IMG/VR virus record: IMGVR_UViG_3300021961_000119
Span: 1 to 57,130 of that record
Direction: 5' to 3' (one strand)
Length of the DNA stretch: 57,130 bases
Origin: a virus
The notes beneath the pieces were generated by a model. That model was not told the origin of the DNA. It ran no database searches and saw only the letters and a list, made by a program, of their open reading frames with translations. Shown piece by piece: positions 1 through 57,130 of the stretch (positions are counted from its first letter, which is position 1; every line of letters starts with the position of its first letter). The translations under genes and the position numbers were made by a program.

Positions 1-108
1 CGCGTCGTAGCAGTCGCGCAGGGCGCACTCGCACGAGTACAAGTCGGAATTGGCGAATTTGCGGCGAAAGAGGGCCGCGAGGTCAGTGTAGGAGATCGTG
101 CGGTTCAT
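1..108 (-). CDS. Truncated 5' part of a small unknown protein (copy 1)
   Basis: The window edge cuts this gene after 36 codons (MNRTISYTDLAALFRRKFAN...). The same gene is complete at 55879-56121 (80 aa), and the first 90 bases of the window are identical to 56014-56103. Its ATG overlaps the stop of the upstream gene by one base (TGATG), with a strong GGAGGTGA ribosome site inside that gene's last codons. Function is unknown. The protein is small, with several Cys, Arg and Tyr residues. Confidence 0.75.
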   Translation of the reverse strand, partial: MNRTISYTDLAALFRRKFANSDLYSCECALRDCYDA

Positions 109-365
109 CACTTCACCTCCGCGCCGCCGGACATTTTGCCGTCCATGATGTCGAACAGGATCGCCTTTGCGCGGTTCAGGTACTGACGGGCGGTCTCGGT
201 GTCGCCCATGAACATCAGCTCTTGAGCGTCGGACATCAGGCCCGCGACGACCATGTTGCCGCCGGTGAAGCGGTAAGTGATCGAGCGGCGTACGGACGCC
301 TTGAACTCTTCGATGTCGCAACCGTACATTGACTGCTCGGGGCTGGTGTAGGTGGTAGCTTGCAT
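108..365 (-). CDS. Conserved small unknown protein (copy 1)
   Basis: Encodes 85 aa beginning MQATTYTSPEQSMYGCDIEE. A diverged paralogue of 84 aa lies at 56121-56375, and most differences between the two are conservative, so both copies appear to be under selection. The helical C-terminal half (LMSDAQELM...ARQYLNRAKAILFDIMDG) looks like a small helical repeat. The gene has its own promoter at 400-429 and the shared GAGGACA leader. No known domain is recognised. Confidence 0.8.
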   Translation of the reverse strand: MQATTYTSPEQSMYGCDIEEFKASVRRSITYRFTGGNMVVAGLMSDAQELMFMGDTETARQYLNRAKAILFDIMDGKMSGGAEVK

Positions 366-399
366 TGTGTTGTCCTCTATGTGTTGTTGAAAAGGTTAT

Positions 400-429
400 A
401 TTATAACACAGGTGCTACATATCTGTCAA
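400..429 (-). promoter_or_regulatory. sigma70 promoter P1
   Basis: On the minus strand: TTGACA, 18-nt spacer, TATAAT. It drives the gene at 108-365. The -35 box lies in the last codons of the upstream gene (426-1196). The sequence is nearly identical to the promoter at 56410-56439 in front of the paralogue. Confidence 0.85.
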
Positions 430-1196
430 GTACCCCTAGACTCTTTGTAGATTTTTTCGAGGAGGCTGACTAGCACAGCCACGCTTCCGTTGCAGAAGTG
501 AAGCTTCGGGGCCTTGCGGTATTTGTCCTGCACGGCGTGCGAAATGAACTTGGTCATCAGCACCGTATGTGCCCGGATGAGCTTGGGGAACGTCACGGCG
601 TCTTCGGCGGTGAAGAAGGACAGATCCAGCTTGTCGGCCAGCAGGTGGCTCACGTAGTGCGCTTGGGCCGGGAGCAGTCCGATTACCAGCACGCCGGGGC
701 GGGCATGGCCAGTCGGGTGCGGGATCGGCTGGGGGTTATGCTTCGGGTGCTTGGCCAGCTCTGCGGCGAACTGATCATCCACGTGTTGCCGGAGTTCCTC
801 CCGGAGCATCGGAGGACGCATATTTGCCGCGACCTTGGCCGCTACGGACTCGGCGACGACGTCCAGTAGTAGCTCGAGTATATCCGCAAGCCTTCCCTTA
901 GGGGTCTCCTTGGGTTTGGGTGCGGGGGTTGGGGCTAGTATAGGGGCCGGGGCTTCGACAGCCTCCGAGGGCTTCTTCTTCGACTCTTGCAGAGCCTTTT
1001 GCCGGGCCACCTCGATGCGGTCTTTGTAGTTGAACACGCGCTGGTCGGTAACGACGATCCAACGGTGGGATTGAAGCACGGACTGCGCACGCCGTATCGC
1101 CTCTTTGCGGCCGAGTTGTGGGAACTGTTTAAAGACCGCGACCATGGCGGCGAAGACCGCGCCTTTTTCGATATTTGACCAGACTATACGAGCCAT
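426..1196 (-). CDS. Unknown 256-aa protein with Pro-rich linker (copy 1)
   Basis: Begins MARIVWSNIEKGAVF. Three parts are visible. An N-terminal helical domain (about 1-75) contains QRVFNYKDRIEVARQKAL. A Pro/Ala/Lys-rich linker (about 75-100) is followed by a helix (LADILELLLDVVAESVAAKV). A C-terminal domain (about 165-256) starts GVLVIGLLPAQ and resembles a Rossmann-like strand-loop. A diverged paralogue at 56411-57130 keeps both domains but differs in the middle (about 130-150). It follows a promoter (1284-1311) and a leader hairpin. Function is unknown. Confidence 0.8.
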   Translation of the reverse strand: MARIVWSNIEKGAVFAAMVAVFKQFPQLGRKEAIRRAQSVLQSHRWIVVTDQRVFNYKDRIEVARQKALQESKKKPSEAVEAPAPILAPTPAPKPKETPKGRLADILELLLDVVAESVAAKVAANMRPPMLREELRQHVDDQFAAELAKHPKHNPQPIPHPTGHARPGVLVIGLLPAQAHYVSHLLADKLDLSFFTAEDAVTFPKLIRAHTVLMTKFISHAVQDKYRKAPKLHFCNGSVAVLVSLLEKIYKESRGT

Positions 1197-1223
1197 ATTA
1201 TGTTTCCTCTATGTGTTTAAAAA

Positions 1224-1245
1224 GAGGGGGCCGAAGCCCCCTTTA
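1224..1245 (-). terminator. GC-rich UUCG hairpin with U tract
   Basis: The minus-strand transcript reads GGGGGCUUCGGCCCCC then CUCUUUUU. This is a stable tetraloop hairpin plus a U run, like an intrinsic terminator. It follows the DUF932 gene but also lies downstream of promoter 1284-1311 and just before the next gene's ribosome site, so it could act as a leader attenuator. Confidence 0.65.
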
Positions 1246-1283
1246 AGATCTCATGGCAACTGCGTGGAACCACGGACACCACT

Positions 1284-1311
1284 ATTATACCATGGCCATC
1301 GCCTGTGTCAA
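1284..1311 (-). promoter_or_regulatory. sigma70 promoter P2
   Basis: On the minus strand: TTGACA, 16-nt spacer, TATAAT. It overlaps the last codons of the DUF932 gene and points at the 256-aa gene (426-1196). Confidence 0.75.
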
Positions 1312-2265
1312 TGCGTCGCGTTTTAGGCGGGCACCAGCACCGAACCAAGCGGACTGCAAGCGGGTGTCGCGCGAGGCGGCTTTGCGCTCGTGATCGGCGA
1401 ACCGGGTGACGGCGTTCAAGAGTCCCCACGCCGTGCCTTGGGCGGTCTTGGACCGCTGGCCCACGCCGTCGAGGTAGATCTTCGTTACCAGCTCGATCAT
1501 CGGACGCTTGGCTTCGACGTCGATCGAGACAGCTTCGTCGCCGTAGAACACGTCGAGGAAGTAGCGGGTGGCCTCTTCTTTCGACACCTTACGCTTGGAC
1601 AGCGTGGTCGCGTTCGTCTTGAACTGGCTCCAAGTGTCCGCGCACAGGCCGAGTTCTGCCTTGAACTTGTCGGCGTTGAACTGGGTGCTGTGCGGCACGC
1701 GGATTTGGCCGGTCTTGTTACCCACAGCGAGCGACAGCGTGTTATTGCACACGACGCGAGTGGTCGTGAACTGCGCAGTGTTCGACATTGAGCCATCGCA
1801 CGACGTTGCCAGCAGTAGGTAAGGCAGGACCACGTCACCGCCGCCCACGTCGAACGAGTCCTCAGCCTTGGCCAACGCCCAGTAGGTGGAGCCATTGCGT
1901 AGGACCCCGGCGGTCTCCATCTTGAAGTCGCCGCCTTCGGTCAGGTCGCGGAAGAACTCCATCACGGCGCGGGGCTGGGTGATAAAGTAGTTACTCGACA
2001 TGACGGACAAGGGCGCACCGGTGTCGGAGCGGTACAGTGCCCAGCGTGCTGGTACGGTCTGCATGCGGACGGGGTTATTCTCCTCGTCGCGCACCTCGTA
2101 GGCGATCGCGCCCTTTTTGACTTCCCAGTCTAGGCCCGCTTCGCGAGTCCAAACGTCGAGGGGAGCGTCCGGGGTGAGCTGTTGACCTAGGCCGTGCCAA
2201 GGTGTCTCTCCTGCGTACGCCATTGAAGCTTTACCAGCAGAATTGAAGTTGAGTTCGTGTGCCAT
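1285..2265 (-). CDS. DUF932 phage/plasmid-like protein
   Basis: 326 aa. The start is the ATG at 2265 (MAHELNFNSAGKASM), just after a GAGGACA ribosome site; the longer upstream frame is not credible. The N-terminal pattern MAYAGETPWHGLGQ, the middle part (YFITQPRAVMEFFRDL, TTTRVVCNNTLSLA) and the C-terminal TAWGLLNAVTRFADH are typical of the DUF932 / phage-plasmid-like (TIGR03299) family, which is common in phages and plasmids. The biochemical role is not established. Transcribed from promoter 2303-2331. Confidence 0.88.
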   Translation of the reverse strand: MAHELNFNSAGKASMAYAGETPWHGLGQQLTPDAPLDVWTREAGLDWEVKKGAIAYEVRDEENNPVRMQTVPARWALYRSDTGAPLSVMSSNYFITQPRAVMEFFRDLTEGGDFKMETAGVLRNGSTYWALAKAEDSFDVGGGDVVLPYLLLATSCDGSMSNTAQFTTTRVVCNNTLSLAVGNKTGQIRVPHSTQFNADKFKAELGLCADTWSQFKTNATTLSKRKVSKEEATRYFLDVFYGDEAVSIDVEAKRPMIELVTKIYLDGVGQRSKTAQGTAWGLLNAVTRFADHERKAASRDTRLQSAWFGAGARLKRDALTQAMAMV

Positions 2266-2302
2266 GATGCGTGTGTCCTCTATGTGTGTTGATGAAGAAT
2301 GA

Positions 2303-2331
2303 ATTATAACACAGGTGCGATAACCTGTCAA
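2303..2331 (-). promoter_or_regulatory. sigma70 promoter P3
   Basis: On the minus strand: TTGACA, 17-nt spacer, TATAAT. It lies 38 bases upstream of the DUF932 start and is followed by the shared CATAGAGGACA leader. Confidence 0.85.
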
Positions 2332-2338
2332 GTATCGT

Positions 2339-2524
2339 CTAATCGCCCAGCACTTCCCAAGTGTCGCCTTGGTGACCACACTCTTCGCACTGGTAGCCGT
2401 ATTTCGCCCAAAAGATGTCGTGCCGGGGATCGGTCTTGGACTCCAAGCACTTGGTGGCCATACCCGCATTGCAGATCGGGCAGGTGTTCGCGCCTTCGTC
2501 CTCTTCGACGTCGTCGTCATGCAT
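2339..2524 (-). CDS. Small zinc-ribbon protein
   Basis: 61 aa. After an acidic N-terminus (MHDDDVEEDEGAN) come two CxxC pairs (CPIC and CEEC) about 29 residues apart. This is a classical zinc ribbon of the kind found in small phage DNA/RNA-binding or adaptor proteins. It overlaps the upstream gene by 8 bases, which suggests translational coupling. The exact target is unknown. Confidence 0.75.
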   Translation of the reverse strand: MHDDDVEEDEGANTCPICNAGMATKCLESKTDPRHDIFWAKYGYQCEECGHQGDTWEVLGD

Positions 2525-2735
2525 AGTGTACTCCTATTACTAACATCGCAATCAGTGCGACACTGGCAGTCCAAAGGACAGCGTCCCAAAAGCGTTCGGC
2601 CGCAGGACGGTACTCGGGATCGAGCAGTGAGGACTGGAGCCTTTCCATGTCAGCACTCGGTACCCAGTTCTGCGGTGGCTGGTAATTGCACCCGATTCGA
2701 ATGCCAGTCTTGGTGGTGTACGGGGTGGGCTTCAT
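2517..2735 (-). CDS. Small single-pass membrane protein
   Basis: 72 aa. A soluble N-terminal part (MKPTPYTTKTGIRIGCNYQP) is followed by a hydrophobic segment near the C-terminus (VLWTASVALIAMLVIGVHYA), so the protein is probably tail-anchored. It overlaps both neighbours by a few bases. Function is unknown. Confidence 0.7.
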   Translation of the reverse strand: MKPTPYTTKTGIRIGCNYQPPQNWVPSADMERLQSSLLDPEYRPAAERFWDAVLWTASVALIAMLVIGVHYA

Positions 2736-3028
2736 TTTACGATCTCCATCTGGTGAATGTTCATCACCTCGACTTCACCGGTGTTCGCGGTGATAAACTC
2801 GGCCGACAGGTGAGCGCGGACGGCTTCCATGTCGAGCTGTGGGCGGGTAGTGAACTTGATCTCGACTTGGTGCTGGTCGCCACGATAGATCGCGTCGCCG
2901 CCCTTGCGGAAGATCTCTTTCAGGTACTTCTCGCGAGCTGTCAACGCTTTGAGCTGGTCACGCACGCTGGCGAGTTCGTCCACCATGTCGGTGGTGATTG
3001 CGACGGGCTTAGTAGTAGTCTTTGCCAT
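2732..3028 (-). CDS. Unknown coiled-coil phage protein
   Basis: 98 aa from the ATG at 3028 (MAKTTTKPVAITTDMVDEL), which follows the shared GAGGACA leader. A helix (ELASVRDQLKALTAREKYLKEIF) leads into a beta-rich part with the motif RPQLDMEAVRAHLSAEFI. This small architecture is common in phage early regions and resembles the 145-aa protein at 12723-13160. Role unknown. Confidence 0.8.
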   Translation of the reverse strand: MAKTTTKPVAITTDMVDELASVRDQLKALTAREKYLKEIFRKGGDAIYRGDQHQVEIKFTTRPQLDMEAVRAHLSAEFITANTGEVEVMNIHQMEIVK

Positions 3029-3091
3029 GATTGTATGTCCTCTATGTGGTCTATCGGTTGGTCCGGATCGTCTCACTGATCCAGTCCCTGT

Positions 3092-3121
3092 ATTATAACA
3101 CAGGTGGGGTAGCCTTGTCAA
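3092..3121 (-). promoter_or_regulatory. sigma70 promoter P4 with structured leader
   Basis: On the minus strand: TTGACA, 18-nt spacer, TATAAT, overlapping the end of the DUF6378-like gene. The leader (3029-3091) has a GGATC...GATCC inverted repeat followed by CCAACCGATA, shared with the leader of promoter 55547-55576. Confidence 0.85.
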
Positions 3122-3398
3122 TACCCCCCTTTGGTATTCGTGTTGCCACGATGGTCGCGTACCCCGCTATGTCCACCCACGAGTCGAGGTGGTTGGGGTC
3201 GCCGTTCAAAATGCGGGAGGCCTTGCACGCGATCATGTCGAGCGATTCGCGCTGGTGGTACTCCAGCCGCTCCCAGCCCGGGCACTCGCGAAAGAGGTCC
3301 TTCAGCGTCTGTGCGATCTCGGCTTGGATGGTGTAGTCGCCGTACGACTGCCCGCGCTCCGCAACCACCTCGTCTATATCAAGCGATGACTGCGGCAT
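3093..3398 (-). CDS. DUF6378-like protein
   Basis: 101 aa. The pattern RGQSYGDY, ..ESLDMIACKASRILNGDPNHLDSWVDIAGYATI is typical of the small DUF6378 family found in phages, which resembles helical (MazG-like) nucleotide-handling folds. No catalytic role is established. The C-terminal codons overlap promoter P4. The N-terminus overlaps the 415-aa gene by 20 bases. Confidence 0.75.
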   Translation of the reverse strand: MPQSSLDIDEVVAERGQSYGDYTIQAEIAQTLKDLFRECPGWERLEYHQRESLDMIACKASRILNGDPNHLDSWVDIAGYATIVATRIPKGGIDKATPPVL

Positions 3399-4626
3399 GT
3401 GCGAGTCCTCCTTTTTTATACCGGTTCTTGTACCCGCCGGGTGGTGCGTCCTGCAGTAAACGCTCGACGATCTCGTCGGGATCGTACCCTTTCAGCATTC
3501 CACGGATCAGAGCCTCAGTTGTGGCCTGTCGTCCGAGCGTCGCCGGACCCATTGCCCCCTCTATACGTCCGGGATTCGCTACCACTTGTGGCTCAGCAAG
3601 ATTCTTAAGCAAAGCGGTCTCGTGCGGGCGTACTTGGCTGAATCGCAGTGGGGACGCCGTACCCGTACCGGGGCCGTAGGCACCAGCCAGTTGCGCTTCG
3701 CGTGTGAGGAGTGTTCCGATCGTCTGCTCGGGTGTCATCGACAGAAAGTCCGGTGTACGCAAATCCGCCGCCGCATCCATGTATTCGTCAGTCTTGCGAT
3801 TCGCGACCATGCCCGGACCACCCAATAGCTTCTTCAGGTAGTAATCCTCGGCGTGAGCGGCCTGAATGGGCGCGGCAAAAAGCTGACCCGACATCCCGGG
3901 CATATGGCCCATCTCCTCTACCGGAGAAATGAACCCAAGGTCGCCGTGTCCGAGCGAATGCGACGCCACATTGCCGAGTCGCCGTGCTTGATTTACGTCG
4001 GTCAGGTGCGACGCCACGTTGCCATGGCCTTGTGCTCGCATCATGTCGTACGCCAGCGCGTACATCTCTTTACCTTTCGCGGGCAGACTCTTCCACCATG
4101 CGGCACTGGGGTCCCGAAGTCCGTACCCGTCGGGCTTGACGTCCATCGCATAAAGTTCAGTCATCACCGGATCGGGCGTTAGCGAAGTCCGACGCGGGTC
4201 GCGCATCGCGGCTTGTTCCATGAACTTTTGTAGGCCATATCCTAGGTCCTCTTTGCCGGGCCGTGCGCGGCCGTAATTCCAAGTGATGTTAGGATATGCA
4301 CCCATCGCGTGCGCTTGGTCTATGTCTTTCGGAGCCTTGCTCTCGGGGTCTAGCCGGAGCTTGCCAGTTCTAGGCATGAAACCCCGCTTCACCGCATCTT
4401 CATCTGTGCTCGATATCGTCGCACGGATCGGTTCGCCGGTAGCGGTCTTGCCGAAAATCCCAGCCTTGTTATACTGCTCCACGATTTCTGCCGGGAGCAT
4501 ACCCTTTTGCGCTTGACGCATCCCAAGCGGAATGCGCTGGGCGTCCGGGGTGGCGGCAATGGCGCGATGGCCCCTGCCTACCCCTTGCATTAGGTCAGCG
4601 AACGACAGATTCTTCACTGGTGGCAT
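3379..4626 (-). CDS. Unknown 415-aa protein
   Basis: Begins MPPVKNLSFADLMQGVGRGH and ends with the basic, glycine-rich tail GGYKNRYKKGGLAHAAVIA. Similar KKGG-type tails occur in virion proteins of this phage (21947-26626, 41596-42354, 49243-50481), so a structural or ejected role is possible although it sits in the early block. Its start overlaps the deacetylase-like gene by 32 bases, so the two are probably co-expressed. No catalytic motif is recognised. Confidence 0.75.
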   Translation of the reverse strand: MPPVKNLSFADLMQGVGRGHRAIAATPDAQRIPLGMRQAQKGMLPAEIVEQYNKAGIFGKTATGEPIRATISSTDEDAVKRGFMPRTGKLRLDPESKAPKDIDQAHAMGAYPNITWNYGRARPGKEDLGYGLQKFMEQAAMRDPRRTSLTPDPVMTELYAMDVKPDGYGLRDPSAAWWKSLPAKGKEMYALAYDMMRAQGHGNVASHLTDVNQARRLGNVASHSLGHGDLGFISPVEEMGHMPGMSGQLFAAPIQAAHAEDYYLKKLLGGPGMVANRKTDEYMDAAADLRTPDFLSMTPEQTIGTLLTREAQLAGAYGPGTGTASPLRFSQVRPHETALLKNLAEPQVVANPGRIEGAMGPATLGRQATTEALIRGMLKGYDPDEIVERLLQDAPPGGYKNRYKKGGLAHAAVIA

Positions 4627-5449
4627 AGTATACCTCGTTGCTGATCTTCAGCGTTTGCAGGTGGATGTCGATCGTGTCTTGCATCGGCTTCGCGTATCCC
4701 CCTGCTAGATTCCACACCAATGGGACCCGGGCCTCGCGTGCGGCGGTGAAGATGCCACGATCGCGGGCCGCAAGACCCTCCTTGGACAGGTATCCGACGC
4801 CGTAGGGGTCTTGGTCCCAAGCGTCAGCACCGGCCTGATACAGTATTATACCAGCCTTCGAGTGTCGAATCAATCCCTTGGCGAACGAATTCCACATGGC
4901 GGCGTTCCAGTCGGACTGGATCGGGCGTCCAATGTCCGGGCGAGTGACGTGCGTCACGCGGCCCCGGATCATCAGGTGGTCCAGCACGTCCTCGGTCCCG
5001 TCGCCGTGGTGCCCATCCCCGTCAATGATCAGCACATTCGTCGCGCCGTTCCGGAGTGCCTTCATCGCGGTGATCATCAGCCCGTTGAACGTGCAGAATC
5101 CGTACCCGTCCTCGAAGTGGGCGTGGTGGAAGCCCTGCGTAGCGGAGCACGCAACCCCGCCGTTCTCCAGCACGTGCTTGGCCGCCGCCCAGTGACCAGC
5201 GTTCGAGTAGAGGAGCGAGTTGGTAAGCTCCGGATCGATCGTGCCGAATCCGTTGGGGGTGACATTCTTCAGGACGCCACGGACGTATTCGCGGTGGTGG
5301 GCCTCTTCGAAGTCGATCGCTGTGTACGGCTCGAAGTTCGAGCGCACGTCACCCTCCAACTGGTGGATGAACTCGGGGATCTTCGCTACCGAGATGAAGT
5401 CGTAGGAGATCTCTTGGGCCGGGTGGTAGAATACGGGGGTGCTAGTCAT
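4595..5449 (-). CDS. Histone-deacetylase-superfamily zinc hydrolase
   Basis: 284 aa from the ATG at 5449, behind the shared leader. Family motifs appear in order: the charge-relay pair H108-H109 (FHHAHFEDGYGFCTFNG); metal ligands D145 and H147 in IIDGDGHHGDGTED; the third ligand D209 in YQAGADAWDQDPYG (family GFDAH..DPLG); and the catalytic Tyr252 in LAGGYA. The protein is therefore a full-length, probably active amidohydrolase of the arginase/deacetylase fold, removing acetyl groups from lysine, polyamines or a related amide. It is transcribed from promoter 5485-5513, directly downstream of the Z-DNA operon. The substrate is unknown. Confidence 0.88.
   Translation of the reverse strand: MTSTPVFYHPAQEISYDFISVAKIPEFIHQLEGDVRSNFEPYTAIDFEEAHHREYVRGVLKNVTPNGFGTIDPELTNSLLYSNAGHWAAAKHVLENGGVACSATQGFHHAHFEDGYGFCTFNGLMITAMKALRNGATNVLIIDGDGHHGDGTEDVLDHLMIRGRVTHVTRPDIGRPIQSDWNAAMWNSFAKGLIRHSKAGIILYQAGADAWDQDPYGVGYLSKEGLAARDRGIFTAAREARVPLVWNLAGGYAKPMQDTIDIHLQTLKISNEVYYATSEESVVR
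4845..4873 (-). promoter_or_regulatory. Candidate promoter inside the deacetylase-like gene
   Basis: On the minus strand: TTGATT, 17-nt spacer, TATAAT. It would drive the 415-aa gene and the DUF6378-like gene. It lies within coding sequence, so chance is possible. Confidence 0.4.
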
Positions 5450-5460
5450 GTGTATGTCCT

Positions 5461-5676
5461 CTATGGTTTATTGGTGGGGGACGAATTATACCACACGTGG
5501 GACAGGTTGTCAAGTCCATTCTTCCCATCCTCGGGTGACTCGGGCATCTCGGGTCTTTCGCGAGTCGTGAAGCGAAATTCGCAATGGTTGCAAGTTCGGC
5601 GACGGCGAGTGATGCCGTTCGCGTTTTGGTACGTGGTAGTGACTCGGGTGTCCTCGCCGCATTTGATACAATTCAT
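5461..5676 (-). CDS. NrdR-like zinc-ribbon protein lacking the ATP-cone
   Basis: 71 aa from the ATG at 5676, which overlaps the datZ stop (ATGA). The sequence MNCIKCGEDTRV...RRRRTCNHCEFRFTTRERPE matches the N-terminal zinc ribbon of the ribonucleotide-reductase repressor NrdR (C3, C6, C29, C32). The ATP-cone is absent; the rest is short and acidic. It could bind NrdR boxes in host nrd promoters or act as a small DNA-binding adaptor. The tail codons overlap promoter 5485-5513. Confidence 0.82.
   Translation of the reverse strand: MNCIKCGEDTRVTTTYQNANGITRRRRTCNHCEFRFTTRERPEMPESPEDGKNGLDNLSHVWYNSSPTNKP
5485..5513 (-). promoter_or_regulatory. sigma70 promoter P5
   Basis: On the minus strand: TTGACA, 17-nt spacer, TATAAT. 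It lies in the last codons of the NrdR-like gene and drives the deacetylase-like gene. Confidence 0.85.
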
Positions 5677-6236
5677 AACCAACCCCCTGTAATTCCTATA
5701 TCGTTGCAAACGCGGCGAACCGACTCGCGCACGTTCAATGTCGGATGCAAACGCTCGGTCTCGTTCACCATGTCCGACAGGATCGCACGAAGGCCATCGA
5801 GCACTTGCTTGGCGTGTGCCCCCACCCCGTTGTCCTGCAGAAAAAAGATCGCCTCGATCTGGTCCGCGAGCTTGACTATGGCTTCTACATCGGAGCCTTT
5901 TACCTGCCGGTACGCCGCCATGGTGTCTATATCTACGCGGTCCTCAGCCTTCTCCACGATCCCTACACCCCCTACCGCTTCTAGGTCTCGCTTGAACGGC
6001 GTCGGCATGTCGCCCGTGCGCACCTCGATGATGTCATGCGCGAGTGCCCACTGCAAGAGCTTCAATTTGCCCGAGTCCTGCAAGAGTCCGTTCCAGCGCA
6101 TTGCGGCCGCGAGGGATCCCGCGATCACCGCTACTGCGAAAGAGTGCTCGGCCAACGTCTGCTCCCGCGACGTCTGCACAATGTGCCACCGCTTGACGTG
6201 GCAAGCGCGAAGTTGTTCGTATACTGTTAAGCTCAT
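5673..6236 (-). CDS. datZ: DatZ-like HD-domain dATP triphosphohydrolase
   Basis: 187 aa. HD-superfamily residues are H31 (LAEHS), H67-D68 (WALAHDIIE) and D125 (VKLADQIEA). The N-terminal KRWHIVQTSREQTLAEHS resembles the YfbR/DatZ group, where Arg-Trp contacts the base. DatZ enzymes of Z-DNA phages strip triphosphate from dATP, so the polymerase inserts dZTP opposite T. The assignment rests on the fold plus its place in a purZ-mazZ-dpoZ operon; fold alone would only give an HD nucleotidase. Start and stop overlap both neighbours by four bases (ATGA). Confidence 0.88.
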   Translation of the reverse strand: MSLTVYEQLRACHVKRWHIVQTSREQTLAEHSFAVAVIAGSLAAAMRWNGLLQDSGKLKLLQWALAHDIIEVRTGDMPTPFKRDLEAVGGVGIVEKAEDRVDIDTMAAYRQVKGSDVEAIVKLADQIEAIFFLQDNGVGAHAKQVLDGLRAILSDMVNETERLHPTLNVRESVRRVCNDIGITGGWL

Positions 6237-6448
6237 GATTTTACTGCCTGTAAACGTCTAATCTGGTCCGCGATCTGATCGCCGGACAATTCGTCGAAAA
6301 GCTGAAATTCGTACTTGCGAGCGATGTGCTCCAGTGCTCCGTTCCAGATTTTTTTCACCGCTTCGCGGTTCTCGTCGTCCTCAGACCCCAGCACATGGCC
6401 GAAGGTCTCGTTGTACCAAAGGTCAAAGGTCTCATTTCGTTTCGACAT
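6233..6448 (-). CDS. Unknown 71-aa protein within the Z-DNA operon
   Basis: Begins MSKRNETFDLWYNETFGHVL. Rich in charged residues and predicted helical (REAVKKIWNGALEHIARKYEF, GDQIADQIRRLQAVK). It overlaps mazZ by 17 bases and datZ by 4, so it is translationally coupled to two nucleotide-pool enzymes. No domain is recognised. A partner or regulator of MazZ/DatZ is conceivable but is only inferred from position. Confidence 0.78.
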   Translation of the reverse strand: MSKRNETFDLWYNETFGHVLGSEDDENREAVKKIWNGALEHIARKYEFQLFDELSGDQIADQIRRLQAVKS

Positions 6449-6935
6449 GGCGCATGATCCTCGTGTTGACGTCGACTTCCCATTCGCGTCCCTCGTTGAT
6501 ATCCATCTTGTCCTCTACCGCCTTATGTACGTCTATACCGTTTTTGTGCGCGACGTCGAGCAAGAGAATCATGATGTCACCCATTTCGAGAGCGGCTTTT
6601 GGGTTACGAGCGTACTCGCCCACCTCCTCGTAGAGCTTGAGGAGGATGTCCGCAGTGGTACGCGCCGGAAAACGCGAGTCTGCCCACTTGGTAATTCTAT
6701 CCTGAAGTTGTCGCATATCAGCCCCACCACGCTTCTTATACGCGTTGACGGCGCGGACCGCAAGGTCGGCATTCTTATCGCAGTTGGCCATAACGCCACG
6801 CAAGTGATGACGGACTTCGAAAGACGCGACGGTTGCGCCGTGCGCATCGACAACTTCTGCCGCCCGTTCAGGGTGAATCGCCCATGGGGTGTCATTGAGT
6901 TCATCCGTGTGTACTGTTGATTCTACCTGTAGCAT
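6432..6935 (-). CDS. mazZ: MazZ-like dGTP/GTP diphosphohydrolase (MazG family) with N-terminal extension
   Basis: 167 aa. The start at 6935 is supported by GGAGG six bases upstream, inside the end of purZ. The C-terminal two thirds is a MazG-like all-alpha NTP pyrophosphohydrolase: E103, E104, E107 (LYEEVGEY) and E117/D120 (EMGDIMILLLDVAHKNG). In Z-phages MazZ converts (d)GTP to (d)GMP, the PurZ substrate. The first 70 residues (ERAAEVVDAHGATVASFEV...NADLAVRAVNAYKKRG) are extra and resemble a small phage module seen elsewhere. The gene sits between purZ and datZ. Confidence 0.88.
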   Translation of the reverse strand: MLQVESTVHTDELNDTPWAIHPERAAEVVDAHGATVASFEVRHHLRGVMANCDKNADLAVRAVNAYKKRGGADMRQLQDRITKWADSRFPARTTADILLKLYEEVGEYARNPKAALEMGDIMILLLDVAHKNGIDVHKAVEDKMDINEGREWEVDVNTRIMRHVETK

Positions 6936-8028
6936 AAGCCCTCCAAAGTTCTAGAATTCGTCCCATTCGTGCCTCTTGCCCATACTGGGGCATGGAGTAC
7001 ACGTCTTTATATTCCGGTCCGAGACCGATCCAACGCACGAACGTGTTCGGCGTGCGCTCGATCGATTCGACGATGTCCTGCACCTCTTCCTCCGTCTTGC
7101 AGTAATTAACGAAGTTCAGGAAGATCTCCCGGGCACCATTATACTCTATCGCTTCCCCGATCTGCTTGCGACTGAATGTGAAAATGCGGCGCGGTAGCTT
7201 GGTGACGGTGGTAAGCTCCGTCTTTTGTCCGATCTCTTCAAACGTGATCTCCAACTGGTCGTCGTAGCACGGGCCGGAGTACCCGACTTGCGTGCCGTGT
7301 GTGTCGAATCGATTGGCCACCCGGATAGGGTAAGTGCGGCAAGTGCCGACGACTGTGATATCGGGCAAGTCCATCACTGTAGGCAACAGGTCGTGCGGAA
7401 TGCCGCAATCGGCAAGGATTTGCCACAGACTCACATCACGCGAAGTGGTGTAGGGGTAGAAGCCGTGGTACATCGAGAGTCCGTACCCTTGTGCACCCTC
7501 CACCAGCACGTGCTCGGCTTCGCGCAAGCACTGGCGGTACTTGGACACTGTGACCACGTACTTCGATAGCCCCTCACAATTCGCGGCTATGTTCATGTCG
7601 TCCGGGTCGCGCCGGATGCGCTGAATCATCGCGGCACCCACGCCTTTTTTGGTCGAACCGATCTTGGTCATCGGCCCGGCTTCTTCTTCGATGTGACGAT
7701 CCGTCACTACGGCGGCGTGCGGGTGAATCACGATGCGAACGCTCTTGAGCAAGTCCGCGCACGCGGCGATCTCTTCCAGCAATTGCACCGGGTTGATAAG
7801 TGAGCCGGGGCCGAGTAGCACCTGCTTGAGCATGGGCGACACGATGCTATTTGCAAGGTGCGTGTGAATGAACTTGCGTCCAGTCTTGCTGATGTACGTG
7901 TGCCCCGCATTGGGTGCCCACGCGGTGATCACCGTATCCGGTGCTTCGTCCTCCGCGATCTTGCCCACGATAAGCCCCTTACCGGTGCTCCCGTATTGCA
8001 AATCGACTACAACCTTAATCTTGTCCAT
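6901..8028 (-). CDS. purZ: PurZ, 2-aminoadenylosuccinate synthase
   Basis: 375 aa from the ATG at 8028 (MDKIKVVVDLQYGSTGKG), 5 bases after the polymerase stop and behind AGAGGT. This is an adenylosuccinate-synthetase fold: a glycine-rich N-terminal loop, NAGHT with the catalytic His, and LLGPGSLINPVQLLEEI. In PurA the loop is WGDEGKG with a catalytic Asp; here Ser14-Thr15 replace Asp-Glu. This substitution marks PurZ, which condenses dGMP with aspartate using a purine triphosphate to give N6-succino-2-amino-dAMP. Host PurB and kinases then give dZTP. It is the key enzyme for a 2-aminoadenine genome. Confidence 0.94.
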   Translation of the reverse strand: MDKIKVVVDLQYGSTGKGLIVGKIAEDEAPDTVITAWAPNAGHTYISKTGRKFIHTHLANSIVSPMLKQVLLGPGSLINPVQLLEEIAACADLLKSVRIVIHPHAAVVTDRHIEEEAGPMTKIGSTKKGVGAAMIQRIRRDPDDMNIAANCEGLSKYVVTVSKYRQCLREAEHVLVEGAQGYGLSMYHGFYPYTTSRDVSLWQILADCGIPHDLLPTVMDLPDITVVGTCRTYPIRVANRFDTHGTQVGYSGPCYDDQLEITFEEIGQKTELTTVTKLPRRIFTFSRKQIGEAIEYNGAREIFLNFVNYCKTEEEVQDIVESIERTPNTFVRWIGLGPEYKDVYSMPQYGQEARMGRILELWRAYATGRINSTHG

Positions 8029-8033
8029 TACCT

Positions 8034-9869
8034 CTATCCTTTCGCTTCGTACCAGTCCTCGCCTATACCCCAGTCGCACGTGATCGGAACACGTAGATGA
8101 ATGGGGCACTCTACACCATCAAAGGTCGTGTAGATTCGTGCCACCTCTTGCGCTTTGTCGAGTGAGTCATTATCGAGCGATACGCCCACTTCGTCGTGTA
8201 CCGTCAGCAGTAGTCGCCCACAGCCTTCGGCGGTTAAATACTTGTGCAGTTCGATGAGCTTCTGCTTCATGCAGTCCGCGCTGGTGGCTTGGTAGATCAG
8301 CCCCGACGCCTTGTGCACGAATTGCCCGCCCGGAAAGCGAAGCCTCCGGCCCATCACTGAATGCACCGAACCACGTTCCTTGGCGATGTTACTCGCCTTC
8401 TGTGCGGTGTTGCGCATCCCGGGGTTCGCGGTGTGGTACTTGTCGAACAGTGCCATCGCCTCGGGTCCTGCCTTCAAGAACACATTGCCACTGGGTCCCA
8501 CTTCTTCGGTGTAGGGCAGTCCACACTCCTGCGCTAGCCGCCCGGACCCCATATTGAACGCCAGCCCGAGGTTAATCGCTTTCGAAGACGGGCCACCTGC
8601 GTACTGAGCGTTCCGGGGTATGCCGGTGAGATCAGACACCAACTGGTGAAAGTCCAGATCGGGGTTTGCACGATAGGCCTCAAGAATCGCGGGAACTTGA
8701 CCGTAATGGTTAGCCACTCGGAATTCAAATTGTGACCAATCCAGCCCCATCCATTTAGCACCCACATCAGCCTTGAAAATCGGCCGGATAAGCGATTTGA
8801 TGGCAACGTCTCGCGATGGTATCTGCTGGAGAGCGGGATTGGTAACTGATAGACGTCCAGTGCCAGTTCCCGCCTCAGCGTCGTTTTTAGTCTGGTTATA
8901 ATTGCAGTGAATGATGCCATCGTGTTCGTGCCCCAAGATGTGACCCGACAGGAAAGTGTCCCGGGTCTTGAGCATTTTGCGCAAGTCGAGAATCATCTTC
9001 GCGGCGGGGTGCTTCATGCGTCGCAAGCAGTCGGCGTTGATCGAGGCCTTACCGCCGTCGGTCTTGTCCGCCTTCGTGCCGTCGATCAGGTACCACTCGT
9101 TATCGTCCGCGAGTGTCGGCTTGAACAGATCCGCGATCGATCCGGAGGGGTTCGGGTTGACCTCAAAACCGGCCAAGCTATTCAGATCCCTCTGCATATT
9201 GTCAACGCGCACGGTGAGGTCACGGACGGCCTTCTCAGCCAGCCCCACGTCCACCCGCACACCCTGCTCTTCCATATCCATGATCACGGGCATCAAATCG
9301 CGCTCGAGCCGGTGGACTTGGGCGAGATTCTGCGTCCGCATCTGCTCCTCTTGCCAGTCGTACAGTGCTAGCGTGACCACGGCGTCCTGAATAGCATATT
9401 TCGACACCATGCTGATCGGGGCACGCGAAATGTTCGGCATCTGCGCATTCCGAGTCGAACGGCCACCGAAGAGTCGCGCCATCTCCTCGTAGATCTCGTC
9501 GTCCTTTTTCATGCCGCAGTATTTGCGGGCGAGGAAGTCGAGGGCGTAGGTGGGTTCGTGTTCCGAGATCAGTGCGGCACGGGTCATCGTGCAGTCGATT
9601 CGGTCAAGGGGGATCGCTACACCAGCTTCCCGGAGAAAGTGGAGATCGAATTTGAGATTGTGACCGACCCACAGATCGACACGTTTCTCGTCGATGAGGT
9701 CGTTGAGCCACTTGATAACATGAGGGTCGGACCGTACATCCCAGTACCCCGAGAACCCGGGGAGCGCGATGGAGATGCCGAACAGCTTGTCGGCCCACCA
9801 TTTCAGCCCCGTGGTCTCGGTGTCTATGACCACCACCGGAGCGTGGTCAATGCGTGGGAATTCGGTCAT
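8034..9869 (-). CDS. dpoZ: Family A DNA polymerase with 3'-5' exonuclease (DpoZ-type)
   Basis: 611 aa. The exonuclease domain has DTETTG (D16, E18), GHNLKFD (D75) and Y158-x3-D162. Polymerase motif A is GLDWSQFEFR (D377, E382), motif B SSKAINLGLAFNMG (K430) and motif C TVHDEV (H558-D559). All catalytic residues are present. Compared with E. coli Pol I, the O-helix Phe762 equivalent is Leu434 and Tyr766 is Phe438. Lying next to purZ, it matches the DpoZ polymerases associated with 2-aminoadenine phages and is the replicative enzyme. Its ATG overlaps the upstream stop by one base. Confidence 0.92.
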   Translation of the reverse strand: MTEFPRIDHAPVVVIDTETTGLKWWADKLFGISIALPGFSGYWDVRSDPHVIKWLNDLIDEKRVDLWVGHNLKFDLHFLREAGVAIPLDRIDCTMTRAALISEHEPTYALDFLARKYCGMKKDDEIYEEMARLFGGRSTRNAQMPNISRAPISMVSKYAIQDAVVTLALYDWQEEQMRTQNLAQVHRLERDLMPVIMDMEEQGVRVDVGLAEKAVRDLTVRVDNMQRDLNSLAGFEVNPNPSGSIADLFKPTLADDNEWYLIDGTKADKTDGGKASINADCLRRMKHPAAKMILDLRKMLKTRDTFLSGHILGHEHDGIIHCNYNQTKNDAEAGTGTGRLSVTNPALQQIPSRDVAIKSLIRPIFKADVGAKWMGLDWSQFEFRVANHYGQVPAILEAYRANPDLDFHQLVSDLTGIPRNAQYAGGPSSKAINLGLAFNMGSGRLAQECGLPYTEEVGPSGNVFLKAGPEAMALFDKYHTANPGMRNTAQKASNIAKERGSVHSVMGRRLRFPGGQFVHKASGLIYQATSADCMKQKLIELHKYLTAEGCGRLLLTVHDEVGVSLDNDSLDKAQEVARIYTTFDGVECPIHLRVPITCDWGIGEDWYEAKG

Positions 9870-10126
9870 CAGAACGGAATGTCGTCAGACACGAAGTTCG
9901 AATCGCTGGCTGGTCGGCCAGTAGAACCGCCTTCTTTGCGGGTAAGCTTAATGGAGAAGTACTTTTTGCCCTCTAGCTTGCCGCCGGGCTTGCCCTCGTT
10001 AACCCACGCGGAGAGCCAAAAATCCGTGCCCTCAACGTTGATCGAACCGGTGAATTCCGGGTGCTTGTCGGTGTCGCGACGCTCGTTACGAGCCATCATA
10101 CCGGAGTTAGTATTGTCGTATGCCAT
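9869..10126 (-). CDS. Small SSB-like protein with SSB C-terminal tip
   Basis: 85 aa. The core DKHPEFTGSINVEGTDFWLSAWVNEG...GKKYFSIKL resembles a small beta-barrel phage family. The protein ends SDDIPF, the acidic-Pro-Phe tip used by bacterial SSB to recruit replication enzymes. It is first in the Z operon, directly behind promoter 10163-10191 and coupled to the polymerase. Likely a single-strand DNA-binding or polymerase-recruiting protein; this is inference from the tip and context. Confidence 0.75.
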   Translation of the reverse strand: MAYDNTNSGMMARNERRDTDKHPEFTGSINVEGTDFWLSAWVNEGKPGGKLEGKKYFSIKLTRKEGGSTGRPASDSNFVSDDIPF

Positions 10127-10162
10127 CTGAATGTCCTCTATCTGTTGGTTAATGAAGTGATT

Positions 10163-10191
10163 ATTATACCACCCGCGCTACTGTCTGTCAA
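10163..10191 (-). promoter_or_regulatory. sigma70 promoter P6 of the Z-DNA operon
   Basis: On the minus strand: TTGACA, 17-nt spacer, TATAAT, followed by the GAGGACA ribosome site. It drives the SSB-like gene, dpoZ, purZ, mazZ, the 71-aa gene, datZ and the NrdR-like gene, which are all tightly packed. Confidence 0.87.
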
Positions 10192-10194
10192 CTG

Positions 10195-11610
10195 TCACAG
10201 TTTGTAGCCATTGTGTCCCTCTACTATATCTAGCACTCGCTTGGAGCGGGTCATCCCGACGTAGAACACTCGGACCTCGTCGTCCGGTGATTTCTCGGCA
10301 GTCTGCTGTACTCGCGTGGTCATGTCGGTGAGAAGAATGACTCGATCCGCCTCATGACCCTTTGCCGCATGGATCGTAGAGAGTCGAATAGTAGGCTCAG
10401 TATCGAGATCGGCGTCGGTGTAGAAATCCACGACTCGGCCGGGGATTTGGAGAGCGACGTAGAACGGGGTGCGACCAAGAGTGGCGAGGTCGCCCGCTTC
10501 AAGAAGCCTGCGAGTCTCAGCGCTGGAAATGGTGAATATTGCATTTCGCTCCCCCTCCGTGACTCGCTCGCCTCGGCCAAGCTTGCGGAACGCCCGGATA
10601 CCGGAGGCATAACGATTTTGATAAAGCCCGGGGCGACCCGACTCTCTAGTGTATGGGATGCGCTGTTCGATAAGTGATTGTTCAACTTCGCGGAGGACTG
10701 AATGTGTCCGTCCCAATAATAGTATATCTTCCCCGTGGGTGATTTCCACCGAGTTGATCGATCCGTGTACTCGGACCAGTCCCACATCTGCTTTGGGACT
10801 AAACTCCTTATCCACGCGGAGTGCGACTCGACGGATGAGGTCTTGAGATCGTGCGTGGACTGAAGCAGGAAGTCGATGCGAGTGCGAGAGCACACGGCTA
10901 TCACCCTTATGCTTTTGTGTAAATCTTGCCATACCGTGTACATCCGCACCGGCCCATGTATAAATCGCCTGATCGTCGTCCCCAGCGATATGCACTTCGT
11001 GAGAACGTCTGACGAGCTTCTCGATGACAGCCCACTGAAGAGGTGATAGGTCTTGAGCTTCGTCGACAAATACAACCTCTGCGTCTGCTCGCACTGCGCC
11101 CCGGGCGGCACGTTCAAGCATATCGGTGAAGTCGTAATAGCCGTACGTAGATTTCCAATCAGCGTATGCCCGAACGAACGCATTGAACTCGGCCCGAGTA
11201 CCCGGCCGGTCCGAGATGTCGTAAACTTCTGCCGGATTGGAAAAGGTGTTCCGGGCATAATTGAGTAGGTCAAGGTAGAAGTCTCCATCAGCACGCTCCT
11301 CATCATCTTCCGGGGATTTGCCAATAATCGGTATCCCCATAACTGTTGAAAATTCGCGAAGCTTCATCGCGTCCACGACTTGCGTCTGCCGCAAGCCCAT
11401 GTGACGGAAGGCCATCGCGTGAATGGTGGACACATTGTCCGAACGCTTGAGGCCCAGCCGGGAGAGTGCCTCGGAAGCCGCCGCACGGGTAAAAGAAACG
11501 AAAGCCACGCGTTCGGCTTGAACGCCCGAATCCCTAGTCTCTTTTACTCGCCGCAGTAGCTCCGTGGTCTTGCCAGTCCCGGGGGGTCCGTAGATGGCGT
11601 TAACTTGCAT
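10195..11610 (-). CDS. UvrD/Rep-like superfamily 1 DNA helicase
   Basis: 471 aa from the ATG at 11610 (MQVNAIYGPPGTGKTTELL), which overlaps the preceding stop by one base. Walker A is GPPGTGKTT, motif Ia SFTRAAASEAL, motif II VVFVDEAQDLSPLQW, motif III GDDDQAIYTWAGAD, motif V STIHAAKGHEAD and motif VI VFYVGMTRSKR. This is a complete ATP-dependent 3'-5' SF1A helicase, expected to unwind DNA during replication or recombination. It is smaller than UvrD (about 720 aa), having reduced accessory domains. Confidence 0.93.
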   Translation of the reverse strand: MQVNAIYGPPGTGKTTELLRRVKETRDSGVQAERVAFVSFTRAAASEALSRLGLKRSDNVSTIHAMAFRHMGLRQTQVVDAMKLREFSTVMGIPIIGKSPEDDEERADGDFYLDLLNYARNTFSNPAEVYDISDRPGTRAEFNAFVRAYADWKSTYGYYDFTDMLERAARGAVRADAEVVFVDEAQDLSPLQWAVIEKLVRRSHEVHIAGDDDQAIYTWAGADVHGMARFTQKHKGDSRVLSHSHRLPASVHARSQDLIRRVALRVDKEFSPKADVGLVRVHGSINSVEITHGEDILLLGRTHSVLREVEQSLIEQRIPYTRESGRPGLYQNRYASGIRAFRKLGRGERVTEGERNAIFTISSAETRRLLEAGDLATLGRTPFYVALQIPGRVVDFYTDADLDTEPTIRLSTIHAAKGHEADRVILLTDMTTRVQQTAEKSPDDEVRVFYVGMTRSKRVLDIVEGHNGYKL

Positions 11611-11882
11611 TAGCCGCGATGCTTCACTGCACGCACCGCCCACATCTGAGCTGTGACCGTGTGAGCGATCGCTGTGGTGAACATCTCTTGCACTTCACCG
11701 TCGTGGTAGACGTCGCGCAGTGTACGCAGATAGGTGACAGTCGTGTCGAAGGATTGATTTATCGAGCGAATTCGACGCTCTTCGTCATTCTCGTCCTGCG
11801 GGATGGGCATCGTAGACACAACCTCTTTAAATTCCGCGAGAACGTCTTCGGCTGGCGTCTCGACTTGCTTCTTGGTAGCCAT
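11610..11882 (-). CDS. Unknown 90-aa protein
   Basis: Begins MATKKQVETPAEDVLAEFKE. Largely helical and charged (DENDEERRIRSINQSFDTTVTYLRTLRDVY). It is coupled to the helicase gene by a one-base overlap and preceded by a UUCG hairpin. No domain is recognised. Confidence 0.78.
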   Translation of the reverse strand: MATKKQVETPAEDVLAEFKEVVSTMPIPQDENDEERRIRSINQSFDTTVTYLRTLRDVYHDGEVQEMFTTAIAHTVTAQMWAVRAVKHRG

Positions 11883-11896
11883 AATAGTCCTTTAGT

Positions 11897-11912
11897 GGGG
11901 GCCGAAGCCCCC
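11897..11912 (-). terminator. GC-rich UUCG hairpin after the 247-aa gene
   Basis: Perfect 6-bp stem with a UUCG loop (minus-strand RNA GGGGGCUUCGGCCCCC). It lies between two same-strand genes without a following U tract. It is probably an mRNA stabiliser or weak terminator rather than a full stop. Confidence 0.5.
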
Positions 11913-11920
11913 GTGGTTGA

Positions 11921-12664
11921 TCAATACTCGGATTCTGCGACTTCAGTCACTTCACCGTCGTAGTCGTTCGAGACCTTAACGCCACCGGAACGGATCGTTT
12001 CGTACAGCTTCTCGGCACGCTCGTACAGCTCCTTGTTCACGAACCCGAGGGCCGCAACGTTGAAGTTAAAGTAGCTCTCGTTCCGTGCATTGGTCTCGGT
12101 CGTGGCCGACAGCTTGTAGGCGCGGCTGAACGAGTCTGTGTTGGTCAGTCGCATCAACGAATTCCAACGCTTGGATACCTTGATCTTAGACTTGGCCATC
12201 GAGATCACCGCTTCTTGCCAGTCGTCGCCATTGCGCACCAACACGAAGTGTTGAGCCGTATCGGACACCTCCAACGCTTCTTCGGCTAAATCCGCGATAG
12301 CACGGTCAGCCAGTTCTTTAGTAGCGAACGCTCCACGGAAGCCGTTACTGCCACCACCACCCGCTTTGCGGTCTTTCCACACGAGGAACTGCTTCGTGTA
12401 GTACACCGGCACCACAGTGACTTCAGTGCCGTACAGCGTGCGAGTGACGTTATTGTACAGCATGCCCTCTTCTGCGCCGTCGATGTAGGCGGGGTCGCTT
12501 TTCTTGCGCACTGGGGACAATGCTTGGATCAGCTCAATGCGAGGAATGATCATGTCGTCAGTGCCGACATTCTCCGCGCCTCGGTTACCTTGCTTTAAGA
12601 AATCCGGAATCTCGTTAGTCACAAGTTCGAACTCTTCTTTTACTGCTACTTGATTTTTAGCCAT
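11921..12664 (-). CDS. Conserved phage protein of unknown function in the replication block
   Basis: 247 aa beginning MAKNQVAVKEEFELVTNEIP. Notable stretches are DDMIIPRIELIQALSP, EGMLYNNVTRTLYGTEVTVVPVYYTKQFLVWKDR and WNSLMRLTNTDSFSRAYKL. The beta-rich pattern and acidic C-terminus (DYDGEVTEVAESEY) would suit a single-strand-binding or recombination accessory protein, but this is speculation. It lies between helicase genes and has no recognised catalytic motif. Confidence 0.8.
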   Translation of the reverse strand: MAKNQVAVKEEFELVTNEIPDFLKQGNRGAENVGTDDMIIPRIELIQALSPVRKKSDPAYIDGAEEGMLYNNVTRTLYGTEVTVVPVYYTKQFLVWKDRKAGGGGSNGFRGAFATKELADRAIADLAEEALEVSDTAQHFVLVRNGDDWQEAVISMAKSKIKVSKRWNSLMRLTNTDSFSRAYKLSATTETNARNESYFNFNVAALGFVNKELYERAEKLYETIRSGGVKVSNDYDGEVTEVAESEY

Positions 12665-12722
12665 TACTAGCTCCTAGTTACATGCACGCATCGCGTGCGG
12701 GATATCCGGCACCATTGCCGAA

Positions 12723-13160
12723 TCAGGTTCGCGTGATCGAAGCACGCGTAAAAGGTGACACGTTCAGAAGAGTATCCGGCACTTCTTCGCCTTCGCGGAA
12801 CATCTTCTTCACTGCCGCCTTTAGTGTAGACGGGTTAATATTCTCTTGCAGGAGGTCGCCACGACCATTGTCGCGAAGCCACGTAAAGAATTCGGGCTTC
12901 TGGTCCGCTTTCACTGATACGTGCATATCCGCCGTGAGTGATACCCGGCCTATACCGGTCACATTAATGCGGTCCACGCCGTCCTCTTCCATCTTGCTCG
13001 GGATCTTCGTGATGCGCAGGAAGTCGAACTCCCGGTTAATCAGCTTGAGCTGGTCTTCCAGTGCCTCTTTGCGATTCTGCATGGTAGACATAGCGTGCAC
13101 CAGCTCGACTAACGGCATCGAGTCGTACTTCTTGAATTCGTTCTCTATTTCAATAGACAT
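12723..13160 (-). CDS. Unknown coiled-coil phage protein
   Basis: 145 aa beginning MSIEIENEFKKYDSMPLVEL. An N-terminal helical hairpin (MSTMQNRKEALEDQLKLINREFDFLR) precedes a beta-rich part and a C-terminal motif (NPSTLKAAVKKMFREGEEVPDTLLNVSPFTRASI). It shares this layout with the 98-aa protein at 2732-3028. It overlaps the upstream gene by 11 bases. A replication-accessory role is inferred only from context. Confidence 0.8.
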   Translation of the reverse strand: MSIEIENEFKKYDSMPLVELVHAMSTMQNRKEALEDQLKLINREFDFLRITKIPSKMEEDGVDRINVTGIGRVSLTADMHVSVKADQKPEFFTWLRDNGRGDLLQENINPSTLKAAVKKMFREGEEVPDTLLNVSPFTRASITRT

Positions 13161-13491
13161 TCTTCTCTCCCTTTACTCCGATTCGGATCGCTGTGTATTG
13201 CCTGTCGCGGTTGTTCCACTTGAGGATATTGAAGGTGTCTCCTTTTTCTCGAGCCATCGCAAATACCAACCCCGCGACGATAGGACTTCCACTGGGGGCG
13301 ATGAAGTCGATGGTGGGGTCGTATTTATCGAATCTACTTCGGATGAAGGAGATGAGCTTTTGATTGTGGAGGGAATCCGGGACATTCGACACCTCGCTGG
13401 TGGAAAGGAATACGGGTTCGCCGAAGCGTTCCACATCCTGATAATTGGCTGTCGTCACTTCTTGAGTCACGAATACTACGGGTTTTTGCAT
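13150..13491 (-). CDS. Unknown 113-aa protein
   Basis: Begins MQKPVVFVTQEVTTANYQDV and continues with FGEPVFLSTSEVSNVPDSLHNQKLISFIRSRFDKYDPTIDFIAPSGSP in overlapping segments. The pattern resembles an alternating alpha/beta fold with a possible nucleotide or phosphate loop (PSGSPIVAG). It is first gene behind promoter 13524-13552. Function is unknown. Confidence 0.78.
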   Translation of the reverse strand: MQKPVVFVTQEVTTANYQDVERFGEPVFLSTSEVSNVPDSLHNQKLISFIRSRFDKYDPTIDFIAPSGSPIVAGLVFAMAREKGDTFNILKWNNRDRQYTAIRIGVKGEKNVY

Positions 13492-13523
13492 ACTTCCTCT
13501 ATGTTCTAATCTCTATGTATCCT

Positions 13524-13552
13524 ATTATACACTACGCGAGCGTTCCTAGCAA
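13524..13552 (-). promoter_or_regulatory. sigma70 promoter P7
   Basis: On the minus strand: TTGCTA, 17-nt spacer, TATAAT. Most of it lies inside the 3' end of the SNF2 helicase gene, and an AGAGGAAG ribosome site precedes the next ATG. Confidence 0.7.
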
Positions 13553-15274
13553 GTTCCGATCGTTTCGGTCGTTGATGCTCGTCCGCACGAATTCACTCAC
13601 GTCTTTTTTCTCTCGCAACGCTTGTGTGACGGCCGCATCTACGGTGCCCTCGGCGATAATGTCGATGTAGGTCACACTCCGCGTCTGCCCAATTCGGTGC
13701 GCACGGTCCTCGGATTGCTCGCGATCAGTGAAAGAGAACGAATTCGAGTAGTACACCACCAATTCTGCACGGGTCATGTTAAGACCCACACCGCCGGTGG
13801 CCGCATTGCCCACAAGGAATCGCGCTTTGCCAGTTTGGAATAAGTTCTGCACGTTATGGTCGCGGTCGTTCTCGGAAATGCCGCCATGAATCTCCACCAC
13901 AGCGTCGTGGCCGTACCTTTCGCGTAGGGCCTCGCACACCATCCGGATTTCCTCGATGAACCGACACCACACGATCGTGCTGGCGTCGTTCTCCTCGGCT
14001 ACAGCGAGTAGCTCCTCGACTTTCGGGTTCTTTCCTGCAATGCGATTATGCGTGAACTTCGCCGCGTCGTAAAGGTCGGGGTTGCGCTCGAAGGTGATAA
14101 TACCCCCGGCGATCTCTTGAAGCCGGAGCATTCGCTCGAGCACTGTCTTGACGGTGATTCCTTGATCTCCAGATACCGTCTTGTCACGTTTAGCAATGTC
14201 TTTATATAGTCGTTTTTGTTCATCTGTTAGCTGGACCTCGCGGGTCTGGTACACTTTTGGTGGTAGCTCCGTCAGCACCTCGGACTTGCGAACTTGGTAG
14301 ATGAACGGAGAGATCAGCTCGATAAGCTCTGCCATATTTTGGTAGCCTACCACCTGTCGATCCTCGTACCCGCCCATGATCGCGTACCGATTGCGGAAAG
14401 AGTAAAAATCCCCGATCCCGATTATGTTCGGGTCGAGGAACTCGAATTGCATGAAGATGTCCATGGGGCCGTTCGCCACTGGCGTTCCCGTCATGATCAC
14501 TTTGTAATTCGCGGATTTCCCCAGCTTCACGCAATTCTTACTGCGTACCGCCGAGTGATTCTTGATCATGTGCGCTTCGTCCACGATCATGCCGACACGG
14601 GTGCTACAGTCCACGAACTTCTGCGCAAGATGCACCGCACCACCGGCCGCAAGGGACTCGGTGCCGACGATCAGGAACTTCAGACGGCCATCGGTCGTGG
14701 TGTTCCACTCCTCGAACGCCTTGGGCTTGCCGGTGTCAAGAATTAGCGTGTCGCACTCCATCGGGCAGTGGATAATCACCTCGCGCTCCCAGTTCTTGCG
14801 TGTGCTGAACTTGGTGACGATCAGCACCCGGTCCACCTTAGCGTCCATGAAGTACGCGGCAAAGAGGTCGAGCGAAGTCTTGGTCTTGCCCGTGCCCATG
14901 TCCATGTAGAACGCGAATGTGCTCTTGTTCCACGCATGGTCGAGGCCCTTGAGCTGGTACGGCCGTGGCGTAGTCTTGAACGTGTAGACCGGCGGAAATG
15001 CCGCTACTTGATTCGTATGTACGCGCTCGATAGTCGTAGTTGCAACCGTGCGAGCATCGTCTGTAAATGTGTCAGCATCAAAATTACCCAGCAGGAACTC
15101 GCTATTAGCCCGAAGAGCAGGAGCTGTCCACACGCGGCGACGAGAATCCCAACGCCGATTGGGAATGCGGCGAATTTTGTCCACCATCCACGGCGGCGAG
15201 TGGATGACGAATCGGCTGGTCTTTGCATCGTAGGCAATCTGCACTTTAGAATTCTGATCGGAACTTGGGTTCAT
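13532..15274 (-). CDS. SNF2-family (SF2) DNA helicase
   Basis: 580 aa. An N-terminal domain (about 1-90, KIRRIPNRRWDSRRRVWTAP) resembles the HARP-like domain. It is followed by motif I MDMGTGKTKT, DEAH box IVDEAHMIKN, motif III IMTGTPVANG and the helicase C domain ending in motif VI EQSEDRAHRIGQT. This is an SMARCAL1-like annealing/remodelling ATPase seen in several phages, where it may act in replication restart or branch migration. It overlaps the primase gene end by 29 bases, so the two are translationally coupled. Confidence 0.92.
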   Translation of the reverse strand: MNPSSDQNSKVQIAYDAKTSRFVIHSPPWMVDKIRRIPNRRWDSRRRVWTAPALRANSEFLLGNFDADTFTDDARTVATTTIERVHTNQVAAFPPVYTFKTTPRPYQLKGLDHAWNKSTFAFYMDMGTGKTKTSLDLFAAYFMDAKVDRVLIVTKFSTRKNWEREVIIHCPMECDTLILDTGKPKAFEEWNTTTDGRLKFLIVGTESLAAGGAVHLAQKFVDCSTRVGMIVDEAHMIKNHSAVRSKNCVKLGKSANYKVIMTGTPVANGPMDIFMQFEFLDPNIIGIGDFYSFRNRYAIMGGYEDRQVVGYQNMAELIELISPFIYQVRKSEVLTELPPKVYQTREVQLTDEQKRLYKDIAKRDKTVSGDQGITVKTVLERMLRLQEIAGGIITFERNPDLYDAAKFTHNRIAGKNPKVEELLAVAEENDASTIVWCRFIEEIRMVCEALRERYGHDAVVEIHGGISENDRDHNVQNLFQTGKARFLVGNAATGGVGLNMTRAELVVYYSNSFSFTDREQSEDRAHRIGQTRSVTYIDIIAEGTVDAAVTQALREKKDVSEFVRTSINDRNDRNLLGTLA

Positions 15275-16808
15275 CGACTTTCACCTCGTGATCTTCAGTA
15301 ATAGGAGCGTACCAAACGTTGATGGGCTTGCCGCCCGGGATTCGGAGCTTGTCGTGATCCGCGCCGCAGTCGCGCCGGAGCGATGTCCACAGGTCCATCC
15401 CCGTCATCACCTCGGCTTTGTTACGCTTAAGGAACTCGGAGAAGGCCGTGCCCCGGAACACGATGCACCGCGTGCCGTTGATGACCTGCACCACCGGGAT
15501 GTTGCGGGTTAACGCTTTCCGGTCTTCGGTGTTAGTACCGTCGGAGGTCAAGTCGGCCTTTTGCACGAATTCGTTGAACTTGGCGGCAATGATGCCTGAC
15601 GCACTCGCCTCTTTCGGCACTTCGATCACCCGCAGAGTCGGGATGAGCGGGTCGAGGATTCGGCGTCGCCACGAGTCCTGAGTGATCTTGGGGATGTTGA
15701 TCTTGAGCTGTTCGAAGATCAGCGTGCCCATCGCGGCGGGGTCACGTAGGATAATAGTCGGGATGTTCGCGATGAGCTTCCCGTTAACGTGGATGCCCCA
15801 GCGTGGGGGTTCGGACTGGTACTCGATCAGCTCGGTAAACTGGGGCAGTTGGTCCTGCGCGTCCAGCTCTTTGCTCTCGTCGGTTGAGATCCCGAACTCG
15901 CGGGTAACGCACACCTTGCGATCGCAAAGCGACTTGCACGGCTCTTCGCTACATTTGTACAGGTAGTCCCGGCGCGACGCGGAGCGGATCACCTTCTTGG
16001 CCTCGGCGGGTCCCAGTGGCTTGTCGAACATCGTGCGGTTCAACGCCATCGCATCGTCAAAGAATGTGTCGGGGCGGGCACGCTTGAGGTACACCACCAC
16101 GTTGTACATCGAGTCGTTGCGGGAGCCGGATTCGACGCCTGTGTGGATCATCTTTTGAATGCACGGTGGAGCCTCCAAGTGCTCCCGGTGGGCCATTTCC
16201 TGCAGTGCCGCCACCGTAACTCGGCGCGACTGGGCGTACGAGATGAACAGCTCGAACGACATCTTCTGCCCTTTGTCGTCAATCGCGTACCGCACCGTCC
16301 GGTCTTTGTCGAAGAATGGCAAGTTGATCCAGTTCCCCAGCGACTTCTCACCACTGGACGTGGTCAGCGAGTCCTGCTTGGGGAAGATGTCCACGTGGTT
16401 CGGGATTTGGAGCATGTCGCGCCACGAATTAAGGAGCCGGATCACGAGCTTGGCCGGTAGGTATTCCTCACCAAATAAGTACAGATGTGCCCCGCCCGAC
16501 TTGCTCCGGGTCGCCACCAGCGGGAGCCGGTAGTGCTCGATCTTTTCCACAAGCTTCGGAATGTCGATGTCGGACCCGTCCGAACCTTTGCCGTGGTTAT
16601 CCACGTCGATACAGCCGAACAGCACCGTGCCGCCGTCCGTGATCGGAACCACCCCCAGTCCCATCTTGCCGCCCAAATGGTCGGCGTAGTGTTGCAGGGT
16701 TACTTCGCTCTTCTCGGTTATCATATTGCCCGTCGCGGGATCCCACTGTCCGAAGGACCGGAGATTACCAGCGAACAGGTTTGCGTAGTCTTGAACTAGA
16801 CTAGTCAT
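15246..16808 (-). CDS. Archaeo-eukaryotic primase (PrimPol-like, TOTE-type)
   Basis: 520 aa. The catalytic site is D68-x-D70 (FGCIDVDNHG), then the S-x-x-x-x-H strand TRSKSGGAHLYLFG (H108) and the third acidic residue in NHVDIFPKQ. A Cys cluster (CSEEPCKSLCDRKVC) follows near residue 290, then a C-terminal domain of unknown role. The AEP core resembles primases of TOTE systems and the primase-polymerases of some Z-DNA cyanophages. It would synthesise primers and perhaps short DNA. It is the first gene of the replication block, behind region A. Confidence 0.85.
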   Translation of the reverse strand: MTSLVQDYANLFAGNLRSFGQWDPATGNMITEKSEVTLQHYADHLGGKMGLGVVPITDGGTVLFGCIDVDNHGKGSDGSDIDIPKLVEKIEHYRLPLVATRSKSGGAHLYLFGEEYLPAKLVIRLLNSWRDMLQIPNHVDIFPKQDSLTTSSGEKSLGNWINLPFFDKDRTVRYAIDDKGQKMSFELFISYAQSRRVTVAALQEMAHREHLEAPPCIQKMIHTGVESGSRNDSMYNVVVYLKRARPDTFFDDAMALNRTMFDKPLGPAEAKKVIRSASRRDYLYKCSEEPCKSLCDRKVCVTREFGISTDESKELDAQDQLPQFTELIEYQSEPPRWGIHVNGKLIANIPTIILRDPAAMGTLIFEQLKINIPKITQDSWRRRILDPLIPTLRVIEVPKEASASGIIAAKFNEFVQKADLTSDGTNTEDRKALTRNIPVVQVINGTRCIVFRGTAFSEFLKRNKAEVMTGMDLWTSLRRDCGADHDKLRIPGGKPINVWYAPITEDHEVKVDEPKFRSEF

Positions 16809-16835
16809 CGTTTCACCTCTCTATACGTCTATGTA

Positions 16836-16864
16836 TTGACACCACCTCTGTGGGCTGGTATAAT
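16836..16864 (+). promoter_or_regulatory. Perfect-consensus plus-strand sigma70 promoter in region A
   Basis: TTGACA, 17-nt spacer, TATAAT, exact at both boxes and pointing away from the primase gene into the repeat array. No plus-strand gene follows. It may produce an antisense, regulatory or origin-priming RNA. Confidence 0.7.
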
Positions 16865-16891
16865 TATAACATCTCGCCATCGGAACAGCAA
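16863..16891 (-). promoter_or_regulatory. Minus-strand promoter P8 for the primase-helicase block
   Basis: On the minus strand: TTGCTG, 17-nt spacer, TATAAT. Its -10 shares the palindrome TATAATTATA with the opposing plus-strand promoter, so only one polymerase can open this site at a time. Confidence 0.7.
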
Positions 16892-16902
16892 CCCCCACCG
16901 TT

Positions 16903-17152
16903 TGTTCCACCGTTCCATCAAGATGGAACACATGATGGAACACCCTCTCCCATTCGACAGACAGGCCTCCTGTTCCACCGTTCCATGCGCACGCGGGGGG
17001 ATTGCTCTGTCAACGGCGTGGTTCGATACGGGGGGTATATGATGGAACGGGGGATACAACGGAACACGACACACTCAAGCCCCGAAGGACGCGGGCTTCG
17101 AGACACCGGGGCGTTCCAGACGCCGTACCATCTTAATGGAACAGGAAGTCGA
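16903..17152. repeat. Intergenic repeat region A (inverted partner of region B)
   Basis: Noncoding stretch dense in GTTCCA / TGGAAC half-sites (about ten). It includes the 18-bp palindrome GTTCCATCAAGATGGAAC (16912-16929), GATGGAAC at 16934-16941 and GTTCCACC units. The reverse complement of much of it is found in region B (52702-52938). A separate segment (17077-17105, AAGCCCC...GGGCTTCGAGACAC) matches B in the same orientation instead. Region A lies between the late module and the primase gene. Confidence 0.85.
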
Positions 17153-17179
17153 TTCTAGGGCCTTCTCGTGCATGCGCAT
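17075..17179 (-). CDS. Possible 34-aa ORF after the ejection-protein gene
   Basis: Reads MRMHEKALESTSCSIKMVRR... to a TGA at 17075. The same frame is open back to the stop codon of the gene at 17234, with the protein-like string PHLFDALGEALSY before the first ATG. A longer product would need stop-codon readthrough or an unusual start. There is no good ribosome site. Part of it overlaps the region A repeats, so it may not be a gene. Confidence 0.25.
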   Translation of the reverse strand: MRMHEKALESTSCSIKMVRRLERPGVSKPASFGA

Positions 17180-17233
17180 GTAAGAGAGAGCCTCTCCGAG
17201 CGCGTCGAAGAGGTGGGGAGCTATATTAGTAGC

Positions 17234-19288
17234 TTACTGGCCTAGAGAGCCTAAGGGAGAGGGCGGGGGACCGGCTGGCGGGGTCGCCATACCGGACAGC
17301 TCGATCCTCGGTGGCCGTGTGGGGGCCATAGTGTCCTCAGGATACTGGTCTTTGGGGTCTCGGGCGGCGACGAGGCCACCAGCGAGTGTGGCACCAGCAT
17401 TTGCGACACGGCTCGAAGTGAGTAGTGACTGCTCTTGCTGTTTGAGCGACTGCATAATACTGTCGATCACTGTGTCCACCTTGGCGGTCGGGGTCAGGAG
17501 CTTCTCAGTGGTAGGCTGAGCCACCCGGGGCGACATCCCGATCAGGTTCGGGAACTGGGCACGGAGTGCATCTCCGGCGGCAGTGAAAGGACGGCCAGCC
17601 ATCAGGTTCGCGGCGGCACCCACCCCACCCGCGCCTTGGTCGAGGTCGGTGTCCAATGGTGTGCGACGGAATCCGGACTTTTCGGTCTGGAGCATTGTAC
17701 GCTCTTGGAGCAATCGGTTCTTGAATTCGTCAAATGCGGCGTCGTCGCGAAAGGCACGGCGAAGCTTCTGCTCAGCATCGCGGGACAGGATCGACTTCAT
17801 CGGGTCAGCTGATGGCCCCGCGACTCGGAGCTTCTCCAGCATCGCTTGGGAGATACCAGCGCGGAAAGCGTCGTACTCGGACGGTGAGTCCTTGAACCGG
17901 TCGATGAGCTTGCGCATGTCAAGCTCGTTCATAGTGTAGATCTGCTGTCCCTCTTTCATGGCTGTTAACAGCTCGGAGTCACCGGCAAAAGTTTGCCGTG
18001 CTATGCGGTATTCGGGCGAAGCTTTTTCCATGTCGGCGAGGAGTCGCCGTTTCATGTTCAGAAGTGTCCCGGCTTGACCGCCTTTACCTTCACGCATTGC
18101 GCTCTCGATCATGTCGTCCAGCGCGATCTTAGTCTCGTGCAGAGCACGCAAGGTGTTTCTAGGGTCGGCGATATCCAGCTCGTTGTCTGCCATGCGCTTG
18201 GCACCAATCTTCATTGCCTCCTTGAAGGTGGGCAGGTTGCGAAGCTTGGCGATATCGGGCGCGGTCGTAGGGTTAAACGTTGGGGCACTGTTCCACGCGG
18301 CCTTATACAGGGGGTCGGCCTCTTCAGCGCGCTTTTTGGTGAGGTCCAGCACGTCTGTGTAGAAGTCTTTAGAGCCTGACATCAGGGTGCGTAAATCTTC
18401 CGAGACACGTGGGATGCGTTCCATCTCGCGAGTAGCAAGCTCGGACTTGCCCTGAATTCGGGCGGGTGATGGCGCGGCAGTGGCACGACGCAACAGTGCG
18501 GCAGTGTTCTCGCCGAGGTCGGCCAGTGTGATCTCGCCACGGGACATCGCTTGCATCTTGGCCAACGCTTGGTCGGGCGTCATCCCGTCCTTCTCCAGTG
18601 CCTTGACGATCGCAAGATCGGCCGCTTTATTCGCGTCACCGAATCCCAGCGAGGTTTTAATCTTGTTGAATGCGGGCATCGCCACGTATTTACCGAGCAG
18701 TCCCAATGTGCCAGTAGTCACCGCTCCAGCGGCACCACCTTTGAGGGCTTCGCCGCCCAATTCACCGGGCGGTTTCTCGCTCGTACCGACAGCAGTTACT
18801 GCGCCGGACCCGGCTCCGTAGCCCATCATCCGGGGAATACTCGGGGCTTTGCCAAAGAGCATTCCAGCGAGCTTGGGGCCAACGGCTTTGGAGACCGCCG
18901 GGATCGCGCCAGCACCACCAGTGAACAGGGCTGGCACCAACGCCCCACCTAACTCGGAAGCTACTGCGGTACGTGGATTCTCCTCGGCGTATTTGCGCAA
19001 GCCTTCGCGTTCAGCCTTGACCAAATCTTCGTAGCTTTGATTGCCGCCCAGTGAACGTAGCCGAGCAATAGCTTCATCCGAGAAGCCCATAGTCAGACCT
19101 TGCAGTGCCTGACCCGCCGCACCGGGCAACATCGCATCAGGTCGTTTCGCCTGTGGACGCACTGGTGCGACGGGTGCTGTGGCATCGGGTGTCCCCGCCT
19201 TGTTCAGCGTAAATCTCCGAATCGTCGCCTCAGGTGTGCCCTCGGGGAATTCGTAGATCTTGCCGTCAATCACTCGCTCGATGGTCAT
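17234..19288 (-). CDS. Internal virion / ejection-type protein, 684 aa
   Basis: Begins MTIERVIDGKIYEFPEGTPE, continues with Ala/Gly-rich hydrophobic stretches (GGALVPALFTGGAGAIPAVSKAVGPKLAGML, in parts), then long helices and a Pro-rich C-terminus (APTRPPRIELSG...PPPSPLG). Last gene of the late module, behind two other large helical proteins. Size, position and glycine-rich membrane-like segments suit podovirus ejection proteins that form a channel into the host. No enzymatic motif is recognised. It overlaps the 539-aa gene by four bases. Confidence 0.7.
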   Translation of the reverse strand: MTIERVIDGKIYEFPEGTPEATIRRFTLNKAGTPDATAPVAPVRPQAKRPDAMLPGAAGQALQGLTMGFSDEAIARLRSLGGNQSYEDLVKAEREGLRKYAEENPRTAVASELGGALVPALFTGGAGAIPAVSKAVGPKLAGMLFGKAPSIPRMMGYGAGSGAVTAVGTSEKPPGELGGEALKGGAAGAVTTGTLGLLGKYVAMPAFNKIKTSLGFGDANKAADLAIVKALEKDGMTPDQALAKMQAMSRGEITLADLGENTAALLRRATAAPSPARIQGKSELATREMERIPRVSEDLRTLMSGSKDFYTDVLDLTKKRAEEADPLYKAAWNSAPTFNPTTAPDIAKLRNLPTFKEAMKIGAKRMADNELDIADPRNTLRALHETKIALDDMIESAMREGKGGQAGTLLNMKRRLLADMEKASPEYRIARQTFAGDSELLTAMKEGQQIYTMNELDMRKLIDRFKDSPSEYDAFRAGISQAMLEKLRVAGPSADPMKSILSRDAEQKLRRAFRDDAAFDEFKNRLLQERTMLQTEKSGFRRTPLDTDLDQGAGGVGAAANLMAGRPFTAAGDALRAQFPNLIGMSPRVAQPTTEKLLTPTAKVDTVIDSIMQSLKQQEQSLLTSSRVANAGATLAGGLVAARDPKDQYPEDTMAPTRPPRIELSGMATPPAGPPPSPLGSLGQ

Positions 19289-20904
19289 TGTGGAGTCTCC
19301 CGTCCTTGGCTATCAACACGCACTCGTGGCATGCTGAAGTATTGCTGGTAGGTCATGCGGTTGGGGTTAATCGAGACCTTGCCTTTATCGTCGCGGGTGG
19401 TGATCGGATTCGCATCCAAATATCTGCGCCACTGGGCTTCGGCATACGGCGTGATGGCACCATTGACGGCGGCGTAATCGGCCATGTACTTGTTGAACTC
19501 CGCGTCGCGGCGGCGTTGCGCGATCTTGAATTCGAGCAAGGTCTTGTTGGTCGATGGCTCTTTGTCGGAACTGAACGCGCCGAGTTGCATCATCTTGATG
19601 TCCAAGTTCGACACGTTCGAGTCGCCCGGAATGCGGTTCTGCTTCGCGGCGAGTGCGGCGAGCGAGTCGAATTCGTTGATCTTCGCACGGTCACCGGAAG
19701 TGAGCTTCGCGATGTCTCCGATACCAAAGCCCACACCGTAGGTGTAGCCGGTGCTGATCTCGGAGTTGAGCTTCAATGCACGTTCAAGGTCGCGGATATC
19801 GTCCTCGATGCCGGAAGTGAACGGTGAGATTTTCTCGCGTATATACTTACCAGATTCTTCTAGATCTTTTTCGCGCTTCTTGGCGGCTTCGATCTTGTTT
19901 AGTCCTCGGTAGGAGGTCTTAGGATCGATTGGCACTCCAACGTCCATGGCTTTGGTAACAATTGCGTTGATGTCGCCATTGCGAATGTGGTCGTCAATCT
20001 CCTGCTTAGTGCGGGTGGTTTGTGCCACTTGCTGAGCGATCGAGGTACGCTTGCTGGTCTGGTCCAGACGCACATTCTCGTCCACGATCTTCTGCGCACG
20101 AGCGCGGTCCTTCTCGTTAAGAGGGTCGCCACCAAATGTCTGCAGGGCGTCGGCCACGAGCTTGTTCTCTTTGCGATACGCGTCGCGTTGAGCTTCCTGT
20201 TGTGCTTTGACGAGTTGCTCAGGGTCGTTCAGATTCAAGTTAAGACGGGTTGCGATGTCGCGCAAGCTCTTCGTGTCCTCGAACATCTTGAACTTCACCG
20301 AGAATTGCGGATCAGTCAAAGACACACCGGCTTGCGCGGCGAATGCCTTCATTTCAGGCGTTGCTTTATCTCCCGCGAGCAGTTCTTTGACACGTGCGAT
20401 GCCTTCGGGCGACCGTGGATTAAGACCCTCGGATTGCGCCTGTTTCTGGTACGCGGTCATCTGCGGGGTAAGCTTCGACACTACACTCAGGCCAAGCCGT
20501 GCGGCCTCTTTTTCTTCTTCAACCGCTTTGAGCGACAACTCGTAGCGCATCTTGGCAAGTTGAGCGTTCCGATCAGCTTCAGCTTCTTGCGCTTTCCCAA
20601 AAGCTCCGGCGGCAGTGCCTAGCGATTCGCCGAAAGAGCCAGTGCGTGTCGGTGCTAGAAATCCTTGAGCCAGCGCGAGCATCGACGGGTCGATTCGACC
20701 TTTGCGGTCTTGCAACGCTTGCTTCATTGTCTCTCGTGCGGCATCCACTTCCGCTTTTGCGGCTTTGTAGGCGTCAGAATCGGCACCCATTGCTTGGCGT
20801 CCGAGAGCCGAAAGCGACACGCTCCCGATCTTCTCGGGGTCGATCTTCATCATCTGCGCGAGCAGTGGGCTGTAGCCGCTTGTATCTTCGGTGGGTTCTG
20901 CCAT
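19285..20904 (-). CDS. Internal virion / ejection-type coiled-coil protein, 539 aa
   Basis: Begins MAEPTEDTSGYSPLLAQMMK. It is nearly all helical and highly charged (AAKAEVDAARETMKQALQDRKG; AEADRNAQLAKMRYELSLKAVEEEKEAARLG, in parts), with a central QxxR-rich stretch. It lies between the 346-aa and 684-aa virion proteins. Likely packaged in the capsid or ejected with DNA; assignment rests on position and composition. Confidence 0.7.
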   Translation of the reverse strand: MAEPTEDTSGYSPLLAQMMKIDPEKIGSVSLSALGRQAMGADSDAYKAAKAEVDAARETMKQALQDRKGRIDPSMLALAQGFLAPTRTGSFGESLGTAAGAFGKAQEAEADRNAQLAKMRYELSLKAVEEEKEAARLGLSVVSKLTPQMTAYQKQAQSEGLNPRSPEGIARVKELLAGDKATPEMKAFAAQAGVSLTDPQFSVKFKMFEDTKSLRDIATRLNLNLNDPEQLVKAQQEAQRDAYRKENKLVADALQTFGGDPLNEKDRARAQKIVDENVRLDQTSKRTSIAQQVAQTTRTKQEIDDHIRNGDINAIVTKAMDVGVPIDPKTSYRGLNKIEAAKKREKDLEESGKYIREKISPFTSGIEDDIRDLERALKLNSEISTGYTYGVGFGIGDIAKLTSGDRAKINEFDSLAALAAKQNRIPGDSNVSNLDIKMMQLGAFSSDKEPSTNKTLLEFKIAQRRRDAEFNKYMADYAAVNGAITPYAEAQWRRYLDANPITTRDDKGKVSINPNRMTYQQYFSMPRVRVDSQGRETPQ

Positions 20905-20909
20905 GATAA

Positions 20910-21950
20910 TTACCCTAATGGTTTCTCTTCCATACCACCGAACTCGTCGGTTTGGCCTTTCCAGCCAGTATTCGAGAAGTCGTAGTTAAAGCTCGGACTG
21001 CTGAACAAGTTGCTAAGTGATGTACCCAGCGAGCTGAATGCATTGCCGAATCCGGTAGCGGCACTTGTACCACCATTTGGACCGGAGGCAAAGAGAGATC
21101 CGAGGCCCGCGATTTGGGCGAGTGGTGACGTGGAGTAAGCACCGGGGATTGGCGCACTAGCCTTCTCGGACACCGTGCTCGGGACCTTAACGTTCGAGAA
21201 CACATTGGCCGCACCAGTGGCGGCGGCAAGGGGAGCCATAATGCCGGTCTGCTCCAACTTCTGCTCTTCACTGCCGAGACCATATAAACGCTCGAGTTCT
21301 TTGAGCTTTAGATCGAGTTCCGTGGATGCTAGCCCACGCTGGGTCTCGGCCGCGTTCCGGTAGATGCCCGCTTGGTCCATAGCGGCTTTGAGTGCGCTGT
21401 CGTACCCCGACGCCATCTGCTTAGTCTGCGCTCCGAGCAGATTGGCTTGAGTGTCGGCTCCCAACTGGCCCATCGCGTCGAACATGCGCTTGCCACCCGT
21501 ACCACCTGTACCAGCAAACGCTCCCTTGAGCGACGGAATCAGCGAACGTTGAAGACTTTGCTGTTGAAGCCGTTCCATTTCATCCACGACTCCGGGCATC
21601 TTAACACCCGCTTCGTTCGTGTACCCACTAATGTAGGGATTCATGAACGACTGGATCATCTCCGGCGTGATTCCGGCGGCGGCAAGTGCGGCGGTGTCGC
21701 CAGCGTCGCCCAGCATGGTCTCGTAGCCGCGTAGTCCGGTGCCGGTTCCGTCCTCACCCTTTGCGTAGTTGAGCACACTAGTCTGCAACTCCGACATTGG
21801 AGCTACAAGGTCTTCGCCAGTCTGCTTCAGTAGTTCGGTGCCGGGTTCCGCGAGACCTTCAAGGTACGTCGTGTACCAATCCGGACCGGTGGTATCGACT
21901 ACCTTGGTAGTGTCAATATTCGGTAGGGGATCGCCTTGCAGTAAGCTCAT
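20910..21950 (-). CDS. Internal virion protein, 346 aa
   Basis: Begins MSLLQGDPLPNIDTTKVVDT. The segment MIQSFMNPYISGYTNEAGVKM and the following glycine-rich helical part (SLKGAFAGTGGTGGKRMFDAMGQ) are typical of a podovirus internal protein that occurs before the very large ejection protein. The C-terminus is Ser/Gly/Asn-rich. It overlaps the 1559-aa gene by four bases (ATGA). No enzymatic motif is seen. Confidence 0.7.
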   Translation of the reverse strand: MSLLQGDPLPNIDTTKVVDTTGPDWYTTYLEGLAEPGTELLKQTGEDLVAPMSELQTSVLNYAKGEDGTGTGLRGYETMLGDAGDTAALAAAGITPEMIQSFMNPYISGYTNEAGVKMPGVVDEMERLQQQSLQRSLIPSLKGAFAGTGGTGGKRMFDAMGQLGADTQANLLGAQTKQMASGYDSALKAAMDQAGIYRNAAETQRGLASTELDLKLKELERLYGLGSEEQKLEQTGIMAPLAAATGAANVFSNVKVPSTVSEKASAPIPGAYSTSPLAQIAGLGSLFASGPNGGTSAATGFGNAFSSLGTSLSNLFSSPSFNYDFSNTGWKGQTDEFGGMEEKPLG

Positions 21951-24900
21951 AATGCGCCTTTCAGATATGCCAAGGGCGATTTAGCCGCTGGTGGAATTGA
22001 TTTAATGGAACCGCCGCGTTTGTGCTTGCGAATTGCTTCCCGCATAGCGTCCAGCCGCTTGGCACCCTCTTTGTTCGAGCCGTCACCCAGTGCCGCCACG
22101 ATGTCCGCGTCGAACACGTATTCGCCGTCAGCGAGCTTGGCCGAGATAAGGTCGTCCTGACCGCCGCCCGCGCCCTGTACGTAGTGTGAACCTTTGTGTG
22201 GTACATCGCCGCCTGACGCCGCCATTAGTGGAGAAGCCATTATTTTACCACCGTCGGCATACTTCTGTACAGTCCCCCCATTCATGAACGGTTCGAGGAC
22301 CTTGGAGTAAGAGGGTTCAGTGCCATAGGCGTAGTAGTCGGCTCCGGGTTTCTCGGCACCGTCTTCGATTCCGGAGGCGCGGCGAAGGGCCGAGATTGCT
22401 TGTGCTTCTTGGAACATAGGAGTGTCTTGTGGTAGTAGTGCGCCGAGTCCGGCAAGAGGCGCGAGGTTACGGAATCGACCACCGAGCCATGTTTCGGCAA
22501 TGTCGCTGTCTTTAGCTTTATACGTAGGCTCGTTAAATGCTGGACCAGCCATCGCACCCGGTGTCTGCTTCTTGGGCGTAGCTAACTTAAGCTTGGCCGC
22601 TTCGACGCGTTTATTGACTTCCTCGGGTGTCAGAACTTGGCCGGTCGTCACGTCAATCGCCGTGCCGTCTATCACCACCGTGCTGGAGTCGATCACTTTC
22701 CCGGGACCGTCTACGCTGGTAATCTCGCCCGTGTCGGTGTTTACATTGATCGTCGTAGTAAGATCAGTGTTCGTGTCCACCACGGTGTTAGTGGTCGTAT
22801 TGGTATTAGTATCAGTCGTTGTGTTGGTATTGACGCCAGTGTTCGTGTTGGTGTTTGTGGTAGTCGTAACACCGGTATTCGTATTTGTGCTAACAGATGT
22901 GTTTGTACCGGTATTAGTGTTCGTTGTGGTTGTGGTCGTTACGCCAGTATTGGCGTCTACGGCCGTATTAGTAGTCACGCCAGTAGCCGCGTTAGTGCTG
23001 GTGTTGCTATTTGAACCGGTGGCAGTGTTCGTGTTCGCGGCGGTTCCAGTCGTCGTTGCGGCGTTAGTTCCAGCCGTTGTGCCGGTGGTCGTTGCGGCGT
23101 TAGTTCCAGCCGTTGTGCCGGTGGTCGTTGCGGCGTTAGTACCAGCAGTTACATTAGACACAGCAGTGGTTGCGGCGTTCGAAGCCGTTGTCACGTCGGC
23201 ACCAGCGGCTACGGCGGCGTTCGCGGCAGTCGCGGCCACTACGCTTGCATTTGCGCCTGTAGTATTAGCGGCATTAACCACCGAGGTGATCGTGTTGTTT
23301 ACATCAGCACCGTTGCTAATTGCTGAACCCACTGATGTATCGACGGCTTGAGTCGTGTTACCGGTGGCGGTGAAAATCGACGCGAAGTCTGTAGCGGCGG
23401 CAGTGTCAGCTCCCGTTGCGGCAGTGTTAGTTACGGCGGCAGTGTTGGCTCCCGTGGCCGTTGTGCCACTACCAGCTACCTCAGTCACAGCGGTTTGCGT
23501 ACCAGCACCCCCTGTACCCGCGTCAGTGATTTTCGTAATGGTCTCCGGACGGAATGAGCCATCTGAGGATGTAAGGCCTTCAGACGCAAATGCTTGTTGA
23601 ATATCTGCGGAAACGCTAGATCCGGCAGTGAGTGTGCCGGAGGTCTTAGAACCTATCGTACTACCCGCGATAGATTTAGACAGAGCGGTCGCTAGGTCAT
23701 CACCGGTAGCAAGCGCAATTGCCAGCTCCTCAAATCCTTCTTCGGCCCACTCTTTGCCGACTGACGTCGTGGTCTTGCCGAAGACTTTATCCATCGCTCT
23801 TTCGTAACCTTTAATCAACGCCGCATCCGCGAGAGTAGCCGTGCCAGCGGTGATAGCGAACGCTTTCCACCCATCTGCGTTGGCCAGCTTCTCCGCTTGA
23901 TCAACTGGTGTACCCTTTTGGATCTCTTCGTTGAACTTTTGACGAGACTGCGAACCCATGGACTCCGAAGCGTTCATAAGAACGTCGGTAGCTATACCAG
24001 CGGTTTTACCCAGTATCCTGAACACTGCACCACCAGTTACGATCGGAAGCACCTCTTGGAGGCCTTCTTTAGCGACTTGAGTGAGCACTAATGGGTTGTT
24101 AAGAACAGACTTAATCGAAGCGGCCGCTTTCCCAGCGTATGTCTCCGCTCCTTGAATGTCGTTCCAGAAATTCTCGGTAGCTTGAGTGACGCCGGGTATT
24201 TCAAGACTCTGACCAGTGCGTTCGAGCGACTGACCCAATTGCACGAGCACGTTATAACGCTCGGCCACTCCCATATTAGCCAGTGCAGTACCAAGATCTG
24301 CGACTTGCTCGCCACCCGCACCAATTAGCGTCGAAAGTGTCTGACGAACCACATCGCCCGAGGTCCCTTCGAGCGTGTTCGCCCAATTAACCAAATTATT
24401 ACCGGCTGTATCCAGACTTTGAGCCGTTGTAGGCACACCCCTGTCGCCTACACCGGCTATATCGATCATTGGGGCAGTGCTACCCGGAGCGTATTTTAAC
24501 CCGCGTTCATCATAGGCGAAGCCCTTGTCATCGACCCACCGGCCCTGATCATCCTTTCCAACGATAGCAGGTGCTTTGTTAAGAATGTCTTGAATCGACG
24601 CGTTTTTGAGCTGATCAACGGTCATCGAGTTAGCCGTAAATGCTAACGCCGCTACCTCTTGATCGGTGAGCTTATCAAAGGATTTACCGGTCGTTTTTTC
24701 ATAGGCGGTCACCAACCTATCGACTTCAGTGTTGCGAGACTGCTGTTCGATAGCTTGATCGACGCCCTCGAATTCACCTAAATCAAATTTACCTGATGCC
24801 CCAGCATCGCCGGTCGTAGTGGTATCGGCCACTTGCGTGTTGGTCGTCGTGCTAACACTCGTACCTGTACCTGTGCCGGTCACTGTATTGGCCGCCTCAA

Positions 24901-26626
24901 GCGCTTCGGCATCAGTAGCACCAGCTTCCTTAGCCGCGACAAATGCGTCGGCACCGCTGGTAACGCTATTAGTAACTGACTTTGCAACACTAGCGTTGGA
25001 AAGATTATTGGCCGCGTTAACTGTGTTGTTTAGTCCTGCCGCCGCATTAATAATGTTGACTTCATTGCCCGATTGGATAGCGTTGAATAAATTCAGTGCG
25101 GCACCAGCGGTCTTGGTGTCAGCGCTACCTGTCAACGTACCGAGTGAATTCAGCGCACCGGCGTAATTACCATCTTTGACGTTCGACACCGCGTTATATG
25201 CATTACCAGCGTCGGCCAGCGAGATCGTGTCGGTCAGCATCGTACCACCGGCCATAGAGCCAATGGTCTCATTTTGTAACAATGATGAAGCTAATGCGCC
25301 GAGATCTTTCTGGTCGATGGCCTTGGCCACCCGAAGCCCGGTGGCAATATCGGTGTATCCACCTAAACCCGCCATGCTAGCAAGACCGCCGAGCACGTCG
25401 CCATTATCAATCGCAATCGCGGCATTTGCGGCCATCGCAAACGGAGCGACGCCGGGGATGAACTGCGCTATGGCGAGAATTGGCGCGATGCTACCGATAT
25501 CGCTACTGGAAGCCCCGGTGGTGTAGAAAATTGGGCGACCTTGGGCGTCGAATGTAGTGCGGTACGCCGTGTTGCCCTTGCCAACGTAAGTGCCGGACCA
25601 TGCATCACCTACGCCGCCGCGCTCTCCGTAAGCGTTTATTAGAGCCTTACCAGTATCTTTATTGCCAATAACCGACTTGGTGCCGATCGGAGCCACATAG
25701 CTAGTATAACCACCACCATCCCAATCGTAAATCTGTTCAGCTTTGACTAATGCCGCATCGACTTCTTTCCCATCTTTGTCAACATAACCCACTAATGTGG
25801 CGGTCATGACGGGCTGTCCATCTCCATCAACTTGGCCAGTGTTGGTATACTCGTACTTCGGCGTGACGGATTCGTCGACTTTTTGGTCGATCTTGGCAAC
25901 CTGATTGATATCAGTGATACCATTCGCCACCAACTGCTCGGCCATCGCCTTAGCATTAGCCTCAGGAGAACCATACCCAGCACCTGACCACTTGGAAGTC
26001 GTCCCCTGCGCGAGGATTTGTTGAGTGACTTTGTCGACCGTGGCGTTATTGATAGTGTATATCTGCCCTTCCAGTTCGATAGTGCTCGTGGCCGCGTTGT
26101 TAGCGGCAATCTGATCGGCTTGCGCTTGAGCCAACGCACCAGTGGTGTTGGTGGTCGAACCAGTAGTGTCCGCAGTCGCTTGTGTTAAAGCACCCACCCC
26201 AGTCGTATCTGCTCCAGCGTTACCAGCTCGGTAAGAATTCACGTACTGCGTGTAGCGGTCATTTGGGTTATCCGTGATATACCGATCAACGGCTCCGCCA
26301 AAGACCGACGAAAAGTCGTCGAGACCTACTTGGCCGGTTTGAAGCATGTTGAGGAAGTGGTTGTAACCACCAGTGTCGATCTGGTTAGTACCCTCCCCAA
26401 TCCCAGTGCGGCCAATGGTCGCGTAAGCGTCTTGGATGATCTGGTCGTATACTGGTGCTAGAGCCGCAGTGTACCGCCCCGACACATCTCCATAGCTCAA
26501 GCCGGTAGCTTCAGCCATTTGAGCAGGAGTCACACCCGCTTCCCGCATTGTGGTCGCAATCAGCGTATCGTCTGCGCCGGGATTTTCGTTCAACCAGCCT
26601 AGAATATCTGCATTAGAAACTGCCAT
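21947..26626 (-). CDS. Giant internal-virion/ejection protein with Thr/Asn repeat, 1559 aa
   Basis: The N-terminus (MAVSNADILGWLNENPGADD) has a small helical module (MREAGVTPAQMAEATGLSYG). A long Ala/Gly/Asn-rich middle follows. Around residues 1150-1300 lies a low-complexity Thr/Asn/Ala repeat (NAATTTGTTAGT units, then NTNTGVTTTT). The C-terminus has the motif GGGQDDLISAKLADGEYVFD...GAKRLDAMREAIRKHKRGG in parts, a signature of podovirus internal proteins. The largest gene in the window. Probably ejected or tape-like. The repeat is encoded by 36-bp tandem DNA repeats at 23052-23140. Confidence 0.78.
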   Translation of the reverse strand: MAVSNADILGWLNENPGADDTLIATTMREAGVTPAQMAEATGLSYGDVSGRYTAALAPVYDQIIQDAYATIGRTGIGEGTNQIDTGGYNHFLNMLQTGQVGLDDFSSVFGGAVDRYITDNPNDRYTQYVNSYRAGNAGADTTGVGALTQATADTTGSTTNTTGALAQAQADQIAANNAATSTIELEGQIYTINNATVDKVTQQILAQGTTSKWSGAGYGSPEANAKAMAEQLVANGITDINQVAKIDQKVDESVTPKYEYTNTGQVDGDGQPVMTATLVGYVDKDGKEVDAALVKAEQIYDWDGGGYTSYVAPIGTKSVIGNKDTGKALINAYGERGGVGDAWSGTYVGKGNTAYRTTFDAQGRPIFYTTGASSSDIGSIAPILAIAQFIPGVAPFAMAANAAIAIDNGDVLGGLASMAGLGGYTDIATGLRVAKAIDQKDLGALASSLLQNETIGSMAGGTMLTDTISLADAGNAYNAVSNVKDGNYAGALNSLGTLTGSADTKTAGAALNLFNAIQSGNEVNIINAAAGLNNTVNAANNLSNASVAKSVTNSVTSGADAFVAAKEAGATDAEALEAANTVTGTGTGTSVSTTTNTQVADTTTTGDAGASGKFDLGEFEGVDQAIEQQSRNTEVDRLVTAYEKTTGKSFDKLTDQEVAALAFTANSMTVDQLKNASIQDILNKAPAIVGKDDQGRWVDDKGFAYDERGLKYAPGSTAPMIDIAGVGDRGVPTTAQSLDTAGNNLVNWANTLEGTSGDVVRQTLSTLIGAGGEQVADLGTALANMGVAERYNVLVQLGQSLERTGQSLEIPGVTQATENFWNDIQGAETYAGKAAASIKSVLNNPLVLTQVAKEGLQEVLPIVTGGAVFRILGKTAGIATDVLMNASESMGSQSRQKFNEEIQKGTPVDQAEKLANADGWKAFAITAGTATLADAALIKGYERAMDKVFGKTTTSVGKEWAEEGFEELAIALATGDDLATALSKSIAGSTIGSKTSGTLTAGSSVSADIQQAFASEGLTSSDGSFRPETITKITDAGTGGAGTQTAVTEVAGSGTTATGANTAAVTNTAATGADTAAATDFASIFTATGNTTQAVDTSVGSAISNGADVNNTITSVVNAANTTGANASVVAATAANAAVAAGADVTTASNAATTAVSNVTAGTNAATTTGTTAGTNAATTTGTTAGTNAATTTGTAANTNTATGSNSNTSTNAATGVTTNTAVDANTGVTTTTTTNTNTGTNTSVSTNTNTGVTTTTNTNTNTGVNTNTTTDTNTNTTTNTVVDTNTDLTTTINVNTDTGEITSVDGPGKVIDSSTVVIDGTAIDVTTGQVLTPEEVNKRVEAAKLKLATPKKQTPGAMAGPAFNEPTYKAKDSDIAETWLGGRFRNLAPLAGLGALLPQDTPMFQEAQAISALRRASGIEDGAEKPGADYYAYGTEPSYSKVLEPFMNGGTVQKYADGGKIMASPLMAASGGDVPHKGSHYVQGAGGGQDDLISAKLADGEYVFDADIVAALGDGSNKEGAKRLDAMREAIRKHKRGGSIKSIPPAAKSPLAYLKGAL
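23052..23140. repeat. 36-bp tandem repeat inside the giant virion gene
   Basis: Two identical 36-bp units (23052-23087, 23088-23123) and a partial third (23124-23140), encoding TTGTTAGTNAAT repeats. Such perfect units can change in number by slippage or recombination. Confidence 0.85.
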
Positions 26627-26627
26627 A

Positions 26628-26888
26628 TTAGTTCACCGCAGGGTTAACAGCATTCACGAGTTGCTCGGCCCATTCCTGCCAGTCATCGAACTGGTAGGGA
26701 CCCGGAATACCTTCATTTGTAAACACGTCGATTGCCTTAAGTCCCGCGCCCCAGTCTTTCCAATCTGTGTTCGCGTCGGGAATCGAAAGCTGTTGTGGAG
26801 CGTAGAGTTCGCACATGAGGCACGCCCACGACTCAAAAGTGTGGTAGCGAGGGTCGTAGACCTGTGTGGGATTAAGAATGTCCGCCAT
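26628..26888 (-). CDS. Small unknown virion-module protein, 86 aa
   Basis: Begins MADILNPTQVYDPRYHTFESWACLMCELYAP; Trp-rich and acidic (WKDWGAGLKAIDVF, DWQEWAEQLVNAVN). It is packed between the nozzle gene (one-base overlap) and the giant virion gene. Similar small Trp-rich proteins occur next to tail genes. Function is unknown. Confidence 0.75.
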   Translation of the reverse strand: MADILNPTQVYDPRYHTFESWACLMCELYAPQQLSIPDANTDWKDWGAGLKAIDVFTNEGIPGPYQFDDWQEWAEQLVNAVNPAVN

Positions 26889-28867
26889 TAGTACGGTCTC
26901 ACGTCGCCGGTGTCGGCATCAAGGATCACACGGCCAAGTTGGTAATCACCACCGGCCACATTAGACACGAACTTTAGACGCAACTCGCGACGCTGTTCGC
27001 GCATATCGATCTTGCGTGTCGCAGGGTCGAAAGTGTAGGGACCCGTGGTCACATCGTCGGCTTGAGCGAATGGGCGTCCAGTGACGTACAGTTCCATCTC
27101 GCCCTCTTGCACGAAATCGGGTTCGACACGCTCTAGATGTAACGCCTTGTTATCGCCGACAGGCGAGGGCTGAGCTGGACCACCAGATACCCAACCGAGA
27201 TCATTGGTCTCGAAGTACGACTCGATCGCCAGCGCGGTTGCACCTTGCACTTTGTCCGTACCAATCTCGTTCTGCCACAGTGACACGAAAGTCATCAATG
27301 AGCTAATCGTGATCGCGAAGTTAGAACCGGCGGGGAGTGCGGCAGACAGCACATCAGCTACTGTGTAATTCACTCCGTGCCCGTTGATCACCACCGAAGT
27401 AACAATACCACCCGCGACCACGATATTGGCGGTTGCGCCGGTACCCGTGCCACCAGTTAGCGCTTGATTGTTGTACGTACCATCGGTGTAGCCCGAGCCA
27501 GCGTTAGTTAACGTAAACGCCAGTACGCCGCCGGTAGCATTTGCATTCCACTCGGCCGCGATTGGATAGTGGAAGACCTGCGAGAAGTAACCAGCGGACC
27601 TTTGCGCACCGGTAGCCTCACCCGCGTCGTACCAGCAGTTCTCGCGCACATTGTAAATGATTGCGTCTGTGCACTCAGTGGCGTTGCCGCGCGGGTAAAA
27701 CCACCAAATCTCGCCGAACCGTGGGACCTTAGATACCCACACCTTCTCGCGGGCGTCGTAGTTAAGATTATCGAAGAAATAGTTCTGGTTGAACGTGTTC
27801 GGGATCTCTTTAACGACACCATTGTAGAGCAAGAATCGGTCAACACCACACCAATAATACACGCCGTCGTACTCGATGACGGACTGCGAGGATAGGATCG
27901 AAGACTGGCTCGAAATTAAGTCGTAGCGCCAGAATTGCGGGGGTGTGCCCACGCCGCCAATGTAGGATACGCGAATGAGCGAGTCCAAGCTCCAAAAGAG
28001 TCCGGATGGGGCGTTCGAACCGCCGCGTACTGGGAGGCCTTGTACAATCTTGCCGGTGGCCACCGACACCTCATTAGCATCAGCCGACACCCAGTCATTC
28101 GCGTTGCCAGCGGAGCAGTTGCGGATTAGGCCATCATTGCCGTATACGAACACGTAGGGGTGCAGAGTCACCACACCACCAGAGACATCGACATTGTTGT
28201 CGAATGTTACTGTCACTGTAGCGCTTGCGGTAGCGTTGGCCGACAGCGTTACACTGGTCGTTGAGACCGAAAGGACTGTAGTGCCGGACGGAATCCCGGC
28301 ACCGGTCACGGTTTGTCCAGCACCGACTAGGATGTTGGCCGCCGCAAGGGTGATCACCGGGTTACCGTTAATCGTGGTCGCAGTATCGGTGAATACGCCA
28401 ATCGCGGACATAGTGGTACCAGTGATGTCGCCGCCGAGCACTGGGGTATTAACGTTGTTGTCGATTAGCGTCAGATTCTGGCCGGGGTGCGCGAGGAGCA
28501 GGTTATTACCCGAGCCGCTCACGTCGTAAAAAGTGTCGAACTGCCACAGATTGTTCGCGTTAGCAGTAAAATCCGACAGCGTCATGTCAGTGATACCCGA
28601 CCCCGTGCCACTATTGTTGATCGGGAGCAACTGCATGCCGCCCGAGTAACCACTGAATACGTTGTTGAAATTCTGCTGTGGATTTAAGTAGATGCCACGC
28701 GAAGGCCCAGCTAAGTCGTTCACAATCTCCCGGAATCCGCCGATTTTGCGAGGACGACCACGTTGAAAGCGTACCCAGCGACCCGAATTGTAGAACTGCT
28801 TGTCGAACACTGTACCATCGCGTTGGACGCCGGGTTTAGTGTCGAGGGCGAAGACCTTTTTGGTCAT
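26888..28867 (-). CDS. Tail nozzle-like protein (P22 gp10 / T7 gp12 type)
   Basis: 659 aa. The start MTKKVFALDTKPGVQRDGTVF...WVRFQRGRPRKIGGFR is a pattern of podovirus tail proteins carrying a beta-propeller. Later segments are beta-rich (WRYDLISSQSSILSSQSVIEYD, VWVSKVPRFGEIWWFYPRG) and end with a Trp/Arg-rich strand region. A Gly/Thr-rich Ig-like insert (about residues 140-220) interrupts the propeller. Expected to form the distal tube through which DNA passes. Assignment is by N-terminal pattern and position. Confidence 0.75.
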   Translation of the reverse strand: MTKKVFALDTKPGVQRDGTVFDKQFYNSGRWVRFQRGRPRKIGGFREIVNDLAGPSRGIYLNPQQNFNNVFSGYSGGMQLLPINNSGTGSGITDMTLSDFTANANNLWQFDTFYDVSGSGNNLLLAHPGQNLTLIDNNVNTPVLGGDITGTTMSAIGVFTDTATTINGNPVITLAAANILVGAGQTVTGAGIPSGTTVLSVSTTSVTLSANATASATVTVTFDNNVDVSGGVVTLHPYVFVYGNDGLIRNCSAGNANDWVSADANEVSVATGKIVQGLPVRGGSNAPSGLFWSLDSLIRVSYIGGVGTPPQFWRYDLISSQSSILSSQSVIEYDGVYYWCGVDRFLLYNGVVKEIPNTFNQNYFFDNLNYDAREKVWVSKVPRFGEIWWFYPRGNATECTDAIIYNVRENCWYDAGEATGAQRSAGYFSQVFHYPIAAEWNANATGGVLAFTLTNAGSGYTDGTYNNQALTGGTGTGATANIVVAGGIVTSVVINGHGVNYTVADVLSAALPAGSNFAITISSLMTFVSLWQNEIGTDKVQGATALAIESYFETNDLGWVSGGPAQPSPVGDNKALHLERVEPDFVQEGEMELYVTGRPFAQADDVTTGPYTFDPATRKIDMREQRRELRLKFVSNVAGGDYQLGRVILDADTGDVRPY

Positions 28868-30099
28868 GTGAACGTACCCCCAGCGACACCGGTGGTGAAT
28901 GTGCCGGACCCAGTCACGGTCACACCCGTTGCAGTCACGCCGACGCGTTTAGTGCCGAGTACCGCGACGCCGAGTTCGCCAGCGCCGGGACGATAGATAC
29001 CCGTACCGGTCTCAGCCGCGAAATTGAGCGATGGGGTGCCAACAGTACCATCTACCAAGCTCACAGTGGACGCTCCGGCTTGAGTAGTGTTGGCATTCAG
29101 AAAGTTAGTACCGTCGCAGATTAGTGTGGCTTGCTGGCCCGGAGGGATCGTCGCTGTGTATCCAAGCCCAGTCGTAATTGTCAGACTGTAACCATTGTCG
29201 GTTGTCTGGTTCGAGATCACGTACAAGTTAACCACAGGCGGGAACGTTACGGTCACATTACTGACCAGACTTCCGACGTATTCTTGAATCGTGTTTGCCG
29301 CCTCGTTATTAGTCAGCAAATAGGAGCCGCCGGTTACGCTCTTGGTCAGCGCTGTAAACACGAATTGTGAGCTTACACCATAACCGACGGTTACGTAGGC
29401 CGTCCCTGTGCACACGATGAAGGCGGACTCGGACGGGTTAAACGTCTTGGTCGAATTACCATCAATTAGCTCCGCGCCAGAGCAGGAAATCGTGAAAGAC
29501 CCTGTGCCGTTATTCTTGAAGAGTGTGAACCAGTTATTACCAAGTGTCGCGGAAAGCGGCAGTGTAGCCGTTCCGGAGCCACTCCCCCACACTCGGGTTT
29601 GCGCACGATCGGTATCCGCAAATGTCGATCCGCTGGTGATCGCCGCGCTTGGGTGGCTCTGGTTTAGTGTCGCGCCACTGGCCACGAGTCCATATCCGGC
29701 AAGCGTCGCGGCATCAGCCGAAGACGTCCCAGTGCCGAAAGCGATGACGCCCCAAGTACCCTGAGCGTCAGGGTTCGTCGTGATGTAGATGTACTTGGAC
29801 TCACCCGCCGCCACCGATACGATGGTATTCGTGCCCGCGTAATCTTTGACTGTGAACGTGTTCGCACCGATATTGCGGATGAGTGCATCATTACCCACCG
29901 AATTCTGATTCGCGGGCGGCATGTAAAGGCTGAGGCTTCCCGCCGTTGCCGTCACTTGCATGATTCGGGCGGCGTAGTCCGTGTCCGTGTTGCCGTTGAT
30001 TGGCCACTGGAGCTGTGTGTTGGCCGAAAGCGTTACCGACCGGAAGCTGACATCTGTCGGCTGGATGACATCACCGGTGAAAGGGCTGACGTAGCTCAT
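28864..30099 (-). CDS. Tail fibre/appendage-like protein, 411 aa
   Basis: Begins MSYVSPFTGDVIQPTDVSFR and is composed of Thr/Ser/Gly/Asn-rich beta strands (ADAATLAGYGLVASGATLNQSHP; GTPSLNFAAETGTGIYRPGAGE, in parts). The C-terminal GTGIYRPGAGELGVAVLGTKRVGVT is a pattern often found at the end of phage fibre shafts before a head or chaperone domain. Overlaps both neighbours by four bases. Probably an extended trimeric tail appendage. Confidence 0.7.
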   Translation of the reverse strand: MSYVSPFTGDVIQPTDVSFRSVTLSANTQLQWPINGNTDTDYAARIMQVTATAGSLSLYMPPANQNSVGNDALIRNIGANTFTVKDYAGTNTIVSVAAGESKYIYITTNPDAQGTWGVIAFGTGTSSADAATLAGYGLVASGATLNQSHPSAAITSGSTFADTDRAQTRVWGSGSGTATLPLSATLGNNWFTLFKNNGTGSFTISCSGAELIDGNSTKTFNPSESAFIVCTGTAYVTVGYGVSSQFVFTALTKSVTGGSYLLTNNEAANTIQEYVGSLVSNVTVTFPPVVNLYVISNQTTDNGYSLTITTGLGYTATIPPGQQATLICDGTNFLNANTTQAGASTVSLVDGTVGTPSLNFAAETGTGIYRPGAGELGVAVLGTKRVGVTATGVTVTGSGTFTTGVAGGTFT

Positions 30100-30731
30100 G
30101 AATCCACCGCGATGGCTTGACGATCAGCGATGCGGAGTTTATCCTCCTCGCTTAGTGTGGCCATAATCGCGTCATATTGCGACTGCCACATTGGGATACG
30201 ATCGTCGTTCTTCAGGAAAGGCATCGCTTGCAGGAGCGAACCGTAGAGCAGGGCTTGTGGCGCGTACACCGTGAACCAGTTCGTCTGGTTACTCGAATCC
30301 AGTGGTTGCACCCGCTCGTAGTACAATACCTCGAACGCGTATGCCGCATCCGGCGTAGGGGCCACGAGCCAATTCTCGTAGTCGTAGTCCGCGTAATACT
30401 CCGGTGTGCCAGTCGCAGTGGGGTCCGGAGCATAGTTACGGAGGTACTCGTACTTGCGCAGGAGCACTGGCTGGCGCTCCCCAGCTACTGTAATATTCAT
30501 CGATACTGTCTTGTGCCACCGAGCGGGCTTCGCGATCACCGCGTTGCTGGCCACCATGTTGCTGGTGTTGACGGTCAGGTTACCGAGGAATTTGATCTTA
30601 GACGCGATCACCTGCTCGGCGAGCATAATGAAGAGAGGGATCTTGTCGAGAGTAGCGGTGTCGTTACGCTCCAGATAGGACTGGATATTTTCAACAAGGG
30701 AGTCGTAGGTCATCACCGACGCGGCAGTCAT
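30096..30731 (-). CDS. Head-tail adaptor-like protein (T7 gp11-like)
   Basis: 211 aa. The N-terminal MTYDSLVENIQSYLERNDTATLDKIPLFI and VLRN-type later parts (LLRKYEYLRNYAPDP, TNWFTVYAPQALLYGSLLQAMPFLKNDDRI) match the helical podovirus adaptor family, which seats between portal and nozzle. Its own promoter is at 30767-30795. It lies beside the fibre and nozzle genes, as in other podoviruses. Confidence 0.75.
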   Translation of the reverse strand: MTAASVMTYDSLVENIQSYLERNDTATLDKIPLFIMLAEQVIASKIKFLGNLTVNTSNMVASNAVIAKPARWHKTVSMNITVAGERQPVLLRKYEYLRNYAPDPTATGTPEYYADYDYENWLVAPTPDAAYAFEVLYYERVQPLDSSNQTNWFTVYAPQALLYGSLLQAMPFLKNDDRIPMWQSQYDAIMATLSEEDKLRIADRQAIAVDS

Positions 30732-30766
30732 AGAAGTCCTTCACACGAATGGCAACGTTGGACGAA

Positions 30767-30795
30767 ATTATACCATGCCTTTAACATTTGGTCAA
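30767..30795 (-). promoter_or_regulatory. sigma70 promoter P9
   Basis: On the minus strand: TTGACC, 17-nt spacer, TATAAT, between the lysozyme and adaptor genes. It gives a second entry point for transcription of the distal tail and ejection genes. Confidence 0.75.
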
Positions 30796-31250
30796 TCCAG
30801 CAAAACGCACTCAGCGGTACGCCTCTTAAGTAGTCCCGGCAACACCTTGCCGCCGCCCTTGGTCCATAGCATTAACTGCTCTTTTGCACCCTCCCAATCC
30901 CCGGCATTGATCCTGCGCTTAAGCGTCGAAGTCTGGAGCCGCCCAATGCCGAGATTGTAGCAAAAGTCTACGATCGCGTTGAGCTTTCGAGGGTCTCCTT
31001 GCGCGGCTAGGACTAAGAGGCCGGGGCATTGACGTATGGCACCGGGAGCGTAGGTGTGAAGCAACTCCGTCATCAGGAGTGCACGGGCCGTAGGTTCGTC
31101 CATCGGGGGGTCTTCGAGTGTCACCTTGCGACCGTCCCCGTAGTAGGTGGAGCCATACCCGATCGTGGCCACCCCAGCCGGGCAGAGGTAGGGCTTGGCC
31201 CGATATCCTTCGAACCGGCGGCAAAGTTCAGCGGCCAGTTCTAGATTCAT
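30792..31250 (-). CDS. Endolysin, GH24 lysozyme
   Basis: 152 aa. The catalytic signature E14-8aa-C23-5aa-T29 (RRFEGYRAKPYLCPAGVATIGYGST) is the E/(D,C)/T triad of T4-type phage lysozymes, with Cys in place of Asp as in several endolysins. The C-terminal core AIVDFCYNLGIGRLQTSTLKRRINAGDW is also typical. No signal peptide is evident, so release of the enzyme should depend on the adjacent holin. It overlaps the holin gene by four bases. Confidence 0.92.
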   Translation of the reverse strand: MNLELAAELCRRFEGYRAKPYLCPAGVATIGYGSTYYGDGRKVTLEDPPMDEPTARALLMTELLHTYAPGAIRQCPGLLVLAAQGDPRKLNAIVDFCYNLGIGRLQTSTLKRRINAGDWEGAKEQLMLWTKGGGKVLPGLLKRRTAECVLLD

Positions 31251-31741
31251 AGCCCACGTTGTTTCAAAGTACGGTCGAGGAACCAGTAGTTAATGGTGCC
31301 GGACAGCAAGGCTGAAAAGTCGGGAGTCATCATCGTCTTGAACACCTCGACTGCGGGAGCACCAGCGAGCCAAGCGTTCCAAGCAAACCAGACGTGGATG
31401 AAAGACCAGACGAACAGGACCCAATAGGTGACCAAAGGTCGGACAGAGGCGGAGAGGCTTGCCACCCACCCGCCAGCGGCTTTAACCATCTCGGCTTGCT
31501 GGTTAATCGCGGCATTGAACGCGTCCATCACCCCAACGTCGATAGCGGCTTCGCGTTGCGCTCCGATCTCTGCCAGCTTTTGCTGGCCTCGGAGTTGTTC
31601 CAACTCGCACTGCCGCGAGAACATTAGGAGTTCATGTTCACGCTCGTTCTTCTTGTCGAAAAATTTAAGCACTTCAGGTGCCAAGCGGAACAAGCCGCCG
31701 AACACCGACCCAAGAATACCGCCGGATAATATATCAAACAT
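31247..31741 (-). CDS. Holin of the 3-TM (GTA_holin_3TM) type
   Basis: 164 aa. A glycine-rich N-terminal helix (ILSGGILGSVFGGLFRLAPEVLKFF) is followed by a charged helix (NEREHELLMFSRQCELEQLRGQQ) and C-terminal membrane segments (WVASLSASVRPLVTYWVLFVW; SFIHVWFAWNAWLAG; TINYWF). This matches the holin family named for gene-transfer agents. It is coupled to the endolysin and would make the inner-membrane lesion for lysis. Confidence 0.82.
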   Translation of the reverse strand: MFDILSGGILGSVFGGLFRLAPEVLKFFDKKNEREHELLMFSRQCELEQLRGQQKLAEIGAQREAAIDVGVMDAFNAAINQQAEMVKAAGGWVASLSASVRPLVTYWVLFVWSFIHVWFAWNAWLAGAPAVEVFKTMMTPDFSALLSGTINYWFLDRTLKQRGL

Positions 31742-32207
31742 TGGATTCCTTTATCGTAAACATCAGGTTTTTATGCGCGGGGTAGTTTACAATCACTTCA
31801 CCCTCAGGGCACTTATATTTAATGTGAGCCAATAGCGTAGCAACGCCGGGGGTTACCTGCGCGGTGGTATCGAGCTTGAACTTGTACCCAAACTTGTCCA
31901 CGGTGTCACTGGCTGGACCTGAAAATGTCGCAATACTAGGCTTCGCTGGGTGTACGACCAATTCAGAGTCCCGCACTTCCAGCTTGAATGCTGTAACTTC
32001 GCAGTTGTCCCTGATTTTCTGACGAGCCACTACGACCTTAAATTCGCCGTTCGCGGGAGCATCGGATATTTGAAAGTGTTCCGGTGCCCACTTGAGGATG
32101 TCTTTGTGAAATACGCCGAACTTGTCGGCGAGCGTGTACCCACCACCAATCATCGCAGTGGACGCGGTCACCGCGCCTATTACTTTGGTGTAATACTCGA
32201 GTTCCAC
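31734..32207 (-). CDS. Membrane-anchored protein in the lysis cassette
   Basis: 157 aa. An N-terminal hydrophobic segment (VIGAVTASTAMIGGGYTLADKF) precedes a beta-rich periplasm-like domain (FKVVVARQKIRDNCEVTAFKLEVRD; ITYNYPAHK-like end). It overlaps the holin gene by 8 bases. It could be a spanin-like or lysis-regulating protein, but no lipobox or classic spanin coiled coil is visible. Function is unproven. Confidence 0.7.
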   Translation of the reverse strand: MELEYYTKVIGAVTASTAMIGGGYTLADKFGVFHKDILKWAPEHFQISDAPANGEFKVVVARQKIRDNCEVTAFKLEVRDSELVVHPAKPSIATFSGPASDTVDKFGYKFKLDTTAQVTPGVATLLAHIKYKCPEGEVIVNYPAHKNLMFTIKESNV

Positions 32208-32402
32208 TTAGATCCCCAATAGCTTCTTCACGAATTCAGCGGCAACGCCCGGTCCGAGAAGCACTGCGGCGATAGTGATGTAGAGCAATATCTCGATCGT
32301 CTTCATCCGCTTCTTGCCGCTATCGAGCGATTCGTTGATTCGCTCGTAACGCTGTGCACAAATCGCTTCGTGCACCGACAATTTAGTCTCCATTGATTCC
32401 AT
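32208..32402 (-). CDS. Small tail-anchored membrane protein (holin-like candidate)
   Basis: 64 aa from the ATG at 32402 (MESMETKLSVHEAICAQRYE). A soluble charged helix is followed by one hydrophobic segment (IEILLYITIAAVLLGPGVAAEF) and a short tail KKLLGI. A TTG upstream (32408) is an alternative start. Its start overlaps the small upstream gene by 20 bases. Position next to holin and lysozyme suggests a second holin or antiholin. Confidence 0.72.
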   Translation of the reverse strand: MESMETKLSVHEAICAQRYERINESLDSGKKRMKTIEILLYITIAAVLLGPGVAAEFVKKLLGI

Positions 32403-32535
32403 CTTCAACCTTTGGCTCTGAAGGCTTTGCGGCGTCCTGAATCGCTTGGATTAGTTGGTACACCTCTTGGTATGGGCGTGAACCCAAGTAACCTAGAAGT
32501 TGGTTTGCTGTTTCAATTGGCAATTGCAGTTTCAT
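32383..32535 (-). CDS. Small unknown protein, 50 aa
   Basis: Reads MKLQLPIETANQLLGYLGSR then PYQEVYQLIQAIQDAAKPSEP to a TAA at 32383. A ribosome site AAGGAC lies 5 bases upstream. The sequence is a plausible helical hairpin, and the gap between neighbours would otherwise be empty. Short proteins of this type are common in phage fibre/lysis regions. Function is unknown. Confidence 0.7.
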   Translation of the reverse strand: MKLQLPIETANQLLGYLGSRPYQEVYQLIQAIQDAAKPSEPKVEDGINGD

Positions 32536-32543
32536 GTTTGTCC

Positions 32544-32753
32544 TTATACAGAAGCGTTACGTAGGGGTGTCAGATCTTGGGTAGTCCAAAAAGTCTTGGC
32601 AACCATGATACGAAGATGCTCTTTGTTACGAGCAAGGCAGTCGGCCCACTCTTGGGCTTCCATGCTTTCAGGCTGGCCAGCGTTGATGAGGTTGACGGAA
32701 TCCATTGCCGCCTTGTAATGCTGTGCAATTTGCTCTGGTGTTTGTGTATCCAT
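32544..32753 (-). CDS. Unknown 69-aa protein near fibre genes
   Basis: Begins MDTQTPEQIAQHYKAAMDSV. Helical and charged (INAGQPESMEAQEWADCLARNKEHLRIMV), with the C-terminal TFWTTQDLTPLRNASV. This pattern recurs in small proteins encoded behind phage tail fibres. It is spaced 9 bases from the tail chaperone gene. Function is unknown. Confidence 0.75.
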   Translation of the reverse strand: MDTQTPEQIAQHYKAAMDSVNLINAGQPESMEAQEWADCLARNKEHLRIMVAKTFWTTQDLTPLRNASV

Positions 32754-32762
32754 GATTTTCCT

Positions 32763-33245
32763 TTAAGGCTGTGTAGGCCAAGTGATTGTCCAAGGGAAAC
32801 CAGACTGCGCAGTGATGTCGCGCAGGGCTTGGCGGTATGTAGCCCATACAGCTTTATCTGCGGTGCTGTCGGCAATCTGTGTCCAGTCGCAGTCTTTGAG
32901 CTTTTCTGTACGTTGGTTGCGTACATTTGCGGCCTGTTCAGCATCTTTCATAGCCTTGTAAGCGGCTTCCTGTTCAGCGGCTGTTGTCTCGCCGTCTGTA
33001 AACACAGGGCCAAGGATGTACTTGGTGTACCACTTTCCGTCAAGTTGTTCAACGCCGTCTTGCTGTGAGTATTGGTAGACAGTGCCGCCTGTGGCTTGTG
33101 GGCCTTCAAACACGATGTCTGACTCAAAGCGATTGACCGCCTCTTCAGATATGCCACTCAATGACTTGGCGTAGGTCTGTGCAACCCACTTTTCCCACTC
33201 GTGCTGAAGAAGCACTTGACCTGTTGATCTGATTCGTATTTGCAT
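32763..33245 (-). CDS. Phage tail assembly chaperone-like protein
   Basis: 160 aa. The C-terminal part RTEKLKDCDWTQIADSTADKAVWATYRQALRDI...GFPWTITWPTQP (in parts) is the characteristic pattern of the tail assembly chaperone / XkdW-like family encoded after fibre genes. The N-terminus is beta-rich with FESDIVFEGPQATGG. It would help fold or attach the 646-aa fibre protein encoded immediately upstream. Codon usage and base composition look more AT-rich than the early block, as in the adjacent fibre genes. Confidence 0.82.
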   Translation of the reverse strand: MQIRIRSTGQVLLQHEWEKWVAQTYAKSLSGISEEAVNRFESDIVFEGPQATGGTVYQYSQQDGVEQLDGKWYTKYILGPVFTDGETTAAEQEAAYKAMKDAEQAANVRNQRTEKLKDCDWTQIADSTADKAVWATYRQALRDITAQSGFPWTITWPTQP

Positions 33246-33254
33246 GATTGTTCC

Positions 33255-35195
33255 TTATGCGATTGCTAAGAAGATGTATGTTGCACCGCTTTCATTAGCG
33301 TTAGTTGCGGCTACTTCGTTAACAACAAACCCAGTGCTGTTTGTGTCAACGCTATCATTTGAAGTAACCTCGCCATCCGATAAATTCAATGCAAAATACG
33401 GGTCGTTACCACTCACAATACCTCGTGCGCTGTCCCACAAATTCCAGTTACCCGTTCCGCTTGATTTCCTAATAAGCACAAACCTAGCACCGCTTGTGAA
33501 ACCGCAGTTGATTGTTTGTGAGCCGCCGTTACCTGTGTAGCTTCCTACTTTGGAAACACCTGCAAGGGTTGCAAATAGGTAGGCAACAAAATTTTCACCA
33601 GCGCCATTTACTGAAGAGCTAGAACCAAGTGAGAACACGGATGATGTTGGAGTTGCATTATTCCAAATTCCTGAATCTGTTGTTGCTGCATCAGTATTGT
33701 TTAGGTTTAAATATTTTGTATTCCCAACACCAGAAACATAAACAAACCAATTTCGGTTAATTGAACGATCTTTGACAATCATTAGTTCTGGAACAGCCGC
33801 TAGATTGTGCGTTATTGTTCTAGCTGTGTCGGTACCTGTGTAGCAAACCACGTCGTGGAAACTAGGCGCGCGCCCAAACGAATACGTCCTGTAGGTATAG
33901 GCGCTACTATTGATGTTAATACCACCTGCGGCGTTGTATCCAACAATTGGGCCTGTATTGCTATCAAATCGGCAGTACAAACTAGAAGTGGCTTCCGCAT
34001 TAGTCAATGATGTGTAAAGTTGTAAATCTTTGCCTCTTAAACGATCTACAAAAGGCGAAGTATCACCAATAGATCTTTTACCTAAAAATGTGTCTGTTAC
34101 AAAACCAGCGGTCAGTTGTCTGCTTGTTGAATCATTACCTGTAAAGTACAAAGGCGTAAACACACTTGTACCCGCAGTAGGCACTTTCATCGGGCCACGA
34201 CGGATGGCTATGTAGATGTAAGTTTGACTCGTATTCCTCATGTTATTGGTATTAAAACCTTGAGAAGCAATTGTGATTGGGTTGTCATTTGTTTCCCCGT
34301 CACTTGTGTTGGCTTCTAAAACGGCTGAATTATTTGTGGCAGTAAAACCTCTCATGTTGTCTATCATTTTCCAATCGTTGGCTGACCCTCCCGATCCACT
34401 AGTTACGTTTTTTATTAATATCCATTGCGGCTCATATCCAATATTTATTAATCTAGTTGTTCCATCACCTACATAAGACCCACACGAAATCACATTGTCT
34501 GTACCAGTTAGGCCAAAACCTCCTGCATCGTTGGCAAATATATAAAGAATGTATGTATACCCAGCACTGCACATGGCTTGTTCGTTAATGCCAAGCGTGG
34601 TAGACGTTGGTGCTGTTCCCCAACGATTGCTTCCGGAACCCGCCGAGCCATCTAAATTTAAGTTAATCGACGCATTTAAACCAAGGCTTGTGTGATAGCA
34701 ATCCCAGTTTGCCCCATTAATTGTTATTGACTTTAAAATCCAAAAACCGGGAACAGAATCAAGCGAGTGTGAAATACGCCTGTTTGTGTTTGTTCCTGCG
34801 GTGAAAGTCACAACATCAAAGAACTTTGGTTGCTTGCGGAATGTCCATGAAACAAAGTTGCCTGATGAACTATTTATTTGCGACCAAGAGCCTGTTGTAT
34901 ACCCATTTGAATTAAATGCAGTTATGCCCTGAGTTTCTGTTGCTTCCGCGTCAGTACTATTTGAGCATAGTGTTTTTTGAACACCTCTAGTGGTATCAAA
35001 TAAATTATGTATAAAACTACTAGTTCTATATTTTGACCAAACCAACCCACCCTTGGTAGATAAGTCAATACCGTTGGTGATGGTCTGTGTAGAACTATTA
35101 CCCGCGTAAAGCCAAGTTTTGAACACATCTTCAATGTAAACAGGGGCGGCTCCACCCGCGCCTTCGCCTAACAATAGTTGCTGTGATGAACTCAT
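33255..35195 (-). CDS. Receptor-binding / tail fibre protein with duplicated domains, 646 aa
   Basis: Two long similar halves are visible. Each has repeated strings such as FFDVVTFTAGTNTNRRISHSLDSVP / FHDVVCYTGTDTARTITHNLAAVP and ISCGSYVGDGTTRLINIGYEPQWILIKN / VGSYTGNGGSQTINCGFTSGARFVLIRK (shown in parts). These suggest repeated lectin-like beta-sandwich domains, as in adhesins at fibre tips. The gene is markedly AT-rich compared with the early block, which suggests exchange. Followed by the tail chaperone gene. It probably determines host binding. Confidence 0.78.
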   Translation of the reverse strand: MSSSQQLLLGEGAGGAAPVYIEDVFKTWLYAGNSSTQTITNGIDLSTKGGLVWSKYRTSSFIHNLFDTTRGVQKTLCSNSTDAEATETQGITAFNSNGYTTGSWSQINSSSGNFVSWTFRKQPKFFDVVTFTAGTNTNRRISHSLDSVPGFWILKSITINGANWDCYHTSLGLNASINLNLDGSAGSGSNRWGTAPTSTTLGINEQAMCSAGYTYILYIFANDAGGFGLTGTDNVISCGSYVGDGTTRLINIGYEPQWILIKNVTSGSGGSANDWKMIDNMRGFTATNNSAVLEANTSDGETNDNPITIASQGFNTNNMRNTSQTYIYIAIRRGPMKVPTAGTSVFTPLYFTGNDSTSRQLTAGFVTDTFLGKRSIGDTSPFVDRLRGKDLQLYTSLTNAEATSSLYCRFDSNTGPIVGYNAAGGININSSAYTYRTYSFGRAPSFHDVVCYTGTDTARTITHNLAAVPELMIVKDRSINRNWFVYVSGVGNTKYLNLNNTDAATTDSGIWNNATPTSSVFSLGSSSSVNGAGENFVAYLFATLAGVSKVGSYTGNGGSQTINCGFTSGARFVLIRKSSGTGNWNLWDSARGIVSGNDPYFALNLSDGEVTSNDSVDTNSTGFVVNEVAATNANESGATYIFLAIA

Positions 35196-35196
35196 A

Positions 35197-36972
35197 TTAG
35201 GTCACATTTCCTGAAACAACACACAAGGTGCTGGTGATGAACAGTACAGTTGCTACACCTGCCGCCGCCAAGGTCATCGTGGCTTTGTCAGTGAATGTGC
35301 CTGCAATGTACGCCGTTGTGATTGAGCAAGTGATTGTTGCTGTACTAGCGGTGTTGTTGAAGATGGTGATAACGTCACCAGCCGCAAACGTAGCATCAGG
35401 AATCACAATCGCACCGCTTGCGCCAAGTAAGATGTACTCACCAACATCGGTTGTGGCTAGTGTGTAGGAGCTTGTCTTGGAAGAGCCTGACTGCGGAACG
35501 GCTCTGAGTTTTCCTGCGGCATCGTACCAATCCGTGCCGTTGTTGTACATCCGTGGATTCCCATCTCCATCAGACAGCACGATGTAGTTGTTTGCAGTGC
35601 GGATGTCGAGGCCACCTTGGTTGCCGTTGTAGCGACCGAGGATGGTGTTGTTGTTGCCTGTGGTAACTAGAGACCCCGCACCAACACCAATAAATGTTTC
35701 GCTTCCACCAGTAGTTACAGCAGTTCCTGCCAAATAACCAAAAAATGCGTTACCAGAACCCGTTGTGTTTGCGTACCCCGCTTGATAACCTACAGCAGTG
35801 TTGTAGGATGCTGTGGTGTTGGCCCCAAGGGCGCTTGTTCCGAAAGCCACGTTATACGAGCCAGTGGTGTTGGCTCCCATGACCGCGTAACCAAAAGCGG
35901 CGTTGTGCTGTCCTGTGGAGTTGGTGTACAGCGCCGTGCGACCCATCGCCGTGTTGTAGTTACCCGTGGTGTTGGAGTACAACGCCCCATAGCCCACCGC
36001 AGTAAGTTCCGCGCCCGTAGTATTTGAATACCCCGCCTGATAACCTACAGCGGTGTTGTAAGAGGCTGTGGTGTTGGAATAGAGTGCTGTTTCACCAATA
36101 GCCGTGTTTGAATCACCAGTAGTGTTTGTGTATAAAGCCGCACGACCAACCGCAACTACAGAAGAACCTGTTGTTAATGCTTGTGCGGAATCTTTACCAA
36201 CCGCCGTGTTGTTGTTGCCAGTAGTTACACCCTTTAAAGCGCCATATCCAACTGCGGCATGACCAGTCCCTGTTGTGTTTGCATACCCCGCCTGATAACC
36301 CACAGCAGTATTGTTAGATGATGTGGTGTTGGAGTAAAGTGATGACTCGCCCAATGCAATGTTATAACTGCCAGTCGTATTGGAATACAAAGCCTGATAA
36401 CCAATACCAGAATTTGACGTTCCAGTAGTGTTTAAAACAAGAGAAGCAAAACCAAAAGCGTTGTTGTAGTTTCCTGTTGTATTGGTGTAAAGCGCACGAT
36501 AGCCAACAGCACTATTTCTGTCGCCAGTTGTGTTTACTTTAAGCGCATCACCTCCAAATGCCACACTTAATGCACCAGTAGTATTAGCCGCCAAAGCACT
36601 AGCACCTACCGCAGTATTGGTAGCCACAGCACCCGCACCACGACCAACAGTCAGACCATAAACAGTAGCATCGTTGGTGACTGTTAACCCTAATGTAGCG
36701 AGAACCGTTCCGCTCCATGTCAAGCTGGCAGATGCGCCAAACGCACCGCTGTTGTTAAACTGAATCTGTGTGTTAGACCCTGCTGGCGTTGTAGGCGTAG
36801 TTGCGGCATTAGATGCCAACAGCTTTACCGTGCCAGCGGAGTTCTTAAAGTACAGCTTCTCGTCAACTGTGTTGAGCGCCAACTCACCAGCGACCAAATT
36901 GCCAGCAGAGGGAACAGCAGAAGCTGTTGTGCTGTAGTACAGCGATATAGGTGTGAAGTTAGTCGCCGCCAT
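35197..36972 (-). CDS. Repeat-rich tail fibre protein with NTTG repeats, 591 aa
   Basis: After an N-terminal attachment part (MAATNFTPISLYYSTTASAV) there are roughly sixteen imperfect repeats of about 22-24 residues with the core NTTGxxNTAxGxxAL. These resemble the left-handed beta-roll head repeats of trimeric autotransporter adhesins (YadA-like). A C-terminal beta domain follows (KLRAVPQSGSSKTSSYTLAT). Likely an elongated trimeric fibre shaft. It overlaps the 808-aa fibre gene by one base. Confidence 0.78.
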   Translation of the reverse strand: MAATNFTPISLYYSTTASAVPSAGNLVAGELALNTVDEKLYFKNSAGTVKLLASNAATTPTTPAGSNTQIQFNNSGAFGASASLTWSGTVLATLGLTVTNDATVYGLTVGRGAGAVATNTAVGASALAANTTGALSVAFGGDALKVNTTGDRNSAVGYRALYTNTTGNYNNAFGFASLVLNTTGTSNSGIGYQALYSNTTGSYNIALGESSLYSNTTSSNNTAVGYQAGYANTTGTGHAAVGYGALKGVTTGNNNTAVGKDSAQALTTGSSVVAVGRAALYTNTTGDSNTAIGETALYSNTTASYNTAVGYQAGYSNTTGAELTAVGYGALYSNTTGNYNTAMGRTALYTNSTGQHNAAFGYAVMGANTTGSYNVAFGTSALGANTTASYNTAVGYQAGYANTTGSGNAFFGYLAGTAVTTGGSETFIGVGAGSLVTTGNNNTILGRYNGNQGGLDIRTANNYIVLSDGDGNPRMYNNGTDWYDAAGKLRAVPQSGSSKTSSYTLATTDVGEYILLGASGAIVIPDATFAAGDVITIFNNTASTATITCSITTAYIAGTFTDKATMTLAAAGVATVLFITSTLCVVSGNVT

Positions 36973-39398
36973 TAGAAGGTTCCTCCGAAGATGCCAGTCG
37001 TGGCATTCAATGTTGTAAATGCGCCAGTTGATACGGTTGTTGCACCAATCGATGTCCCGTTAATCGTCCCACCAGTGATAGCTACAGTACCAGCGTTCTG
37101 CGTGGACATGGTTCCTAAACCAGTGATCGCCGTATTAGGGATTGTGGTGGAGGCTGACATTGCGCTTGTACCGTTACCGTACACGTAGCCAGTCAGTGTC
37201 GTAGCTCCAGTTCCACCGTTTGCAACTGGAAGGGCTGTACCAGAATAAGTGACAGCCAAAGTACCGCTAGTTGTGATGGGGTTACCAGACACCGACAAGA
37301 ACGACGGGACACTCATGTCCACACTTGTCACCGTACCACCGAAAGAAGGTGTCGCAGAGATCGTGATCCCACCAGCACTATTTGAGATGCTAACGTTTGT
37401 TCCTGCTGTCAAGTTAGCTAATGTGTAGCCTGTTCCGTTACCAATAGCCAACTGACCGTTGGTAGGCGTAGCTGTTAAACCTGTACCGCCATAACCAACA
37501 CCAATCGCTGTGCCGTTCCATGTTCCAGCACTCAGCGTACCTACACCTGTGATGCCAGTGTAAGAACCGCTCAAACGAGCTGTTCCTAGCGTTCCTGAGC
37601 TGATATTAGATGCGTTGGTAGTGTCAGTGGTAGCTGAAGCCGCAAGACCTGATACAGCACCTGCCGCAATTGCAATTGATGTGTTGGTGACCAAAGTCAA
37701 TTGACCTTGAGCATTCACAGCAAACACTGGGACTTGTGAGGCAGAGCCGTAGGTAGCCGCGGTGACAGCAGTATTAGCTATGTTGAATGTATAGGCAGGA
37801 GACTCGGTTAAACCAGTGCCTGCTGAATAGACCAAAGGAGCGCCAAACTGTGCAAAGACAATCGCTGTTGTACCTACAGTAATAGGTAGGGGTGTCTGCT
37901 GTACCCAAGACGTATTGGCTTGTGTTGCACCTGCTGTGATCAGGAAGAAGTCACCAGCGTCAATCTTATCTACGCCTGCACCAGCGGTATCAAAGTCTGA
38001 AGCACGAGTTAGGATGTACGGAGCACCAGCAGATCCAGTCTGGGTAACCGTGTACACACCGTTATTCGCCTGCGTAACTTCGTTCTTAACCAAGATACGA
38101 TTGCCAACAACAACAGCCACACTATCAACGCTCAAAGCACCATTTGCATTTGCGGTTAACGTAGCACCAACACCAGAAGCTCCGTTGTTGTACGTGTTAG
38201 CCGCCAAAGCTGTAGTCGTTGCTAAACGGCAAGACTGGTGGAAGTTAATACCAGACGCAATAGCATCAGCATAGTCTTTGTTGACAATGTCATTACCAGT
38301 TGTTGGTATAGTGGTGATTGTTCCAGTGGTCATTGCCACATTGGTAAACGTACCAGCCGCCGCAGTTCCTGCGCCAATGGTCGTACTGTTGATTGTGCTA
38401 CCAGTAATAGCAACACCAGAAGCTGTACCGCCTGTAATTGCAACAGCAGAAGCATTTTGGGTGGACATTGTCCCTAACCCAGTAATGTCAGTATTTGGAA
38501 TAGTCGCGCTGGCAGTCATGGCTGAAGTACCAGCACCCTTGACATAACCAGTCAAAGTTCCAGCGCCAGTTCCGCCATTGGCTACGTTGAGAACACCCCC
38601 GAGTGTGACAGCACCAGCGGTCGCGCTGGATGGCGATAACCCGGTCGTACCAGCGCTAAATGTAGATACGCCGCCAGCTAAACTGAACGCGTTCCAAGCA
38701 CCGTTAGCGAAACCCTCGAATACTTGAGTGTCGATATTGTAGCGAATCTGACCAGTCGCGCCCGCAGGGGTCTGGGCAGTCGTACCATTGGGGACAACAA
38801 CGCCACCGGTGCCGGGCAATACCGCGTCATCCGCTATGCTAAATACCGGGGCACTCGATGCACCATTAGCATTTGCAATGTTAATCTGGTTCGCAGTACC
38901 AGCCAATGTGCGACCCGAAATCGAAGTACCACCACCAGTAATCGCCAGCATACCCGTACCGGACAGCGCGGCGATTGAGGCCGCAATACCAGTGAGTTGA
39001 AGCGTTGGATTCCCACCAGTGCCGTCAGCATTGGAAACACTTAACCCACTACCCGAAACCGCGATCGAGCGGTTGATAACGGTGTTGCTACTGTCTTTGA
39101 CGATGATTCCGCCGCCAGCGGCGTTGAGACTCGCCGCCGCACCATCGAGCGCGATGCGGTAGAAAGACTGTGCTCCGCCATCAGTCAAAGTGAGTCCGGA
39201 CGCGGTAGACAGGTAGCGGCTATTGGCCAGCGTCGCTTCCTGATTCTTCGTCAGGAAAGTCTGGGTCTGACTGGGGGAAGCCGAAATCGCGCCGGTCGTC
39301 GTCTGAACCGTCACACCATTTTGAACAATCGGGACCGCCTCAGTACCTGTAATCGCACCGGCGGCTGGTAGTTGGGTAATGGCTACTTGTGCTGACAT
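36972..39398 (-). CDS. Long tail fibre protein, 808 aa
   Basis: Begins MSAQVAITQLPAAGAITGTE. It is dominated by Gly/Ala/Ser/Thr-rich beta strands with recurring GTGATTLTGYVYGNGTSAM / GTGAGTLTGYVKGAGTSAM and MSTQNASAVAITGGTASG motifs, the pattern of trimeric phage fibre shafts. Proximal position next to the adaptor gene suggests a base for the following fibres. The two large internal copies (near residues 270-370 and 730-800) share long strings, so recombination could change length. Confidence 0.78.
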   Translation of the reverse strand: MSAQVAITQLPAAGAITGTEAVPIVQNGVTVQTTTGAISASPSQTQTFLTKNQEATLANSRYLSTASGLTLTDGGAQSFYRIALDGAAASLNAAGGGIIVKDSSNTVINRSIAVSGSGLSVSNADGTGGNPTLQLTGIAASIAALSGTGMLAITGGGTSISGRTLAGTANQINIANANGASSAPVFSIADDAVLPGTGGVVVPNGTTAQTPAGATGQIRYNIDTQVFEGFANGAWNAFSLAGGVSTFSAGTTGLSPSSATAGAVTLGGVLNVANGGTGAGTLTGYVKGAGTSAMTASATIPNTDITGLGTMSTQNASAVAITGGTASGVAITGSTINSTTIGAGTAAAGTFTNVAMTTGTITTIPTTGNDIVNKDYADAIASGINFHQSCRLATTTALAANTYNNGASGVGATLTANANGALSVDSVAVVVGNRILVKNEVTQANNGVYTVTQTGSAGAPYILTRASDFDTAGAGVDKIDAGDFFLITAGATQANTSWVQQTPLPITVGTTAIVFAQFGAPLVYSAGTGLTESPAYTFNIANTAVTAATYGSASQVPVFAVNAQGQLTLVTNTSIAIAAGAVSGLAASATTDTTNASNISSGTLGTARLSGSYTGITGVGTLSAGTWNGTAIGVGYGGTGLTATPTNGQLAIGNGTGYTLANLTAGTNVSISNSAGGITISATPSFGGTVTSVDMSVPSFLSVSGNPITTSGTLAVTYSGTALPVANGGTGATTLTGYVYGNGTSAMSASTTIPNTAITGLGTMSTQNAGTVAITGGTINGTSIGATTVSTGAFTTLNATTGIFGGTF

Positions 39399-39772
39399 TA
39401 TGTACTCGTATTGTTAGGTGGACTCGGAGCGATAGTGTCCCGATTACCATTGGTGGACGGCGTTTGCGTGTTCCCCTCGGTCGAGATTTGGAACTGGCTG
39501 GAGCCATCCATTGACTGGCTACCAGTCATCAGGTAATTATCATTCGCCGCAACGCTCACGTCCGGACGGGGGAAGCGCAGGTTAATGCGCTCGGTCTTGC
39601 GGGCGGGCAGACGGTACGGGTCAAATTGATCCCGGCACCCAGTATCGCACACCCGGAGTCCGGGAAAATTGGGATCAGGACCAAGTCGAACGAATGCGTA
39701 CTTCATCTTGCACCGGTCGCACACACCAATAGCGACCGAGGTCAGTCCGGTGGTGTCGAGAAAGAGTGGCAT
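39398..39772 (-). CDS. Zinc-ribbon-like virion-module protein, 124 aa
   Basis: Begins MPLFLDTTGLTSVAIGVCDR. CDRC and CDTGC may form a zinc knuckle, followed by FDPYRLPARKTERINLRFPRPDV and a low-complexity Asn/Ser/Thr tail. It is placed exactly between the adaptor-like gene and the fibre gene, overlapping both by one base. Function unknown; perhaps a small connector protein. Confidence 0.75.
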   Translation of the reverse strand: MPLFLDTTGLTSVAIGVCDRCKMKYAFVRLGPDPNFPGLRVCDTGCRDQFDPYRLPARKTERINLRFPRPDVSVAANDNYLMTGSQSMDGSSQFQISTEGNTQTPSTNGNRDTIAPSPPNNTST

Positions 39773-40845
39773 TACGTCGTGTACACCGAAATATTCGGTG
39801 CCCAGTAAATTGGGGACTTGTCACGCTCTTCCTGCTCGGCGTCATTAAAATTCCGGTCAGCTTGGCCTTCAAGGTATTTAACGCGATCAAGCGGGACGGC
39901 GGGGAGGATCAGCGACATCCGGTGCGCAAGCATTGACTCCACCGCGAGGAGCCAGCGATCGGGGATCGCGAGTTCGCCCGAGAGTCCTCCGATGTCCTCG
40001 ATTTGTGCCGAGTACCAGACCGTCATCTGAATGAAGGGGTCCGAGGGTACTGGCCACAGGTAGATCGTAGGGACCGGGATAGTACGGTCGAACCAGAACT
40101 GGTAGGGTTGGTTCGCCGTAAAATTCTTATTAGGTAAGTTCGTGTAATCGTCACGGTTCAGGCGGGCCATCTGAATCTCTCGGCTATTATTACCAAGGTA
40201 GAATTCACGAAGCGCAAGCGTAGTACCTCCGGAGGCCCGGACGCGGTATGCGATCACATTCTGCCCGGGGTCAATGTCGGTCCAGACCCATTCGTTGTCC
40301 GTCACGACTATCGAGCCGAGGCTGTCGAGGGTGTTCCACGTGGAACCATCCACGGAGTATTCGTACGTTATTGTCCAAGTGGCACTGCCACCACCACTAA
40401 CATATGGCAAAATACCAATAGAGCCAATGTAGACAGGATTGCTAGCACCATAGTTAACAGATATGTTACCATTGGCCGATGTCTGCTGACAAAACGTGCT
40501 AGTGTCGCCATCGTATACATTTGCTACCGTTCCTCCAGCAGAAGTCGTGTAGCTTCCGGAAGGCCTTTCCATCTGTCGGTACAGCACGTTCAGGGCGTCG
40601 TTGGACCCCACGGGCATGTTATAGATATACTGGTCGGCATTCAGCCCGATCACGGTCTTCTTGATCGCGAAATACTGGATGCCCTTGTTGATTATGGACG
40701 AGAGGACGTAGAAGAGATTACGCTTCGACGATTGCACCTGCTCCACCGTAAGCTCTTCGGCGAGCTTTCCCGAAGCTCGAGCCGCGTCGTCAATCAGGTT
40801 CTGTACGCTGACTGTCGTTAATCCTACTGTCCCAGATGTTGCCAT
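39772..40845 (-). CDS. Adaptor/head-completion-like protein with discoidin-like insert, 357 aa
   Basis: The N-terminal helical part (LIDDAARASGKLAEELTVEQV) and C-terminal part (WLLAVESMLAHRMSLILPAVP, LEGQADRNFNDAEQEERDKS) resemble head-tail connector proteins such as P22 gp4. Between about residues 100 and 220 lies an inserted beta domain (VANVYDGDTSTFCQQTSANG...WTITYEYSVDGSTWNTLDS, in parts) with the pattern of F5/8-type C (discoidin/galactose-binding) domains. A virion protein carrying a likely sugar-binding decoration. Driven in part by promoter 41014-41043. Confidence 0.72.
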   Translation of the reverse strand: MATSGTVGLTTVSVQNLIDDAARASGKLAEELTVEQVQSSKRNLFYVLSSIINKGIQYFAIKKTVIGLNADQYIYNMPVGSNDALNVLYRQMERPSGSYTTSAGGTVANVYDGDTSTFCQQTSANGNISVNYGASNPVYIGSIGILPYVSGGGSATWTITYEYSVDGSTWNTLDSLGSIVVTDNEWVWTDIDPGQNVIAYRVRASGGTTLALREFYLGNNSREIQMARLNRDDYTNLPNKNFTANQPYQFWFDRTIPVPTIYLWPVPSDPFIQMTVWYSAQIEDIGGLSGELAIPDRWLLAVESMLAHRMSLILPAVPLDRVKYLEGQADRNFNDAEQEERDKSPIYWAPNISVYTT

Positions 40846-40848
40846 TTA

Positions 40849-41265
40849 TTACCACCCCGGGCAATTCCAACGTTTAAGCGATGCGGCTTTCCGGGTCGGA
40901 CGCCCTTGATCGTCCTTCAGTGGCCCCGGATTGCCCTCCATCCTAGCGCAAAATGAATCTCGACGGGGTCCCCCTTGGGGTTGTGGAGCTTTCAAGTTAC
41001 TACCAGTTTCCCGATTATACTTTGCCCGACCCCTCTTTGTCAATCCTGCGCCTTTTTCGACCGGAAGCTTTTCACCCCGGCCAATAGAGAGTGCCACGCC
41101 GCCTTCAGCTTTTCGAGTAGGGAGTTTAGCATAGGATTTACCTTTTACGTTACTGGAAGTGTACTCAGCCGCTTGAGACTGAGACATTCCGATTTTCTTG
41201 GCAAGTCCCGGATTGTGCTCGATCGCTTTCATCAAGCGAAATTGGGCTTTGGACTTGGCGGGCAT
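40849..41265 (-). CDS. DUF6321-like basic protein, 138 aa
   Basis: Begins MPAKSKAQFRLMKAIEHNPG. The C-terminal AGLTKRGRAKYNRETGSNLK...GGPRRDSFCARMEGNPGPL is the pattern of the DUF6321 family, small basic proteins of tailed phages. Strongly basic, so it may bind DNA within the head. An apparent promoter (41014-41043) lies inside its coding sequence. Confidence 0.8.
   Translation of the reverse strand: MPAKSKAQFRLMKAIEHNPGLAKKIGMSQSQAAEYTSSNVKGKSYAKLPTRKAEGGVALSIGRGEKLPVEKGAGLTKRGRAKYNRETGSNLKAPQPQGGPRRDSFCARMEGNPGPLKDDQGRPTRKAASLKRWNCPGW
41014..41043 (-). promoter_or_regulatory. sigma70 promoter P10 inside the DUF6321-like gene
   Basis: On the minus strand: TTGACA, 18-nt spacer, TATAAT. It would drive the connector and fibre genes. 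Confidence 0.6.
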
Positions 41266-41267
41266 AA

Positions 41268-41552
41268 TCAGCCGCAGAATATAGTCACAGCCGCCGCTGT
41301 CGGCAACGTAACATGTATGTTCGTGGTAAAACGTATTCCGTTGCCGGGCAACAGGGTCGAAAATGGGTTCGTAGGTGTGGCTGAGATGTTGACCCGCAGA
41401 CGAACAGTGCCGGACGCTCCGCCATCGCGAAACACGATTTCGCCAGCAGTGCCACCAGTCAATAACTGATACCCGGCAAGATTAGTCGCGCCAGCGTAAA
41501 TTACGCCCGTTGTATCTCTGTGTTCCGAAAATATGTTCGTTAGAGTGCTCAT
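41268..41552 (-). CDS. Unknown small structural-module protein, 94 aa
   Basis: Begins MSTLTNIFSEHRDTTGVIYA. Compact, beta-rich with many Gly/Thr (GYQLLTGGTAGEIVFRDGGASGTVRLRV), the style of a small head or decoration protein. It lies between the K/G-rich protein and DUF6321 genes, behind a GGGGG-UUCG hairpin. Function is unknown. Confidence 0.7.
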   Translation of the reverse strand: MSTLTNIFSEHRDTTGVIYAGATNLAGYQLLTGGTAGEIVFRDGGASGTVRLRVNISATPTNPFSTLLPGNGIRFTTNIHVTLPTAAAVTIFCG

Positions 41553-41572
41553 GATAATTCCAGTAAAAGGAC

Positions 41573-41588
41573 GGGAGCCGAAGCCCCC
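41573..41588 (-). terminator. GC-rich UUCG hairpin
   Basis: Minus-strand RNA GGGGGCUUCGGCUCCC in the gap after the K/G-rich gene. A terminator-like or mRNA-stabilising hairpin similar to those at 1224, 11897 and 42839. Confidence 0.5.
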
Positions 41589-41595
41589 GCCTTAC

Positions 41596-42354
41596 TTAAC
41601 AGACCCGACCACCCTTTTTGAACGTTCCCGAAAGTTCGGAAATCGCTACTGGGGAACTCGGAGCTTTCTTTGGCATTGCTACGGCGCGGCCGGTATCAAC
41701 TACGCCCCCCGTAGCAAAATGCTTTTTTGCGGCACCGCCTTTTTTGTAGCCGCCAGCGTTGCCCATCTTGACGTCACCAGTAGGCGCTGAATTGTTGTCA
41801 GGTGTAGCACCCACAACCTTCGTCGTCTTATTAGTCATCGTCTTGATGATGCCACTTGCGGGTACTGAGCCACCCTTTTTGAAGCCGCCTTGACCATCTA
41901 CAACGCCGCCAGTCTTGTAACCGCCGGGTTTCGTGGACTTGGCGATGCCACCAGTCTTCAAGCCCTTATGAGCCTTGGACGCTGGCATGCTTTCATGCTT
42001 CTCCAACTCGGCTTCTACGCCGCCACCCTTCTTCATCATGGGGCGACCCATGGGCATTGCGGCTGGCATTGGAGGACGAGTAGGTGCGGGCATTCCGCGA
42101 GTAGGAGGAGTGGGTTTCGTGGCCATACGCTTAGCGGCCATCGCGCGTGCGGCAACGGGGTTACCCATTGGCATCGCGGATGAACCGGCTAAACTGCCCA
42201 TAGCTCCACCATCCATCTTCTTCACGGGCTTGTGGCCCATTTTAGCACCCTCGGCGTGCATACGCTTATGAGTGGCAGAACCGCCCGTCTTCAGCTTTAA
42301 TTCAACTGAAGGCTCGGTGGTCATCATCTTCACCATTGGTTTAAATTCACCCAT
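41596..42354 (-). CDS. Basic Gly/Lys-rich repeat protein, 252 aa
   Basis: Begins MGEFKPMVKMMTTEPSVELK. Rich in Lys, Gly, Met and Pro with recurrent KTGG / FKKGG / YKKGG elements (GGFKKGGSVPASG, GGYKKGGAAKKHFATGG, GTFKKGGRVC). No folded domain is evident; the protein is probably disordered and positively charged. Its place beside the capsid genes suggests a DNA-condensing or packaged protein. Low-complexity basic proteins of this kind are recurrent in environmental podovirus genomes. Confidence 0.72.
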   Translation of the reverse strand: MGEFKPMVKMMTTEPSVELKLKTGGSATHKRMHAEGAKMGHKPVKKMDGGAMGSLAGSSAMPMGNPVAARAMAAKRMATKPTPPTRGMPAPTRPPMPAAMPMGRPMMKKGGGVEAELEKHESMPASKAHKGLKTGGIAKSTKPGGYKTGGVVDGQGGFKKGGSVPASGIIKTMTNKTTKVVGATPDNNSAPTGDVKMGNAGGYKKGGAAKKHFATGGVVDTGRAVAMPKKAPSSPVAISELSGTFKKGGRVC

Positions 42355-42365
42355 GATGCTACTCC

Positions 42366-42815
42366 TCAGATTTTCTGTGAGTAAACCACTGTCAGGCGAT
42401 AAACGCCTTGAGTCGTGGAGATAGTACCGTCTGGATCAACAGTGATAACGACGTTTTGGCTGGTGCCAATGTCGGACATCGCAGTCAATTGTGCGGCTGT
42501 AAAGCTCAGCGCAATACGACCACCAGCGAACACATCAGTCGAGGACACGTACTGTGTACCTGCGGCGGCTGTGCCGATAGTCATCGCAATAGCTGTGGCC
42601 GTACCACCACCCACCACCTCATTAGTCACAGTATCGACCATGAAATCGATGATTTGTGACGATGCGGGCAGAGTGAGGGTCGCACTGGTTGCAGTACCAG
42701 CGGCGGCTGTAGTAACGGTGGTCGTTTGGCTCAGAACCGTGAAACCGCCATCGACGGTATCAGTTAAAGCTGTGGAACCTGCGCGTACAGTAGAACCAAA
42801 ATAAGTTTGTGCCAT
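42366..42815 (-). CDS. Capsid decoration-like protein, 149 aa
   Basis: Begins MAQTYFGSTVRAGSTALTDT. A beta-rich domain with Ser/Thr/Gly/Ala repeats (VTTAAAGTATSATLTLPASSQIID) and the end VYRLTVVYSQKI. Size and its place just behind the major capsid gene suit a head decoration or stabilisation protein. The assignment is by position and composition. Confidence 0.65.
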   Translation of the reverse strand: MAQTYFGSTVRAGSTALTDTVDGGFTVLSQTTTVTTAAAGTATSATLTLPASSQIIDFMVDTVTNEVVGGGTATAIAMTIGTAAAGTQYVSSTDVFAGGRIALSFTAAQLTAMSDIGTSQNVVITVDPDGTISTTQGVYRLTVVYSQKI

Positions 42816-42838
42816 TGTCTTTTCTCCTTAATGGAGCA

Positions 42839-42852
42839 GGGGGCGAACCCCC
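42839..42852 (-). terminator. GC-rich hairpin after the major capsid gene
   Basis: Minus-strand RNA GGGGGUUCGCCCCC immediately after the capsid stop. It could be a partial terminator or an RNA stabiliser for abundant capsid mRNA. Confidence 0.5.
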
Positions 42853-42861
42853 CACTGTTGA

Positions 42862-43776
42862 TTAGACGCCAGCAGTACCGTACATGCTACGGGGATCAGT
42901 CCAGCCCACCTGATAACGCTCAGTTGCCTTGTAGCGCATCGAGTCGGTCTCGAAATCACCTTCCATGGTCTTCTCCAAAGCACGGCGCATCAAGAGCTTC
43001 ATGCCCTCAGGAGCGTCGGTCTGGACCCACCATGCGTTAGCATTGGTCAAACGGCTCAAGACTGCGGCACCTTCGTCCAACAAGCCGATAGACTTGACGG
43101 GGTTGATGTCGTTGTTCGTTGTACCAGCGCGGAGCACTGACTTCAACAGAACTTCAGCTTGGAAGATGTTGCCGGGAGCGACCACCAACTGGCGGGGCAC
43201 CAAACGGATCTTCTTGCCGTTGTTGTCCACTGCTTGACGAATCTGGATCAACATCTGCTCAAGCGATGTTTGTGACAGATTAGCGGCTGTAGACAATTCG
43301 TTAGAGAATGTACCATTCACGATCGGGTGAGCGGTATCGATAAGCGACACGCCGTCACCACCAACGTATGAACTGTTAAATGAACGGTTCAAAACGTTAG
43401 CGGACAGAGTCTCTTTGGTCTCGATCAATGATTGAGCCAAGTGCTTAGCATAAACCTGACCGATACGGATGTGGTCGCCGTCTTCCACCAACACTTTGGT
43501 CAATGCGAAGGCGAGGCCATACACATTGTACACATAGCGTTGCAAGAAGAGCACACCACCCTGTTGGTAGCTGACGGGAGTACCATCAGGCAACTGGGGA
43601 GCGGCACCAAATCCGTACAAGACGGGTTCTTCATGGTAGTTACGGGGAATGCCCTGTTCTTCACGGAAGACACGGGACCATTCGTCTTTACGCTGTTCGT
43701 AGATACCATCGAAGCATTCGTTCAGAATTGGCTCGACGATACTACGAAAGTCGGTACTGCGCATTGGAGCGGCCAT
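42862..43776 (-). CDS. Major capsid protein, HK97 fold (Mu gpT-like)
   Basis: 304 aa. MAAPMRSTDFRSIVEPILNECFDGIY, then FLQRYVYNVYGLAFALTKVLVEDG, SANVLNRSFNSSYVGGDGVSL, IDTAHPIVNGTFSNEL and NANAWWVQTDAPEGMKLLMRR form the pattern of Mu-type major head proteins. Neighbouring scaffold and decoration genes support the call. It should form the icosahedral shell. Followed by a hairpin that may protect its mRNA. A GAGG ribosome site precedes the ATG. Confidence 0.88.
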   Translation of the reverse strand: MAAPMRSTDFRSIVEPILNECFDGIYEQRKDEWSRVFREEQGIPRNYHEEPVLYGFGAAPQLPDGTPVSYQQGGVLFLQRYVYNVYGLAFALTKVLVEDGDHIRIGQVYAKHLAQSLIETKETLSANVLNRSFNSSYVGGDGVSLIDTAHPIVNGTFSNELSTAANLSQTSLEQMLIQIRQAVDNNGKKIRLVPRQLVVAPGNIFQAEVLLKSVLRAGTTNNDINPVKSIGLLDEGAAVLSRLTNANAWWVQTDAPEGMKLLMRRALEKTMEGDFETDSMRYKATERYQVGWTDPRSMYGTAGV

Positions 43777-43789
43777 TTTTTAGTCCTCC

Positions 43790-44362
43790 TTAAATAGCGT
43801 TAACGGACGCATTGAACTGCGACTCATTAACTTGAACTTGTACAACAGTGTACGCATCTCCCCATGCGTTATCAACGCCGGGGGTCAAACCAATAATCTT
43901 CAATTGCGCAGAAGAACCAGCGGCAACAACCGAGGTGCTAATAGTGCACTGAGAGAGTCCAGTGGTCGTGGAACCAGCAGTCACATTGCTAAAATCTGAC
44001 TGTGCGCCCAAAGTCGTTTGTGCCAACGAGCCATCGGCTTGAATGTCATAAACGATTGCGGGGTCTTGGTAGTAATAAGCTACCAAAGAGCCGGTCACGT
44101 AGGCAGTATTGGCGGGCCAATAGTTGCTGATACGAGGACGACCAGTAGTGTCGGTCCATTGAGCACCCGCGAAGGCACCCAAGAACGCGTCACCAGCGGC
44201 GGCGGCTTGTAATAGGCCAGTTGTGGCCAACTTGACGGGCTGGCCCTTCAAGATATCGCTGGTATAACCAGACAGAATACCGTCAGCCAAAGCGACCGCA
44301 CGGTCCAAACCGGAAGGATGGAACGAGGGGCGCAAGCCGAACGGTGCATTTGTTGAAGACAT
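43790..44362 (-). CDS. Unknown head-module protein, 190 aa
   Basis: The ATG at 44362 (MSSTNAPFGLRPSFHPSGLD) is preferred over a GTG three codons upstream because GGAG lies at good distance. Beta-rich with a Thr/Ser/Gly body (DILKGQPVKLATTGLLQAAAAG) and C-terminal WGDAYTVVQVQVNESQF. Upstream of the capsid gene; likely a minor head or decoration protein. No motif is recognised. Confidence 0.7.
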   Translation of the reverse strand: MSSTNAPFGLRPSFHPSGLDRAVALADGILSGYTSDILKGQPVKLATTGLLQAAAAGDAFLGAFAGAQWTDTTGRPRISNYWPANTAYVTGSLVAYYYQDPAIVYDIQADGSLAQTTLGAQSDFSNVTAGSTTTGLSQCTISTSVVAAGSSAQLKIIGLTPGVDNAWGDAYTVVQVQVNESQFNASVNAI

Positions 44363-44397
44363 ATTAGTCACTCCAAATCATGGTTCAGGTTCCGTCA

Positions 44398-44934
44398 CTA
44401 AAAAGTAGGGACGGGCATAGGTTTATCAAGTTCACTGATGCCTTCGCCTTCAATTTGACCAAGACGCCTGCCATTACTGTCTCGCCCCATTGTCTGCTCA
44501 GCCTGAACGCGGATTTTGTCCGCCTCATCCTGAGGAGCGTGGTGGTGCAACTCTGCCATAATGTCCTGATAAACATCCTCAGGCAATTTGTAGAGCAACA
44601 TTTCATTGCAAGCGACGAATCCAGTGTGCTCACCGGCTTTAACTTTATAGTTCTCAAAGCCCGGAACCTCTTCAATTCTTACTGGTTCGTAACCCATGCG
44701 CATGCGCTTGTGGATAGGGTCGTACCCATTGGTAGTTGAAAGCCAACATACGTGAAATCCCGGAATATCCGGGGGTTTTGGAAGGGACTCTTGAATCCAT
44801 TCCGAACTGAACATCCTACGACGTTCTTGCGCGCTCGCCAGTTCCTTCGATGCTGATCCGCGTTCGCTATCCTGCTCTGCGCGGGACTCACGGCCACCAC
44901 CGGAAAGATTCTTTTTCAATCGATCGTCTCTCAT
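44398..44934 (-). CDS. Unknown protein upstream of the capsid genes, 178 aa
   Basis: Begins MRDDRLKKNLSGGGRESRAE; highly charged N-terminal coiled region, then HVCWLSTTNGYDPIHKRMRM and VKAGEHTGFVACNEMLLYKLPEDVYQDI. This conserved block is seen in several environmental podoviruses. It lies between the scaffold and head protein genes and may help assembly. Function is unproven. Confidence 0.72.
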   Translation of the reverse strand: MRDDRLKKNLSGGGRESRAEQDSERGSASKELASAQERRRMFSSEWIQESLPKPPDIPGFHVCWLSTTNGYDPIHKRMRMGYEPVRIEEVPGFENYKVKAGEHTGFVACNEMLLYKLPEDVYQDIMAELHHHAPQDEADKIRVQAEQTMGRDSNGRRLGQIEGEGISELDKPMPVPTF

Positions 44935-44938
44935 AATC

Positions 44939-45934
44939 TTAACCCCTATTTGTGTTCATGCGGTCATATTCCGCGTATTTACGAATCATCTTGTTACGCT
45001 CGGTGATGTTATCCCATCTACCGGCTTCCTTGATGGCGCGGACTCGCTCGGGTGACAACCGAAACTCGTTTCCACGAGATGTCGATTGTGATTCACGTCC
45101 TGAGCTTGTTACCACGGTACGGGGTCTCCGATTTGACGACTGATTGTCGTTGCCGCTATTATAACGGTGCGGCAGGTATTTTGTCAATCTATTATCTAGC
45201 TCTTCCCAGTATTCGGCAGTCTTCGGGTCCCATCCGTCGGCCACAAGAGCCTCATCCACCTTGGTGGCGACTTGGGAGTCCATGTCCTTGCCGTTCGGGT
45301 CGTACCAATCGTTCCGAGCCATCCAGTCCGAGGCGTGACGCTTCAGGAGCGGGTCCGGAGCTTGGGGAACAGAATTGCGATTGGGTTCCGAGGCCACAGC
45401 CTTTTTCTTGAGCGATTCGAGAGCCTCCACTTGGCGGCGGGCTTCATACCACGCCTCCTGCGCTTCTACGACGGAAGCGCCATCAGCCATCTCAGTGGCC
45501 TCTTTCACCTTCATCTTCGCGTATTGGAGCCTCAAATTACCATCTTCGATCGCCTTGTCCAGTCGAGCAAGGTCCGAACCGGCCGTCCGCTTTTCGAGGA
45601 CCGCTAGACGCTCGGCCATATGGTCATTCTGGCGTTTCAGCGAGGTGATCAGGTGGTTCGACTCACTCGCCTTGGCCTTCTGAAGCTTCTTCTTGAGCTG
45701 TCGCTCCTCACGACGGGCCAGTCGAATTGCTTCGCGCTCAGGATCGGCGTGGGGTATATTGTCGGCGGGATTATCATCATCGTCGCCATCATCCGAATCT
45801 ACTCGGCCACCGGTCCGGAGACCATCGCCGCTATTTTCGGGGGTATTCGGTGCCTCGCCATCGGGCAGAGACACCACTGCGGACCCATCGGGTTCTTCCG
45901 CGAGTTGCAAATCGAGTTTATCGTTGGAGGTCAT
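44939..45934 (-). CDS. Scaffold-like protein, 331 aa
   Basis: Begins MTSNDKLDLQLAEEPDGSAV. A very acidic stretch (DSDDGDDDDNPADNIPHADP) precedes long coiled coils (LARREERQLKKKLQKAKASE; NDHMAERLAVLEKRT) and a basic C-terminus (SPERVRAIKEAGRWDN). High charge and helical content, plus its position upstream of the capsid gene, suit a capsid scaffold. It contains an internal promoter (45158-45187). It overlaps the GroES-like gene by four bases. Confidence 0.78.
   Translation of the reverse strand: MTSNDKLDLQLAEEPDGSAVVSLPDGEAPNTPENSGDGLRTGGRVDSDDGDDDDNPADNIPHADPEREAIRLARREERQLKKKLQKAKASESNHLITSLKRQNDHMAERLAVLEKRTAGSDLARLDKAIEDGNLRLQYAKMKVKEATEMADGASVVEAQEAWYEARRQVEALESLKKKAVASEPNRNSVPQAPDPLLKRHASDWMARNDWYDPNGKDMDSQVATKVDEALVADGWDPKTAEYWEELDNRLTKYLPHRYNSGNDNQSSNRRPRTVVTSSGRESQSTSRGNEFRLSPERVRAIKEAGRWDNITERNKMIRKYAEYDRMNTNRG
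45158..45187 (-). promoter_or_regulatory. sigma70 promoter P11 inside the scaffold gene
   Basis: On the minus strand: TTGACA, 18-nt spacer, TATAAT, identical in both boxes to the early promoters. It would give extra transcription of the capsid genes downstream. Confidence 0.65.
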
Positions 45935-46365
45935 AGGAATGCTTTCACTTTCAAGGGATCACCAGTAACTTTCGCAATTACTTCGTGGTCGTTAAAAACA
46001 CTAAAAAGTGCGGTTTCGCCGAGCGTCGGGTCCCCATAAGGTACTTCCCAGCGGTCACCACCCCACTTTGGCATGCGAACAAAGTCGCCGACATCGATCC
46101 AGTTGCCCTCGGGCCACGGTTCGAGTGTATCGCGTTTCTTGAAAGCCAGTGGACCTACCGCGATGACTTTCGCCACTTGGTTATTCCACTTTTCCGTTTC
46201 CTTCGTTTCCTCTATGAGCACTATTCCTGACGATGTTACGGTCTTCTTGGCGGCTCTCCACTGCACAAGAATTCGTCCACCTACAGGTAAAGCACCGGGG
46301 TCTACTGCGGGAAATGCTTCCTGCAACGCGGCTTCATTCGAAGCCACCGGTTGAGTATCACTCAT
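45931..46365 (-). CDS. GroES-like co-chaperonin
   Basis: 144 aa from the ATG at 46365, with GAGGA upstream. The core LPVGGRILVQWRAAKKTVTS, SGIVLIEETKETEKWNNQVA, KVIAVGPLAFKKR and DFVRMPKWGGDRW follows the beta-barrel order of Cpn10/GroES (a mobile-loop-like segment around residues 40-55, then strands). It would cap host GroEL, probably to fold the capsid protein. No phage GroEL is present. Confidence 0.82.
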   Translation of the reverse strand: MSDTQPVASNEAALQEAFPAVDPGALPVGGRILVQWRAAKKTVTSSGIVLIEETKETEKWNNQVAKVIAVGPLAFKKRDTLEPWPEGNWIDVGDFVRMPKWGGDRWEVPYGDPTLGETALFSVFNDHEVIAKVTGDPLKVKAFL

Positions 46366-46543
46366 TACTATCTTCCTCATTTAAAAGGTCGTTTAAAATT
46401 ACCAGAGCTTCTTCAAGCCCTTGGTGCTGTCCAACTAGGCGTTGGTAGGCCTCAAAAGTGACGGCATTGCCGTTCACCAATGACTGCGCGATCGCCGATT
46501 TGCGGACCTCAATAGCACCAATGAGGTCACTGACGTATCGCAT
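46358..46543 (-). CDS. Small unknown helical protein, 61 aa
   Basis: Begins MRYVSDLIGAIEVRKSAIAQ. A short coiled coil (YQRLVGQHQGLEEALVILNDLLNEEDSNE) typical of small phage helper proteins next to portal genes. It overlaps both neighbours. Function is unknown. Confidence 0.72.
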   Translation of the reverse strand: MRYVSDLIGAIEVRKSAIAQSLVNGNAVTFEAYQRLVGQHQGLEEALVILNDLLNEEDSNE

Positions 46544-46710
46544 TATTTCTTTTTAGCTTGCGCTAGTGCCCCACCACCACGTTTGGGCGCACTGGGCGTC
46601 TTCGCGGGTTCTTTCGCACCAAGCGAGGAGCCATCGAGCTTCGCGCCCATAGCCATACGCTTGTGGTAAGGTACATTCTGACCCATTTGTTCTGTGTCGC
46701 TGGTAGCCAT
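46543..46710 (-). CDS. Small basic protein, 55 aa
   Basis: Reads MATSDTEQMGQNVPYHKRMA to QAKKK, ending at a TAA that overlaps the next ATG by one base. Rich in Lys/Ala/Pro, with no folded domain. The gap behind the portal gene is otherwise empty, and the start follows TAGGAG. A packaged DNA-binding role is possible. Confidence 0.65.
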   Translation of the reverse strand: MATSDTEQMGQNVPYHKRMAMGAKLDGSSLGAKEPAKTPSAPKRGGGALAQAKKK

Positions 46711-46711
46711 A

Positions 46712-49210
46712 TTACACTCCTAAAGTTCGTTGTGCGCTTTCTTGCGCGGCCAATGCAGTCTGCTCCTGCTCGCTCTTCAGAATCGCCGCGTCTTGCGTCA
46801 ATTCTGCAGTCTTGATCCGTTCTTCGGTCAAGTTGTCCGATGCGTTCAGCGCGATTTTGATCTGCTGTTCGCGGTTTTTGTTCAGTGCGTCGTTCTTGAT
46901 GCGCTCTTGCTCGAGTCCGAGTTCGACTTTGTCGCGCTCTGCACGTCGCTTGGTTTCGGCCATTGAAGTCTGGAGGATCACCTGATCCGAGCCGTCCATC
47001 TGTGGCTTCGGTTTGAGCTTCTGCACAGTCTCCAAGATCTGTTGCATCGCGGGCATAACCTTCGCAAACGCCTCTTTCGCATCCATCTGGGTGTGCTGGG
47101 AGGCCAACGCGTACAACTTGTCGATCTCCCCGGTGATTCCCGCGATGTCGTAGTCCTTCACAGGACGTCCAAGCGACTCCTCGACATAGCCGTTCATATG
47201 GCCGAGATACCACAGCATCAAGTGTTGCTTGAAATGCTCGAGGAAAGCGGGCAAGAACGCTGGCGCGATGATCGGGTTGGACCCCAGCATTGGGTTCAGC
47301 GCGAAATCGAGGTGGCTCTGAATATGCGCCAACTGGTTCTGGTGTGGGTACGCAAACGCCGCACGCCCGATTGTCATTGCCGCATTTTCTTCGGCGGCAT
47401 TGATCTCCATCGGCTCGGCCGTCGCGGGCATCAGCTCCTGCACGTTCGGTATCTTCATCTGCTTCAACGCACGCTGGATGACCGCCCGACGATCAAAGAG
47501 ATCGGGGTACTTGTCCATGTAGGCCATCACCGCTTGGGTCTGGGCCATCCGCTGAGTCTCGGAGAATATGTGCGGATCGCTCACCGGAATCACGTCAGTG
47601 TTCCGATTGAAGTCTTCGCGGCGAATGTCCAGCTCTTGGACCACGTCGCCCATTCGCATCTCGTCGAGATACCAGCGATTGATACGCTGAAGTACCTTCA
47701 AGACCCGCGACTGTGAATCGTGAAGTCGTGCGTGAATCGCTGAGAATACCTTCGAACCCTGTTCGATCAACGCTTGAGTAGTGCCGACTGGTGTGTTGGC
47801 ATTCATCTCCGCGATTTTCTCCTCGGAGGTGGTCACAACACCCTTTGCCGCGTCCGTCAGGAACCCGACGAGCTTGAAGAGCACCTCGCTCGGTGGATTG
47901 AAAGGCATCGGCATTGCGATCTTACGAATGTCGTCTACACCCGGTGCACCTTCGATTTCGGTGATTTGCGTCACTTCGACATTTTGCGATTGTCCCGAAA
48001 TCTTCGCGCCCTTGATCTTGAGCATCGTGGCGGCGTTGTTGATGTGCGCAGTGTCGAGCAATGCACGCAAGCCACCGGTGATCGCGGCAGACAGTCCACC
48101 AATCAACTGTGGCAATCCGATCGCGTAGGCACCACGCCACGGGATGAACTTGAACTCGATCATCCAGTCGAGCTTTATCATCGCTTCGTCGCCCTGCTCC
48201 CAGTTCCGGTACATACCGACGACTTCCGAATTGTTCTCGTCGATCATCAAAATGTAGGGAGCCAACTCGCCTTTGGTGTGCGAATCGCCCTCTTCCGCGA
48301 TGAACGCGTAGATGTGGTACACGCGACGCAGTCCATCGGTGTCGTCACTCCACTGCTTACCCTCGATCTTGTTGTTCGCCTTCTCGGGGGACGTTGGCTC
48401 GGGTTCCATGCTGGCGCGGGTGAACGACACGTCGCGGTACAAACCCGACGACATCCGCGACTCGAATTCCTGCTGGGTGATGTCCTGCACCTCAGTCACT
48501 CGCTGTGCAGTGTAGAAATTACCAGCCGAGAAAGGCAGTAGGATGTTATCAATCGACACGAACTCCGCGCAGGGACGCTTCTTGCGATCGTCGTACCAGA
48601 GCTTCAAGAACTGCGAGCCGCCCAGTGGCAACTGCGTCAGCATCTGCTCCTGCTCATCGCGGAACTCCTCGATCTGCTCAGTTAACTGCCAGTTCATGAA
48701 GTCGCGTTTGCGCTCGGCCCGCTTCGTTTCCTCTTCGGTAACTTTGCCCAATACGTGCGTGCGCACTGGACCGTCCGGTGGGAACAGCTCTTTAATAGCA
48801 CGCGACTCGAAATCAATACAGGCTTCGGCCATCACGGGGTGCACCACTTTGCTCGCCCCTTGGAACTGCGCACCACCGGGAGCGTCGTGCCCGAGGCCCG
48901 TGCGCTTGAGTCCCTCTTCGTATTGCTTGTCCCGCTCTTTGCGTGCCTCTTTGTCCTTCTCGATCAGGTCGAGGTACTGCATCGCCAGCTTGTCCAGCTT
49001 CCACGGGTCAAGCTCGTCGGCCATATTCGCGTAGAAGTCTTGATCCTCGCCCGGACCCTTGAATTCGTCCATCCGCACAATGGCCGAACCGTCCGGTTGC
49101 TCTTCCACTTCCGCGTACGGGTCCTCCATGTCGAGGTCAAACACCATGCCCGCCGTGTCCTCAGGACCTTCGGGTGCTTCCATCTGCGGTTGTGGGAATT
49201 CAGTTGCCAT
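46712..49210 (-). CDS. Portal protein, 832 aa
   Basis: The acidic N-terminus (GMVFDLDMEDPYAEVEEQPD) is followed by KLDKLAMQYLDLIEKDKEAR, SKVVHPVMAEACIDFESRAI, WQLTEQIEEFRDEQEQMLTQ and WRGAYAIGLPQLIGGLSAAI. These are strong features of large podovirus portals of the P22 type, which form the dodecameric DNA entry channel. The long helical C-terminal barrel (HTQMDAKEAFAKVMPAMQQILETVQKL, in parts) fits. A protein of this size beside terminase and scaffold is expected. Confidence 0.87.
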   Translation of the reverse strand: MATEFPQPQMEAPEGPEDTAGMVFDLDMEDPYAEVEEQPDGSAIVRMDEFKGPGEDQDFYANMADELDPWKLDKLAMQYLDLIEKDKEARKERDKQYEEGLKRTGLGHDAPGGAQFQGASKVVHPVMAEACIDFESRAIKELFPPDGPVRTHVLGKVTEEETKRAERKRDFMNWQLTEQIEEFRDEQEQMLTQLPLGGSQFLKLWYDDRKKRPCAEFVSIDNILLPFSAGNFYTAQRVTEVQDITQQEFESRMSSGLYRDVSFTRASMEPEPTSPEKANNKIEGKQWSDDTDGLRRVYHIYAFIAEEGDSHTKGELAPYILMIDENNSEVVGMYRNWEQGDEAMIKLDWMIEFKFIPWRGAYAIGLPQLIGGLSAAITGGLRALLDTAHINNAATMLKIKGAKISGQSQNVEVTQITEIEGAPGVDDIRKIAMPMPFNPPSEVLFKLVGFLTDAAKGVVTTSEEKIAEMNANTPVGTTQALIEQGSKVFSAIHARLHDSQSRVLKVLQRINRWYLDEMRMGDVVQELDIRREDFNRNTDVIPVSDPHIFSETQRMAQTQAVMAYMDKYPDLFDRRAVIQRALKQMKIPNVQELMPATAEPMEINAAEENAAMTIGRAAFAYPHQNQLAHIQSHLDFALNPMLGSNPIIAPAFLPAFLEHFKQHLMLWYLGHMNGYVEESLGRPVKDYDIAGITGEIDKLYALASQHTQMDAKEAFAKVMPAMQQILETVQKLKPKPQMDGSDQVILQTSMAETKRRAERDKVELGLEQERIKNDALNKNREQQIKIALNASDNLTEERIKTAELTQDAAILKSEQEQTALAAQESAQRTLGV

Positions 49211-49242
49211 AGTCAGCCTTTAATATGCGATTTTAACACGGC

Positions 49243-50481
49243 TCAATTCTCGTGACCATATTCACCAAGGTCTTTCGCTGTCTGCCGTAGTCCTTCGTAC
49301 ACTTCCGGTGCACGTTCGCGCATCGCACGAATTCGGGGTCTAATGCTAGAGAGGGGCGCACCAGTCAGTGACTCGGGCAACGCACCCATCATGCCGCGCA
49401 TTACTTCACCGGGTCCGGCCTTATTGTCCAGTGCCGTGAAGACTTCGGGATCTTTGTACGCTTGAAACATGTCGTCGATCCTGAACCGCTCTTGGGCTTT
49501 CGGCATCATGCTTCGCACAAAATCCATCGCTTGCTCTTCACTCATACCTTTACGCACTGCTTCCGCGACCAGCGCGGGAACCATGTCGAACGTAAATACC
49601 GGTGCCGCAGTCTCCGCGACTTTCGCCACATTGCCAATCGCGCCGAGTCCGCCAAGATCGGGCAACACGCCGCGCATAACCTGACCTGCCGTCGATTGCA
49701 AGACTTCGCGCCTCGACATCGGCGTTTCGCTCAACGATTTGAGTGTAGACTTTGCCGCGCCCTTGCCGGGGTCGATGGTCACCGACTTCTCAGTGATCGC
49801 TGGCGCGTTTTTGAACATGTCCTTGTCCAGCTTGGCCAGTGGGAAATCCGATGCCTTACCAAGGCCGAGAAATCCACGGCGTGCGAGATCCGGCTTGTCC
49901 GCCAGCTTAGTGCCCTTTTGTGCCATCTCCGCCATCATCTGGTCCAGCGTCTTTTTCACGCCGCCGCCCCTGTTGAAAGGCTGAGGGTCGGGGATGAAGC
50001 GTCCACCGTCCTGCATGTCGGGAATGGAGAAATCGATTGCGCCACCGTTGGCGAATTTCTTTTTCTTCGGTGCGGCACTCACGTACTGCTGGGCCGACAT
50101 CGGTGCCTCTTCGAAATCCTTGCGACGTGTGGCAGTCGTCGGGCTGTACGAATCGCTCGCTTGGCGATTGTACTCGTCCATCATCGCCCTGAGCATCTGG
50201 TTGCTAATCGATGGTTTGTCGGGGTGAACACCAAAAATCCGAGGATCTCGGTACTGCATGTTGAACGCCATGCTTTCGTACGATGGCTGATCAACGGTCG
50301 GCGGATTAGGCGCACTTGGTGGACCACGACGCCTGTTTAGGTCAGTCATTTCGTCCGGGCCGAGTTCACCGGAACGAAACAGCATGCCCAGCGGCACTGA
50401 ATTGCGCAAACCCGCCAATAGCGTGGCCGCGTCGATCGGGTCCAAACCCTGCAGGAAGTCGTCAATCAGATTACTGGGCAT
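49243..50481 (-). CDS. Unknown virion-module protein between terminase and portal, 412 aa
   Basis: Begins MPSNLIDDFLQGLDPIDAAT. Contains AAPKKKKFANGGAIDFSIPD and GGGVKKTLDQMMAEMAQKGT, the KKFANGG/GGG elements of other basic virion proteins here. The C-terminal half is helical with AETAAPVFTFDMVPALVAEAVRKGMSEEQ. It overlaps the large-terminase gene by 11 bases and lies where other phages usually have the portal. Possible packaged or portal-associated protein; unknown. Confidence 0.68.
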   Translation of the reverse strand: MPSNLIDDFLQGLDPIDAATLLAGLRNSVPLGMLFRSGELGPDEMTDLNRRRGPPSAPNPPTVDQPSYESMAFNMQYRDPRIFGVHPDKPSISNQMLRAMMDEYNRQASDSYSPTTATRRKDFEEAPMSAQQYVSAAPKKKKFANGGAIDFSIPDMQDGGRFIPDPQPFNRGGGVKKTLDQMMAEMAQKGTKLADKPDLARRGFLGLGKASDFPLAKLDKDMFKNAPAITEKSVTIDPGKGAAKSTLKSLSETPMSRREVLQSTAGQVMRGVLPDLGGLGAIGNVAKVAETAAPVFTFDMVPALVAEAVRKGMSEEQAMDFVRSMMPKAQERFRIDDMFQAYKDPEVFTALDNKAGPGEVMRGMMGALPESLTGAPLSSIRPRIRAMRERAPEVYEGLRQTAKDLGEYGHEN

Positions 50482-51907
50482 AAGGGTTCCCTCGGTTCGG
50501 TCTGTATTCGTCGTCCACGTAGTCGTTGTCCGGTGGGATCGGGTCGATTTGCAGGAACGACATGTCTTTCAGCAGTCGCAGTGCTTGGGACAGCGTGTCG
50601 GTCAAGTCGTCCCGGTCCGCCTCGGGGAACGAGCACACTTGGGACACCAGTGGCTCTGCCCAGTCGCGTGGCTGGCCCGGATGGACGAGCGATTCGGGCA
50701 CGTAGACGCGGCCGTGGGCGATGATGTTGGCCACTAAGTGCAAACGCTGTACTTTGTCAGCGCGGCCCGGGTTGTAGGCGCGGCACGGCACTCCAGCCCG
50801 TTGCAGGTCCTGCAAAATGCTGATGCCCGACGCCTTGTCCTCGACGAGCACGAGGTCCACCTTTTTGCCGGGTTCGCCGTAGATCGAGCCGTACTCGTCA
50901 ATGATCTTGGGCCGCAGGTCGGGGTACGCGAGGAAGTCCTCCCAGCAGTCGATGAGCATAGCGCAAAGCCCGGAATCGTCGTTGGGCCTAAAGATGCCCC
51001 ACACGGAGCACGCGGTCGGATCGTTTTGCGTCTTTTCGGTGTACGCGCAGTCGTAGGACTGGAGCACGTAGAGGAATTCGGGCAGTGGCTTTTTCGCGTC
51101 CCACAGCCTGAACCACTCGCGCTTGACGATGCCGTAGTCCTCAGGATCGATCACCTCCGCGTACAGCTCCTGCCGTCCGATGCGTGTGCCCTCGTACTGC
51201 GACACGATTTCGTCGCGAAACGTGGGTGCGAGGTTATTAAAATTCTCGTGCGTTGTGCCCGTGGTGACGATGACACGCTCCTCGCTAATCAGGCGTCGCA
51301 CGATTGGGATGGGCTTGGGCGTCGTGGTGATGCAAACGCGGGGCTTTTGCCCCAGTCGCAGGCCGAACATCAAGTTGGACCACATGTCCTCCGCATTGCG
51401 GAATTTCGCCAGTTCGTCCACCCAAGCCAAATCGTGCTGTGGTCCCCGCAGTGTCTCGGGGTCGTTGTCCGAGTAGATCGTGGCGATCGCACCATTGGGC
51501 CACTCCAGTCGCCGCTTAGAAGGCACAAATATCGGCTTGCATTTCGGGTGCGAGATGGCCAAAATGCCGGATTCGCCCTCAACCATCACATCGCGTGCGT
51601 CGCCCGCGTCTTCAGCAATGAGTGCAATGCGGCTGGCCAGTCCGTTTTCGGCGTGGTAGCGCACGAATTCGGCACCACAGCGGGTTTTTCCCCAGCCACG
51701 CCCAGCGAGGATCATCCAAATGGTCCAGTCCGCACCCGGTGGTATCGTCTGGTTGTGCCTCGCCCACGTGGGCCAGTCATAAAAAAGTTCGAGTGCTTCG
51801 CGGTCCGACAGTTCGTCCACGAACTCGTGCCAGTTCGCCGAATCGACGACAGTCGACTTTTTACTCCGCCTTTGAGCGCGAGTTAAGACGTTGGGCAAGG
51901 CGATCAC
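50471..51907 (-). CDS. terL: Terminase large subunit
   Basis: 478 aa (start GTG at 51907 is tentative). The ATPase Walker A is LAGRGWGKTRCGAEF (residues 68-82) and Walker B LAWVDELAKF. The nuclease domain contains LQSYDCAYTEKTQNDPTACS and LVLVEDKASGISI. It packages DNA by ATP-driven translocation and cleaves concatemers. It follows the small subunit, whose gene overlaps its start by 47 bases. No ATG is available near the start. Confidence 0.92.
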   Translation of the reverse strand: MIALPNVLTRAQRRSKKSTVVDSANWHEFVDELSDREALELFYDWPTWARHNQTIPPGADWTIWMILAGRGWGKTRCGAEFVRYHAENGLASRIALIAEDAGDARDVMVEGESGILAISHPKCKPIFVPSKRRLEWPNGAIATIYSDNDPETLRGPQHDLAWVDELAKFRNAEDMWSNLMFGLRLGQKPRVCITTTPKPIPIVRRLISEERVIVTTGTTHENFNNLAPTFRDEIVSQYEGTRIGRQELYAEVIDPEDYGIVKREWFRLWDAKKPLPEFLYVLQSYDCAYTEKTQNDPTACSVWGIFRPNDDSGLCAMLIDCWEDFLAYPDLRPKIIDEYGSIYGEPGKKVDLVLVEDKASGISILQDLQRAGVPCRAYNPGRADKVQRLHLVANIIAHGRVYVPESLVHPGQPRDWAEPLVSQVCSFPEADRDDLTDTLSQALRLLKDMSFLQIDPIPPDNDYVDDEYRPNRGNPYAQ

Positions 51908-52520
51908 GGAGACCTTCGATGTTGATGTTCGAGTCCAGCTGGCCCGACACGTTCATATTGACGTCTTTCGAGCGGAATTTCGCGTCGTACCCCATGAGGG
52001 TGAACTGGAGCAGTGAATCACTGAACTTTTTCACGGTCTCGCCCGTTTTGACGCCCTGATGCGTGAGCGGCTCGTCGTGTCCCACCACAGAGCGACGATA
52101 CGCTTCGGCACGCATTGTGTCGACCATCTCCTCTTGGATGCTGTCCATGATGCCGTCGAACATCTTGTGGTCACCGCGCCAGCCAATCAGCGTTTGCCGG
52201 TGAATACCCGCCGTGTTGTAAGCGTGACGTAAGGAGAAACGTGACTCGGGCGGACCATCACGGAATTCGGCGATGATCACCAGCATTTTGAATGCTTTGG
52301 TCTCTTCCATGAGTGCTAATTCGCCGGTCGCCACTAGCGTGGGATCGTTGCACTCTTTCGTGTGTGCCATGTGACTGGCTGAATTGGGCGGGTGCCGCAC
52401 GCGGTCACGGACGATAGCGTCCAACAGCATTTGCACAGAGATCCCGGCACGCCGCTCGTATTCGGCGATCGTAGCCGGTCCAAGGTCTTTCAGCAGTTTG
52501 AGGTCGTCATTAAAGGCCAT
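51861..52520 (-). CDS. Terminase small subunit-like DNA-binding protein
   Basis: 219 aa from the ATG at 52520 (MAFNDDLKLLKDLGPATIAE). The helical N-terminal part has the helix-turn-helix-like GPATIAEYERRAGISVQMLL. The middle (RDGPPESRFSLRHAYNTAGIHRQTLIGWR) is a second helix-turn-helix style module. The C-terminus (NVSGQLDSNINIEGLRDRLAQR) is the oligomer tail. It is upstream of the large subunit, as expected. Region B is its only upstream control region, and the ribosome site is weak. Confidence 0.78.
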   Translation of the reverse strand: MAFNDDLKLLKDLGPATIAEYERRAGISVQMLLDAIVRDRVRHPPNSASHMAHTKECNDPTLVATGELALMEETKAFKMLVIIAEFRDGPPESRFSLRHAYNTAGIHRQTLIGWRGDHKMFDGIMDSIQEEMVDTMRAEAYRRSVVGHDEPLTHQGVKTGETVKKFSDSLLQFTLMGYDAKFRSKDVNMNVSGQLDSNINIEGLRDRLAQRLNSRSKAE

Positions 52521-52524
52521 GAAG

Positions 52525-52537
52525 CGAATTAAACCAC
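52525..52537 (-). promoter_or_regulatory. GTGGTTTAATTCG element upstream of the terminase gene
   Basis: This 13-mer (minus-strand reading) occurs just before the terminase start. It is repeated at 53004-53016 at the end of the nuclease gene, and a shorter TGGTTTAAT occurs at 52815-52823. These may be related control sites. Confidence 0.4.
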
Positions 52538-52701
52538 AAAAGCCGCACAGCACGCAATACCCGGCTTTGTCTACAGCTGAGTTATGAGACTGAGGCTCAG
52601 CATAACGCCAAGTTATAACGCTTTTGTGCGCACACACGAGAAGCCCAAGATGAGGCCCTAAGTGGTGGTGGAGGAATATTCGACGTCTGAAGACCCCGAT
52701 T

Positions 52702-52938
52702 TGTTCCATAATGATGGAACGGTGATGGAACGCACCACAGTCTCACAAGCCCCGTCCGACGCGGTTTTCGAGACACACAGCCCGTGTACCATTGTTCCAT
52801 CATATACCCATATATATTAAACCATGCCGTTGACAGGGCAGTACCCCCGCGTGCGCATGTAACAATGGAACACCGGGTCTTTTTTCGAATGGGGAGAGCG
52901 TTCCATCATGTGTTCCATCTTGATGGAACGGTGGAACG
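52702..52938. repeat. Intergenic repeat region B (inverted partner of region A)
   Basis: Part of the 487-bp noncoding gap before the terminase gene (52521-53007). About ten GTTCCA/TGGAAC half-sites are present, including 18-bp palindromes GTTCCATCTTGATGGAAC (52912-52929) and GTTCCATAATGATGGAAC (52703-52720). Read on the minus strand, much of it follows region A in the same order: the palindrome, CATGCGCACGCGGGGG, CTGTCAACGGC and GTATATGATGGAAC. Confidence 0.85.
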
Positions 52939-53007
52939 TTGCTTTTCTTGTTCCACCAGCGTCGGGAGGTCCGACACGAGTACAGCGCATTGCACGCCGT
53001 GGACGAA

Positions 53008-53454
53008 TTAAACCACGAATTCGCGCAGTGCCACAAGTACGTCCTCGGTGCTACAGGCTTTTTTGTCGAGTCGCACACCGTATAAACTCCACTCGGCCCG
53101 AGTCCAGTCGTTGGTCGCCAGCTCCACGGCGTTGAACACGAAGACTTCGTCGCCCACTTGGACGAGGAGCCACGTGTTGCCGCCGTACGTTTTGTGCCGA
53201 ATCGCCCAATAGCGTTGGCCGGTGGTCCAGTGCGGAAGCTTGACGGTCGTGGTAGGCTTGACCGGGAAAGCGTCGAGGCATTTCAGTTCGATCCAGCCCG
53301 ACAGCGGGCGGTCGTCGGTGGCGGGTTGGGCCTTTGTGCTGAAGTACAGGTCCGGGGTGTCTTTTTTCACCCGGTTCTCGACGCGTTCGAGCATAGCCCG
53401 GTGGCCGATTTTGCGGACCAGCCAGTCGTAGAGCTTCTGTTCAGGCAGTCGCAC
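53008..53454 (-). CDS. PD-(D/E)XK (VRR-NUC-like) nuclease
   Basis: 148 aa beginning MRLPEQKLYDWLVRKIGHRA. The motif E26...P34-D35...E56-L-K58 (ENRVKKDTPDLYFS; GWIELKCLDA) is the PD-(D/E)XK core used by VRR-NUC and related resolvase-like enzymes. The following IRHKTYGGNTWLLVQVGDEVFVF gives two further strands. A metal-dependent DNA nuclease, for junction resolution, concatemer processing or host DNA degradation. It lies directly next to the region B repeat array, a possible substrate site. Confidence 0.8.
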   Translation of the reverse strand: MRLPEQKLYDWLVRKIGHRAMLERVENRVKKDTPDLYFSTKAQPATDDRPLSGWIELKCLDAFPVKPTTTVKLPHWTTGQRYWAIRHKTYGGNTWLLVQVGDEVFVFNAVELATNDWTRAEWSLYGVRLDKKACSTEDVLVALREFVV

Positions 53455-53554
53455 CGGACCTCCGCACTGTGCTCCGATACCTCTCGGAGGCCTTCCGTGG
53501 GGTCTTCCTTGCGTTGGAAGGTATAGTACCGGTATGGTAATAGCTTGGCATATC

Positions 53555-53767
53555 TCAAGCGTCTCCCGTGGGCTTCCGTAGGTTCTTCACGAAGATCGAG
53601 AAGGAAGCGGCGGTGTCGCCCATCGCGGTGAGCGCGGCGATTTTGTACGCGGCGTCGTCGAGGGCCTCTTGGTACGCGATGTCGTACACGTCGCCGATCA
53701 TTACTTGCAGTTCGGGCAGATCAGGGAAAGCCCGTTCCGCCATCGCTTGAATCGTCGCTTTGCTCAT
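53555..53767 (-). CDS. Small unknown protein, 70 aa
   Basis: Begins MSKATIQAMAERAFPDLPEL. Helical (QVMIGDVYDIAYQEALDDAAYKIAAL) with the tail SIFVKNLRKPTGDA. It overlaps the putative membrane peptide gene by 47 bases. The 100-base gap after it (53455-53554) holds only GC-rich inverted motifs. Function is unknown. Confidence 0.7.
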   Translation of the reverse strand: MSKATIQAMAERAFPDLPELQVMIGDVYDIAYQEALDDAAYKIAALTAMGDTAASFSIFVKNLRKPTGDA

Positions 53768-53861
53768 TCGGAAGCTCCCGGTTGATTTCGTGGATCGCCC
53801 ACAGTAGCGTGCCCACCCCGAGGGCGAGGAAGGCAAGCAGGACAAGGGTGGCGTCGGACAT
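53721..53861 (-). CDS. Putative small membrane peptide, 46 aa
   Basis: MSDATLVLLAFLALGVGTLL then WAIHEINREL and a polar tail to TGA at 53721. A single hydrophobic segment with a positively charged flank suggests an inner-membrane peptide. It overlaps the 70-aa gene by 47 bases and has a weak GGTGG ribosome site. Real but uncertain. Confidence 0.5.
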   Translation of the reverse strand: MSDATLVLLAFLALGVGTLLWAIHEINRELPNEQSDDSSDGGTGFP

Positions 53862-53876
53862 GCCACCGATTGTACA

Positions 53877-54308
53877 TCACGGAGCCTTGGCACGCAAGGC
53901 ATTGGCCAGCCGCATCGCGGCCACACCCGGGTTGGGGGCGTTGGTGAAGATGGCCGGGTCCACGCCGTATTTCGCGCACAGTCCGAGCCGCGCTTCGCTG
54001 GTTTTGTGCACGGCGAGGAGCTGGGCTACCAGATCCGGGGTCCGGGCGGGCTTCGGCGGGGTCGCCGGGGCCTTCCTTGGGGTCTCGGAGACGCTCGCCG
54101 CCCGGGGTTGGGCCTTAGGTACCGGGACGGGTCTCGGTGCCACGGGAAGCCTTCCGGTGGCCTTGCCGCCGACGATCGTGACGCCCGACTCGGTGGTGTA
54201 TTTCGTGCCGTTGGCACGGGCGTACTCGCCCTTTGCCCACCATGGCACGTAGTCGAGGTCCGCCACGGGACGGGGAGAGTGCTCGGTCAGTGGTGCGAAG
54301 TCGATCAT
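53877..54308 (-). CDS. Unknown protein with Pro/Ala-rich linker, 143 aa
   Basis: Begins MIDFAPLTEHSPRPVADLDY. The N-terminal part (VPWWAKGEYARANGTKYTTESGVTIVGGK, in parts) precedes a long Pro/Ala/Lys linker. A C-terminal helix-turn-helix-like region (TPDLVAQLLAVHKTSEARLG; CAKYGVDPAIFTNAPNPG) follows, with an H-NS/MvaT-like flavour that is not convincing. Function is unknown. Coupled to the 91-aa gene by a four-base overlap. Confidence 0.72.
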   Translation of the reverse strand: MIDFAPLTEHSPRPVADLDYVPWWAKGEYARANGTKYTTESGVTIVGGKATGRLPVAPRPVPVPKAQPRAASVSETPRKAPATPPKPARTPDLVAQLLAVHKTSEARLGLCAKYGVDPAIFTNAPNPGVAAMRLANALRAKAP

Positions 54309-54580
54309 TGGTTCACCGCCTCTCCGATTTCTTCGATCGCGGACTCGACGTCGTCGATCGCGGACTCGAATGTGCTGTTGGCCGAATCGAACGCTTGCGC
54401 GATCTCTTCGATGCGCTGGCCGTTCTCGGACGCTTGGAGGCCTTCGGGCATGTTGTCGAAGCAGTCTTGCTCCTCGGTCGCGAGGTCTTGCAGGTTCTGC
54501 AGGGCGAAACGCAGGGCTTCGATCGCGGTTTGGGCGGCGAGCACTTCGGCTTCAATTTTGGCGCGGCGTTGCTTGTTCAT
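54305..54580 (-). CDS. Small acidic coiled-coil protein, 91 aa
   Basis: MNKQRRAKIEAEVLAAQTAI followed by alternating helical heptads (FALQNLQDLATEEQDCFDNM) and an acidic Ser/Ile-rich tail (SAIDDVESAIEEIGEAVNQ). It is probably an oligomeric helix bundle. Expressed from promoter 54617-54646 with the standard leader. Function is unknown. Confidence 0.78.
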   Translation of the reverse strand: MNKQRRAKIEAEVLAAQTAIEALRFALQNLQDLATEEQDCFDNMPEGLQASENGQRIEEIAQAFDSANSTFESAIDDVESAIEEIGEAVNQ

Positions 54581-54616
54581 GGTGTGTGTCCTCTATCTGT
54601 TGGTGTAAAAAGACGT

Positions 54617-54646
54617 ATTATAACACGGGTGCGGTACCTTTGTCAA
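54617..54646 (-). promoter_or_regulatory. sigma70 promoter P12
   Basis: On the minus strand: TTGACA, 18-nt spacer, TATAAT. The TGA in the -35 box is also the stop codon of the small zinc-ribbon gene. Confidence 0.85.
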
Positions 54647-54768
54647 TACCCCATTTTCCGCTGGGTGAACTGGACCCAGCATTTCGCACAGAGCCACCGG
54701 CCGGGACGGGTTTGGACCCCGCCTTCGGCCAGCCGCTCGGCTTGACATTTCGCGCAGAAGTGCGTCAT
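54643..54768 (-). CDS. Small zinc-ribbon protein, 41 aa
   Basis: MTHFCAKCQAERLAEGGVQT followed by RPGRWLCAKCWVQF. Two FCAKC/LCAKC knuckles make a minimal zinc ribbon. It starts one base after the stop of the 71-aa gene, a strong case of coupling. Function is unknown. Confidence 0.68.
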   Translation of the reverse strand: MTHFCAKCQAERLAEGGVQTRPGRWLCAKCWVQFTQRKMGY

Positions 54769-54769
54769 G

Positions 54770-54985
54770 TCAGCCCCGGAGGTTTTCGTCGAACCAACGG
54801 TCCAAGGCGCGGAACGCGAGCCAGCGGTCCACCTCTTGGCCGTCCTTCGTGGGATCGAACCACGCTTCCACCTTCGGGCCGTTGATTTCGGCGCGGAAGG
54901 CGATGCGTTGGCCGTCCAGTAGCATTTCACCCGTGAGGGTGGCCGAGTGCAAGCGCACCCGAACTTCTTTTTTGGTATCAGGCAT
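54770..54985 (-). CDS. Small unknown protein, 71 aa
   Basis: Begins MPDTKKEVRVRLHSATLTGE. A compact beta-rich part (MLLDGQRIAFRAEINGPKVEAWF) with the C-terminal WLAFRALDRWFDENLRG. It overlaps the 167-aa gene by 8 bases. No recognised family. Confidence 0.75.
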   Translation of the reverse strand: MPDTKKEVRVRLHSATLTGEMLLDGQRIAFRAEINGPKVEAWFDPTKDGQEVDRWLAFRALDRWFDENLRG

Positions 54986-55481
54986 TTGCGGTCTCCTTGA
55001 GTGCTTTGCGGATCATGTTGCCGAGGTTCATGCGTTGCATGCCGGGGTTCAGGTGGGCGAAGCGATCGCGGAGGCCGACTTGGGAGATGCCGGTCGCGCT
55101 GGACGCTGTCGCGTACACGGCGTCGAGGGTCAGCTTGCGCAGTGTCAACGCCACGGTGTCGCCTTTGTCGATCGAACGCTTCTTCGTGCCGTCGGCCAAC
55201 TGGATGGCGTACGCGGTGTACTGGGGCAAGTAGAGCGGATCGACTTTGCCGTTTTTGCGCTCGTTGATGTCCATCTTGACGCGGGCAGTGGCGCGGGCCT
55301 TTGCGATCACGAGTTCGGCGGTCACTGGTGTGGCCTTAGTGATTGTCGTGTGGCCGGTCAACTCGCCGTTGCGGACCTTGATGGTCTTTTGCTGGCCGAT
55401 GGCGCGGATCGTGGTCCAGCCGCCGTTTACGGCGACGATTTCGACTTGGGTCTTAGTAGCTGTGCGTGTTGCGATTTTCAT
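54978..55481 (-). CDS. Unknown beta-rich protein, 167 aa
   Basis: Begins MKIATRTATKTQVEIVAVNG. The first half is beta-rich with TIRAIGQQKTIKVRNGELTG, followed by DPLYLPQYTAYAIQLADGTKKRSIDKGD and a helical C-terminus (GMQRMNLGNMIRKALKETAN). Expressed from promoter 55547-55576, whose leader hairpin is shared with the gene at 2732-3028. Function is unknown. Confidence 0.75.
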   Translation of the reverse strand: MKIATRTATKTQVEIVAVNGGWTTIRAIGQQKTIKVRNGELTGHTTITKATPVTAELVIAKARATARVKMDINERKNGKVDPLYLPQYTAYAIQLADGTKKRSIDKGDTVALTLRKLTLDAVYATASSATGISQVGLRDRFAHLNPGMQRMNLGNMIRKALKETANA

Positions 55482-55546
55482 GGTGTGTCCTCTATAAGTT
55501 ATCGGTTGATTGGTTTACTGGACCGTTTCATCAATCCAGAATCTGT

Positions 55547-55576
55547 ATTATAACACGGGAGCAATAGGTTTGTCAA
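55547..55576 (-). promoter_or_regulatory. sigma70 promoter P13 with structured leader
   Basis: On the minus strand: TTGACA, 18-nt spacer, TATAAT. The leader (55482-55546) carries CTGGATTGATGAAAC...GGTCCAG and CCAACCGATA-like elements, resembling the P4 leader. Confidence 0.85.
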
Positions 55577-55609
55577 TACCCCCCTCAAATGACCCTACTG
55601 GCGATAGGG

Positions 55610-55882
55610 TCATTCGGCCTTTCCCGAGGGATCGCGGATCGTGTCGACGTACTCTTGCACCCCGTCGGTCCATTCCTCTTGGGGCCAGTAGGCGAGGTAC
55701 CCTTTGCCGAGCTGGTCCACCATCGCGCCCACCTTGGGCAAGCCTTCGAGGTCCGAGCCTTGGTCCAGCTTGCACGCCACGCACCGGCGTCCGTACATGA
55801 AGCGGCCAGTGTAGGGGAAAGGTGTCAATTCGCGATTCGAGATCGCGTCGATCAGGTCAGCAGTGGTATTTAGAATCATCAT
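55610..55882 (-). CDS. Small unknown protein, 90 aa
   Basis: Begins MMILNTTADLIDAISNRELT. Contains FMYGRRCVACKLDQGSDLEGLPKVGAMVDQL and WTDGVQEYVDTIRDPSG in parts. One CxxC (CVAC) is present. It overlaps the MNRT gene stop by four bases. Function is unknown. Confidence 0.72.
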   Translation of the reverse strand: MMILNTTADLIDAISNRELTPFPYTGRFMYGRRCVACKLDQGSDLEGLPKVGAMVDQLGKGYLAYWPQEEWTDGVQEYVDTIRDPSGKAE

Positions 55883-56121
55883 GGGTAGGCCCTCATTGCT
55901 TTGAGTTCACGAGCGTTCTTATTGATCGCCATTTGGCGGTCGCGGATGGCGTCGATTTCGCACCACAGCTTCCGAGCGTACTCGGGGTCGCGGTCTTCGC
56001 CGACGGCCAGCATCGCGTCGTAGCAGTCGCGCAGGGCGCACTCGCACGAGTACAAGTCGGAATTGGCGAATTTGCGGCGAAAGAGGGCCGCGAGGTCAGT
56101 GTAAGAGATCGTGCGGTTCAT
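55879..56121 (-). CDS. Small unknown protein (copy 2, complete)
   Basis: 80 aa: MNRTISYTDLAALFRRKFAN, continuing to KLWCEIDAIRDRQMAINKNA and a short tail. This is the complete version of the gene cut at window position 1. The ATG at 56121 overlaps the stop of the 84-aa gene (TGATG) with GGAGGTGA upstream. Function is unknown. Confidence 0.78.
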   Translation of the reverse strand: MNRTISYTDLAALFRRKFANSDLYSCECALRDCYDAMLAVGEDRDPEYARKLWCEIDAIRDRQMAINKNARELKAMRAYP

Positions 56122-56375
56122 CACTTCACCTCCGCACTGCCGGACATTTCGCCGTCCATGATGTCGAACAGCACAGCCTTTGCACGATTGAGCATTTGGC
56201 GGGCGGCCTCGGTCTGCCCCATGGCCATCAGCTCCTGCGCGTCGGACATCAGACCCGCGACGACCATGTTGCCGCCGGTGTAGCGGTAGGTGATCGACTC
56301 GCGAATGGAAGTCTTGAACGCTTCGATGTCGCAACCGTACATTGATTGCTCGACGCTGGTGTGGGTAGTCTGCAT
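56121..56375 (-). CDS. Conserved small unknown protein (copy 2)
   Basis: 84 aa beginning MQTTHTSVEQSMYGCDIEAF. Paralogue of the 85-aa protein at 108-365, including the SMYGCDIE and TGGNMVVAGLMSDAQELM segments. It has its own promoter at 56410-56439 and the same leader. Function is unknown. Confidence 0.8.
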   Translation of the reverse strand: MQTTHTSVEQSMYGCDIEAFKTSIRESITYRYTGGNMVVAGLMSDAQELMAMGQTEAARQMLNRAKAVLFDIMDGEMSGSAEVK

Positions 56376-56409
56376 TGTGTTGTCCTCTATGTGTTGTTGA
56401 AAAGGTTAT

Positions 56410-56439
56410 ATTATAACACAGGTGCTACAATCTTGTCAA
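56410..56439 (-). promoter_or_regulatory. sigma70 promoter P14
   Basis: On the minus strand: TTGACA, 18-nt spacer, TATAAT, with the same following leader as promoter 400-429. Confidence 0.85.
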
Positions 56440-57130
56440 GTATCTTCACCAGTTCGCCCGTGCCGCCATTGCAAAAGCGCAGATTAGTGGCCTTGCGGTA
56501 TTTGTCCTGTACAGCGTGCGAAATGAACTTAGTCATTATCACCGTGTGCGCTCGAACGAGCTTAGGCTTGGTCACGGCTTCTTCGGCTGTGTAGAAGGTC
56601 AAGTCCAACCGGTCCCCCATCTCGGGCAAGACGACTTGGTAGGCCTGTGCCGGTAGCAGTCCGATCACCAGCACACCGGGTTTTGCCACGCCGGTGGGGT
56701 GCGGAATCGGCTGGGGGTTATGCTTCGGACGATTAACCACGATCTGCGGGGCGTTTTCCAGCATTTGCGTCGACATTCTATCTGCAACCCGGGCCGCCAC
56801 GGACTCGGCGACGACATCCAGCAGTAGCTCGAGTATATCCGCGAGCCTCGTCTTGGGGTCTTCCTTGCGCTCGGGCGCGGGGGTCGGGGCTAGTATAGGG
56901 GCAGGGACCCCGAGAGCCTCTCGGAACGTCTTCTTCGATTCCTGTAGAGCCTTTTGCCGAGCGATCTCGATCCGGTCTTTGTAGTTGAATACGCGCTGGT
57001 CAGTGACCTTTATCCAGCGGCTGGCATTGAGCACGGTCTGCGCTTCGCGCAGTGCGTCTTTGCGGGAGATATTGGGGCGATGGCGAAAGACTTGCTCCAT
57101 GCGAGCGAAGATCGCGCCTTTTTCTATGTG
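56411..57130 (-). CDS. Truncated unknown protein with Pro-rich linker (copy 2)
   Basis: The reading frame runs off the window end, so the true start is missing. The visible sequence (HIEKGAIFARMEQVF...) matches NIEKGAVFAAMVAVF of the 256-aa paralogue; an internal Met is not a likely start. The N-terminal helical domain, Pro-rich linker (GVPAPILAPTPAPERKEDPK) and GVLVIGLLPAQ domain are present. The linker-to-C-terminal region is shorter than in copy 1. Function is unknown. Confidence 0.75.
   Translation of the reverse strand, partial: HIEKGAIFARMEQVFRHRPNISRKDALREAQTVLNASRWIKVTDQRVFNYKDRIEIARQKALQESKKTFREALGVPAPILAPTPAPERKEDPKTRLADILELLLDVVAESVAARVADRMSTQMLENAPQIVVNRPKHNPQPIPHPTGVAKPGVLVIGLLPAQAYQVVLPEMGDRLDLTFYTAEEAVTKPKLVRAHTVIMTKFISHAVQDKYRKATNLRFCNGGTGELVKILDKIVAPVL

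Follow-up and report, generated by a model that had tools for sequence, protein, structure and literature searches.

The window analysed here, a 57,130 bp record of an uncultured virus taken at its full length, contains terminase, portal, major head and tail-fibre genes. We found no match to a tyrosine integrase and no RNA families in this record, no defence-family matches among its genes of unknown function, and no DNA-level relatives of it among GenBank phages. Its minus strand carries an operon whose products, in order from the promoter, are an SSB-like protein (85 aa, 9869-10126; phrog_7364, E=8.5e-14), DpoZ (a family A DNA polymerase with a 3'-5' exonuclease, 611 aa, 8034-9869), PurZ (375 aa, 6901-8028), the predicted MazG-like dGTP pyrophosphohydrolase MazZ (167 aa, 6432-6935), a 71-aa protein to which we assign no function (6233-6448), the predicted HD-domain dATP triphosphohydrolase DatZ (187 aa, 5673-6236) and, last in the operon, an NrdR-like zinc ribbon without the ATP cone (5461-5676; PF22811, E=2e-8). 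The promoter (10163-10191, minus strand) is an exact TTGACA-17-TATAAT with a TG extension (12/12), read from 10191 to 10163 with the first ATG 37 nt downstream; in 36 of 41 related loci the SSB-like gene is preceded by a promoter scoring at least 10/12. Start and stop codons within the operon overlap or lie a few bases apart, and AGAGGA/GAGG ribosome sites are visible. An earlier sequence-only reading had described purZ, mazZ, datZ and dpoZ as a four-enzyme operon behind this promoter. The coordinates, families and promoter that it gave are all confirmed and the operon is real, but its extent was drawn too narrowly, the SSB-like gene, the 71-aa ORF and the zinc-ribbon gene having been omitted.

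Just upstream of the operon promoter is a gene for a UvrD/PcrA-like helicase (10195-11643, minus strand; PF00580, E=2.7e-28), which also adjoins DpoZ in Acinetobacter phage SH-Ab 15497 (MG674163) and Salmonella phage PMBT28 (MG641885); the SSB-like gene is likewise a member of the module in both phages. The 71-aa protein between MazZ and DatZ had no family match in profile searches, and it is conserved in the clade and, like all the other genes of the operon, under purifying selection. The ATG of the zinc-ribbon gene overlaps the DatZ stop codon (ATGA); the encoded protein corresponds to the zinc-ribbon half of NrdR, translationally coupled to datZ, and might interfere with the repression of ribonucleotide reductase by the host NrdR.

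PurZ passes the cut-off of its dedicated profile (NF038379, 350.3 bits against 300), and among PDB structures it matches the PurZ of cyanophage S-2L best (7odx, E=1.7e-79). Its start is the ATG at 8026-8028, preceded by GAGG and 5 nt behind the DpoZ stop codon (8034-8036); the longest ORF would begin at a GTG at 8109, inside dpoZ, and the ATG at 8028 fits better. A phage-encoded enzyme of this superfamily could in principle be an ordinary PurA that boosts adenine synthesis, with the neighbouring hydrolases balancing the dNTP pools and the genome retaining normal adenine; PurA-like enzymes are indeed known in other phages, such as Acinetobacter phage MD-2021a, where the gene is annotated as purA. 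Against this, Ser14 replaces the Asp13 of PurA (T273 is present), every PurA equivalog model scores well under its own cut-off on the window protein (TIGR00184, 115.7 bits against 395.6), and the gene is constantly linked to those for DatZ, MazZ and DpoZ. Furthermore, a 32-row tree places the window PurZ within a 28-row PurZ side with support of 100/98, the outside rows being E. coli PurA, as the sole bacterial PurA, and three PurZ0 sequences; Flavobacterium phage MaF61 forms a long branch of uncertain place. The protein thus groups with characterised PurZ enzymes, apart from both PurA and PurZ0, in keeping with its original identification as purZ, and we regard an ordinary PurA as very improbable. 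A PurZ0-type system was also rejected, given the position outside PurZ0 in the tree and the mere 26.5 bits scored with the profile of the Wayne-type DpoZ (NF038381, cut-off 350). The PurZ0 phages (Arthrobacter Wayne, Gordonia Archimedes) share the logic of the pathway, with their PurZ0 forming a separate clade in the tree and with DutZ/DmtZ in place of DatZ/MazZ (PMC12884076).

We located the published functional residues (PMC8342488, PMC8065100, PMC8599892) in alignments of 48-58 homologues encoded at metagenomic loci, and nearly all the catalytic and specificity residues were found in the four enzymes. The departures seen in the window, namely N308 of PurZ (Q308 in S-2L), E560 of DpoZ (S583 in phiVC8), and A85 and F89 of MazZ, are common to SH-Ab 15497 or PMBT28. 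MazZ consists of a PF04447/DUF550 domain with an N-terminal extension; the PDB structure that it matches best is S-2L MazZ (7ody, E=3.4e-11). Its metal ligands (E103, E104, E107 and D120) and guanine-pocket residues (I123 and D127, equivalent to S-2L I56/D60) are kept in 54 of 54 loci. Since the MazZ of SH-Ab 15497 takes dATP as well as dGTP (PMC8342488), dGTP is here a candidate substrate. DatZ is recovered by a phage family annotated as dATP triphosphohydrolase (phrog_7076, 1.4e-31), with S-2L DatZ as its best PDB match (6zpa, 7e-19); the residues of the predicted dATP pocket, W17, I19, P80, K82 and K122, correspond to W20, I22, P79, K81 and K116 of S-2L, and both R16 and the HD metal ligands H31, H67, D68 and D125 are present. 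The similarity of MazZ and DatZ to the solved S-2L enzymes is moderate.

The polymerase scores 775.6 bits against the DpoZ profile (NF038380, cut-off 500), and its best PDB match is the DpoZ of Vibrio phage phiVC8 (7pbk, E=2e-135). It retains the exonuclease residues D16/E18/D75, R140/M144 of helix E2, and R419, while F438 (in helix O), L434 and G523 match F459, L455 and G548 of phiVC8. Because phage phiJL001 has a PolA close to DpoZ yet carries no Z genes (PMC8599892), the preference of the window polymerase for Z is best taken as a prediction. Comparison of the window with its relatives gave dN/dS values of 0.00-0.23 for PurZ, MazZ, DatZ and DpoZ, which indicates that none of the four is decaying. 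These values, the four open frames, the intact active sites and the conserved perfect promoter argue against a Z-cluster in decay, or recruited to some other role, in a phage that has gone back to A-DNA; no point in its support was found, and its probability appears close to nil.

The closest known systems are those of SH-Ab 15497 and PMBT28, whose PurZ proteins are 48% identical to that of the window. As in the window, genes for the helicase, DpoZ, SSB, PurZ, MazZ and DatZ lie together in one direction, in nearly the same order except that the SSB gene follows that of DpoZ in the two phages and precedes it in the window. Their MazZ proteins are longer (385 aa in SH-Ab 15497, where MazZ is fused to DUF5664 (PMC12884076), and 290 aa in PMBT28) than the 167-aa version in the window, which has PF04447 as its only domain, and they lack the 71-aa gene, the zinc ribbon and the HDAC-like gene described below, all three of which are present in the window. 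Phage phiVC8 shares PurZ, DatZ and DpoZ with the window, but has the MazZ-2 variant rather than the PF04447 type and a primase gene between those for the polymerase and PurZ. Cyanophage S-2L shares the purZ-mazZ-datZ triad; it is devoid of DpoZ and relies on a non-selective PrimPol (PMC8065100), whereas the window has DpoZ and encodes an archaeo-eukaryotic primase with an AEP-TOTE domain (PF22548) elsewhere on the minus strand (15246-16808), adjoining a SNF2-type helicase (13532-15274). A PrimPol-like primase thus accompanies DpoZ in the window genome.

The sequence-only reading had implied that finding all four enzymes together is rare. A survey of those PurZ-bearing contig pieces in IMG/VR whose purZ is flanked by 4.5 kb or more in front and 3 kb or more behind contradicts this, since DpoZ, MazZ and DatZ are encoded beside purZ in 51 of these 54 mutually related, and hence not independent, pieces; two of the exceptions lack a recognisable MazZ (possibly having MazZ-2) and one lacks DpoZ. 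The literature likewise reports that datZ and purZ always flank mazZ, that Pol I occurs in all the Z phages then known with the exception of S-2L (PMC8342488), and that the usual complement of PurZ phages is DatZ with either MazZ-2 or DUF550 and a matching DpoZ group (PMC12884076). Taken with the modules of SH-Ab 15497 and PMBT28, these observations make the four-enzyme set expected rather than exceptional: it is an already known system, of which the window is a further member, and it is the rule in this lineage. More distant PurZ relatives (30-35% identity) were seen on four contigs, L085 (JAHFKN010000011.1), L081, L082 and L083, from bins labelled Gottesmanbacteria, Neomarinimicrobiota, Oscillospiraceae and Acidobacteriaceae; L085 also carries DpoZ-like and DatZ-like genes. 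These may be phage contigs in metagenome-assembled genomes whose hosts have not yet been tied to Z-DNA.

Together, we consider it highly probable that a tailed phage uses this locus, a Z-cluster (purZ-mazZ-datZ) accompanied by DpoZ, to make Z-DNA, a reading further favoured by a module order nearly that of SH-Ab 15497, whose pathway is worked out. Following the published chemistry (PMC12884076), MazZ would convert dGTP to dGMP, which PurZ would join to aspartate with ATP to give dSMP; the host PurB and nucleotide kinases would then take dSMP through dZMP to dZTP. The record gave no match to a PurB-family enzyme or a guanylate kinase, which fits completion of the pathway by the host. DatZ would meanwhile strip dATP from the pool, and DpoZ would copy the genome with a preference for dZTP over dATP, so that virion DNA would carry Z opposite T, melt at a higher temperature and resist many restriction enzymes with A in their sites. 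The sequence-only reading had gone further, predicting complete replacement of adenine by 2-aminoadenine (Z). Family assignments, the residues of the active sites, phylogeny, selection and synteny point jointly to a Z genome, and a genome with its adenine replaced by Z is very likely; completeness as such goes beyond what gene content can quantify, and we infer it, like the activities of the individual enzymes in this phage, from the genes. A working pathway that replaces adenine in part, giving a mixed A/Z genome, has a precedent in E. coli, where the S-2L triad converts part of the adenine only (PMC8342488). We nevertheless judge it unlikely, as Z phages are reported with complete substitution (PMC12884076) and both the dATPase and the Z-selective polymerase are predicted to be intact here.

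Avoidance of restriction sites was considered as a sign of Z-DNA and discarded: GC-only 6-mer palindromes are more depleted in the window than those containing A/T (0.34 vs 0.81), and lambda shows the same pattern (0.21 vs 0.72), so palindrome avoidance is uninformative in this respect. The window contains ten perfect TTGACA-N-TG-N-TATAAT sites (400-429, 1284-1311, 2303-2331, 3092-3121, 5485-5513, 10163-10191, 16836-16864, 54617-54646, 55547-55576 and 56410-56439), of which shuffled sequences give none, and several of them have a longer conserved sequence in common (GCACC-GTGTTATAAT). Promoters scoring at least 11/12 with the TG occur at 3.4 per 10 kb in the clade, 1.1 in other PurZ contigs and 0 in contigs of two ordinary phage families (Nazgul-like and T1-like), densities that come from phylogenetically clustered samples with one control set made up of structural genes. 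A 56-kb phage contig without detectable PurZ, in a search whose positive control gave no match, has 25 such promoters. Near-consensus promoters are thus not diagnostic, and were rejected as a signature of Z phages; a tie between dense, near-perfect extended -10 promoters and these phages is a lead only. The ends of the record (1-1128 and 56014-57083) are diverged copies with stretches of 74-92% identity, to be explained either by genes duplicated in tandem across a circular genome or by two strains assembled at the join. A long inverted repeat pair (16904-17028 and 52815-52937, about 36 kb apart) is complementary over 87 nt at 75% and 47 nt at 94%, and the element GTTCCATC recurs within it.

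Behind the cluster lies a gene for a histone-deacetylase-family zinc hydrolase (284 aa, 4595-5449, minus strand; PF00850, E=2.5e-26). A second perfect extended -10 promoter (5485-5513, minus strand), situated within the zinc-ribbon gene, is predicted to drive it, and every one of 48 related loci has a promoter there that scores at least 10/12. The residues of the predicted active site, comprising the H108, H109 dyad, the zinc ligands D145, H147 and D209, and Y252, are invariant (49/49). DatZ is encoded on the same piece in 36 of the 42 IMG/VR loci retrieved with the HDAC-like sequence, and in the remaining six the contig stops just upstream of the HDAC-like gene. Among GenBank phages, only six records contain a relative. 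Two belong to Rhodococcus phage E3; the other four are uncultured, and LR756501, which is among these four, has a distant PurA/PurZ-like match (26% identity) about 250 kb away. The gene is absent from SH-Ab 15497, phiVC8, S-2L, PMBT28 and the outer loci, and its position right behind the Z-cluster is a trait of this clade only among the Z loci compared. As a speculative and rather doubtful proposal, the enzyme could be an extra part of the Z programme, with proteins of the host nucleoid or transcription apparatus, polyamines or a nucleotide intermediate among its candidate targets for deacylation; the zinc ribbon might act alongside it on the host NrdR and so raise the supply of dGTP.

These results add a clade of probable Z-genome phages that is well sampled from the environment, one IMG/VR scan having yielded 59 loci with PurZ and a broader scan 386 matching stretches. 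The clade offers enzymology a large set of natural DpoZ, PurZ, MazZ and DatZ variants, and its associated gene for a predicted deacetylase may belong to Z-phage biology.
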